From Alphaproteobacteria bacterium (lineage in GTDB: Bacteria; Pseudomonadota; Alphaproteobacteria; Micropepsales; Micropepsaceae): a stretch of 38,678 nucleotides of DNA. Position numbers and translations under genes: made by a program. A model generated the notes under the pieces. It was not told the origin of the DNA. It was given only the letters and a program-made list of their open reading frames with translations, and searched no databases. The stretch spans positions 1 to 38,678 of the forward strand of contig JAEUML010000212.1 in assembly GCA_016792785.1 (NCBI GenBank). Direction: 5' to 3'. Positions 1-38,678 of the stretch are shown piece by piece (position 1 is the stretch's first letter; each line of letters opens with the position of its first letter).

Positions 1-194
1 GCCCCGTCCGCTCTCACCCATTCGCAGGCGATGCCTCCGAGGGAGCCCGCTTCGATCCGCACATTGGGTGGCGTCACGAACGCGTCGGCGAACTTCGCGC
101 TCTGCGCCCGACGCTCCTGCCACGGCGTGTCGGGGCCGCCAACGAGTTCCGCGAGATACGCGCGCACTTGCTCGATCGGACGCACGGAAGTCAC
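1..194 (-). CDS. alpha/beta hydrolase, N-terminal part (cut by window edge)
   Basis: Only the first 64 codons are in the window. The GTG start overlaps the stop of the upstream monooxygenase as GTGA, so the two are probably translated together. The visible part reads VTSVRPIEQVRAYLAEL and then PPNVRIEAGSLGGIACEW. This resembles the cap-region helix and first beta strands of hormone-sensitive-lipase-type (fold-3) esterases, but the HGGG motif, nucleophile elbow and catalytic residues lie outside the window. As part of the monooxygenase cluster it could hydrolyse an ester or lactone made by oxygen insertion; that role is inference. A later in-frame GTG is possible as the start. Confidence 0.6.
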   Translation of the reverse strand, partial: MTSVRPIEQVRAYLAELVGGPDTPWQERRAQSAKFADAFVTPPNVRIEAGSLGGIACEWVRADG

Positions 195-1390
195 CTGAAC
201 GCGGGAACGACCGCCTCAGCGGTCAACCGTATGCTCCGCATCACGTCCTCGTGCGCAATACGTCCGAATTGCATCAGGCACATCAACCGCTCGGTCCCGA
301 TCGCTTGGTATCGGCGAAGCTTCTCGATGCAGTGCGCCGGATCGCCGATCACGACGGAGTCGATCCTCTCAAGCACCTCGTGCGCTTCCTCCTTTGCGAT
401 TTTCTCGCCGCGCGCGGCCTTCTTGACGAGCGCCACGATCTCGTTGTCCCAGGGCTCCGGCGCAAGGTTCGTTGGATCGGGCTCTCCGTCGCCCAGAAGG
501 CTGGACTTGTATTGTTCTGACCCGCCGTCCGACCGCGGGTTGTTTCCCGAACCGAACAGAAGAAAGTAGCCCGACAGCGGCACCTGAAATGTCTGGGGCC
601 CCGCGAGAACGTACCAAAGCGCGGCGAGCGCAGCACCGTTCTCGATCGCTTGGTCACGGGTCTCCGCGACATGCACGAACGTGAATACCGCCTTCTGATT
701 GTTCAGGAAATGCCCGGCGGGCTTCTTGCACTCGGCCAACCCTGCGTCGTACTCGTCGAGCATCATCTTCATCGTGGCGACCGGATTGAAGATCGTGAGT
801 GCGAGCAAGCCGACACCCCGCCGTCCCGCCGCGCGAAACGAGGCAGGGCTGCCCGCGGTCTGCCAAAGCGCAGGATGCGGTCGTTGGATTGGCTTTGGTA
901 CAACGGTACGGCGGGGGATTTGAATCAGCGGGCTGTTCCAGCTGAACGCGTCGTCAGTCCAAATGCGCGGTAGAATCTGAAAATACTCTTCGTACTCCTG
1001 CGCCGAAACCTTCGGATCGGCGCCATAAGTCGCCCACTCGCGTCCGCCTGAAACGGCGAGCCCAACCTCGAGCCGCCCGCCGCTGATGATGTCGAGCGTG
1101 GCCGTGCGCGCGGCCGATCGCACCGGATGATTTACCGCGTAGCGCGCAATGATGCCCGAATGTCCGACGCGCATGCGTCGCGTGTTCTGCGCCACCGCCG
1201 CCAGCCAAAGGTCGGGCGCGGATGAATAGCTGAACTCGGGCGTGGCGTTGTGTTCGACTTGCCACCAAGTCTCAAAGCCGTATCGGTCGGCGGCGCGCGC
1301 TTGCTCGATCGTGTCGCGATAGGTGCGCTGTTCGTGATCTGCGCCCCACGGCTTGACGGATTGGACCTCGTTGAACATGTCGAACTTCAT
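191..1390 (-). CDS. LLM class flavin-dependent oxidoreductase (monooxygenase), copy 1
   Basis: A 399-residue bacterial-luciferase-like protein with a TIM-barrel fold, expected to use reduced flavin and O2 to oxidise an organic substrate in the cytosol. Family signs are WWQVEHN near residue 41, the TATLDIISGGRLEVGL segment typical of the flavin site, and a C-terminal DSVVIGDPAHCIEKL segment. An in-frame extension of six codons exists, but I chose the ATG at 1390: it has AGGAGG at good spacing and gives MKFDMFNEVQ, matching the MKFDIFCEIQ start of the paralogue at 3505. The two copies are alike over their whole length and longer than the usual 330-360 residues. It is divergent from the DUF3237 gene, and its promoter carries the motif shared with two other genes of the cluster. 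Substrate unknown. Confidence 0.9.
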   Translation of the reverse strand: MKFDMFNEVQSVKPWGADHEQRTYRDTIEQARAADRYGFETWWQVEHNATPEFSYSSAPDLWLAAVAQNTRRMRVGHSGIIARYAVNHPVRSAARTATLDIISGGRLEVGLAVSGGREWATYGADPKVSAQEYEEYFQILPRIWTDDAFSWNSPLIQIPRRTVVPKPIQRPHPALWQTAGSPASFRAAGRRGVGLLALTIFNPVATMKMMLDEYDAGLAECKKPAGHFLNNQKAVFTFVHVAETRDQAIENGAALAALWYVLAGPQTFQVPLSGYFLLFGSGNNPRSDGGSEQYKSSLLGDGEPDPTNLAPEPWDNEIVALVKKAARGEKIAKEEAHEVLERIDSVVIGDPAHCIEKLRRYQAIGTERLMCLMQFGRIAHEDVMRSIRLTAEAVVPAFR

Positions 1391-1412
1391 GCGTGGCCTC
1401 CTAATCAAGATG

Positions 1413-1430
1413 ATTTATAACGCGCGTTCC
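1413..1430 (-). promoter_or_regulatory. shared promoter/operator motif, site 1 (monooxygenase copy 1)
   Basis: Read on the minus strand this is AAC-N4-GTTATAAAT. The right nine bases are identical to those before the second monooxygenase (3470-3478). TATAAAT may be the -10 box, and AAC/GTT form a partial dyad as in a TetR-type operator. It lies about 22 bases before the start codon. The left arm is weaker than at the other two sites. Confidence 0.45.
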
Positions 1431-1469
1431 GTGAAAATGCCAAAGCGCGCTGTCTGAAGGAGACCCCGT

Positions 1470-1916
1470 ATGCATATCGCGACAAAGTTCTTGTGCGACT
1501 ACCGCGCGACGCTTGAGCCTGTACAGCACGATATGGGCCGCGCACACGCCGGTCGGCGCTTGATCGCCGTGGTCACCGGCGGTGACTTCAAAGGGGAGCG
1601 GCTGAACGGCCGCGTGCTTCCGGGTGGCGGAGACTGGGCATTGATCGACGATGAGCGCGACACCCTCCGCCTGGACGCGCGCGTCACGTGGGAGACGAAC
1701 GACGGCGCAAAGATCTTCGTCTCATATCGCGGCGTACTGAAGCCGTTGTCTCTGCTGCGTCGCAGCAACGCTGAGCGCCAAGCGCTCTACTTCCGCACGT
1801 CGCCCGTGTTCGAAACCGGCGATGTCAGATATGTCTGGTTGAACGACTTGGTATGCGTTGCGATCGGTTCCGTCGAATCGAACGCCGTGCGCTACCAAGT
1901 CTTTGAGGTCGAGTGA
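1470..1916 (+). CDS. DUF3237 domain protein
   Basis: 148 residues, the usual length for DUF3237. Typical family blocks are present: VVTGGDFKGERLNGRVLPGG around residues 34-53, LDARVTWETNDGAKIFVSYRGV in the middle, and YFRTSPVFETGDVRYVWLND near the end. The family is predicted to be a small beta-barrel and has no firm biochemical role; it often sits among catabolic genes for aromatic or terpenoid compounds. The ATG at 1470 has AAGGAG about eight bases upstream. It is transcribed away from the first monooxygenase across a 79-base gap that holds motif site 1. Confidence 0.85.
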   Translation: MHIATKFLCDYRATLEPVQHDMGRAHAGRRLIAVVTGGDFKGERLNGRVLPGGGDWALIDDERDTLRLDARVTWETNDGAKIFVSYRGVLKPLSLLRRSNAERQALYFRTSPVFETGDVRYVWLNDLVCVAIGSVESNAVRYQVFEVE

Positions 1917-1928
1917 TTGCGGCATAAA

Positions 1929-1946
1929 ATAACAGATGTTATGAAT
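1929..1946 (+). promoter_or_regulatory. shared promoter/operator motif, site 2 (VOC/cyclase)
   Basis: A perfect 6+2+6 inverted repeat, ATAACA-GA-TGTTAT, followed by GAAT so that TATGAAT could be a -10 box. It lies 30 bases before the VOC start codon, in the short gap after the DUF3237 gene. The dyad matches site 3 (TAACA-TG-TGTTA). The size and symmetry suit a TetR-family dimer; no such regulator gene is in the window. Confidence 0.6.
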
Positions 1947-1975
1947 GCGGCGCCAACACGCAAAGGGGCGCGCAT

Positions 1976-2479
1976 ATGACGGCATGGGCAATCGAGCGGA
2001 TGTATCACACCGTGATCAACGCCAGCGACCTCGATCGCACCGTCGACTTCTACAAAGCGCTTGGCTTTCAAGTCTTGAACGACCGCCGCAACGTGAAGTG
2101 GCCGGACTTTGTCGGCCGTATCTTCGGTCTCAAGAGGGCGCAGGGCCGGGGCGTTCTGATGAACCTGCCGGCGGACCCGAATGGGCCGATGCTAGACATT
2201 CTGGAATGGGTTGAGCCGAAGGCTGCACCGATACCGGCCGACGGCTTGACCGTCCCGCGCATCATTGCCTTCCGCGTCAAAAACGTAGCCGAGGCCTACA
2301 AAGACCTGAAGGCGAAGGGCGTTCAACTCACCGGTGAACTCGTTGAGCCTCAGCCGCGCGACCTCGGCGTCGTCGGCGTGTTCTGCGCGCGCGATCCCGA
2401 TGGCACGGTCATCGAACTCATCGAATTGCAGGCGGGCATACGCCATTCGCGCGCGAACGAGGCTCTCGCCAAGCCATGA
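1976..2479 (+). CDS. VOC family (glyoxalase/bleomycin-resistance fold) protein
   Basis: 167 residues with a vicinal-oxygen-chelate domain. MYHTVINASDLDRTVDFYKALGF near the N-terminus and RDPDGTVIELIEL near the C-terminus are the standard first and last beta-alpha-beta blocks. H11 and the Glu of VIELIE are plausible metal ligands. VOC proteins include dioxygenases, isomerases, epimerases and lyases, so the reaction is open. The stop overlaps the next start (ATGA), so it is coupled to the cyclase-family gene. The start at 1976 has an AAGGGG ribosome-binding site and the palindromic site 2 just upstream. Confidence 0.85.
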   Translation: MTAWAIERMYHTVINASDLDRTVDFYKALGFQVLNDRRNVKWPDFVGRIFGLKRAQGRGVLMNLPADPNGPMLDILEWVEPKAAPIPADGLTVPRIIAFRVKNVAEAYKDLKAKGVQLTGELVEPQPRDLGVVGVFCARDPDGTVIELIELQAGIRHSRANEALAKP

Positions 2480-3420
2480 GCGCCAAATCCTGGACCGACA
2501 AGGACGTGCATGCGCTGTTCGAGCGCGTGAAGAATTGGGGGCGTTGGGGGGCGGACGACGAGAAGGGGACGTTGAACTACATCACGCCCGAGCGCCGCGC
2601 GCGGGCGGCGGCCTCGGTCAAGAGCGGGCGCACTGTCAGCTGCGCGAGGAACTTTCCGGTTCACCCACACCCTGAGAATCCCTATCCGGCGCAGCATCAC
2701 ATGGTCATCGCGGGCGACGACCCGTGCATCCCTGGTATCAAGGGTCTAGAGGTCTCGACCGACTACATCGGCATCGCTTTTCACGGTATGGCCTCCAGTC
2801 ACATCGACGCGCTTTGTCACGTTTTTGTGGCAGGCAAGATGTACAACGGCCATCCGGCGACCGACGTGAAGAGCACGGGCGCCCGCCGCAACACGATCAT
2901 GTGCGCGAAGGACGGCATCGTCGGCCGCGGCGTGCTGCTCGACCTCCCGGCGGCGAAGGGCGTTGCGTTCCTCGACCCCGATGTCGAGGTCACCACCGCC
3001 GATCTGGAAGCCGCCGAGAAGCACCACCGCGTAAAGGTCGAGGAGGGCGACATCCTCTTTATCCGCTTTGGGCGCGACAAGCGACGCGAGGTCGTTCCGA
3101 CGTCGACGCCTGAAGGGCAGAAGCTCGCAGGCCTGCACGCCGAATGCGTCGACTGGCTACACGCGAACAAGGTCGCGGTCCTGGGCGGTGACGGCATCCA
3201 CGATCCGCTGCCCTCCGGCCAGCGGTACGATCATTGGCCGATCCCGATCCACATGTGCACGCTCGCGGGCATGGGTTTGCATCTCCTGGACAATCTTGAC
3301 CTCGAAGGGCTGGCCGAGGCTTGCCGCGCGGAAGGGCGCTGGTCGTTTTTCCTGACGATTGCGCCGCTTCGCGTCGAAGGCGGCACGGGCTCGCCCGTCA
3401 ACCCGATCGCGGTGTTCTGA
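2476..3420 (+). CDS. cyclase family protein (kynurenine formamidase-like fold)
   Basis: 314 residues of the Pfam 'putative cyclase' family, metal-dependent hydrolases related to bacterial KynB. The metal-site motif is seen as FHGMASSHIDALCH; the usual HxGTHxDxxxH has Ser-Ser in place of Gly-Thr. The N-terminal WGRWGADDEKGTLNYITPE block is typical of the longer, non-KynB members found in catabolic clusters, which act on amide or lactone rings or isomerise ring products. It overlaps the VOC gene by ATGA. A role after the monooxygenase step, opening a ring, is plausible but not shown. Confidence 0.85.
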   Translation: MSAKSWTDKDVHALFERVKNWGRWGADDEKGTLNYITPERRARAAASVKSGRTVSCARNFPVHPHPENPYPAQHHMVIAGDDPCIPGIKGLEVSTDYIGIAFHGMASSHIDALCHVFVAGKMYNGHPATDVKSTGARRNTIMCAKDGIVGRGVLLDLPAAKGVAFLDPDVEVTTADLEAAEKHHRVKVEEGDILFIRFGRDKRREVVPTSTPEGQKLAGLHAECVDWLHANKVAVLGGDGIHDPLPSGQRYDHWPIPIHMCTLAGMGLHLLDNLDLEGLAEACRAEGRWSFFLTIAPLRVEGGTGSPVNPIAVF

Positions 3421-3461
3421 CGGCGCGCAAGATCGCGGTCGACCGCGGTCTGATCATAATG

Positions 3462-3478
3462 TAACATGTGTTATAAAT
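3462..3478 (+). promoter_or_regulatory. shared promoter/operator motif, site 3 (monooxygenase copy 2)
   Basis: TAACA-TG-TGTTA is a perfect 5+2+5 inverted repeat and runs into TATAAAT, a good -10 candidate. It is 27 bases before the start codon of the second monooxygenase. Same dyad as site 2, same GTTATAAAT as site 1. A repressor bound here would cover the -10 region. Confidence 0.6.
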
Positions 3479-3504
3479 AGAGCCACCGCGAAGGGAGTGA
3501 ACCT

Positions 3505-4707
3505 ATGAAGTTCGACATCTTCTGCGAAATCCAAAGGGCAAAGCCTTGGGGACCCGATCACGAGGCGACGCTCTTTCGCGAAACGATTGACGAGGCTGTG
3601 GCCGCCGACAAAGCGGGGTTCGACACGTGGTGGCAGGTTGAGCACCACGCGGCAGAGGAGTTTAGCTACTCGTCGGCGCCCGCGCTGGTGCTGACGGCCA
3701 TCGCCGCGCGCACGAAGAAAATTCACGTCGGGCATGCCGGCGTATTGGCGCCGTTCCGCATCAACAATCCCTACCAAGTCGCCGAACGCGCGGCGACGCT
3801 CGACATCTTGAGTGGCGGCCGCCTCGAACTGGGCCTGGCGAAATCGGGCGGCAAGGAGTGGGAGACGTTCGGCGTCAATCCCGAAACCGCGCGCGATCAG
3901 GTACGCGAAGCCTTCACGATCATCAGTCGCTTCTGGAGCGAGCGGTCGCTCAACTACAAATCGGCGGACTTCACGATCCCCGAACGTGAATGCGTCCCCA
4001 AGCCCTTGCAGCAGCCGCAGCCTCGGTTCTGGCAAACCTGCGGTAGTCCTGAATCGTTCTACATGGCGGGCGAACTCGGCGTTGGTGCGCTCGGCACGAC
4101 ATTGCTCTCGCCGGTGCCCTTCATGGGCCAGATGCTCGATCACTATCGCCGCGGTCTCAAGGACTGCAAACAGCCCGTTGGCAAGGTCGTGAACGCCGAG
4201 AAGGGCGTGTTCACGTTCGTCCACGTGGCCGAGTCGCGCAAGGAAGCGATCAGGGCGCGCGCGGCCTGGTCGGCCCTCTGGTACGTGAACGCGGCGCCGA
4301 TCGTGTTCAAGGTGCCGCGCGCCGTTTGGTACGACGTCATCAAGTCGGGCCTCCATCCGAACGCGCCGCGCGACACGGCGGCCCTGACAGGGGACGACAA
4401 GACGAGCCTTGACATCGCGCCCGACGAAATCCCGGTGCTGCGCCTCTTGAAGATGATGGCAAAGGGCATGGTCGTCAGCGCCGAGGAAGCGCACGAGGTT
4501 CTGGAGCAACTCGACTCCGTCATTGTCGGCGACCCCGATCACTGCCGCAAAAAGTTCGAGGCCTACGAGGCGATCGGGACCGACCGCATGATGTGTCTGA
4601 CCCAGTTCGGTCAGATCCCGCACAGCGCCGTCGTTCGCGGCATCGAACTCACCGGCGAACACCTCATCCCGTATTTCAGCAAGCGGCGCAGGGCCGCGGC
4701 GGAATAG
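3505..4707 (+). CDS. LLM class flavin-dependent oxidoreductase (monooxygenase), copy 2
   Basis: 400 residues, paralogue of the protein encoded at 191-1390. It has WWQVEHHAAEEFSYSSAP near residue 41, the AERAATLDILSGGRLELGL flavin-site segment, and a C-terminal DSVIVGDPDHCRKKF block. Expected to be a flavin-dependent monooxygenase of the luciferase/limonene-monooxygenase superfamily. The ATG at 3505 has GAAGGGAG upstream. It sits 84 bases after the cyclase gene but has its own promoter motif (site 3), so it can be expressed separately. Two divergent paralogues in one cluster may act on successive intermediates or on two stereoisomers; that is inference. Confidence 0.9.
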   Translation: MKFDIFCEIQRAKPWGPDHEATLFRETIDEAVAADKAGFDTWWQVEHHAAEEFSYSSAPALVLTAIAARTKKIHVGHAGVLAPFRINNPYQVAERAATLDILSGGRLELGLAKSGGKEWETFGVNPETARDQVREAFTIISRFWSERSLNYKSADFTIPERECVPKPLQQPQPRFWQTCGSPESFYMAGELGVGALGTTLLSPVPFMGQMLDHYRRGLKDCKQPVGKVVNAEKGVFTFVHVAESRKEAIRARAAWSALWYVNAAPIVFKVPRAVWYDVIKSGLHPNAPRDTAALTGDDKTSLDIAPDEIPVLRLLKMMAKGMVVSAEEAHEVLEQLDSVIVGDPDHCRKKFEAYEAIGTDRMMCLTQFGQIPHSAVVRGIELTGEHLIPYFSKRRRAAAE

Positions 4708-4741
4708 CGCCGTCTTTCCCGGGGACACGATAAGGCCCAAC

Positions 4742-4771
4742 TTGCGTCTAGCGCTCGCCTAGTTCTATATT
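4742..4771 (+). promoter_or_regulatory. possible promoter for the oxidoreductase/MFS operon
   Basis: TTGCGT and TATATT are separated by 18 bases in the 232-base gap before the FAD oxidoreductase. It would leave a leader of about 160 bases. Found by eye only; nothing else recognisable is in this gap. Confidence 0.2.
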
Positions 4772-4939
4772 TGTTCCGGGCGGCGCGCGGCTGGTTTGTC
4801 GGCCCATGCGCTCGATTCGCAACAATCTTGCGGCAGGTGTTGCTGCAGAATGCCAATGGAATCAGCGCGGTAACGGGTGTTGCGGATTGAGCCCCACCCC
4901 TGATGATGTCCGTAGGAAACTGGGAAATAACGACAAGCG

Positions 4940-6073
4940 ATGGAGAAGGCCGACATCATCGTCCTTGGCGCGGGAATCGCGGGCGCCTCGGCGGCATATG
5001 AGCTGGCCGCGACACACCGCGTCCTGCTGCTCGAGCGCGAGCCTCAGCCGGGCTTGCATTCGACCGGTCGCTCCGCCGCCATCTTCTCAGAGATCTACGG
5101 CAACGCCGTCGTCCGCGGTCTGAGCCGCGCCAGCCGGGCATTCCTGTTCTCCCCGCCGGGAGGGTTCGCCGGGGCCCCGCTCGTCAGCCCGCGCGCAACG
5201 TTGTTCGTTGCGCCGGCCGATCAGGTCGAGACCCTGCGCGCGATGCGCACCGACGCCGACGTCGCCGCCGGCACCGAACCGATGTCGGTCGACGAAGCGC
5301 TCGCCCGTGTCCCGATCCTGGCACGCGAACGCGTCGCCGAAGCGCTCTACGAACCCGGCGCCAGCGACATTGACGTCAACGGCCTACACCAAGGCTTCTT
5401 ACGCGGCTTCAAGGCGCGCGGCGGAGCGCTGATCTGCGACATACGGGTCGACGCGCTCGATCGCAAAGGCACAGCGTGGCGCGTGATCGCGGGTGACGCC
5501 GCCTACGAAACACCGATCCTTGTCAACGCGACCGGCGCCTGGGCCGATGAAGTCGCCAAGATGGCAGGCGTGGCGCCCATCGGCATCGAACCGAAGCGCC
5601 GCACGGTGGTTTTGCTCGACGCGCCGAAGGAACACGACATCCGCGCCTGGCCGCTCACCATCGACGCCGACGAGACGTTCTATTTCAAGCCCGACGCCGG
5701 CCGCATTCTCTTGACGCCCGCCGACGAAACGCCGTCGCCGCCTTGCGACGCGCAGCCGGAGGAGTTGGACGTCGCGCTCGCGATCGACCGCTTCGAGAGC
5801 TTCACGACGATGCGCGTCCGCCGCGTCGTCCACAAATGGGCGGGCTTGCGCTCGTTCGCGCGCGATAGGACACCGGTCGTAGGTTTCGACGGCGCGGCAC
5901 CCGGCTTCTTTTGGCTCGCGGGGCAGGGCGGCTACGGCATGCAGACATCGTCGGCGATGGCGCGCACAGCCGCCGCCCTCGTGCGCGGCGAGGATGTTCC
6001 CGCCGACATCCGTGCCGAGGGTGTCAGTGCCACGGCACTCAGTCCCGCGCGCCTGCGCGGAGGAAGGTCATGA
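4940..6073 (+). CDS. FAD-dependent amine/D-amino-acid oxidoreductase (DadA/DauA-like)
   Basis: 377 residues of the DAO family. The FAD-binding Rossmann motif GAGIAG is at residues 10-15, with LLLERE at the end of the second strand; STGRSAAIF follows, a usual FAD contact in D-arginine dehydrogenase and glycine oxidase relatives. The C-terminal WAGLRSFARDRTPVVGF and FFWLAGQGGYGMQTS blocks are the usual end of the FAD domain. Expected to oxidise a secondary amine or D-amino acid to an imine in the cytosol or at the inner membrane; the substrate cannot be read. The stop overlaps the MFS start (ATGA), so uptake and oxidation of one compound is a reasonable guess. Confidence 0.88.
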   Translation: MEKADIIVLGAGIAGASAAYELAATHRVLLLEREPQPGLHSTGRSAAIFSEIYGNAVVRGLSRASRAFLFSPPGGFAGAPLVSPRATLFVAPADQVETLRAMRTDADVAAGTEPMSVDEALARVPILARERVAEALYEPGASDIDVNGLHQGFLRGFKARGGALICDIRVDALDRKGTAWRVIAGDAAYETPILVNATGAWADEVAKMAGVAPIGIEPKRRTVVLLDAPKEHDIRAWPLTIDADETFYFKPDAGRILLTPADETPSPPCDAQPEELDVALAIDRFESFTTMRVRRVVHKWAGLRSFARDRTPVVGFDGAAPGFFWLAGQGGYGMQTSSAMARTAAALVRGEDVPADIRAEGVSATALSPARLRGGRS

Positions 6074-7287
6074 GCCCGCTCGCCCGCATCGGCATCGGCA
6101 CCGGCGGCGCACCCGGCCCGATCCTGTTCTTCGCCTGCGCCGCGCATTTCATGCACCACGTGCTCGTGTCCCTGTATCTGACGCTTGTCCTCACGCTCAC
6201 GACCGAATGGAAGATGAGTTATAGCGACCTGATCGCGCTTTGGACGGTGGGCTCGCTGATGATCGGCCTCGGCGCGCCGCTCGCCGGTTGGCTCGGCGAC
6301 CGTTGGGGCGAGGCGCGCGTCATGGCGTTGACGTTCTTCGGTTTGGGCGCGGCCAGCATCCTCTGCGGCCTCGCGCAGGGGCCGCTCCAGATGAAGCTCG
6401 CGCTTGGCCTGCTCGGCGTTTTCGGCGCGCTCTATCATCCGGTCGGCAATTCCTGGGTCGTCAAGCACGCGGTCGAACGCGGGAAGGCGATTGCGCTTGC
6501 GGGCATCTTCGGCTCGTTCGGTGTCGCGGCCGGACCGGTCACCGCGGGCGTGCTGAACGATGTGATCGATTGGCGCTGGGCATTCATTCTGCCGGGCCTC
6601 GTCACGATCGTCTTCGGCATGGCGCTTGTCGTCTTGATGGGACAAGGCCGCATCCCCGAACGCGACGGTGACGCCGCCGAACTCGCCGCACACGAAGCGC
6701 CGAGCGCGCGTAACCGCCGCAACGTGCTCGCCCTGCTCGCGCTCACCATGACGCTGACGCTGATCGCGGTCACCGCTTTCATGACCGCGCTGCCGAAGCT
6801 GATCGAAGACCTCAACATCGTCTCGCGCGAAGGCTTGATCGGTGTCGGCCTCGTCACCGGCACGATCTTCCTCACCGCCTCCGGCGCGCAGTTCTTGGGC
6901 GGCCACTACGCCGATCGCGGCGCGGCAAAGCGCACGTACGTCATCTTGTTCGCCTTGCTCGCGCTTGCCTTTGCAGCCGCCGCCATGACCGGGAATTGGA
7001 TGCTCCTGCCGCTCGCGATCACCGTCATGTTCCTGTTCGAGGCGATCGCGCCGATCGAAACGATCTTTGTCGCCCGCTTCGCACCGGCAGCGCGGCGCGG
7101 CCTCTTCTTCGGCATGCGCTACGCGATCTCGGTGGTGGGCGGCCCCGTCGGTGTCTGGCTGGTCGCAGCGCTCTACGACCCCGCCGCGCGTTTCACGCCG
7201 ATGCTGCTCGTGCTCGCGGCCGGCGCCGTCGTCATCGCTGCCGTCAGCCTCGCTTTGCCTCGCGACCGCGAAGCACTCGCCGCATAA
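6070..7287 (+). CDS. MFS transporter
   Basis: About 405 residues with roughly 12 hydrophobic segments. GWLGDRWGEARVM near residue 77 is the loop 2-3 motif of the major facilitator superfamily, and a charged central loop around residue 200 separates the two halves. GVFGALYHPVGNSWVVKHAVERGKAIA resembles the fosmidomycin-resistance (Fsr) branch, though the substrate need not be the same. The frame stays open further upstream into the preceding gene, but the ATG at 6070 overlapping its stop is the natural start. An inner-membrane importer or exporter coupled to the FAD oxidoreductase, so its substrate may be an amine or amino acid. Confidence 0.85.
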   Translation: MSPLARIGIGTGGAPGPILFFACAAHFMHHVLVSLYLTLVLTLTTEWKMSYSDLIALWTVGSLMIGLGAPLAGWLGDRWGEARVMALTFFGLGAASILCGLAQGPLQMKLALGLLGVFGALYHPVGNSWVVKHAVERGKAIALAGIFGSFGVAAGPVTAGVLNDVIDWRWAFILPGLVTIVFGMALVVLMGQGRIPERDGDAAELAAHEAPSARNRRNVLALLALTMTLTLIAVTAFMTALPKLIEDLNIVSREGLIGVGLVTGTIFLTASGAQFLGGHYADRGAAKRTYVILFALLALAFAAAAMTGNWMLLPLAITVMFLFEAIAPIETIFVARFAPAARRGLFFGMRYAISVVGGPVGVWLVAALYDPAARFTPMLLVLAAGAVVIAAVSLALPRDREALAA

Positions 7288-7315
7288 AAAAGGGGCGCCC
7301 GAAACGGACGCCCCT
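7285..7315 (-). terminator. rho-independent terminator of the M13 peptidase gene
   Basis: Stem AGGGGCG/CGCCCCT, extended by CCG/CGG after one mismatch, loop of three. On the minus strand it is followed by six T. It lies 25 bases after the stop of the peptidase gene and its T-run overlaps the stop codon of the MFS gene on the other strand. On the plus strand there is no T-run, so it probably serves the minus strand only. Confidence 0.8.
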
Positions 7316-7339
7316 GAAACATATTGAGACGATGGGAGG

Positions 7340-9397
7340 CTACCAAATCCGGACGCGATCTTCCGGCTTCAGATACATCTTGTCGCCCGGCTTCACGCCG
7401 AACGCGTCGTACCATTCGTCGATGTTTCGCACGACGCCGTTGCAGCGGTATTCCGCCGGTGAGTGCACGTCGGCGGTCACCTGCTGCCGCAACGCCGGTT
7501 CGCGAGTGACCGAGCGCCACACTTGGCACCAGCCCAAGAACACGCGCGCATTGCCCGAGAACCCGTCGAGCACCGGCGCCTGCTTTCCGCCGAGCGACAG
7601 CTCGTACGCATAGCGCGCCACGGAAAGACCGCCGAGGTCGCCGATGTTTTCACCCGACGTGAAGTCGCCGTTGACCTTCAAGCCCGGCAGCGGCTCGAAC
7701 TGCGAGTACTGCGCCGCAAGCGCCTTCACCTTCTCGCCGAACCGTTCTTCGTCTTCCTTCTTCCACCATGTGCGCAGGACGCCGTTCTCGTCCGACTTCG
7801 CGCCTTGGTCGTCGTAGCCGTGACCCATTTCATGACCGATGACGCCGCCGATTGCGCCGTAGTTCACGGCCGGATCGGCGTTGATGTCGAAGAAGGGCGG
7901 TTGAAGGATAGCGGCGGGGAACACGATCTCGTTCCATTGCGGATTGTAGTAGGCGTTGACCGTCTGCGGTCCCATGCCCCACTCGTCCTTGTCGGTCTTC
8001 TGGTTCATGCGCACCGCGTTGCGGTTCCAGTCCCAAACAGCCGCGCGCTTGCGGTTGCCGTACGCGTCGCCGGGCTTGATCTCGAGCTTGGAATAGTCGC
8101 GCCACCGGTCGGTATAGCCGATCTTGATCCGCGCGGTCAGCGCCTTACGTAGCGCCAGCTGACGCGTTTCCGGCGACATCCACTCGAGGTTCTCGATCCG
8201 CTTCCGATAAGCGGTCAGCAGGTTGTCGACGAGTTTCTTCACCTCGGCTTTCGCCTGCGGCGTGAAGTGGCGCTTCACGTAGATCTGGCCCACTGCCTCG
8301 GCAAGCGGCGCGGCGAACGGATTGCCCGAAAGCGCCGTCGTCGCCCGCTTCCAGCGGTCGCGCTTCTGCTGCTGGCCGGTCAGGACCTTGCCGTTGAACT
8401 CGAAGGACGCGTCGTCGAACGCCGTCGGCAGAATGTCGGCCGAACCGTTCAGATAGTGGAACGTCAGATAAGCGCGCCACGTCTCGACCGGCGTGTCGCG
8501 GAACAACTTCGAAAGCGCGATCACCGCGTCGGGTTGACCGACGATGAAGAAGTTCTGTCCGCCCAGATTGCCTGACGCCAAACCGGCATCCCAGGGATAG
8601 GCCGGCGCGAAAGCCTTCAACTCGGCTTGCGTTTTCGCGTTGTAGTTCGCGTCGCGATCGCGCAGCTTTTCGATCGGCCATTGGATCTCGGCGATCTTCG
8701 TCTCAAGCGCCGTGATCGCGTCGGCGGAGGCAGCCGCATTCGCAATGTTCGCCAGCGTCAGCATCTTCTCGATGTAGGCACGATAGGCTTTGCGCGTGTC
8801 CGCAAAGTCGGGCTTCAGATAATAGTCGCGGTCTGGCATGCCGATGCCGCCCTGGCCGACGTTCAGCGAATAGCGGTCGGGATTCTTGTCGTCTATGCCG
8901 AAGCCCCAACCGATAGGGCCGTTGCTTGGCATTCCGGGATCGCCCATGACCGCGGCGACCTCTTCATGCGTCTTCAGTCCGGCGATGCGCGCAAGGTCCG
9001 CCGCGAACGGCTTCAAGCCCAAGGCGTCGATCACCTTCGTGTCCATGTAACTGGCGTAGTAGTCGGCGACCTTCTGCTCGACCGACCCCGGGCGCTGCGG
9101 TTTGGACGAGACGTCCTCGACCAGGTTCTTGACGTCCGTTTCCGACTTTGCAGCCAGGATATTGAACGAGCCCCAGCGCGAGCGGTCCGGCGGAATCTGT
9201 GCATTCTTCATCCAAGCGCCGCCAGCGAAGCGGAAGAAGTCGTCGCCCGGCTTCACGGCCTTGTCCATTGCGGTCAGGTCGAAGCCCCAAGGTCCGATTT
9301 CGGTCTTGCCGTGCTGTGCCGCGCCCGCCGAAAATCCGACGGCGAGCGCGCCGGCGGCGACCACGGTCGCGGCCGCCAACGTAAGTCTGATGTTCAT
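7340..9397 (-). CDS. M13 family zinc metallopeptidase (neprilysin/PepO-like)
   Basis: 685 residues. Zinc ligands and catalytic Glu are in HEMGH at residues 522-526, with the third ligand in ENIGD at 583-587. NAYYNP upstream is the substrate-binding motif of the family. The N-terminus MNIRLTLAAATVVAAGALAVG... is a signal peptide, so the enzyme acts in the periplasm or on the surface as an oligopeptidase. The frame is open 53 codons further upstream, but the ATG at 9397 starts the signal peptide and has GAGGGA before it. The family usually ends in CxxW; here the end is VRIW with no Cys. Monocistronic, with its own terminator. Confidence 0.93.
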   Translation of the reverse strand: MNIRLTLAAATVVAAGALAVGFSAGAAQHGKTEIGPWGFDLTAMDKAVKPGDDFFRFAGGAWMKNAQIPPDRSRWGSFNILAAKSETDVKNLVEDVSSKPQRPGSVEQKVADYYASYMDTKVIDALGLKPFAADLARIAGLKTHEEVAAVMGDPGMPSNGPIGWGFGIDDKNPDRYSLNVGQGGIGMPDRDYYLKPDFADTRKAYRAYIEKMLTLANIANAAASADAITALETKIAEIQWPIEKLRDRDANYNAKTQAELKAFAPAYPWDAGLASGNLGGQNFFIVGQPDAVIALSKLFRDTPVETWRAYLTFHYLNGSADILPTAFDDASFEFNGKVLTGQQQKRDRWKRATTALSGNPFAAPLAEAVGQIYVKRHFTPQAKAEVKKLVDNLLTAYRKRIENLEWMSPETRQLALRKALTARIKIGYTDRWRDYSKLEIKPGDAYGNRKRAAVWDWNRNAVRMNQKTDKDEWGMGPQTVNAYYNPQWNEIVFPAAILQPPFFDINADPAVNYGAIGGVIGHEMGHGYDDQGAKSDENGVLRTWWKKEDEERFGEKVKALAAQYSQFEPLPGLKVNGDFTSGENIGDLGGLSVARYAYELSLGGKQAPVLDGFSGNARVFLGWCQVWRSVTREPALRQQVTADVHSPAEYRCNGVVRNIDEWYDAFGVKPGDKMYLKPEDRVRIW

Positions 9398-9663
9398 GGA
9401 GTCTCTGTCCCTCGAAGATGAGGCGGACTTTGTCGGCGAAATGCGCCCGTTGACGCAACGGTCCAGGGCGGCCGCCCCCTTCACGTTGCTGCGATGTTCC
9501 GGCACCGACGATCCCCAAGGTCCAACCTGTCCCCCGCGCGCATTGCCGCGCCGCACCTATCGAAGCTTGGAAATTCGCTCAAGTCTGAGTACGAATTGGA
9601 AACAACGACGGCTTCCCGCGCAACTTTCTGTGATGGGACGCCGAAGAACAGGGGAGCAGGGGC

Positions 9664-11958
9664 GTGCTGAGAATCATCGGATGGGTGATCGCGCTCGCGG
9701 TCGTGCTGGGCGCCATCGGCGGCGTGTATTGGATCGGGGCGCGCGAAGGCTGGTTCGGCTCGGAGCGCGACGCAGGCGTCATCCAAGGCAAGCGCATCCC
9801 CGACGAAATCATATCCGCTCGTACGCAGTCGATCCGTGCCGTCGCGCCGCAAGAATCGACGGACCAAATCCTGTTCGGCGACCTTCACGTCCACACAACA
9901 TTCTCTGCCGACGCGTTTCAATTCTCGCTGCCGATGATCGGCGGTCCAGGTGTCCACCCCGTCGCCGACGCATGCGACTTCGCGCGCTACTGCTCCGCAC
10001 TCGACTTTTGGTCGATCACCGATCACGCCGAAACGATCACGCCGCTGCGTTGGCAGCGAACGAAGGATTCGATCCGCGCCTGTCAGAAGATCGCGGGCGA
10101 CGGCCCGAACCCCGACCTCGTGTCGTTCGTCGGTTTCGAGTGGACGCAAGTCGGGCGCTTGCCGACGGAGCACTTCGGCCACAAGAACGTCATTTTCAAA
10201 GACCTTGACGACGAAAAGCTCGCAGCCCGCGCGATCGGCGCAGGCGGCGTGGCCTCCACTGCACTGCGCAGCAGCTTTGGCATTCCGCCGGTAATTCCGC
10301 TGCTCGACTTCCAGAACCGCCAGGCCTATTTCGACTTCAACAAGTTTCTACGCCTGACCCAGGCGGTCCCGGACTGCGACCGCGGAACGCCGTCGGACAA
10401 GCTCTCGAAGGAATGCTACGAGACCGCCCCGACTCCGGGCGAACTCGTGCGCCGCCTTTACGACGAGCAAAAGCTGAACCCGCTCATCATCCCGCACGGT
10501 ACGACGTGGGGTTTTTACACGCCGCCGGGCACCAATTGGTTCAAGGCGCTCAACGCGAAGGAACGGCCCGAGAAGTTCCCGCTGGTCGAAATCTACTCCG
10601 GTCACGGCAACTCGGAAGAGTACCGTTCGTGGAAGGACATCATCCCCAGCGCCGATGGGCAGTCGGCGACGTGCCCCGAACCGAAAGGCAGCTATACGCC
10701 GAGCTGCTGGCGTGCTGGCGAGATCATTCGCGAACGTTGCCTGAAGAGCGGCGTCAACACCGCCGACTGCGACAAGCGTGCGGTCCAGGCGCGGGACGAC
10801 TACGCGAACATGGGCGTAGCCGGGCACTTGGCCGTCGGCGGTGAGACGCCCGAAGAATGGCTCGACGCCGGTCAATGTACCGACTGCTTCATTCCGCCGT
10901 TCAACCATCGCGCCGCGAACTCGGTGCAGGCGGGTCTTGCGAGCGCGATCTTCGACGATCCCGAGGGCAAGGCGACGCGCTTCCACTGGGGCTTCATTGG
11001 TTCGTCAGACAATCACCGCGCAAGGCCCGGCACTGGGTACAAACCGGTCGACCGCCGCAAGAATACGGAAGCGGGCGGCGCGATCAGCGCAGCCTGGCGC
11101 GATCGACTTCTGCCCGATCAAGGCAAACCCGAGCCGCAATCGAAGCGCATGTCGCGCGATGAATTGACGACGATGGCGGGCTTCCAGCTGACCGAGTTCG
11201 AACGCCAGTCATCGTTCTGGCTGGCGGGCGGCCTCGCCGCCGTGCACGCCGCCGAGCGCTCGCGCGACGCGATTTGGGACGCGCTACAGCGGCGCGAAGT
11301 CTACGCGACCTCCGGCCCGCGCATTTTGCTCTGGTTCAACGCCATTGATGCGCAGGGCAACAAGATCCCGATGGGGGCGCGCGCGCAAACCGACACGGTG
11401 CCGACCTTCGAAGTCCATGCCGTCGGCGCCTTTAAGCAGAAGCCGGGTTGCCCTGACTTCGCGAAGGCGGGCCTCGACGAGGCGCGCATCAAGAACATCT
11501 GCTCGGGCGAGTGTTACAACCCGTCGGACGAACGCCGCCTGATCACCCGCATCGAGGTCGTGAAGATACGCCCCCAAGCGAAGGCCGGCGAAGACCTCGC
11601 GCAGCTGATCGAGGATCGCTACCTCGTCCACACCTGCAAGCCCGATGCGAACGGCTGCAAGTTCTCGTTCACCGACCCCGAGTACAACAAGGCCAAGCGC
11701 GACACGATCTACTACGTGAAGGCGATTCAAGAAGCGGAGCCAACGATCAACGCCGAGCCGATCAAGTGCGAGCGCGACGGTAACGGGAAGTGCATCAAGG
11801 CGACGCTCTGCTACGGCGACTATCGCTCCGGCGAAGACGCTTGCACGTCGCCAGCTGAACATCGCGCGTGGTCATCGCCGATCTATCTCGACTACCGCAC
11901 GAAGGCGGCGGAATCGCCCGCTTTGCCGCCGCCCGAAGGAACGCCGAACGGTGGCTGA
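9664..11958 (+). CDS. DUF3604 protein, membrane-anchored PHP-like metal-dependent hydrolase
   Basis: 764 residues from a GTG start with AGGGGAG upstream. Residues 1-25 form one hydrophobic anchor, so the body is likely periplasmic. GDLHVHTTFSADAF near residue 77, SITDHAE near 118, a PHG, a GHGNSE and SSDNH are spaced like the metal-binding motifs of PHP/amidohydrolase-type phosphoesterases; this metal reading is mine. More than fifteen Cys, many in pairs (QCTDC, CSGEC, TCKPDANGC), suggest disulfides outside the cytoplasm. No activity is established for DUF3604 that I can name. Its stop overlaps the next gene, and the three genes here look like one unit. Confidence 0.9.
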   Translation: MLRIIGWVIALAVVLGAIGGVYWIGAREGWFGSERDAGVIQGKRIPDEIISARTQSIRAVAPQESTDQILFGDLHVHTTFSADAFQFSLPMIGGPGVHPVADACDFARYCSALDFWSITDHAETITPLRWQRTKDSIRACQKIAGDGPNPDLVSFVGFEWTQVGRLPTEHFGHKNVIFKDLDDEKLAARAIGAGGVASTALRSSFGIPPVIPLLDFQNRQAYFDFNKFLRLTQAVPDCDRGTPSDKLSKECYETAPTPGELVRRLYDEQKLNPLIIPHGTTWGFYTPPGTNWFKALNAKERPEKFPLVEIYSGHGNSEEYRSWKDIIPSADGQSATCPEPKGSYTPSCWRAGEIIRERCLKSGVNTADCDKRAVQARDDYANMGVAGHLAVGGETPEEWLDAGQCTDCFIPPFNHRAANSVQAGLASAIFDDPEGKATRFHWGFIGSSDNHRARPGTGYKPVDRRKNTEAGGAISAAWRDRLLPDQGKPEPQSKRMSRDELTTMAGFQLTEFERQSSFWLAGGLAAVHAAERSRDAIWDALQRREVYATSGPRILLWFNAIDAQGNKIPMGARAQTDTVPTFEVHAVGAFKQKPGCPDFAKAGLDEARIKNICSGECYNPSDERRLITRIEVVKIRPQAKAGEDLAQLIEDRYLVHTCKPDANGCKFSFTDPEYNKAKRDTIYYVKAIQEAEPTINAEPIKCERDGNGKCIKATLCYGDYRSGEDACTSPAEHRAWSSPIYLDYRTKAAESPALPPPEGTPNGG

Positions 11959-12832
11959 GCCGCAGCCCGCGAACCGGCTCGCGAGCGGACTTCTGATCGC
12001 AGGCGCCGCGCTGGGTCTCGGCGCCGCGATGTGGTCGGCGCTGGGCGTGCAGGAGGCCGTCGGTCGCTACGGCGACGCGATCGCCGTCGTCGACGGTGCG
12101 CCGATCCCGCGCAGCGTGTTCGACAGCGCCGTCGAAGGGCTCGCCTCTGCGAAACGCAACCCGCTGACCGCCGCGGAAAAGCGCCAAGCGCTCGAACGCA
12201 TCGTCGACGAGGAATTGCTGTTGCGCCGCGCGCTCGAATTGGGTCTGGCCGAAACGGACCCGTCCTCGCGCAAAGCGCTCGTCAACGCGATGCTGCAGTT
12301 CTCGATCGCCGACACCGCGAAGCTCGAACCGACCGACGCCGAACTGCGCGCGTTCTACGCCGACCGCCCGCGCCTGATCGCCCCCCAGCCATTGCTGAAC
12401 GTCAAAGCTGCGGCGCTTCCGAACACCGAAACCGCCCGCATTGAGAAATTGAAAGCCGCGCTCGACGGTGGTCAACCGTTCGACGCGGCGGTCAAGGCGG
12501 CGGGCGGTGAGCCCGTCCTGTTGCCGGGCGGACCGGTCATCCCGTCGAAGATCGCCGAGTACGCGGGCGCCACCGTCCGCGACGTGGCGCTGTCGCTGGA
12601 CAAGGGCAAGACCGCGGGCCCTGTCGAAATCGGCCGCCGTGTGATCTTCGTTTACGTCGCCGACCGCTACGATGCGCCGCCCCCGCCGCTCGAAGACGTC
12701 CGTGAGGTCGTCGTCGAAGAGTGGCGCAAGCGCAAGACCGAAGAAGCGTTCGAGGCTTACGTCGCGAACCTGCGCGCCAAGGCCCGCATCGGCTACGCCG
12801 ACGACGCGCCAAAGGCCGAGGAAGGCAAGTGA
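11951..12832 (+). CDS. membrane-anchored peptidyl-prolyl isomerase (parvulin/SurA-like)
   Basis: 293 residues. A hydrophobic anchor at residues 9-27, then an N-terminal helical chaperone-like region (VVDGAPIPRSVFDSAVEGL ... KRQALERIVDEELLLRRALELGL) as in SurA/PpiD relatives, then a shortened parvulin-like region around 140-250. The parvulin core is poorly conserved, so isomerase activity is doubtful and a chaperone role is likely. The GTG start overlaps the DUF3604 stop by eight bases and its own stop overlaps the next start as GTGA. Probably helps fold one of the two neighbours in the periplasm; that is inference from position. Confidence 0.8.
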   Translation: MAEPQPANRLASGLLIAGAALGLGAAMWSALGVQEAVGRYGDAIAVVDGAPIPRSVFDSAVEGLASAKRNPLTAAEKRQALERIVDEELLLRRALELGLAETDPSSRKALVNAMLQFSIADTAKLEPTDAELRAFYADRPRLIAPQPLLNVKAAALPNTETARIEKLKAALDGGQPFDAAVKAAGGEPVLLPGGPVIPSKIAEYAGATVRDVALSLDKGKTAGPVEIGRRVIFVYVADRYDAPPPPLEDVREVVVEEWRKRKTEEAFEAYVANLRAKARIGYADDAPKAEEGK

Positions 12833-14016
12833 AAGCGCTGTGCGCGTTGGTTTGCCTGATAGCGGCGATCACGGCCGCACCCGCGCATGCCCATACCCGC
12901 AGCCAGAGCTTCTCCACCTGGACGATCGGCGAAAACACGCTTGAAGGCGTGTATCAGATCGACGCTTACCGCGTGACGCAGTTGAGCGAGACGCCGCAAG
13001 ACCTTTCCCGTCTCTTGCGCGATCATCTGGAAAAGACCGTCACGCTCGTCCAGGACGGCCAGCCCTGCACAATGGCGCCGTTGCATGCGGCAAGCGCGCC
13101 GCGCGGCGACATGCGGGTCGAAATTGCATTCACCTGTCCGCAAGCTTTTGCGCAGAAGACCGCGACGCTGACGATCGGCGCATTGTTCGACGTGTCGCTG
13201 AGTCACGTTCACTATGTGCGCACGACTGATGCGTCGGGCCGCTTCGCCGAAGCGATCTTGGCGAAAGGCCGCACGACCATCGCGATCGCCGCAACGGCCG
13301 ACGTACCCGCGAGCGGCTTCGTCGACTTTGTAGCACTCGGCTTCGAGCATGTGCTTTCCGGCGTCGACCACGTCGCCTTTCTGATCGCGCTGGCGCTACT
13401 CGCCGGCGGCGTGTGGCGGCTGCTGCTGGCGGTGACAGGGTTCACGCTCGGCCACTCGCTCACGCTGGCGCTGGTCGCACTCGGCATACTGAAACCCGAC
13501 ACGGCGGCAATCGAAGCGCTGATCGGATTCACCGTCGCGTGGGCCGCGGGCGATGCGCTCGCTCGCGCGCGAAACCTGCCGCCTTGGTTCGGTCTTGCAG
13601 GCGCTTGCGGAATACTCGCGCTGCCACTGCTTGCCTGGTTGCTCGGCATGCCGATGCTGTCATGGCTCGTCGTGGTCGGCGTTGCCCTCTTCGCCGCGAC
13701 AATGTCGTACGCGCGACAGATCGACGGCCCCTACGTCGCGCCCGTGATCGCAACCGTGTTCGGCCTCGCGCACGGGGCGGGGTTCGCAGGCCCGCTCTTG
13801 GAGATGGAGATCGCGCCCGGCAGCCTGATCTGGACGCTGCTCGCCTTCAATCTCGGCGTCGAGTTCGGCCAGCTCGCGGCGTTGGCATTGTTGGGCGCAG
13901 GGCTTTGGCTCCTGCGCGCCGCTGTTCCGCGCGTTCCGCCTCAAGTCTCCGAGGTCGCGGCTGCGCTGCTCTTTGCGCTCGGCACGTTCTGGTTCGTCTC
14001 GCGCGCGCTGGCTTAG
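12829..14016 (+). CDS. HupE/UreJ-like membrane protein with periplasmic domain
   Basis: 395 residues from the GTG at 12829, which overlaps the previous stop; this start gives a clear signal peptide (KALCALVCLIAAITAAPAHA). Residues 22-150 are an exported, mostly beta domain. Residues 155-395 have about seven membrane helices with His-rich motifs: FEHVLSGVDHVAF, FTLGHSLTL, GLAHGAGFAGP and FNLGVEFGQ, as in HupE/UreJ proteins linked to nickel, cobalt or other metal handling. Together with the DUF3604 protein this suggests metal supply for a periplasmic metalloenzyme. The last base pairs overlap the stop of the convergent gene. Confidence 0.85.
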   Translation: MKALCALVCLIAAITAAPAHAHTRSQSFSTWTIGENTLEGVYQIDAYRVTQLSETPQDLSRLLRDHLEKTVTLVQDGQPCTMAPLHAASAPRGDMRVEIAFTCPQAFAQKTATLTIGALFDVSLSHVHYVRTTDASGRFAEAILAKGRTTIAIAATADVPASGFVDFVALGFEHVLSGVDHVAFLIALALLAGGVWRLLLAVTGFTLGHSLTLALVALGILKPDTAAIEALIGFTVAWAAGDALARARNLPPWFGLAGACGILALPLLAWLLGMPMLSWLVVVGVALFAATMSYARQIDGPYVAPVIATVFGLAHGAGFAGPLLEMEIAPGSLIWTLLAFNLGVEFGQLAALALLGAGLWLLRAAVPRVPPQVSEVAAALLFALGTFWFVSRALA

Positions 14017-14327
14017 GCCGAAGCCGGCTTGCGGGCACCCAACCTCACTTCGCGCATCACAAGATAGAACAGCGGGCCGAACGACCCGGCGACAAGCGTG
14101 ATCGCAACGAACGGCCAGGCGTTGAGCCCGCGTTCCCGCGCGTCCGCCACCATCCAAATGCAAGCCAGCACCGCCAGGATCACGAGATCTGCGAACACTT
14201 GGCCCGCGCCCCAGGCCTGGAAGTGCGGCGCGATGATGCCCCAGTAACCGACATCCATGAGCGCGCTGGCCGAAAGCACGCCGAACAGCGCGATAACCAA
14301 AAGCAAAGCGACAAGACGAAGCGACAT
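14013..14327 (-). CDS. small membrane protein, DUF2834-like
   Basis: 104 residues with three hydrophobic stretches (about 4-22, 42-62 and 70-90). The block VFADLVILAVLACIWMVADARERGL followed by FGPLFYLVMRE is the pattern of DUF2834 proteins, which have no known role. The ATG has an excellent AAGGAGG at seven bases. Convergent with the HupE gene (stop codons overlap) and divergent from the regulator gene at 14458 across a 130-base gap, so the regulator may control it. Confidence 0.7.
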   Translation of the reverse strand: MSLRLVALLLVIALFGVLSASALMDVGYWGIIAPHFQAWGAGQVFADLVILAVLACIWMVADARERGLNAWPFVAITLVAGSFGPLFYLVMREVRLGARKPASA

Positions 14328-14457
14328 GACGGACCTCCTTGATGAACACTGCTACAGGCAGCCTGATCCGCCAGCGGCCGCCGCTCAATTACCTCGAAGG
14401 TCATTGAATGCCTTCCCTGCGCCACCGAGAATGGGCACGAACCGAAGGACCAGACCC

Positions 14458-15285
14458 GTGTCATTGACCTCACTTCGCCCGCCGTCCGAGGCCTCGACCT
14501 TTCCGCAACTTCTCAAGGCTTGGCGGATGAAGCGCCGGCTGTCGCAGCTCGACCTCGCGCTCGAATCCGGCGTGTCGCAGCGGCACGTGAGTTTTCTTGA
14601 GTCGGGCCGCGCCAAACCCAGCCGCGCCATGATCCTGCAGCTCAGCGAAACGCTGGAGGTCCCCTTGCGCGAACGAAACGATTGGCTTGTCGCCGCAGGG
14701 TTCGCGCCGATCTTCCGCGCGCGCCCGCTCGACGATCCGCAGATGAACCAGGTCATGAACGCGGTTCGCATGATGCTTGCGAACCACGAACCGTTCCCCG
14801 CGATCGCGATCGACCGCGCCTGGAACATTCGACTGTCGAACCGTCCGTTCGACGTTCTCGCTTCGATGGTGGGTGAAGAGGTCTGGACGCGTGTCGGCGG
14901 ACCAGAACGCAACTTGATGCGCCTGTTCTTCCACCCGAACGGCGTCAAGCCGTTGGTTTCGAACTGGAACACGATCGCGCCGCTGCTCTGGCACCGCGCG
15001 CGGCGCGAGGCCGACGCGTTGGGCGGTCAGGAGATGAAGGCGGTACTCGCTGACTTGAGCCAATACCAAGACGCCGAAACGCTCTGGGCCGCGGAGGAAA
15101 CCGCTCTCGTGCCCGTGCTTCCGCTCGAGATGGAAAAGGACGGCTTGCGCGTCTCGCTCTTCACCGTGATCGCGACGTTCGGCACGGCGCAGGACGTCAC
15201 TGCCGACGAACTGCGCATCGAGAGCTTCTTCGCCGCCGATGAAGCGACTGATCGGATCTTCCGCGCCGCCGCGAATCCTGCTTAG
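14458..15285 (+). CDS. XRE-type transcriptional regulator with MmyB-like ligand domain
   Basis: 275 residues. An HTH_3 domain occupies about residues 10-65 (LLKAWRMKRRLSQLDLALESGVSQRHVSFLESGRAKPS), and the rest is the MmyB-like/PAS-like domain common in actinobacterial and proteobacterial regulators, thought to bind fatty-acid-like ligands. The frame is open to 14257, but the GTG at 14458 has GAAGGA at eight bases and begins right before the conserved region; an ATG at 14431 is the main alternative. Divergent from the small membrane protein gene. Its target is probably that gene or a neighbour; no operator was identified. Confidence 0.85.
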   Translation: MSLTSLRPPSEASTFPQLLKAWRMKRRLSQLDLALESGVSQRHVSFLESGRAKPSRAMILQLSETLEVPLRERNDWLVAAGFAPIFRARPLDDPQMNQVMNAVRMMLANHEPFPAIAIDRAWNIRLSNRPFDVLASMVGEEVWTRVGGPERNLMRLFFHPNGVKPLVSNWNTIAPLLWHRARREADALGGQEMKAVLADLSQYQDAETLWAAEETALVPVLPLEMEKDGLRVSLFTVIATFGTAQDVTADELRIESFFAADEATDRIFRAAANPA

Positions 15286-17117
15286 GCGATCAGGCGTTCC
15301 GCTTCGGCGCCCGACGCGATCAAGCGGCTGGCGGGCAGGCTGACTGTGACGGTCGTGCCCTGGTGCGGTTCGCTTTCGATCTCGAGCGCGCCGTCGTGCA
15401 ACTCGATCAGCTGGCGTGCGAGCGGCAGCCCAAGCCCCGCGCCGTGCCGGCCATGCGATGTCGCTTCGGACGCCGCGCTGAACGGTGCGGCCGCGTGCGG
15501 CGCAAGGTTCGGCGGCATGCCGATCCCCGTGTCTGCGATGACAATGGCGGGCCGGCCGATCGTGTCGGTCTTCAGCATCACGTCAACGCGGCCCTGTTCC
15601 GGCGTGAACTTGATCGCGTTGGAGAGCAGGTTGAACAGAATCTGTTTCAGCTTCTGCGCGTCGGCCTTGACGATCAGGGGTGCATCCGCGCCCGTGAAGC
15701 TGAGCACGAGCTTCGCCTTGTCGGCGGCATCGCCCATGACGGCGACGCTTTCGTGCACGAGTTGGACAAGGTCGAGTTCGGCGTCGCGCAGCGGCGCATG
15801 CCCGGCCTCAGCTTCCGACAGATCGAACAGGTCGTTGATGACGGTCAAAAGCTGCGTACCGCTGCGGCTGATGTCCTTGGCATAGCTCGCTCGCGTGTTG
15901 CCGGTGGCGGCGCTCAGCGCTTCCGAATTGATCGCCTCGGAGAGCTCAACGATAGTCGCCAGCTGCTCCTTAAGCGCTCGCGCCAGGCTCGCCAAGTGTT
16001 CCGACTTCGCATGCAGCGCGTTCTCGGCATCTTCCTTCTGGCGCAATAACGCACGCTCGCGCGCCGCCGACTGCACTTGCATCGCCTTTGCTTGGCGCAA
16101 CGAAGCGAAAGCGCGCGCCAGCGGACCGAATGTGTCTGCGGCTCGAACGTCGACCGCGCGCACGGCCTCGCCGCGCGCCGTCCGTTCCATCGCATCCCCG
16201 ATCTGTACCAAGGGCGTCGCCCAGCGCCACGCGAAGACCAGAGCCGCGATTGCGCCGAGAAACGCCACAAAGCCGGCAATCGATATCGTCTGATCGACCG
16301 CGCCGAGAATGGATGCACCGGCGGGCGTCACGGAGCGCAAGATAAATCCCGGATCGCGCACCAAGCCTTTGCCTTTCGACGCCGCGCTGCTGAGCGCATA
16401 AGGCGCGCCGCGCCAAACAACCTCGCCGGCCGGCGCTTCGAGCGCGTTCACGGCGTCAATGAGTGAGGCGTCCGACCGCGTGGCATAAGCTTGGCGGGTG
16501 TCCTCCCGGCGCGAGAGCAACACGACGTTCCGATCGGAGCCAAGAACCGAAGTCGCCTTCGAGGTCTTGACCAGCAGGCTGAGGTCGACCGTGCCGGACA
16601 AAGTGCCCACCACCGTTTGCCGGTCGTACGACGCAATCACGGGCACGCTGAAGGCGATCGCTGCGACACGCCCGGAATCGCGTACCGCAAGCGGGCCTTG
16701 ATAAGTGCTGCCGGATGCGGCCGCGCGGAAACCTTCGTCTGCTGCAGCGGGGCGGCCCTGATCAGTCTCGGACGTCGCCGCGACCACGTTGCCGCGCGCA
16801 TCGGTGGCGAAGAGGTCCTTGAATTCGGGGTATTGCGTTCTGAGTTCGGAGAGCACACGGGCAATCTCGCGCCCGTCGTCGCCGATCAGCACGTCTTGCA
16901 TCGTCGGCAACGCAGCGAAGGCTTTGAGATGAGCCAGATTGAGCGCGAGCCGCGCCTCTACCGCCGCCGCCATCGACTGCGTCGCGGTCTCGAGATCGCG
17001 ACGGCTTTGTTCGCGTAGCGTCTCCATCCCGGCAAGCCACGCCGCGCCGAGCGCCAGCGCCGCCGGCACCGCGATGCACGCCGCGAACACGGCCGTCACT
17101 TTGACCCTCAACCACAT
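15282..17117 (-). CDS. Cache-HAMP sensor protein with degenerate histidine kinase core
   Basis: 611 residues. TM1 at 7-30, a periplasmic double-Cache-like domain (about 35-265), TM2 at 270-298, HAMP (about 300-350), coiled coil (350-375), HisKA-like helices (370-440) and HATPase_c (about 485-596). The ATPase motifs are intact: N496/N500 in the N box, DTGIG at 529-533, GAGLGL at 559-564. In the HisKA region KSEHLASLARALKEQL aligns without gaps to KSEFLANMSHELRTPL of the other kinase in this window, so the phospho-acceptor His is Arg380 (codon at 15978-15980) and the following Pro is also lost. The ATG at 17117 overlaps the upstream stop by ten bases and has GAGGG before it. It may regulate a partner kinase, like DivL, which has Tyr there. 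Confidence 0.88.
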   Translation of the reverse strand: MWLRVKVTAVFAACIAVPAALALGAAWLAGMETLREQSRRDLETATQSMAAAVEARLALNLAHLKAFAALPTMQDVLIGDDGREIARVLSELRTQYPEFKDLFATDARGNVVAATSETDQGRPAAADEGFRAAASGSTYQGPLAVRDSGRVAAIAFSVPVIASYDRQTVVGTLSGTVDLSLLVKTSKATSVLGSDRNVVLLSRREDTRQAYATRSDASLIDAVNALEAPAGEVVWRGAPYALSSAASKGKGLVRDPGFILRSVTPAGASILGAVDQTISIAGFVAFLGAIAALVFAWRWATPLVQIGDAMERTARGEAVRAVDVRAADTFGPLARAFASLRQAKAMQVQSAARERALLRQKEDAENALHAKSEHLASLARALKEQLATIVELSEAINSEALSAATGNTRASYAKDISRSGTQLLTVINDLFDLSEAEAGHAPLRDAELDLVQLVHESVAVMGDAADKAKLVLSFTGADAPLIVKADAQKLKQILFNLLSNAIKFTPEQGRVDVMLKTDTIGRPAIVIADTGIGMPPNLAPHAAAPFSAASEATSHGRHGAGLGLPLARQLIELHDGALEIESEPHQGTTVTVSLPASRLIASGAEAERLIA

Positions 17118-17926
17118 AGGCGTGTTCCCTCGTTCGGGCAGCGGTGCGGAAGGGTGGCGGGCTTCGCCGCGATCACCGTCCATGCGCCGTCCGATCGATA
17201 GCTGATGTTGAAACGGTCCTTGCCGCGCGCGACTTCACCGGAACCTTCGCCGGGCTTTCCCTTCACCGCTTTGCGCATCGCGTCGAGCGACAAGCCTGCG
17301 ATCAGCTTCCCGGGTTGTGCCCCACGCGTGTCGGCGAGCACGTGCCCCTTTGCATCGACGAGCACCAGGAACGCGCCCTTGGGCGCGCCGCGCGCCATGA
17401 TGGCGCGATAAGCGGCTGCGTCCTGCCGCGCGCTTAGGACAAATTCCTTCTGCTCACGCCACACAACGGGCGCAGCAAACGTGAAACCGTCGCGGCCGAC
17501 GATCATCGCCGCCGTAGTAGGTGCTTGTGCGAAGCCCGCCACGAGCACGGGATCGCGCTTCATGTCGAGCGGCGCCGTCGAGCCCGACGTCGCACCCGTG
17601 CGAACGACGAGTTCGCCGGAGCGATCGACGAGCACGATGTCGTGCAAGCCGAAGCGGCTCGACACGTTGGCGAACATCGCCGCCATGCGCGCTCTCAAGC
17701 GTACACCTTCGCCTTGCGTCGAGGCGTTCAGATAGGCGGCGAACACACGGTCTTGGGCCAGCCGCGCGAGCTGACCAGCGCCCTTCGCCTTGAAGAGAGA
17801 AATCGCCGCCGACTTCTCGAGCGCGAGAGCGCGCAGGGCATCGAGGTCGCTTGCCCGCGAAGGCGCAGCGCACAACGCGCACGCAACAAGCGCGATCAAT
17901 ACCCGCAAAGAAGAAACCCCACCCAT
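17108..17926 (-). CDS. exported Cache-like sensor protein
   Basis: 272 residues with a signal peptide (cleavage probably after PSRA near 24) and no later membrane segment. The body has two regions that read like Cache/PAS-like sensor folds: FGLHDIVLVDRSGELVVRTG around 90-110 and AFLVLVDAKGHVLADTRGAQPGKLIAGL around 185-215. The stop overlaps the start of the degenerate kinase, so the two are coupled and may form a two-part periplasmic sensor. The ATG at 17926 has no clear Shine-Dalgarno; direct TAACAAA repeats lie just upstream. Ligand unknown. Confidence 0.75.
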   Translation of the reverse strand: MGGVSSLRVLIALVACALCAAPSRASDLDALRALALEKSAAISLFKAKGAGQLARLAQDRVFAAYLNASTQGEGVRLRARMAAMFANVSSRFGLHDIVLVDRSGELVVRTGATSGSTAPLDMKRDPVLVAGFAQAPTTAAMIVGRDGFTFAAPVVWREQKEFVLSARQDAAAYRAIMARGAPKGAFLVLVDAKGHVLADTRGAQPGKLIAGLSLDAMRKAVKGKPGEGSGEVARGKDRFNISYRSDGAWTVIAAKPATLPHRCPNEGTRLCG

Positions 17927-17936
17927 CGACGCGTGC

Positions 17937-17953
17937 TTTGTTACGTTTTGTTA
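17937..17953 (-). repeat. tandem TAACAAA direct repeats before the sensor operon
   Basis: Two identical heptamers, TAACAAA on the minus strand, start ten bases apart, about one helical turn. The nearer one ends eleven bases before the start codon. Direct repeats with this period are a usual binding layout for OmpR/PhoB-type regulators; the link is inference. Confidence 0.4.
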
Positions 17954-18099
17954 GCGCCGGATGAACGATCGGTAACCGACCGCCGAGGCCGCGCTTGCAC
18001 GGTTTCGACACTACGAAGGCGGCTCTAAGAAATGCTGAAAAGCGCGTCCTCGCGCACAAAGAATCCGCACACGGACGATCGATTGTGTTCGCCGCGCCA

Positions 18100-18486
18100 C
18101 TACTCGGCGTCGGCCGCTCCCTCGGTCATGATGTAGGCGATGCTGAACAGCACGCCTAACACGCCATCGATGAGCCCAGCGGCCAGAACGTCCCAGCCGA
18201 TGTCGCCCGCGGCAAACAGCATCAATGTGGCAAGCGTGAACGGAAACTTCTCGAGCATCGCCGGCAGCATCAACAGCCGATAGCGGACGGGGTCGGTCGC
18301 GATCAGCAGAAAAGCAACCTGCCAGGCCAGTCCGACCAGAAAGAACCCATGCACCAAATGCGGATGGGTCGTCACCACCATCATCGAGTCAAAGCCGAAT
18401 AGGTAGGCCGCGTAAAGAAGGCCCAATATGCCGATGCCCCAGATCCCGGCGATCTGAAAGACGCGGGTGGCGAACAGAGTCCACAA
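18100..18486 (-). CDS. small integral membrane protein, unknown
   Basis: 128 residues with four hydrophobic segments (about 12-31, 44-64, 80-95 and 100-120). Not recognised. HPHLVHGFFLVGLAWQVAFL is the most distinctive piece. It starts three bases after the stop of the degenerate cold-shock gene, so it is the third gene of that operon. A stress-related membrane role is possible from context only. Confidence 0.7.
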   Translation of the reverse strand: MWTLFATRVFQIAGIWGIGILGLLYAAYLFGFDSMMVVTTHPHLVHGFFLVGLAWQVAFLLIATDPVRYRLLMLPAMLEKFPFTLATLMLFAAGDIGWDVLAAGLIDGVLGVLFSIAYIMTEGAADAE

Positions 18487-18489
18487 AGC

Positions 18490-18849
18490 TCAGCGCCAAC
18501 CTTTGGATATGAGTCCGGGATCGGGCAGCGGGGGCAGGGTGGTAAGGTCGATGCGGATTTGCCGCGCTGTTTGGCCGTCGGGTCCTTCGACGACTTCGAA
18601 CGTCACCGGCTGCCCGTTGTCGAGCCGTCCGCGGTCGCATGCGGCGACATCGTCGATGTTGAAGATCGCATCGCCGGTGGCGGGACTCGCGACCAAGCCG
18701 TACGACTTGGCGGGTGCATAGAGCTTGACCACGCCGACCTGACGCGTCAGCCGGCGCCTCGCGACCGGCACGACGATCGGTGGCCGCAAATCAGGATCGC
18801 TGACGCTGCCTTCGGGCGCGGTATCCCATTCGATCGCACGTTGTGCCAT
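18490..18849 (-). CDS. cold-shock domain protein, divergent
   Basis: 119 residues. A cold-shock domain spans about 38-100 (GVVKLYAPAKSYGLVAS ... DAIFNIDDV ... GQPVTFEVVEG). The RNA-binding motifs are weakened: RNP1 reads KSYGLVA instead of KGFGFI, and RNP2 reads AIFNIDD with Asn for His. Nucleic-acid binding may be altered. N-terminal tail of about 35 residues with RRRLTRQ. It follows the cold-shock/glyoxalase fusion gene by 30 bases and is in one operon with it. Confidence 0.8.
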   Translation of the reverse strand: MAQRAIEWDTAPEGSVSDPDLRPPIVVPVARRRLTRQVGVVKLYAPAKSYGLVASPATGDAIFNIDDVAACDRGRLDNGQPVTFEVVEGPDGQTARQIRIDLTTLPPLPDPGLISKGWR

Positions 18850-18879
18850 GACGGTTCTCTCCCAGTTGAGAACCCCCGC

Positions 18880-19641
18880 CTAAAACGCACGCGGGCGATT
18901 CTGCACGACATCGATCCGGTTCCCGTCCGGATCGTAGAATGTAAACCACTTGACGCCGCCGTTCTTGAGCGGCGTGACCGTCACCCCAAGACCTTCCAGC
19001 TTGGCGTGGACCCCCTCCACGTCGCCGGTGCGGAAATTGGGAAACGAGGTTGCGACATCGCTTGTCGCCGGCGCTTCTTCCGGTCCGAGTTGCCACAAGC
19101 AAAGATTGGCGCCGCGGCCAAGGTCGAGCAGCACGGTCGGCCCCGACGAATTGTCCTCGACCGCCTTGAGTTCCAACACCCGCTCGTACCAAGCGCGCGC
19201 CGACTTCAGATCGCGCACACGCAGCACCACCATATTGAGAGCGTCGAAGATACCGGCGTGCGGGCGTGGACCGGCGTCGGGCCTGGGTCCGCGTCCTTCG
19301 CGCGGACCGCCAAAGCCGCCGCGGCCGCCGCCATCACCACCGAAGCCGCCGGGACCGCGCGGACGAAACCCGCCGCCGCCCCCTCCGCCACCGCCGTCGC
19401 GGAAGCCGCCGCGCGGTTGCGGGGCAGGCGCCGGACCGTCGAGCTGAATTTCCGCAGCCATCGTCTTGCCGCGGTCTTGCGCGAGGTCGAACGTGACCCG
19501 CTGTCCTTCACCGAGAGCGGTAACGCCCGCCTTCGTCAGCGCCGAGATGTGAACGAAAACATCAGCCCCGCCGCCGTCTGGAAGAATGAAACCGAAGCCC
19601 TTCGCTTGGTTGAACCACTTAACAGTCCCGGATTTCCGCAT
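18880..19641 (-). CDS. fusion: cold-shock domain, Gly/Arg-rich linker, glyoxalase (VOC) domain
   Basis: 253 residues in one uninterrupted frame. Residues 1-68 are a full cold-shock domain with RNP1 KGFGFI (14-19) and RNP2 VFVHIS (28-33). Residues 70-130 are a low-complexity Gly/Arg/Pro linker with RGG-like units, typical of RNA-binding or phase-separating tails. Residues 132-250 are a VOC domain: LNMVVLRVRDLKSARAWYERVL at the start and FYDPDGNRIDVVQ at the end, with Asp where the usual metal-binding Glu would be. The enzyme part may be active or only a ligand sensor. ATG with GAGGA about twelve bases upstream. First gene of a three-gene operon. Confidence 0.88.
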   Translation of the reverse strand: MRKSGTVKWFNQAKGFGFILPDGGGADVFVHISALTKAGVTALGEGQRVTFDLAQDRGKTMAAEIQLDGPAPAPQPRGGFRDGGGGGGGGGFRPRGPGGFGGDGGGRGGFGGPREGRGPRPDAGPRPHAGIFDALNMVVLRVRDLKSARAWYERVLELKAVEDNSSGPTVLLDLGRGANLCLWQLGPEEAPATSDVATSFPNFRTGDVEGVHAKLEGLGVTVTPLKNGGVKWFTFYDPDGNRIDVVQNRPRAF

Positions 19642-19804
19642 AGTCAGTGCTAGTCCTCAACAATCCCACGTCCCTCAAATGAGCGAATCCACACACGCGG
19701 AGGGTCTGGCCCAAAGGACACAATCAATAGCGCGATCACGCCTTCCTGGAAAGGCGCTATCTGCCGGATAAGACAGTTCCCGCAGGCGACGACCGCCCGA
19801 GCTA
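19642..19804 (-). promoter_or_regulatory. leader region of the cold-shock operon
   Basis: 163 bases between the SufR-like stop and the fusion gene. A CGCCTT/AAGGCG hairpin with a six-base loop lies near 19738-19756, without a T-run, so it may be a weak terminator or part of a structured cold-shock-type leader. No clear -35/-10 pair was found. Confidence 0.3.
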
Positions 19805-20455
19805 TCACAACTTTCTGGGGTGGATTGTGTAGGCGCAGCGCCGCGCCCCGGCCAGGATGTGGTCTGTGCGTTCGATCACAACATCGCGGCCGAGCGCCGC
19901 GCGGAACACCTCGAGTTCCTGGCGGCAGAGCCCCGAACACGCGGTCGCGGCGCGGCAGATGGGGCAGTGATTCTCGATCAGCAGAAAGCCGTCATCGGTC
20001 GCCACAGCTTCGGCCATGTAGCCCGCCTCGCTGCGCAGCCGCGCCAGGCGCTTCACCTTCTCGCGCAACGTCTGGGCCGACGCGAGCGCCTCGCGGTAGC
20101 TCGCGATCTGCTGCTCCGTGCGCTTCTCGATCAGCTTGGTGAGCCCGCGCTCGCCGAACACCGAACGGATATTGCCGATGAGTTCGACCGAAAGCTCTGC
20201 ATGCGCATCGGCAAACAGCGCATCGGCTGGGGACTCCGCGCACCAGAGCTTCGACGGCCGGCCCCGTCCGCCGGTCTTCGGCGCGGCCGCGAACGAAACA
20301 AGCCCTTCCTCTTCAAGCGCATAGAGGTGCTGGCGCACGGCCATCGCGGTCACGCCGAGTTCAGACGCGATATCCTGTGCCTCGCAGGGCCCGCGCCGCT
20401 TCAGAACGCCCAGCACGGCGCGCTTGGCCTCGGTCGGACTTGTGATGCCGGTCAT
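19805..20455 (-). CDS. SufR-like winged-helix regulator with Fe-S cysteine motif
   Basis: 216 residues. An N-terminal winged helix at about 8-70 (DIASELGVTAMAVRQHLYALEEEGLV, with GGRGRPSK in the wing) is followed by a helical linker and a C-terminal cluster: C164 and C167 in HCPIC, C173, C177 in GLC, and C207 in ARRC. This layout is that of SufR, a repressor of Fe-S assembly genes that senses the cluster state. No suf genes are near, so it may be a relative with another target. An AT-rich stretch upstream (20470-20530) probably holds its promoter. Confidence 0.82.
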   Translation of the reverse strand: MTGITSPTEAKRAVLGVLKRRGPCEAQDIASELGVTAMAVRQHLYALEEEGLVSFAAAPKTGGRGRPSKLWCAESPADALFADAHAELSVELIGNIRSVFGERGLTKLIEKRTEQQIASYREALASAQTLREKVKRLARLRSEAGYMAEAVATDDGFLLIENHCPICRAATACSGLCRQELEVFRAALGRDVVIERTDHILAGARRCAYTIHPRKL

Positions 20456-20464
20456 GCCGAATTG

Positions 20465-20779
20465 CTAAAGCATGAGATTGTCTAAATCAACGTATCCGCT
20501 TATAAATGGCAAAGACAAAACTATAGAAATGGCGCGGCCGTGTTTCCCGCCAAAGAACGCGATGCACTCTTCGACCACGGCATTCGCGAACCGATCTTCG
20601 CCTGCCATCGCGCGAAGACACCGGGCGCGGTCGCCGACGAAGCGTGAAGGCACACTCGCCCAAGCGTTGCTCGCGGCGACGAACCGCGATCTGAACAACC
20701 CGATCAAGTCCCACCACGCGTTGCGCTGCGCGCACCAGGCGTTGAGCTTCGTCGGTGCTGAAGGATGAGCGCTTTGCAA
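20465..20779 (-). CDS. possible small Trp-rich protein, unknown
   Basis: A 104-codon frame from a TTG start with GGAGG upstream, ending nine bases before the SufR-like gene. The product has several Trp (NAWCAQRNAWWDLIGLF) and reads more like a protein than the overlapping plus-strand frame, but third-position GC cannot separate the two because both frames share that position. The last 25 codons are AT-rich and look more like a promoter region than coding sequence. If it is not a gene, 20456-20827 holds only regulatory DNA. Confidence 0.35.
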   Translation of the reverse strand: MQSAHPSAPTKLNAWCAQRNAWWDLIGLFRSRFVAASNAWASVPSRFVGDRARCLRAMAGEDRFANAVVEECIAFFGGKHGRAISIVLSLPFISGYVDLDNLML

Positions 20780-20827
20780 TCCGCCCGCCTCCGTTAGACT
20801 GCCCTCAAAGACAGTCGGAGGTCCCCC

Positions 20828-21565
20828 ATGTCCAAGGCACAGCGGCCGCCCGTCGCGCTGGTAATCGGTGCAGGAGACGCAACGGGCGGCGCCATCGCAC
20901 GCCGTTTCGCGCGCGAAGGCTACGCCGCCTGCGTCACGCGTCGCGAGAAGGACCGCTTGGCCCAGCTTGTTGAGGAGATCGCAGCCGCGGGCGGCACGGC
21001 CCACGCCTTCGGCTCCGACGCACGCAAAGAAGAAGAGACGATCGCCCTGTTCGACGAGATCGAACGCGATGTCGGCGAGATCGACGTCACCGTCTTCAAC
21101 ATCGGCGCCAACGTCCACTTCCCGATCGCCGAGACGACCACGCGCGTCTACACCAAGGTGTGGGAGATGGGCGCGTTCGCAGGCTTTCTGATGGGACGCG
21201 AAGCCGCGCGCCGAATGACGCCGCGGGGCAGGGGCACGATTATCTTCACCGGCGCAACGGCAAGCTTGCGCGGCTCGGCGGGCTTTGCCGCATTCGCCGG
21301 TGCCAAGCACGCGCTGCGCGCGCTCGCGCAAAGCATGGCGCGCGAACTCGCCCCGAAGGGTATTCACGTGGCGCACGTCGTCATCGACGGCGCCATCGAT
21401 ACCGCCTTCATTCGCGACACGTTTCCCGCGGCCTATGCCAAGAAGGCCGAAGGCGGAATCCTCGACCCCGATCATATCGCGGAGATGTACTGGATGATCC
21501 ACCGCCAGCCGCGCGACGCCTGGACCCACGAACTTGACCTGAGGCCTTGGATCGAGAAGTGGTAA
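20828..21565 (+). CDS. SDR family oxidoreductase with Phe in place of catalytic Tyr
   Basis: 245 residues. Cofactor-binding glycine motif GAGDATGGA at about 13-21, NIGAN where NNAG is usual, and the Ser region FTGATAS. The catalytic YxxxK position reads FAGAK, so the general-acid Tyr is Phe while Lys is kept. A classical NAD(P)-dependent reduction may not occur; similar Phe variants seem to exist in uncharacterised SDR groups. GGAGG lies shortly before the ATG. It precedes the chromene-carboxylate isomerase-like gene by 31 bases, probably in one operon. Confidence 0.85.
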   Translation: MSKAQRPPVALVIGAGDATGGAIARRFAREGYAACVTRREKDRLAQLVEEIAAAGGTAHAFGSDARKEEETIALFDEIERDVGEIDVTVFNIGANVHFPIAETTTRVYTKVWEMGAFAGFLMGREAARRMTPRGRGTIIFTGATASLRGSAGFAAFAGAKHALRALAQSMARELAPKGIHVAHVVIDGAIDTAFIRDTFPAAYAKKAEGGILDPDHIAEMYWMIHRQPRDAWTHELDLRPWIEKW

Positions 21566-21596
21566 GGCAAGAGACAACGCAAGGACGCCGCGACCC

Positions 21597-22184
21597 ATGA
21601 CGAAATTCGTCGAGTTCCTGTTCGACTTCGGAAGCCCGACGTCGTACCTCGCCTACAAGCAGCTGCCGAAAATCGCCTCCCGCCACGGCGCGCGTATCGT
21701 GTGGACGCCGATCTTGCTCGGCGCCGTGTTCAAGGCGACCGGCAACGCGTCACCCGCGATGGTGCCCGCAAAGGCACGCTACATGAATGTCGATCTCGCG
21801 CGCTTCGCCAAGCGCTACGGCGTCGTGTTGAACTTCAACGCGCACTTCCCGGTGAACACGCTGCCTCTGATGCGCGGCGCGGTCGCTTATCAGTCGACCC
21901 CGCAATTCGACCTTTACGTGAACGCGATGTTCGATGCGATGTGGGCGCACCCGCGCAATCTGAACGACGAGGGTGAAATCGCGCATGTGCTTCACGACAT
22001 CGGTGTCGATCCGGGCGACTTCCGGGACCGCATCGATCGTCCCGATGTGAAGGAGAAGCTGAAGGCGAATACCGAAGGCGCGATCGCGCGCGGCGTCTTC
22101 GGCGCGCCGACGTTTTTCGTGAACGGCGAGATGTTCTTCGGTCAAGATCGCATCGACTTCGTGGAAGAGAAATTGCTGCCCTGA
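21597..22184 (+). CDS. 2-hydroxychromene-2-carboxylate isomerase-like protein (DsbA/kappa-GST fold)
   Basis: 195 residues. FLFDFGSPTSYLAYKQLPKI at the N-terminus and VFGAPTFFVNGEMFFGQDRIDFVEE at the C-terminus are hallmarks of the NahD/kappa glutathione transferase family, with Ser in the FDFGSP active-site loop. NahD uses glutathione to isomerise a chromene carboxylate in naphthalene breakdown, but most genomic relatives have no known substrate and there are no other naphthalene genes here. Follows the SDR gene closely; a shared detoxification or catabolic role is likely. Confidence 0.88.
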   Translation: MTKFVEFLFDFGSPTSYLAYKQLPKIASRHGARIVWTPILLGAVFKATGNASPAMVPAKARYMNVDLARFAKRYGVVLNFNAHFPVNTLPLMRGAVAYQSTPQFDLYVNAMFDAMWAHPRNLNDEGEIAHVLHDIGVDPGDFRDRIDRPDVKEKLKANTEGAIARGVFGAPTFFVNGEMFFGQDRIDFVEEKLLP

Positions 22185-22261
22185 CACACGCCGCGCGCGA
22201 ATTTGGAGCGCGACCTGCCGTTTGCTATCCAAGATGCGGGTGAGCGTTTTGGGGGCGTGCG

Positions 22262-23140
22262 GTGAAGGGCATCAAGGAATCGGGCACGATTGCGATCAAC
22301 GGGTTCGTGTTGATCGCAGTTCTGATCATCGGCGCACTGTTCCTTGCGGCGAACTTCGAGCAGGTGACGCGCCTCCTCGGCCCTTTCAACCTCGACGATC
22401 TGTCCGGCGTCTACATCCTGATCGGCGCCATGCTGTTCTTTCTGCTCGTGCCGAGTTTCGTGATCAACAATCCGAACGAAGCGCGCGTGATCCTGTTCTT
22501 CGGCCAATATGTCGGCACGTTGAAACGCGCCGGCTTTTACTGGGTCTTGCCGTTCACGACCCGCGAGGTTGTTTCGCGAAAGGTCGTCAGCCTCAACACC
22601 AAGACGCTCAAGGTCAACGATGCACGCGGCAATCCGATCGAGATCGGCGCCGTCATCGTCTGGCACGTGAAGGATTCGGCGCGCGCGGCGCTCAACGTCG
22701 ACAACTACCGCGAGTTCGTCGCCGTGCAGTCCGAGACGGCGGTGCGCGCACTCGCAAGCCGCTATCCCTACGACTCCGACGAAGGGCATGACTCGCTTCG
22801 CGGCTCTCCGGACAAGCTGTCGAGCGACCTGCAGAACGAACTTCAGGGTCGTCTGGACATTGCCGGCATCGAGGTCACCGAGACGCGCCTCTCGCACCTC
22901 GCTTACGCGCCGGAGATTGCATCGGCCATGTTGCGCCGCCAACAGGCGGAAGCGGTCGTCAGTGCGCGCCGGATCATCACCGAGAACGCGGTACGAATGG
23001 CCGACGCAGCGCTCACGCAGCTTGAAACCGAGGGCAAGCTCAAACTCGACGACAACGCCAAAGCGCGGCTTGTCAGCAATCTGCTGGTGGCGTTGGTATC
23101 CGAGCGCGACGCCCAGCCTGTGATCGACCTCAACCCATGA
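22262..23140 (+). CDS. SPFH/Band 7 domain membrane protein
   Basis: 292 residues from a GTG start. Two N-terminal membrane segments (about 13-31 and 48-67), then an SPFH domain (VPSFVINNPNEARVILFFGQYVGTLKRAGFYWVLPF onward) and a C-terminal coiled region with ARRIITENAVRMADAALTQLE. Such proteins form large ring- or cage-like assemblies at the inner membrane and often control proteases, as HflKC does for FtsH. The next plus-strand gene is an HslV-like protein, but a hairpin and a large palindrome lie between them, so joint transcription is uncertain. Confidence 0.88.
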   Translation: MKGIKESGTIAINGFVLIAVLIIGALFLAANFEQVTRLLGPFNLDDLSGVYILIGAMLFFLLVPSFVINNPNEARVILFFGQYVGTLKRAGFYWVLPFTTREVVSRKVVSLNTKTLKVNDARGNPIEIGAVIVWHVKDSARAALNVDNYREFVAVQSETAVRALASRYPYDSDEGHDSLRGSPDKLSSDLQNELQGRLDIAGIEVTETRLSHLAYAPEIASAMLRRQQAEAVVSARRIITENAVRMADAALTQLETEGKLKLDDNAKARLVSNLLVALVSERDAQPVIDLNP

Positions 23141-23186
23141 GAATCCGCCGACGTTCCGCTTTGTTCACCTAACAAAGCGCGGATTC
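23141..23186 (+). terminator. nested hairpin after the SPFH gene
   Basis: Outer arms GAATCCG/CGGATTC (23141-23147 and 23180-23186) enclose inner arms CGCTTTGTT/AACAAAGCG (23157-23165 and 23171-23179) with a five-base loop. It begins right after the SPFH stop codon. No T-run follows, so it could be a rho-assisted end or an mRNA-stabilising structure. Confidence 0.5.
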
Positions 23187-23189
23187 AAA

Positions 23190-23209
23190 GCGTGACCCGC
23201 GGGTCACGC
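23190..23209. promoter_or_regulatory. 20-bp perfect palindrome
   Basis: GCGTGACCCG/CGGGTCACGC with no spacer, lying between the SPFH gene and the HslV-like gene. Perfect symmetry over 20 bases suits a dimeric repressor operator; it is about 130 bases before the next start codon. No second copy was noticed in the window. Confidence 0.45.
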
Positions 23210-23336
23210 GGTGCGCGAACCCGGCGCCCCGCCATTGCGCTTTGCCGCCGTTGTTGTCTGAATAAGCCCCGTGATCGACCGGTGGGGGCCGGGCGTGAGC
23301 GTGGGGTCGCGCGTGCTCGCGATTGGGGGTCCGTAA

Positions 23337-24644
23337 ATGACGTCTGAAGTGATGTTGTTGAACGTGCAGGGCGCTGCCCTGGCCGCGGACAGCGCATTGA
23401 CGGCAATCGAGTACCACCCAGACGGCACGGCAAGCGTCCGCTACCAGACGGGCACGGACAAGATCTACGTCCTCGATAAGTCGCTCCCGGTCGCGTCGAT
23501 GATCTTCGACGTTGCCGAGTTCTACCGCTATCCCTGGGCCTCGATCTTCGAGGCGTTCAAGGTCTGCGTACCTCAGACGGGCAACACAGTGCCCAAGGTC
23601 ACGCAGGCGCTGGTGACATTTCTCTCGCGCTGGACGTCGGGCGCCGACGCCAAGGCGCAAACGATGCTGCCGATCGAAGAGGGGCAGGAGCGGCTGTCGT
23701 TCGCGATCTACGTCGCAGCCTTGGTCCAGCGCTTCTATCAATGCGCGGAACTGGCGGGAGGCGGCAATGGACGAAAGTCCGACGCGTTGCCCCGCGCGCT
23801 CGACATGCTGCGCTTCGAAACGCAGTACTCGGGCGACTATTTCCAGAACCTGTTCCTGCCGCACGGTGAAGCGCCGACGCGCCGCCCGATCGTCGGCGAA
23901 AGCTCCTCCCGTCTCGTGGCGCTGCTCGATCAGTATCTGGATCGGCTGCTGACGGGCATGCTGAAGTCGATGTTCGGCGAAGGCGTCGTGCCCGACGGCA
24001 TCAAGGCGACGCTCGCCGAAATCGCGGTCGAGTCGTGCTTGACCGATTGGATGGCGCCTGGCGTGCCGAAGACGGGTGTCGTCTTTGCGGGCTTCGGCGC
24101 CAGCGACATCCGCCCGCAGTTCCTCGAAATCCGCATCGGCAGCGCCTTTGGCGGCATCGTCAAACATCAGTTGGTCGAAGGCGGCACGCCGACCCAGCGC
24201 GAACCGGCGATCATCCGCTCGTTCGCGCAGGCCGATCTGATCGACGCGCTGCTGCGTGGCGCGCAGCCCGGCTATCGCTACGTTCTGTTCCAACTCATGC
24301 GCCAAGGCATCGGGGCGCTGCTGAACGCGGTCGGCGGTGAAATCGCCAAGAAAGACGCGAACCTCGCGAAATCGATCCTCCAGACCTTCGATCAGGCGCC
24401 GTTGGCGGTCGCACGCGCCATCATCATGGCCGGCGACGACATTGCCAAACACGCGATGGAGATGCGCGTCGCGGACGTCGTGAGTTCGGCCGCACCCGAG
24501 CTTTTGGCCGACTACGCCAGCAAACTGGTGCGCCTGTCGGTGATCGAGCACGAACTGACCGGCAGCCAGACGGTGGCCGAACCGATCCTCGCCGTCTATA
24601 TGAAGAAGGGCCAGATCACGCGTATCGGGCCGAAGACGAGTTGA
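23337..24644 (+). CDS. HslV/proteasome-like Ntn-hydrolase protein with long C-terminal extension
   Basis: 435 residues. The N-terminus aligns with HslV: after loss of Met1 the first residue would be Thr2; GAALAADSALT puts D18 and T22 exactly where HslV has D17 and T21 of the mature chain; and TDKIYVL matches the KKVRRL block, so K42 would be the catalytic Lys after an eight-residue insert. PVASMIFDVAEFYRYPWASIFEAFK follows, a block I associate with a group of uncharacterised bacterial proteins. HslV itself is about 175 residues; the extra 250 residues here are helical and unrecognised. Expected to be a cytosolic hydrolase or peptidase. No HslU-type ATPase is near. ATG with GGGGG at eight bases. 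Followed by a small gene 17 bases later. Confidence 0.75.
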   Translation: MTSEVMLLNVQGAALAADSALTAIEYHPDGTASVRYQTGTDKIYVLDKSLPVASMIFDVAEFYRYPWASIFEAFKVCVPQTGNTVPKVTQALVTFLSRWTSGADAKAQTMLPIEEGQERLSFAIYVAALVQRFYQCAELAGGGNGRKSDALPRALDMLRFETQYSGDYFQNLFLPHGEAPTRRPIVGESSSRLVALLDQYLDRLLTGMLKSMFGEGVVPDGIKATLAEIAVESCLTDWMAPGVPKTGVVFAGFGASDIRPQFLEIRIGSAFGGIVKHQLVEGGTPTQREPAIIRSFAQADLIDALLRGAQPGYRYVLFQLMRQGIGALLNAVGGEIAKKDANLAKSILQTFDQAPLAVARAIIMAGDDIAKHAMEMRVADVVSSAAPELLADYASKLVRLSVIEHELTGSQTVAEPILAVYMKKGQITRIGPKTS

Positions 24645-24661
24645 ACGAGAGGGCATCAGCG

Positions 24662-25117
24662 ATGAAAAACACCTCGACGCCGAAACCGAGCCGCAAACCG
24701 GTCGCAGACATCGTTCATCAGATCCTGGAGACGGGACGGACCACGCGCACCGAAGGACCCTTCTCGGGGCTCTATGGCCGCGAGGCGCAACTGTCGGGCG
24801 CGCTGACGCAGGCCGGAACGCTGCTGGCGAAACTCGATCGTGGCGCGCCACCGCCGAAGCGGTCGTCGTTGTTGCAGAACATCTGGGGAAGCCCGGTGCC
24901 GAAGAAACCGCGCCGGCGTTCGTGGCTGTTCGGCACGTCGATGGCCGCGGCCGAAATGCCGGACACGACGCGCATCGAGCACTTGTTGCGGCTGACGGCG
25001 GCGGGCGGCCGGCGTTTGGTCCTGGACCGAGAGATCACCGGAAGCACGCTCGCGAACGGCGACGTCGATTGCGTCTTGCCCGAAGGCGCGACCGATCCTG
25101 TGTGCACACCGCGCTAG
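24662..25117 (+). CDS. hypothetical basic protein, partner of the HslV-like gene
   Basis: 151 residues, not recognised. The N-terminal third is polar with KPSRKPVADIVHQILETGR, the middle has PPPKRSSLLQNIWGSPVPKKPRRRSW, a basic Pro-rich stretch, and the end is acidic with two Cys. No signal peptide or membrane segment. The ATG at 24662 has GAGAGGG at eight bases; an in-frame TTG at 24641 is the alternative. It follows the HslV-like gene by 17 bases and is almost surely in its operon, so it may be a substrate, adaptor or assembly factor. Its stop overlaps that of the convergent LOG gene. Confidence 0.7.
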   Translation: MKNTSTPKPSRKPVADIVHQILETGRTTRTEGPFSGLYGREAQLSGALTQAGTLLAKLDRGAPPPKRSSLLQNIWGSPVPKKPRRRSWLFGTSMAAAEMPDTTRIEHLLRLTAAGGRRLVLDREITGSTLANGDVDCVLPEGATDPVCTPR

Positions 25118-25878
25118 CGGCGACGGGTCTTCACGCCGCCCTTGACGAGTTGACGCCATATCTCTTCGGCGCTGTCGGCGAAGCTGAACAGTTTGAGGTC
25201 TTTGCGCTCGATCATCTTCTCGTCGACCAAGACGTCGAAGTTGATCAGCCGCGTCCAATACGCGCGATCGAACAGCACCACGGGCAAGCCGTTGACCTTG
25301 CCCGTCTGGCGCAAGGTCAAGATTTCGAACAGCTCGTCAAGCGTACCGAAGCCGCCGGGAAAGACGACGAGCCCCTTCGCCCGCATCGCCAAATGCATCT
25401 TGCGCATCGCGAAGTAATGGAACTGAAACGTCAGCGACGGCGTCGAATACGGATTGGGCAACTGCTCGTGCGGCAGGCGGATGTTGAAGCCGATCGACGG
25501 CGCACCGGCATCGGCCGCACCGCGATTCGCCGCTTCCATCGTGCCGGGACCACCGCCGGTCGCGATCACGTTGTCGCGCACGCGTCCGTTGCCGTCGAGC
25601 GCCCCGCCGCGCAACGACACGATCCGCCCGAACGCGCGCGCCTCGGCGTACCAACGGTGAGTAACCGGCGTGCGCGCGGATCCGAAGACGACGATGGTTG
25701 AACGTATGCCGGCCGCTCGGAGGCGCTCCTCGGCCTTCGCGTATTCGAGCAGGAACCTGACCCCCCGCATCGAATCGCCTAGAAGGAAATCCTGGTCGAG
25801 CGCGGGCAAGCGATAGCTCGGCATGCTCGCCGGACGCCGCCTCGCCGCTTTCGACTTGTTGGTCTTGCCTGATTTCAT
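25114..25878 (-). CDS. LOG family protein (nucleotide phosphoribohydrolase)
   Basis: 254 residues. TGGGPGTMEAANRGA near 147-161 and PGGFGTLDELFE near 201-212 are the two hallmark motifs of the LOG/TIGR00730 family, which splits ribose-5-phosphate from nucleoside 5'-monophosphates (cytokinin activation in plants; AMP or related nucleotides in bacteria). The N-terminal 60 residues, basic then DQDFLLGDSMRGVRFLLEYAKAEE, mark the longer bacterial subgroup. The start at 25878 has no strong Shine-Dalgarno; an ATG 18 codons later is possible. Single gene, convergent with the preceding operon. Confidence 0.88.
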   Translation of the reverse strand: MKSGKTNKSKAARRRPASMPSYRLPALDQDFLLGDSMRGVRFLLEYAKAEERLRAAGIRSTIVVFGSARTPVTHRWYAEARAFGRIVSLRGGALDGNGRVRDNVIATGGGPGTMEAANRGAADAGAPSIGFNIRLPHEQLPNPYSTPSLTFQFHYFAMRKMHLAMRAKGLVVFPGGFGTLDELFEILTLRQTGKVNGLPVVLFDRAYWTRLINFDVLVDEKMIERKDLKLFSFADSAEEIWRQLVKGGVKTRRR

Positions 25879-25975
25879 GAGACGGAGATTAAGACAAATT
25901 CATTGATCCCGGATTGACGGTGGAGGGCGGAATTGGCTGCTTTCGGCCGCATCCATCCGCGAATAGAGTGGGGAC

Positions 25976-26791
25976 ATGGAAACAGCCGCAATCATCATCG
26001 TCGCGGGCGCAGCCTTGGCCGGCGCAGCCTTGGGTTTCGCTGGGGGGCTCGCCGCCCGCCGTTGGGCGAGCTTCGGCCTGCCAGCCTATTGGTTCGCGCT
26101 TGCCGGCGCCTTTGCAAGCGGCCTCATTGGCGCGGGCGTAGTCGGCGATTGGGCGGGCGCGCTGTTCACTCCCGAACGCGTCGCCGTCGACAAAGTCCTT
26201 CCGTACACGGATGCAATCAAGGCAAGCGACGAGGCGCTCTACGAGCGCATTGAAACATCGATCCTCCGCGACCAAGCCGATGGGAAACCCGTCGAGGTCG
26301 TGCGCGCCAACGCCAAGGCACTCGTGTCGTCGTACGTCGCGGACAAAATCCCTGGGCTGTCCGACGAATTGACGTACGAACTCTACGCCACGACGCGGGA
26401 CGTCTTGGCCCATCTCGATGCGAACAACGAGGTTCAAGCCTGCGCCGATGTCGCCCTGGGACGCTACAAGGGCGACATAGATCCGCTTCTCAGCCCCGAC
26501 CTTGTGCAGCGCAACGACAGCACGATCGTGCGCGTCATCACGGCCAAGTTCGATTCCGACGCCGTCAAGATGCCGGCCGAGCAGTTTACCGAGTTCGCCT
26601 CCAACGGATTCGCACAAGCCACACAGGTCGCGGGCATCGGTCCCGAAGAAGTCGACAACCTCCTCGCAGGCGAAGGCGACCCCGCCAAGACCTGCAAACT
26701 GATGAAAGGCTTCATCGACGCCGTTCTGTCCCACCCCGCCAACGTCGCCGCCGCGGCGCTGAGAAGGCTGGCCGCGGGTGGCCGGGTGTAG
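25976..26791 (+). CDS. membrane-anchored protein of unknown function
   Basis: 271 residues. Two Gly/Ala-rich membrane segments at about 4-27 and 38-60, then about 200 soluble residues, mostly helical, probably outside the cytoplasm or at the membrane face. Cys occurs as EVQACADVAL and PAKTCKLMKGF, which could pair. No family recognised. It ends 77 bases before the luxR-type gene on the same strand, so some co-expression is possible. Confidence 0.65.
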   Translation: METAAIIIVAGAALAGAALGFAGGLAARRWASFGLPAYWFALAGAFASGLIGAGVVGDWAGALFTPERVAVDKVLPYTDAIKASDEALYERIETSILRDQADGKPVEVVRANAKALVSSYVADKIPGLSDELTYELYATTRDVLAHLDANNEVQACADVALGRYKGDIDPLLSPDLVQRNDSTIVRVITAKFDSDAVKMPAEQFTEFASNGFAQATQVAGIGPEEVDNLLAGEGDPAKTCKLMKGFIDAVLSHPANVAAAALRRLAAGGRV

Positions 26792-26868
26792 GCGGGACGC
26801 CCCGCTCGCGGTTGTGCGGCAAAGAGGTTATTGTGCGGACTAACTAAGAGCCGAGGCCGTTTCGGATC

Positions 26869-27612
26869 ATGGGGCAGATCTCTTTTCCGACAATACTGGC
26901 GTTCAGTGAGACTTGCTTGGGCGCAAAACGCACGGAGGACATCACGGAGTCCTTCACCGCGCTACTGGCGCACGAAGGTGTAACGTCCTGGTTCGTCGGC
27001 TCATTCGCGCATGTCAGTCAGAACGGACGCGGTTTCGGTTTCTATGGAATTCCGCCCGCCTGGCATCAGCGTTATCTCGACGCCGATCACTACCGACACG
27101 ATCCCGTCTTTCAGCACGCCTTCGAGGGAAAGCCCCGCATCACATGGGGAGCGTGTCGCGCAAAGGCCCAAGCGGAAGGCGCAGGCGCCCGTGCCGAACA
27201 GGTCTTCCATGAGGCGGCGGAGTGCGGACTCACCGACGGCTTCATCATGCCTGTCCACGGCATAGGCGACCTGCCTGGGTGCGTGACCTATGGCGGGGAC
27301 GATATCGACCTTGGCGAAGATATGCAGACCTCTCTCTATCTGGTCGGTGCTTACGCATTCGAAGGCCTACGCAGATTGGTCGAGAATTTTCGGCCAGTCC
27401 CTCCACAATTTACGCCGCAGGAACTGCGAGTGCTTCGTTGGAGTGCTGAAGGAAAGTCTGCGACCGATATCGCGAAGATCATGAATATCAGCCCCCACAC
27501 GGTTCGTTCGCACCACAACAATATCAAGGCCAAGTACGGCGTCTTCACGATGATTCAGGCCTGCGTTTTTGCCGCCATAGACGGCACGCTTCGCCTCGTA
27601 CCGGCGCCCTGA
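26869..27612 (+). CDS. LuxR-family quorum-sensing regulator
   Basis: 247 residues. The autoinducer-binding domain keeps the six signature positions of TraR/LuxR: W65, Y69, D78, P79, W93 and G124, with the same spacing as TraR up to W93. The LuxR HTH is at about 181-240 (TPQELRVLRWSAEGKSATDIAKIMNISPHTVRSHHNNIKAKYGV). It should bind an acyl-homoserine lactone and then DNA; the palindrome at 27619-27636 before luxI is the best target. The start has only a weak ribosome-binding site. Confidence 0.93.
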   Translation: MGQISFPTILAFSETCLGAKRTEDITESFTALLAHEGVTSWFVGSFAHVSQNGRGFGFYGIPPAWHQRYLDADHYRHDPVFQHAFEGKPRITWGACRAKAQAEGAGARAEQVFHEAAECGLTDGFIMPVHGIGDLPGCVTYGGDDIDLGEDMQTSLYLVGAYAFEGLRRLVENFRPVPPQFTPQELRVLRWSAEGKSATDIAKIMNISPHTVRSHHNNIKAKYGVFTMIQACVFAAIDGTLRLVPAP

Positions 27613-27618
27613 AGCGCC

Positions 27619-27636
27619 ATCCCTAAATTTGGGGAT
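27619..27636 (+). promoter_or_regulatory. lux-box-like palindrome before the AHL synthase
   Basis: ATCCCT-AAATTT-GGGGAT, 18 bases, symmetric at all but one base pair. It sits between the luxR and luxI genes, 57 bases upstream of the luxI start. Size, symmetry and place fit a lux box, but the sequence differs from the classical ACCTGT-type box, so the link is inferred from position. Confidence 0.55.
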
Positions 27637-27693
27637 ATCGTCTCACGGGTGACAACCGACACTATGACCTCCTTTCAGCCGAGGAGGTCGGAC

Positions 27694-28317
27694 ATGGTGC
27701 AAGTCATTGCCGGCGCGGCAAATCCCGATTGCGGGCCGCTGCTTGAAGAGATGTTTCGCCACCGCTACCAGATTTTTGTCCGCGAGAAGGGATGGAATCT
27801 GAAGTGCGAGAACGATCTTGAGATCGACAAGTACGACACGGCCGACACGATCTATCTGGTCGAGTCCGACTCGGGCTCGAAGATCGGGGCGTCGATGCGC
27901 CTGAATCCGACGGATCGTCCCTGCATGCTCGAAGATCACTTTGCGGACATGTGCGAGCGCACCATGCCCCGCGGCAAGGACGTTTGGGAATTGACTCGCG
28001 GCGCCGTGTCTTCGGACTTGCGCAAGAGCGGGATTTACGGCCGCGTCATTTGCGCGATGGTCGAATCGGCGCTGCTTTGGGGAATCCAAAGGGGCATCGG
28101 CGTATTTTCCGTCGACTATCTGATGAAACAGATGCGCTTCGGACTCGACGCCAAGCCCTTGGGGCGACCGCGCATCATTGACGGCGAGCCAAACGTGGCC
28201 GCGGAAATTCTCTTCGACCGGCAAACACTGGAGCGCCTCCGTGCGAGTTTTCGGATTACGACGCCGACGATCGAAAGGCTCTATCTGATGCCCGCCCCGC
28301 GCAAGGCGGCAGCATGA
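27694..28317 (+). CDS. acyl-homoserine-lactone synthase (LuxI family)
   Basis: 207 residues. With the ATG at 27694 the conserved residues fall on the canonical LuxI numbers: R24, F28, W34, E43, D45, D48 and R69; E99 and R102 are the next pair, shifted by two. The same ATG has AGGAGG at six bases, while the upstream in-frame ATGs lack one, so this start is firm. It makes the signal from SAM and an acyl-ACP or acyl-CoA; chain type cannot be read. Downstream of luxR in the same direction and translationally coupled to a small gene (ATGA). Confidence 0.93.
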   Translation: MVQVIAGAANPDCGPLLEEMFRHRYQIFVREKGWNLKCENDLEIDKYDTADTIYLVESDSGSKIGASMRLNPTDRPCMLEDHFADMCERTMPRGKDVWELTRGAVSSDLRKSGIYGRVICAMVESALLWGIQRGIGVFSVDYLMKQMRFGLDAKPLGRPRIIDGEPNVAAEILFDRQTLERLRASFRITTPTIERLYLMPAPRKAAA

Positions 28318-28532
28318 GACGCACGGAATCTCCGTACGACGATAAGTGGGCGGTCGCCCGCCTCCACGAGGTGTGGGAGTGGGCGGTTGCTCAGAAGCGA
28401 CCGTTTGTTGCGTATCTGATCGGCATGACGATCCTGTCCTTCGACATGGATGACGGTCGCGGCGCGTTCAAGCAGCCAAGGTCGTTGTCCGGCGACAATT
28501 CCGAAGCCCAAAAGGCCAAGCCGTCGAAGTAA
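28314..28532 (+). CDS. small protein coupled to luxI, unknown
   Basis: 72 residues. ATG overlaps the luxI stop (ATGA), with AAGGCGG upstream as a possible ribosome-binding site inside luxI. The N-terminal 45 residues look folded and helical (WAVARLHEVWEWAVAQKRPFVAYLIGMTILSFDMDD), the tail is polar and disordered. No signal peptide or known domain. Such tight coupling points to a role in making or tuning the signal, for example as a partner of the synthase or of LuxR. That is inference. Confidence 0.7.
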   Translation: MRRTESPYDDKWAVARLHEVWEWAVAQKRPFVAYLIGMTILSFDMDDGRGAFKQPRSLSGDNSEAQKAKPSK

Positions 28533-29381
28533 CTACGGCCGCACGCCGCGCAGGCCCGTGATGTTCTGGATCACGGCGTCCGAGGCTTCCGTCGGCAGGA
28601 ACTCGGCGAGCGCGATGAGCGCACGATTGGGCAAGAACGGCACGACGTAGCGCGCGCGGGGACGACGCGCCTCGACGGCCCGCACAATGGCCTGGGCGGC
28701 CACGTCGGGTTTGGCCGCGTTCGGGTGCAACTCTTTCTGGAAGGCCATCACCTTTTTGATCTGCTCGGCGTAAGGCGCGCCCGCCGCTGCGTGTGCTTCG
28801 AGACTTTGCCGTTCGAGTTCGCCGAACCCGGTGCTGATCGCCCCGGGTTCGATCAGCACGACGTCCACCCCGTGGAGGCGGAGTTCGTTGCGCAACGCGT
28901 CCGAGAACGCTTCGATCGCGTGCTTCGTCGCGTTGTAAGGACCGAAAAAGGGCAGGGCGAGCCGCCCGACCACGCTCGAAATGTTGATGATGCGCCCGCG
29001 CCGCCGCTCGCGCATGCCGGGCAGGAAGGCGCGGATCATCCGCATGGGTCCGAACACATTCGTCTCGAACTGCGCCTTCAAGTCGGCGTCACTCGTGGTC
29101 TCGAGCGGACCCGCGAGCGCATAGCCCGCGTTGTTGATGAGAACGTCGAGGCCCGCAGCGCCGGTCAGGGTCGCAACCTCGCGCGCCGCCGCATCGACGG
29201 AGGCTTGCGAGGTGACGTCGAGCACCAGCGTGTCGACCTTGCCCTTCGCAGTGCGCTTGATCTGCTCCAGCGCGGTCGCATTGCGTCCGGTCGCGATAAC
29301 GGAATGCCCGCGGCCGGCAAGCTGCACGGTTGTTGCACGCCCGATGCCGGCCGACGCGCCAGTGATGAGAACGGTCGCCAT
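28533..29381 (-). CDS. classical SDR family oxidoreductase
   Basis: 282 residues. TGASAGIG at 7-14 (TGxxxGIG), INNAGYA, NISSVVGR with the catalytic Ser, and PYNATKHAIEAF with the YxxxK pair: a complete classical short-chain dehydrogenase, probably NADP-dependent. The longer C-terminus (ELERQSLEAHAAAGAPY) is common in the oxidoreductases related to 17-beta-HSD/retinol dehydrogenases. The frame is open 22 codons further, but MATVLITG is the natural start. Its stop abuts that of the small luxI-coupled gene on the other strand. Confidence 0.9.
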   Translation of the reverse strand: MATVLITGASAGIGRATTVQLAGRGHSVIATGRNATALEQIKRTAKGKVDTLVLDVTSQASVDAAAREVATLTGAAGLDVLINNAGYALAGPLETTSDADLKAQFETNVFGPMRMIRAFLPGMRERRRGRIINISSVVGRLALPFFGPYNATKHAIEAFSDALRNELRLHGVDVVLIEPGAISTGFGELERQSLEAHAAAGAPYAEQIKKVMAFQKELHPNAAKPDVAAQAIVRAVEARRPRARYVVPFLPNRALIALAEFLPTEASDAVIQNITGLRGVRP

Positions 29382-29454
29382 CTCTGAAACGGACCCTAGT
29401 GAGTGACTCTGGCGCGCATTAAGCATGAGGCGCGGCGGGCGATGCAACCCAACG

Positions 29455-29481
29455 AAAAAAGGGCCGCGATTTGCGCGGCCC
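29455..29481 (-). terminator. rho-independent terminator of the autotransporter gene
   Basis: Stem GGGCCGCG/CGCGGCCC, loop of five, followed on the minus strand by six T. It lies about 30 bases after the autotransporter stop. Confidence 0.85.
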
Positions 29482-29511
29482 TTCGGGATGCCGAGGAACT
29501 TGGGAACCGCT

Positions 29512-31722
29512 CTACCAGTAGAGCTTCAGGCCGATCCCGCCTTTGTAGCCGGTGATGTCGTTGGACAGGCCTTCCTGATAGCTGCCGTCCAGGAAAACCG
29601 CAAAGTTCTCGTCGAGATAGGTCTGCAAGCCGCCGTCGATCGACAGCAGCTGCTCGTTCGTTGCAGCCGAGGTGGTGAACGGACCCGCCGAAACCGTGTT
29701 CACGCCGTCCGACAACACGTCCGAGAGCGACACTGCTGCCCAGGGACGGATCGAACCACCCCACGTTACGCCGTCGAAGCGAACCGTACCCTTGGCCTCG
29801 ATCAGTCCCGTGTCTTCAGACACCGTGAAGCCGAAGCAGCTCTCGCCACAATCCGAGCCGTCGTAGTTGACCGCACCGATGAGCTTGACCGCCACGAAGT
29901 CGAGGTCGAGCGCCACGCCCGCCTGCGCCCCGGCGATGAAGCCGGTCACCGACGTTTGCTGGGCGGGCGTCAAGGCGCCCGTGAACGTCCAGTCCATGTC
30001 CGTGTAGCCGGCTGACAGGTTGACGAAGAACGACGAGCTGGTGAACGCTGCATAGACTTCGATCATACGCGCGTCGCCGTCGAGGTCGCCGAGACCCGCA
30101 GGCGCCGAAAGGTCGCCGTTCGCGCTGCCGAAGCCGCCGGCCACGCCGCCGAACCAGCCATAGCCCATGCGCCAATCCATGCCGCCGGTCGTACAGCTGT
30201 AGTCGAGATCCATATCGATCCCGGTGTCCGGGCCGTACTCTGTATTGCCCTGGTGATAACCGAACCAAGCGCGGCCATACGTGGCGCCCTTCGGACTGTC
30301 GGGCACGCGCTGGTCGTCGCGGAAGCACCCGCGAACCATCTGTTGGCTCGCTGACAACAGCGCCGGATGCGCAGTCAACTCGTCGCGCGCCGCCGATTGC
30401 AGGAAGTAGCCGTCATCGGTGCCGCCAGAGTAGTTCGGCACATAGCGCAGCAAGTACTGATAGACGCCAGCGGTGAGGGCGTTGCCTTGGTAGAAGTCAT
30501 TGCCGGCGTTGGCGCTGGTGCCAGTGATGCGAATGACCTGAATGCCGTTGCCGGTGGTTGCCCCACCAATGGGAACTTCATCGAACGACGCGACGCTGAA
30601 CTTCGTAGCCTGCGTGCCAAGCATATTGCCGTTGATCGTCAGGAAGTCCTTGTCCGTTCCCGCCACACCGCCAGCAGGCAACGAAGCGTCAATGTCGATG
30701 AACATGCCGACATACGCAAACGCGCCCGTAGCTTGGTAATTCCCGTTGATGGTGATTTGGCCCATGTCCTGACCGACGTTCTCAGCCGTCGTTCCAGTCG
30801 GCCACGTCGGGACGGAGGTATTGCCGGGCTGGAGACCGCCGTTGCTCGAGACGTTGCCAGTGATGACGGCGTTGCCGGTGATACGGCTGATCTGGTTTGT
30901 CGTGGTAATCGTGACGGGTCCGGTGATGGCATAGCTAGCTATGCCCTTCGAGCTCAATGTGCCGTCCGCAACCGTGACGCCGCCGGCCGCTGCTATCGCA
31001 TTAGCGTTGCCGATTTCCAAGACGCCGCCGGTCACAGAGAGCGCACCTGTGAACGTGTTGGCGCCGGTGAGGATCATCTTGCCGCCGCCGGCTTTCGTGA
31101 AGCCACCGGAACCGGAGATGATTCCGGAGAAGGTTGTGTTGGTGCCGTTGCCGCCAGCGGTCAAGATGCCTGGCGAAAGCACGCTGACGCCGCCAGAGCC
31201 TGCCAAACTGCCGATCGTTTCGCTGGTGGCACCCAGGTTCAGCAAGCCCGTGCCACTGACAGTCACGGCACTCGCATCGCCGACAGCGTTACCGCCCAAG
31301 GTTTGAAGGGTCCCGTCCACAGTCCAGGTCAGCGACAGCGTTGATGTGCCTGTTCCGGTGAGCGCGAGGTCCGAGCCCGCTGTGACTTGCGCTAGTTCGA
31401 AGTTCAAGAAGCGCAACGGCGCGGTGAGGGCCGTGCCAGTGCCGATGGCGTTGGCGTTCAGCGTCAGGCCGGCTCCGCTGAACTGCAAGGTGTCGGTGCC
31501 CGCGCCCGCATCGTTTGATCCGGTAGCAATGTCTTCCTGGTTCGGACCCGGCGGCCCGATCACCAGAGTGCATGTGTTTGCACTACCATCGCCAACGCAC
31601 GCTGCGGTCGCAGCCGGTGCGAGCGCGACCAGCAGTCCCGCCGAGGCAGTGGCCATCAGCGTGGCACGCAGGGTCGAACGCGAAAAAACACTAAGAACGG
31701 CACGCGCGTGCGCGGTCGTCAT
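29512..31722 (-). CDS. autotransporter (type V secretion) outer-membrane protein
   Basis: 736 residues. An extended signal peptide ends near residue 40 (APAATA). The passenger (about 41-470) is Gly/Thr/Ser/Asn-rich; SGSGGFTKAGGGKMILTGANTFTG is an autotransporter-associated beta-strand repeat. The last 260 or so residues form the beta-barrel (GRAWFGYHQGNTEYGPDTG ... GYKGGIGLKLYW). The chain ends in Trp rather than the usual Phe, which is an accepted but less common BAM signal. The ATG at 31722 has AAGGAG at seven bases. Codon use is less GC-biased in the passenger than in the neighbours. Probably a surface adhesin or matrix protein. Confidence 0.88.
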   Translation of the reverse strand: MTTAHARAVLSVFSRSTLRATLMATASAGLLVALAPAATAACVGDGSANTCTLVIGPPGPNQEDIATGSNDAGAGTDTLQFSGAGLTLNANAIGTGTALTAPLRFLNFELAQVTAGSDLALTGTGTSTLSLTWTVDGTLQTLGGNAVGDASAVTVSGTGLLNLGATSETIGSLAGSGGVSVLSPGILTAGGNGTNTTFSGIISGSGGFTKAGGGKMILTGANTFTGALSVTGGVLEIGNANAIAAAGGVTVADGTLSSKGIASYAITGPVTITTTNQISRITGNAVITGNVSSNGGLQPGNTSVPTWPTGTTAENVGQDMGQITINGNYQATGAFAYVGMFIDIDASLPAGGVAGTDKDFLTINGNMLGTQATKFSVASFDEVPIGGATTGNGIQVIRITGTSANAGNDFYQGNALTAGVYQYLLRYVPNYSGGTDDGYFLQSAARDELTAHPALLSASQQMVRGCFRDDQRVPDSPKGATYGRAWFGYHQGNTEYGPDTGIDMDLDYSCTTGGMDWRMGYGWFGGVAGGFGSANGDLSAPAGLGDLDGDARMIEVYAAFTSSSFFVNLSAGYTDMDWTFTGALTPAQQTSVTGFIAGAQAGVALDLDFVAVKLIGAVNYDGSDCGESCFGFTVSEDTGLIEAKGTVRFDGVTWGGSIRPWAAVSLSDVLSDGVNTVSAGPFTTSAATNEQLLSIDGGLQTYLDENFAVFLDGSYQEGLSNDITGYKGGIGLKLYW

Positions 31723-31833
31723 CCGACACTCCTTACCCACTTACCTTGGCGGCTTTGGTTGTTCTTGAGTCTTGGGTTGGATTTGACCGAATCCGGCCTT
31801 GGGGCGCAACGCAAAGAGGTGCGAATGGTCAAA

Positions 31834-31907
31834 GGGTTACCGTTATTCCCCCGGGTATGTAACCCGAAGGCTTCACCCTAGCGGTTGTGACGCCGAAGCG
31901 GGTAACC
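31834..31907. repeat. GGGTTAC/GTAACCC repeats upstream of the autotransporter
   Basis: GGGTTAC (31834-31840) and GTAACCC (31859-31865) form an inverted repeat 25 bases apart centre to centre, and a third related site, GGGTAACC, is at 31900-31907. The rest of the 31723-31953 gap shows no gene. They could be operator sites for the autotransporter, whose start is about 110 bases away, or an RNA hairpin. Confidence 0.4.
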
Positions 31908-31953
31908 ACAAGGCGGTGCCGGATCGAGTGAACACCAGTCCAGATTGGGGGCG

Positions 31954-32187
31954 TCACTCCTTGCGCAGCATCCGCCGCCCGTAACCGATCATCAGCAGAG
32001 CAAGAAGCACGAAGGGGGTAAGAACGGCGACGCTCTGGATCATCTCTTCCAACGGTGACAGGCGGAATCCTGCAGACCACCAAACGAAGATGCCGACACC
32101 AGCCAGAACGATGACGCCCCCGGCGACAAGACTGACGGCGATGAGGTGGTAGCCGAGAGCGAAAGGTTTCCGTTGTTCGTCCGTCAT
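31954..32187 (-). CDS. small membrane protein, unknown
   Basis: 77 residues with two hydrophobic helices (about 12-34 and 48-66), ending RRMLRKE. Not recognised. The ATG overlaps the stop of the preceding small membrane protein (ATGA), so it is the last gene of the DUF1289-MOSC operon. The frame is open upstream, but the coupled ATG is the natural start. Confidence 0.65.
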   Translation of the reverse strand: MTDEQRKPFALGYHLIAVSLVAGGVIVLAGVGIFVWWSAGFRLSPLEEMIQSVAVLTPFVLLALLMIGYGRRMLRKE

Positions 32188-32429
32188 GTGACCCCGCGCA
32201 ACCAGTGTCCGACCCGAAACATACCGTATCCTAGCGCAGCCGAGATCGCACCGACAAACAGCACGCTCCACACCCAGGGCTGAAGCTCTGCCGTCCATCC
32301 GGTCTCCTCAATCCAAGCCGCCGAAAGGCCGATCGCAAGGAAAACGCTGAAGCCAATCCAAACGGAGGCGGCGATCATTACGATCAGCCCCACGATTCGC
32401 CTTGCCGACGTGCCCGCCCGATCGCTCAT
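32184..32429 (-). CDS. small membrane protein, unknown
   Basis: 81 residues with two hydrophobic helices (about 10-36 and 50-72). WIEETGWTAELQPWVWSV between them is the distinctive part. Starts four bases after the MOSC stop and overlaps the next gene. Pairs of tiny two-helix proteins like this may form a hetero-oligomer; no function is known to me. Confidence 0.65.
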   Translation of the reverse strand: MSDRAGTSARRIVGLIVMIAASVWIGFSVFLAIGLSAAWIEETGWTAELQPWVWSVLFVGAISAALGYGMFRVGHWLRGVT

Positions 32430-32433
32430 GATA

Positions 32434-32976
32434 TCAGACCGGTTTCAACGCTTCGCGATCGCCCGCGGGCAGTTCGATGCGAATCAAATCGCCGTCACCA
32501 ACGATCCCGCCCACGACCACAACGCCCATCACGCCGGCCTTCCGGACCAGACCGCGCGACGGATCGCGCAGGAGGACGGCCTCCATCAATCCGGGCTGCA
32601 GCCCGTCGAGTTGCGTGCACGGATTGCGCAAGCCCGTGACCTCGACGACCGCCTCGTCGCCAAGCCAAAGCCGGGCGCCGCGCGGCAAACCGAGCAGGTC
32701 GATCCCGCGCGTTGTGATGTTCTCACCCATGAACCCGGGCGACACGGCAAAGCCCTTCGTGAGCAACTCGTTGAACAGTTCGGCGTGGATCAGATGCACC
32801 TGTCGCAGGTTGGGCTGCATCGGATCGCGCGCGACGCGCGAGCGGTGCTTCACCGTGGCGCCCATATGCGCGTCGCCCTCGACACCAAGACCTTCAATCA
32901 GCCGAATGCGCCCGCACGGTGCCTTCGACATCGTGTGAGTGCCGCTCCGGCAAACAGCAACGACGGTGGCGCTCAT
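32434..32976 (-). CDS. MOSC domain protein
   Basis: 180 residues, a stand-alone MOSC domain like YiiM. GLGVEGDAHMG near 31, GFMGENITTRGIDL around 87-100, and GLRNPCTQLDG near 120 with the conserved Cys. MOSC domains bind molybdenum cofactor and move sulfur or reduce N-hydroxylated compounds. The ATG at 32976 overlaps the stop of the DUF1289 gene as ATGA and is preferred over an upstream open frame. Confidence 0.88.
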   Translation of the reverse strand: MSATVVAVCRSGTHTMSKAPCGRIRLIEGLGVEGDAHMGATVKHRSRVARDPMQPNLRQVHLIHAELFNELLTKGFAVSPGFMGENITTRGIDLLGLPRGARLWLGDEAVVEVTGLRNPCTQLDGLQPGLMEAVLLRDPSRGLVRKAGVMGVVVVGGIVGDGDLIRIELPAGDREALKPV

Positions 32977-33218
32977 GTGCCGGGCAGCCGATGTCCGCGT
33001 GCGCGCCGTTCGCGGTCCGCGATCATGGCCTTGCGCGCGTCGAGTTCGGCCATCACCGACCGCCGCCGCTCGGGCGTCAACGAGGTCCAACCGCCGATCT
33101 CGGCCATCGACCTACCGCAACCTAGGCACCAGCCGGTCGCGGCGTCGATCGCGCACACCTTCACGCAGGGACTTTCGATGAGACTCACCAGCGACAAGCT
33201 TTCATGCGAACCGGCCAT
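32973..33218 (-). CDS. DUF1289 protein (small Cys-motif protein)
   Basis: 81 residues. SPCVKVCAIDAATGWCLGCGRSMAEIGGW holds four Cys in a CxxxC...CxxC layout typical of DUF1289, followed by LTPERRRSVMAELDAR. It likely binds zinc or an Fe-S cluster; the function is unknown. The ATG at 33218 lacks a clear ribosome-binding site; a nearby GTG just before the Cys motif, or a TTG at 33278, are alternatives. Coupled to the MOSC gene by ATGA. Confidence 0.8.
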   Translation of the reverse strand: MAGSHESLSLVSLIESPCVKVCAIDAATGWCLGCGRSMAEIGGWTSLTPERRRSVMAELDARKAMIADRERRARGHRLPGT

Positions 33219-33376
33219 CTGTGAACACCGCCGCCGCGCTGTTGGCAAGACGCGGCTTGCCGCCGTAGGGTCAAACAAGGCCCAGGCCCGCGCGCATTGC
33301 GTCCCGGCCCGGCCGCGCTATCATCCACTGACAATTTGTCGTTTGAAGCCGCAAGCACGCAGGAACGTTAAGCCCC

Positions 33377-34567
33377 ATGAACCTCGATTACACGCCCGCC
33401 GATCAGGCCTTTCGCAAGGAAGTTCGCGCGTTCATCGCCGAGAGCTTTCCGCCACAGCTGAAGGGCAAGTCGCGCGGCGAGTATGGCGGCAAGGATGATT
33501 TTCTCGCCTGGCATAAGGCGCTCTACAAGAAGGGCTGGGTCGCGCCCGGCTGGCCGAAGGAATACGGCGGCACCGGCTGGACCTCGACCCAGAAGTACAT
33601 CTTCGGCGAAGAGTGCGCCGCCGCCGACACGCCGATGACGCTGCCCTTCGGCCTCGCGATGGTCGGACCCGTCATCTACACGTTCGGCAACGACGAGCAG
33701 AAGAAGACGTTTCTCCCGAAAATTCTCTCGGGCGAACACTGGTGGTGCCAGGGCTATTCGGAACCGGGCTCGGGCTCGGACCTCGCCTCGCTGAAGACGA
33801 CCGCGGTGCGCGAGGGCGACCACTACATCGTCAACGGTCAAAAGACCTGGACGACGCTTGCCCAATACGCCGACTGGATCTTCTGCCTCGTGCGCACCGA
33901 CCCGAAGGCAAAGCAGCAGGAAGGCATTTCGTTCCTGCTCATCGACATGAAGACGCCGGGCGTGACCGTCAGGCCCATCATCACGATGGACGGCGCGCAT
34001 GAGGTCAACGAAGTCTTCCTCGACAACGTCAAGGTCCCGGTCAAGAACCTGATCGGCAAGGAGAACGAGGGCTGGACCTACGCGAAGTTCCTGCTCGGCC
34101 ACGAGCGCGCCGGCATAGCGGGCGTCGCCCGCTCGAAGCGCGCCGTCGAACGGCTGAAGAAAATTGCCACCGCCGAACAGGACGCCGGCAAACCGCTGAT
34201 CGACAATCCGGAGTTCTCCCGCAACATCGCCGAACTCGAGGTCGACCTGTTGGCGCTCGAGTACACTGAGTTGCGCACGCTCGCTCGGGAGTCAAAGGGT
34301 GGCCACGGCCCGGAAGCCTCGATCCTGAAGATCAAAGGCACAGACATCCAACAGCGCCTAACCGAACTGACGATGGAGGCGGTGTCGTACTACGCCAACC
34401 CGTATCGCCCCTTCGCGCACGACAAGATGACGAACGAGTACGTGCCCGGTCCCGACTATTCGCATGGCGCATCGCAGAACTATTTCCTGGCGCGCCGCGT
34501 AACGATCTACGGCGGCTCGAACGAGATCCAACGCAACATCATTGCGAAGATGGTTCTGGGTCTCTAA
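33377..34567 (+). CDS. acyl-CoA dehydrogenase, large subunit (PimC-like)
   Basis: 396 residues. WWCQGYSEPGSGSDLASLKTTAV near 120-142 is the FAD/substrate block, followed by QKTWTTLAQYADWIFCLVRTDPKAKQQEGISFLLIDMKTPGVTVRP, which is very like the pimeloyl-CoA dehydrogenase large subunit. TIYGGSNEIQRNIIAK at the C-terminus has Gly where MCAD has its catalytic Glu, so the base must be at the alternative site, as in related two-subunit enzymes. Followed by the small subunit after a 107-base gap containing a REP-like element. Oxidises a dicarboxylyl- or long-chain acyl-CoA. Confidence 0.9.
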   Translation: MNLDYTPADQAFRKEVRAFIAESFPPQLKGKSRGEYGGKDDFLAWHKALYKKGWVAPGWPKEYGGTGWTSTQKYIFGEECAAADTPMTLPFGLAMVGPVIYTFGNDEQKKTFLPKILSGEHWWCQGYSEPGSGSDLASLKTTAVREGDHYIVNGQKTWTTLAQYADWIFCLVRTDPKAKQQEGISFLLIDMKTPGVTVRPIITMDGAHEVNEVFLDNVKVPVKNLIGKENEGWTYAKFLLGHERAGIAGVARSKRAVERLKKIATAEQDAGKPLIDNPEFSRNIAELEVDLLALEYTELRTLARESKGGHGPEASILKIKGTDIQQRLTELTMEAVSYYANPYRPFAHDKMTNEYVPGPDYSHGASQNYFLARRVTIYGGSNEIQRNIIAKMVLGL

Positions 34568-34584
34568 GACGACTGTGATTTTTT

Positions 34585-34636
34585 CCTCCCCCGCTTCAGC
34601 GGGGGAGGGGGACCGCGGCACGCGGTGGAGGGGGCG
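34585..34636. repeat. REP-like double hairpin
   Basis: A perfect 11-bp stem CCTCCCCCGCT/AGCGGGGGAGG with a two-base loop (34585-34608), a second stem ACCGCG/CGCGGT (34612-34626), then GGAGGGGGC. This is the form of intergenic palindromic repeats widespread in alphaproteobacteria. It sits between the two dehydrogenase subunit genes. Only one copy was seen in the window. Confidence 0.75.
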
Positions 34637-34674
34637 ACCCCGCTCAACGATTTCAGGAAACGCAGGAAAAGACG

Positions 34675-35805
34675 ATGGACTTCTCCTTCACCGAAGAACA
34701 AACCCTGTTGCGCAACAGCGTGCAGAAATTCGTACAGAACGACTACACGTTTGAGGCCCGCCGCGCGATCGCCAAGAGCGAGTCCGGTTGGAAGCGCCAG
34801 AACTGGTCGACCTTCGCCGAACTCGGCCTCCTGGGCGCACCGTTCGCTGAGGAGTTTGGTGGCCTCGGCGGCGGTCCGATCGAGACCATGATCATCATGG
34901 AAGAGTTCGGCCGCGGCCTTGTAATCGAGCCCTACCTAGGCACGGTCGTTCTCGCCGGCGGCTTCCTGCGTCACGGCGGCACGAAGGCGCAGAAAGAGAA
35001 GCTCATTCCCGAAATCATCGAAGGCAAGCGCGTCTTCGCCTTCGCCTTCGCCGAGCCGCAAGGCCGCTACAACCTGGCCGACCTCGCCGTCACCGCGAAG
35101 AAGTCAGGCGCAGGCTTCACGCTGAACGGCCACAAGGCCGTCGTGATCGGTGCGCCTTGGGCCGACACGCTCGTCGTCACTGCCCGCACAGCCGGCGGTC
35201 AGCGCGATGAGAAGGGCGTCTCGGTCTTCCTCGTCGACAAAAAGACGAAGGGCGTCTCGTGCCGCGACTACCCGACGGTCGATGGCCTGCGCGCATCGGA
35301 GGTTACGTTCGAGAACGTAGCCCTCGGCGCCGATGCGTTGGTGGGTGACCTCGACAACGGCCTGCCATTGATCGAGCGCGTGACGGACGAAGGCATCGCG
35401 GCCCTTTCCGCCGAGGCGATCGGCGGCATGAAGGTCCTGAACGACACGACCGTCGAGTATTGCAAAACGCGCAAACAATTCGGCGTGCCGATCGGCAAGT
35501 TCCAAGTGCTGCAACACCGCATGGTCGACATGTTCATGAACTACGAACAGTCGGTGTCGATCACCTACATGGTGACGCTGAAACTCGGCGAAAGCGACCC
35601 GGAACGGAAAAAGGCAGCCTCCGCCGCCAAGGTGCAGATCGGCAAAGCCGGCCGGTTCATCGGCCAGAACGCCGTGCAACTCCATGGTGGCATGGGAATG
35701 ACCGACGAACTCAACGTCGGCCACTTCTTCAAGCGCTTGACGATGATCGACACCATGTTCGGCAACGTCGACCACCATTTGAAGCGCTATGCCGCTTTGG
35801 ATTAG
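34675..35805 (+). CDS. acyl-CoA dehydrogenase, small subunit (PimD-like)
   Basis: 376 residues. ELGLLGAPFAEEFGGLGGGPIETMIIMEEFGRGLVIEPY and the C-terminal QLHGGMGMTDELNVGHFFKRLTMIDTMFGN are characteristic of the small, often non-catalytic partner of PimC/PimD and FadE28/29-type alpha2-beta2 enzymes. It has no Glu at the usual catalytic place. The SD AGGAAAAG precedes the ATG. It should pair with the large subunit encoded just upstream. Confidence 0.9.
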   Translation: MDFSFTEEQTLLRNSVQKFVQNDYTFEARRAIAKSESGWKRQNWSTFAELGLLGAPFAEEFGGLGGGPIETMIIMEEFGRGLVIEPYLGTVVLAGGFLRHGGTKAQKEKLIPEIIEGKRVFAFAFAEPQGRYNLADLAVTAKKSGAGFTLNGHKAVVIGAPWADTLVVTARTAGGQRDEKGVSVFLVDKKTKGVSCRDYPTVDGLRASEVTFENVALGADALVGDLDNGLPLIERVTDEGIAALSAEAIGGMKVLNDTTVEYCKTRKQFGVPIGKFQVLQHRMVDMFMNYEQSVSITYMVTLKLGESDPERKKAASAAKVQIGKAGRFIGQNAVQLHGGMGMTDELNVGHFFKRLTMIDTMFGNVDHHLKRYAALD

Positions 35806-35813
35806 GCTCTTGT

Positions 35814-35866
35814 GATTGGGGAATGGTGGTTGGTGCACCATTCCCTATTCCCCAAGCACCAATCCC
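35814..35866. repeat. overlapping alternative hairpins between convergent genes
   Basis: GGGAATGGTG/CACCATTCCC (35819-35828 and 35836-35845) is a perfect ten-bp stem. It competes with TTGGGGAAT/ATTCCCCAA (35816-35824 and 35847-35855), and GATTGG/CCAATC closes the outside. It fills the gap between the dehydrogenase and the convergent kinase stop, so it may act as a two-way terminator or mRNA cap, although there is no T-run. Confidence 0.5.
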
Positions 35867-37323
35867 TAGATCACCGTTGCCAACCGCACCGGAACCGGCT
35901 GCGGTGCCGTCAACCGCTCGCGCGGGAACGAACAGGTGAATGTCGTTCCCTTGCCCAGTTCGCTATCGAGCTTGACCTTGCCCCCGTGTGCTTCGATCAA
36001 GCCGCGCACGATCGGCAGGCCGAGGCCTGTACCCTTGTCGCGGGTCGCCACGTCGTGGCGGCCCTGACCGAAGGCCTCGAACACCGTGTTGATATCGGCC
36101 GGATCAATGCCGCAGCCCGTATCGCTCACGCCGACGTCCATGCCGCCTGAGGGCGAACGGCGCGCGAACACTGTCACGCGGCCGCCAGCGGGCGTGAACT
36201 TCACCGCGTTCGAAATCAAATTCAGCAGCACTTGACGCATGCCCCGCTCGTCGGCGAGCAGCAGCGGTAGGCCGGGGTCCACGTCCGCCTTCAGTGTGAT
36301 GTTGCCCTCCGCCGCCTGCACCGTGAACAGCCGAAGGGCGTGGTCGATCGCCTCGCGCACGTCCATCTCGACTGCGCGCACGACAAAGCGGCCGGCTTCG
36401 ATCTTCGCAAGGTCCAAAACGTCGTTGATCAGCCCAAGGAGGTGCTGACCGCTGTCGTTGATGTGGCGGGCGTACTCTGTGTATTGCGGCGAGCCCAAAG
36501 ACCCGAACACCTCGCCCTTCATGATCTCAGAGAAGCCCAAGATCGCATTCAGCGGCGTACGCAGCTCGTGGCTCATATTGGCGAGGAACTCGGACTTGGC
36601 CTGGCTCGCCGTCTCGGCACGCTGGCGGGCTTTGTCGGAGTCTATCTTGGCTGCGGTCAATTGTTCGATGAGTTCGACCCGATCCTCGCGCAGCATCAGC
36701 ATGTCGCGCGACGTGGCATAGATGTGCCGCGCCAGGTGCACCATGAAAAGCACGAAACCCGCGCCGAGCGCGGCGAGACCATAGTAAAGCGTTCCCCCTT
36801 CAAGCAGTGACGGAATGGTCAGCGCCGCCGCATAGGGAGTGATAGTCACCGCGGCAAGTCGCGGATGGGGGGCTTGCAGCGCCGCGGAACCTGCCACGCT
36901 GCAGGACATGATGACGCCCATCAGCAAGTGGCCGGTCTCGTTCATGAAGTCCCAAAACACGAACGAAGGTAGGGCCCAGACCGCAGCGAAGATCGCCCAC
37001 TGGATCGCAAACAGCCGCTCCCATTGCGGTGTCTCGTCGACCTTCTTCCCGGAACGATGGAACATCACGTTGAGCACATGTCCGGGGACGAGGGCGACGC
37101 ACACGGCAGCGAACCAAATACCCAACAAGTGGATCGGCACCCATTCGAGCATCATTCCGCAGAGGATGAGGCCGAACATAGGCATCGCGAAGATCGACGG
37201 CTCTGTGTTTGCTTGAGTCAGACAGAACTGATCGTGGCGCAGCTTCGCGAGCCGCAAGGGCGCGAGCGAACCCGCAGCCCCCGGTTGAGCATGCAAGATA
37301 CTGGACTTCGCGGCCGCAGCCAT
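35866..37323 (-). CDS. membrane sensor histidine kinase (DivJ/PdhS-like core)
   Basis: 485 residues. Roughly six membrane helices between 48 and 200, a coiled linker (206-243), HisKA with FLANMSHELRTPLNAILGFSEIMKGEVFG (phospho-acceptor H252), and HATPase_c with the N box LLNLISNAVKF, DTGCGI and GTGLGLPIV. All catalytic motifs are intact. The HisKA segment with YARHINDSGQHLLGLINDVLDLAKIEAG is the style of the alphaproteobacterial DivJ/PdhS/CckN group that controls the cell cycle through DivK, but no response regulator is nearby. Start at the ATG 37323; a TTG two codons earlier is possible. Confidence 0.9.
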   Translation of the reverse strand: MAAAAKSSILHAQPGAAGSLAPLRLAKLRHDQFCLTQANTEPSIFAMPMFGLILCGMMLEWVPIHLLGIWFAAVCVALVPGHVLNVMFHRSGKKVDETPQWERLFAIQWAIFAAVWALPSFVFWDFMNETGHLLMGVIMSCSVAGSAALQAPHPRLAAVTITPYAAALTIPSLLEGGTLYYGLAALGAGFVLFMVHLARHIYATSRDMLMLREDRVELIEQLTAAKIDSDKARQRAETASQAKSEFLANMSHELRTPLNAILGFSEIMKGEVFGSLGSPQYTEYARHINDSGQHLLGLINDVLDLAKIEAGRFVVRAVEMDVREAIDHALRLFTVQAAEGNITLKADVDPGLPLLLADERGMRQVLLNLISNAVKFTPAGGRVTVFARRSPSGGMDVGVSDTGCGIDPADINTVFEAFGQGRHDVATRDKGTGLGLPIVRGLIEAHGGKVKLDSELGKGTTFTCSFPRERLTAPQPVPVRLATVI

Positions 37324-37458
37324 GTGCAAACCGGGACCCCAAACCCACCGATTGAACTGCTATCATGGCCCTGGAGCCGTTAAGGAAGACTGGCGCTTAC
37401 GTACCCTGCTCAAAGTCGCGCGTAGGGCCGCTTGCGCGGCGCGTGCGCATGGTTACGG

Positions 37459-37476
37459 TGGCGTGAACACACGCCA
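37459..37476 (+). promoter_or_regulatory. small inverted repeat before the crotonase gene
   Basis: TGGCGTG-AACA-CACGCCA, a perfect 7+4+7 dyad that ends 17 bases before the start codon. It could be an operator or a translation-controlling hairpin. The rest of the 37324-37493 gap shows nothing clear. Confidence 0.35.
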
Positions 37477-37493
37477 TCGCCAGAGGCAAGGAT

Positions 37494-38294
37494 ATGAACG
37501 AAGTCTTGCTGTTTGAAGCCAACGGTCCCGTCGTCACGCTAACGATCAACCGCGCCGAGTCCCGCAATCCGCTGGGCCACGACGGTGACGGCGAAGCCTT
37601 CGCGGCTGCCGCGGCGAGGATCAACGCCGACCGCGGCATACGCGCGGTGATTCTGACCGGCGCGGGCAAAGCGTTCTCCGCAGGCGGCGACCTGAAGGCG
37701 ATGCGCGAGAAAGGCGGCGCGTTCGCAGGGCCCGGCGTTGCGATCCGCGAACGCTACCGCACAGGCATCCACAAGATCGTGCGCAGCGTCTGGGGCATCG
37801 AGGTTCCCGTCATCGCAGCCGTGAATGGCCCGGCGATCGGCCTCGGCAACGATGTCGCGTGCCTGGCCGACACCCGCATCGCGAGCGACACGGCGATCTT
37901 CGGCGCCACGTTTCTGAAAATCGGCCTCATCCCCGGTGATGGCGGTGCCTGGCTGCTCCCACGCGTCATCGGCATGGCCCGCGCGAGCGAGCTGCTCTAC
38001 ACCGGCGACACGATCGACGCGCAGACGGCACTGAGCTGGGGCCTCGTCTCGAAGGTTGTCCCCGCGGCAAGCCTGTTGGACGAAGCGACGAAACTCGCCA
38101 ACCGCATGGCCGCCCAGCCGCCCGACGTCCTGCGCATGACAAAGCGGCTCCTGCGCGAGGGCCAGGCGACGAGCTTCGACAACATTATGGAACTCTCCGC
38201 CTCCATGCAGGCACTCGCCCACCACACGGAAGACCACGCCGAAGCCGTGAACGCCTTCTTCGAAAAGCGCCCCGGGAACTACAAGGGAAGATGA
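37494..38294 (+). CDS. crotonase/enoyl-CoA hydratase family protein
   Basis: 266 residues. AFSAGGDLKAM (60-70) and NGPAIGLGND (111-120) form the oxyanion hole and CoA site. By alignment with rat enoyl-CoA hydratase, Glu144 is D120 and Glu164 is F140, so neither catalytic Glu of a standard hydratase is present; D149 in PGDGG is a candidate base, as in some isomerase or dehalogenase members. The reaction is therefore open. C-terminal FFEKRPGNYKGR is usual for the family. Coupled to a GNAT gene by ATGA. Confidence 0.88.
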   Translation: MNEVLLFEANGPVVTLTINRAESRNPLGHDGDGEAFAAAAARINADRGIRAVILTGAGKAFSAGGDLKAMREKGGAFAGPGVAIRERYRTGIHKIVRSVWGIEVPVIAAVNGPAIGLGNDVACLADTRIASDTAIFGATFLKIGLIPGDGGAWLLPRVIGMARASELLYTGDTIDAQTALSWGLVSKVVPAASLLDEATKLANRMAAQPPDVLRMTKRLLREGQATSFDNIMELSASMQALAHHTEDHAEAVNAFFEKRPGNYKGR

Positions 38295-38678
38295 CGCCTC
38301 CGACGATCGAAGGCTTCGACGTTCGCACGGCCGAAGGGCGGGACGTCGCACCGTTGCAAGCGCTCTTCGACGAGGACCCGGAATACTTCGAAATCAACGG
38401 CCGCGCCTTCCCCGTCGAAGAGATACGCGACGCGCTGCCACCCGGCCGCGCGCGCGAAGACAAGTTCCTGTTCGTCCTCGATCGCGGCGGCCGGCCCGAG
38501 GGCCTGATCGACATCATCCGCGGCTATCCCGAACCGGATGTCTGGCATCTCGGCTTCATCTTCCTGTCGAAGGCGGTGCGCGGCGGCGGGGCAGGGCGCC
38601 GCTGCCTCCACGCGCTCTACGATTGGGTGCGCGCGCAAGGCGGCACCGCGATCCGCCTTGGCGTTGTCGAGCCGAACG
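38291..38678 (+). CDS. GNAT family acetyltransferase, N-terminal part (cut by window edge)
   Basis: 129 codons are visible. RGGGAGRRCLHALYDWVRAQGGTAIRLGVVEPN is the acetyl-CoA-binding motif A region; FVLDRGGRPEGLIDIIRGYPEPDVWHLGFIFLS holds the central strands. The ATG overlaps the crotonase stop. It may acetylate a small molecule; its link to CoA metabolism is by position only. Confidence 0.8.
   Translation, partial: MTPPTIEGFDVRTAEGRDVAPLQALFDEDPEYFEINGRAFPVEEIRDALPPGRAREDKFLFVLDRGGRPEGLIDIIRGYPEPDVWHLGFIFLSKAVRGGGAGRRCLHALYDWVRAQGGTAIRLGVVEPN

Follow-up and report, generated by a model that had tools for sequence, protein, structure and literature searches.

The locus described here lies in contig JAEUML010000212.1 (assembly GCA_016792785.1) from a bacterium of the Micropepsaceae (Alphaproteobacteria); positions 1 to 38,678 of the contig were analysed and are called the window below. 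Two genes on the forward strand are of interest, and their features are collected in Table 1. The upstream gene is a real, uninterrupted open reading frame (ORF) whose product, the enzyme, begins MTSEVMLLNVQGAALAADSALT. The start of the downstream gene, which encodes a small basic protein, is most likely the ATG at 24662 rather than the TTG at 24641, because a Shine–Dalgarno-like stretch, GAGAGG, precedes the former and homologues align from there. A sequence-only reading of this DNA had already placed a basic protein of unknown function after the enzyme, and only its start has been moved.

Table 1. Features of the enzyme–partner locus, numbered from the first nucleotide of the window
Feature	Position	Strand	Evidence
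Proteasome-like N-terminal-Thr hydrolase (PMI-type, phrog_5990), 435 aa	23337..24644	+	ORF, PHROG match, AlphaFold2 topology, invariant residues
Thr2 codon, predicted catalytic N-terminal nucleophile once Met is removed	23340..23342	+	Thr in 124/124 homologues and 80/80 viral sequences
Asp18 codon, equivalent of proteasome Asp17	23388..23390	+	124/124 homologues
Lys42 codon, equivalent of proteasome Lys33	23460..23462	+	124/124 homologues
Insertion 1, helical, after H1/H2, residues ~102–245	23640..24071	+	AlphaFold2 secondary structure; poorly conserved in homologue alignment
Insertion 2, helical, between H3 and H4, residues ~311–384	24267..24488	+	AlphaFold2 secondary structure
C-terminal beta strands closing the Ntn sandwich, residues 418–430	24588..24626	+	AlphaFold2
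Small basic partner, 151 aa, computed pI 10.2, largely low-confidence/disordered	24662..25117	+	9/9 genus loci, dN/dS, AlphaFold2

Thr2, Asn9, Asp18, Ser19, Lys42, Gly247 and Gly252 are identical throughout an alignment of 124 homologues of the enzyme, and Val413, which lies just before the C-terminal strands, is kept in 122 of them. At residue 58, the Gly47-like position, the window enzyme has Asp, which counts against a proteasome-like hydrolase, though Gly, Asn and Asp predominate there across the family. Because Thr2, Asp18 and Lys42 are invariant, their match to the catalytic triad is no chance likeness. The sequence-only reading had taken these residues for a catalytic-type triad, and the conservation of Thr2, on which its proposal turned, is what the alignment shows. 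The dN/dS ratio of the enzyme gene is about 0.1–0.15 for most pairs. Sequence searches with the enzyme against Pfam, NCBIfam, PADLOC and the PDB gave no match above the cut-off.

The structure of the enzyme was predicted with AlphaFold2 from a 45-sequence alignment, giving a model with a pLDDT of 84.7 and a pTM of 0.80. Its elements follow one another in the order of the proteasome: strands, helices H1 (residues 67–77) and H2 (85–101), strands at 246–296, H3 from residue 300, H4 (387–408) and the closing strands. Comparison of the model with the PDB using Foldseek returned proteasome subunits as all of the first 26 matches, with probabilities of 0.85–1.0 and a best E-value of 2.5e-3; the insertions probably split the alignment and so keep the E-values from reaching 0.001. 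Among viral matches, the best bears the annotation of a proteasome beta-type subunit. We conclude that the predicted fold is that of a proteasome-type Ntn hydrolase, an alpha-beta-beta-alpha sandwich with the proteasome strand order. This agrees with the earlier proposal of an Ntn hydrolase that has an N-terminal Thr, shares its ancestry with the proteasome and HslV, and is accompanied by a small partner. The 250-residue extension that went with that proposal is replaced, in the model, by two internal helical insertions, which account for the extra length and leave the proteasome core to close at the C-terminus.

The insertions place the enzyme among known relatives. Fuchs, Alva and Lupas (2021; PMC8665760) listed 22 proteasome-like families and found gene context uninformative as to their function. 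Two of these families, PMI-3 and PMI-4 ("proteasome homologs with multiple insertions"; reference sequences OGZ26396.1 and HDY66466.1, respectively), have insertions after H1/H2 and between H3 and H4; PMI-4 is the abundant one of the two, occurring across bacterial phyla and also in phages (PMC8665760). The window enzyme, with insertions at sites 3 and 4 and none between S3 and S4, where the modelled loop has 5 residues, matches the PMI-3/PMI-4 layout, and its family is broadly distributed in bacteria and phages, as is PMI-4. By its insertion layout, the enzyme very probably belongs to PMI-4, the choice over PMI-3 following from abundance and phage occurrence. It also matches phrog_5990 (PHROGs v4, function unknown) with an E-value of 9e-20, the best stretch covering only the N-terminal 75 residues; phage members of the family match this group over their full length with E-values down to 7e-152. 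The enzyme thus adds a new and divergent branch to a family that has been catalogued but not characterised, and for which no functional study was found in a literature search of open-licence PMC papers.

Nine close homologues, with 70–86% identity to the window enzyme, are present in public genomes. Within the genus, nine of the ten other genomes have the gene (10 of 11 with the window genome), and homologues at 26–30% identity occur in other genera of the same taxonomic family. On chromosomes outside the window genus the distribution is sporadic, the enzyme being encoded in 16 of 337 alphaproteobacterial genomes. Plasmid-borne homologues occur in Rhizobium, Mesorhizobium, Ruegeria, Pantoea and Enterococcus, and others in phages and Streptococcus satellites; a search of IMG/VR gave at least 132 candidates, and 80 of these stretches were retained. 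Frame-disrupted copies, at 8509–9781 of locus L160 (Hyphomicrobiales bacterium UR115) and apparently at 7001–8074 of L050 (R. leguminosarum TpK), suggest loss in some lineages.

In the window genus, the partner gene is found by tblastn downstream of the enzyme in all nine homologous loci. Its dN/dS ratio of about 0.25–0.45 in most pairs indicates purifying selection, with faster evolution than that of the enzyme. AlphaFold2 applied to the partner alone gave a pLDDT of 56 and a pTM of 0.20, values that fit a protein in which disorder prevails. The sole strictly conserved block is the C-terminal tail of about 15 residues (window 25070–25117), in which C-x-LP-x-x-A-x-DP-x-C-x-PR is invariant in all ten genus partners. 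A second motif, RRRSWLFG, is internal.

Across the wider family, partners were recognised by a rule: an ORF of 35–75 aa with an ATG and a ribosome-binding site, starting −25 to +30 nt from the enzyme stop. Such an ORF is present in 35 of 41 non-redundant phage loci, against 16 of 201 controls, which were other long ORFs of the same loci (Fisher p ~1e-23); restricting the count to lineages of <40% identity gives 14 of 16 (p ~4e-12). Several loci negative by the rule (Mesorhizobium, L124 and L171) have a small ORF in a different reading frame that begins within the 3′ part of the enzyme gene or otherwise overlaps it; such partner-like ORFs are located at ~8250–8500 in L035, ~7310–7480 in L124 and ~8720–8990 in L171. 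The family partners are basic, with a median pI of 9.8. Those at chromosomal alphaproteobacterial loci are often longer (100–194 aa), and several of the longer ones end in a basic-aromatic tail, for example RRSWLGLFRGR or RRGFFGLFRRK, to which the RRRSWLFG of the window genus is related.

The partners are too divergent to be aligned as one sequence family. One docking motif common to all of them was looked for and not found: the C-terminal motif of the window genus is absent from partners of other lineages, and an Ar-Ar-x-x-P pattern does no better in partners than in shuffled sequences. The pattern 'FF or W..[KR][FY]' occurs in 28 of 72 partners, where shuffled sequences give 7.7. Another, W..[KR].?[FY], which was defined on the enterobacterial partners, recurs in 7 of 68 others against 0.7 expected, five of the seven coming from one family. 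Both patterns are post hoc and serve as a lead. Gene association shows that across the family the enzyme has a small basic protein as its standing partner, and this is probably the working partner as well; position, size and charge are what point to a shared function, because the sequences form no single family. The two-gene module appears undescribed, none being found in the open-licence PMC papers searched. The sequence-only reading had suggested an undescribed system, which is apt for the module and not for the enzyme family, very probably the PMI-4 of PMC8665760.

Synteny was assessed by tblastn, with genes of the window as queries and the nine homologous loci as targets. A convergent gene of lysine-decarboxylase/LOG type is present in all nine and a DsbA-like gene in seven, where it stands immediately upstream of the enzyme. 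In the window, the DsbA-like gene and the enzyme are separated by an SPFH gene (22262–23140; Pfam Band_7, E = 3e-23), 200 bp upstream of the enzyme and on its strand. The SPFH gene has no match in any of the nine loci and is, because of that absence, an interloper in the window genome. Beside the locus is a LuxR/LuxI-type quorum-sensing pair (26869–28317), which has a tandem duplicate in the relative L001 (9607–12660). On the reverse strand are an autotransporter-like protein with PATR and autochaperone domains (29512–31740) and an ORF that unusually fuses cold-shock and glyoxalase-type domains through a long Gly/Arg-rich linker (18880–19641), with only partial matches in some relatives.

Outside the genus, chromosomal loci have no recurring neighbour, and the genes around the enzyme are mixed metabolic ones; with defence-model matches scattered only, a defence-island context on chromosomes was rejected. 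No ATPase gene recurs among the neighbours. In phages and prophages the pair adjoins antiterminator Q, repressor and endolysin genes, a common cargo position, and in Streptococcus satellites it lies near the element end. On Rhizobium and Mesorhizobium plasmids (L035, L036, L040 and L050), only a few genes separate the enzyme from genes for multiubiquitin/E2 and a ThiF-type E1; in R. gallicum, the adjoining multiubiquitin is a fusion with a prokaryotic E2 domain. A ClpP-like protease gene is also found beside the enzyme on Rhizobium plasmids.

These contexts bear on several readings of the enzyme as part of a larger machine. The sequence-only reading had linked it to the upstream SPFH protein, and such a link would make the locus a membrane proteolysis system governed in the manner of HflKC–FtsH. 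The same-strand Band_7 gene is real; the partnership is refuted by synteny, since none of the nine homologous loci has the gene and in seven the enzyme comes straight after the DsbA-like gene, and we give the partnership practically no credence. Special resemblance to HslV (ClpQ) had also been claimed. The two proteins do share the order of N-terminal Thr, Asp and Lys and the Ntn sandwich, and an hslU elsewhere in the window genome might supply HslU in trans to an HslV-type ATP-dependent protease subunit. However, HslV is ~175–180 aa long with HslU adjacent, whereas the window enzyme is more than twice that size, has the two insertions at ring-contact positions and, as had been noted earlier, no HslU beside it. 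No HslV or Proteasome model of NCBIfam or Pfam matches the enzyme, and PF00227 matches nothing in the window genome. Moreover, each of the five other genomes of the genus that were checked has a genuine HslV at another location. The hslU of the window genome, on another contig, is cut by the contig end, so that its hslV is unseen; hslU would thus have a partner of its own. We therefore reject the identification with HslV and regard supply in trans as extremely unlikely. A role for the family as protease arm of ubiquitin-like systems in bacteria is suggested by three Rhizobium plasmids, all with the same arrangement, and by one from Mesorhizobium. This pattern is not mirrored genome-wide: among the 337 alphaproteobacterial genomes 10 have Multi_ubiq, and only one has both it and the enzyme, on different contigs. 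None of these genes is at the window locus, and a ubiquitin-like system as the general context of the enzyme is very improbable.

Overall, we consider it likely that the locus encodes a PMI-type, very probably PMI-4, proteasome-like Ntn hydrolase together with a dedicated small partner. In Ntn hydrolases of this kind Met1 is removed before the Thr, and the free Thr is the nucleophile. Methionine aminopeptidase would likewise strip Met1 here and expose Thr2, with the invariant Asp18 and Lys42 serving as a putative proton relay. The enzyme probably does not form an ATP-fed barrel of the HslUV type, because the modelled insertions fall at sites of ring and inter-ring contact in HslV and the proteasome and no AAA+ gene is linked. 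It would instead act as an AAA+-independent selective Thr hydrolase, a monomer or small oligomer with a restricted set of substrates. Short aromatic/basic motifs would let the partner dock on the enzyme, where it would serve as a subunit for targeting or regulation; this is the weakest step, and we hold it tentatively, at a little less than an even chance.

Other roles for the partner can be drawn from the same observations. A small basic ORF close downstream and often overlapping, the prophage position by antiterminator-Q, repressor and endolysin genes, the satellite position near element ends and the sporadic occurrence among alphaproteobacteria would all suit an inhibitor or antitoxin that silences a harmful protease, the pair being a defence or superinfection-exclusion cassette. 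The enzyme is nevertheless a fixed chromosomal gene with conserved, ordinary neighbours in the window genus; given the metabolic surroundings elsewhere and the failure of any PADLOC model to fit the locus, we think an inhibitor unlikely. The partner might alternatively be the substrate of a selective processing peptidase or transpeptidase that cuts or transfers at a conserved site. Its one invariant block in the genus, the C-terminal tail, would provide such a site, and the modelled insertions speak against a bulk-degradation barrel. Connectase, an archaeal protein ligase and proteasome homologue that recognises a short motif, offers a precedent, but its insertion is between S3 and S4 and it lacks H1/H2 (PMC8665760). 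The tail motif, moreover, was not found in partners outside the window genus, and a substrate role appears rather improbable. We place at the same level the broader conjecture, drawn by analogy, that all of PMI-4 is two-component: a hydrolase or ligase derived from the proteasome, but forming no barrel, would have the small disordered basic protein as its substrate or tag, in independent analogy with the Pup–proteasome system or with connectase and its target. A docking or regulatory subunit remains our preferred role for the partner.

Whether encoded in bacteria, on plasmids, in prophages or in phage satellites, the most widespread PMI-like family comes with a small partner dedicated to it, and the partner gene offers a concrete handle on the function of the enzyme. 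The pair also bears on how proteasome-type enzymes act when they have neither ATPase nor barrel, and on the reasons for their presence in mobile elements.

Among known systems, Anbu resembles the window enzyme in the C-terminal strand pair after H4 and in the absence of a linked AAA+ unfoldase; it has a C-terminal H5 coiled coil and no large insertions, the reverse of the window model, and there is no match at the sequence level. In the Pup operon layout, a small, mostly disordered protein is encoded adjoining a proteasome-family gene. The likeness of the window pair to the Pup/bacterial proteasome system is in this gene arrangement only, as no Pup-ligase-like gene adjoins and the partner has no GGE/GGQ terminus. 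Connectase is a proteasome homologue that forms no barrel, as is probable for the window enzyme, and has a helical insertion and a dedicated specificity; its insertion comprises two helices between S3 and S4, and it lacks H1 and H2, which the window enzyme retains. PMI-4 itself shares with the window enzyme the proteasome-like fold, the Thr/Asp/Lys triad and both insertion sites. Members of the window clade form a divergent branch within the Alphaproteobacteria; they have ~20% identity to phage members and lack the usual W-[IV]-x-R-K-H-Y-F C-terminus. PMI-4 was described in 2021 as having no informative genomic context (PMC8665760); in contrast, a small basic partner gene accompanies the enzyme family-wide.
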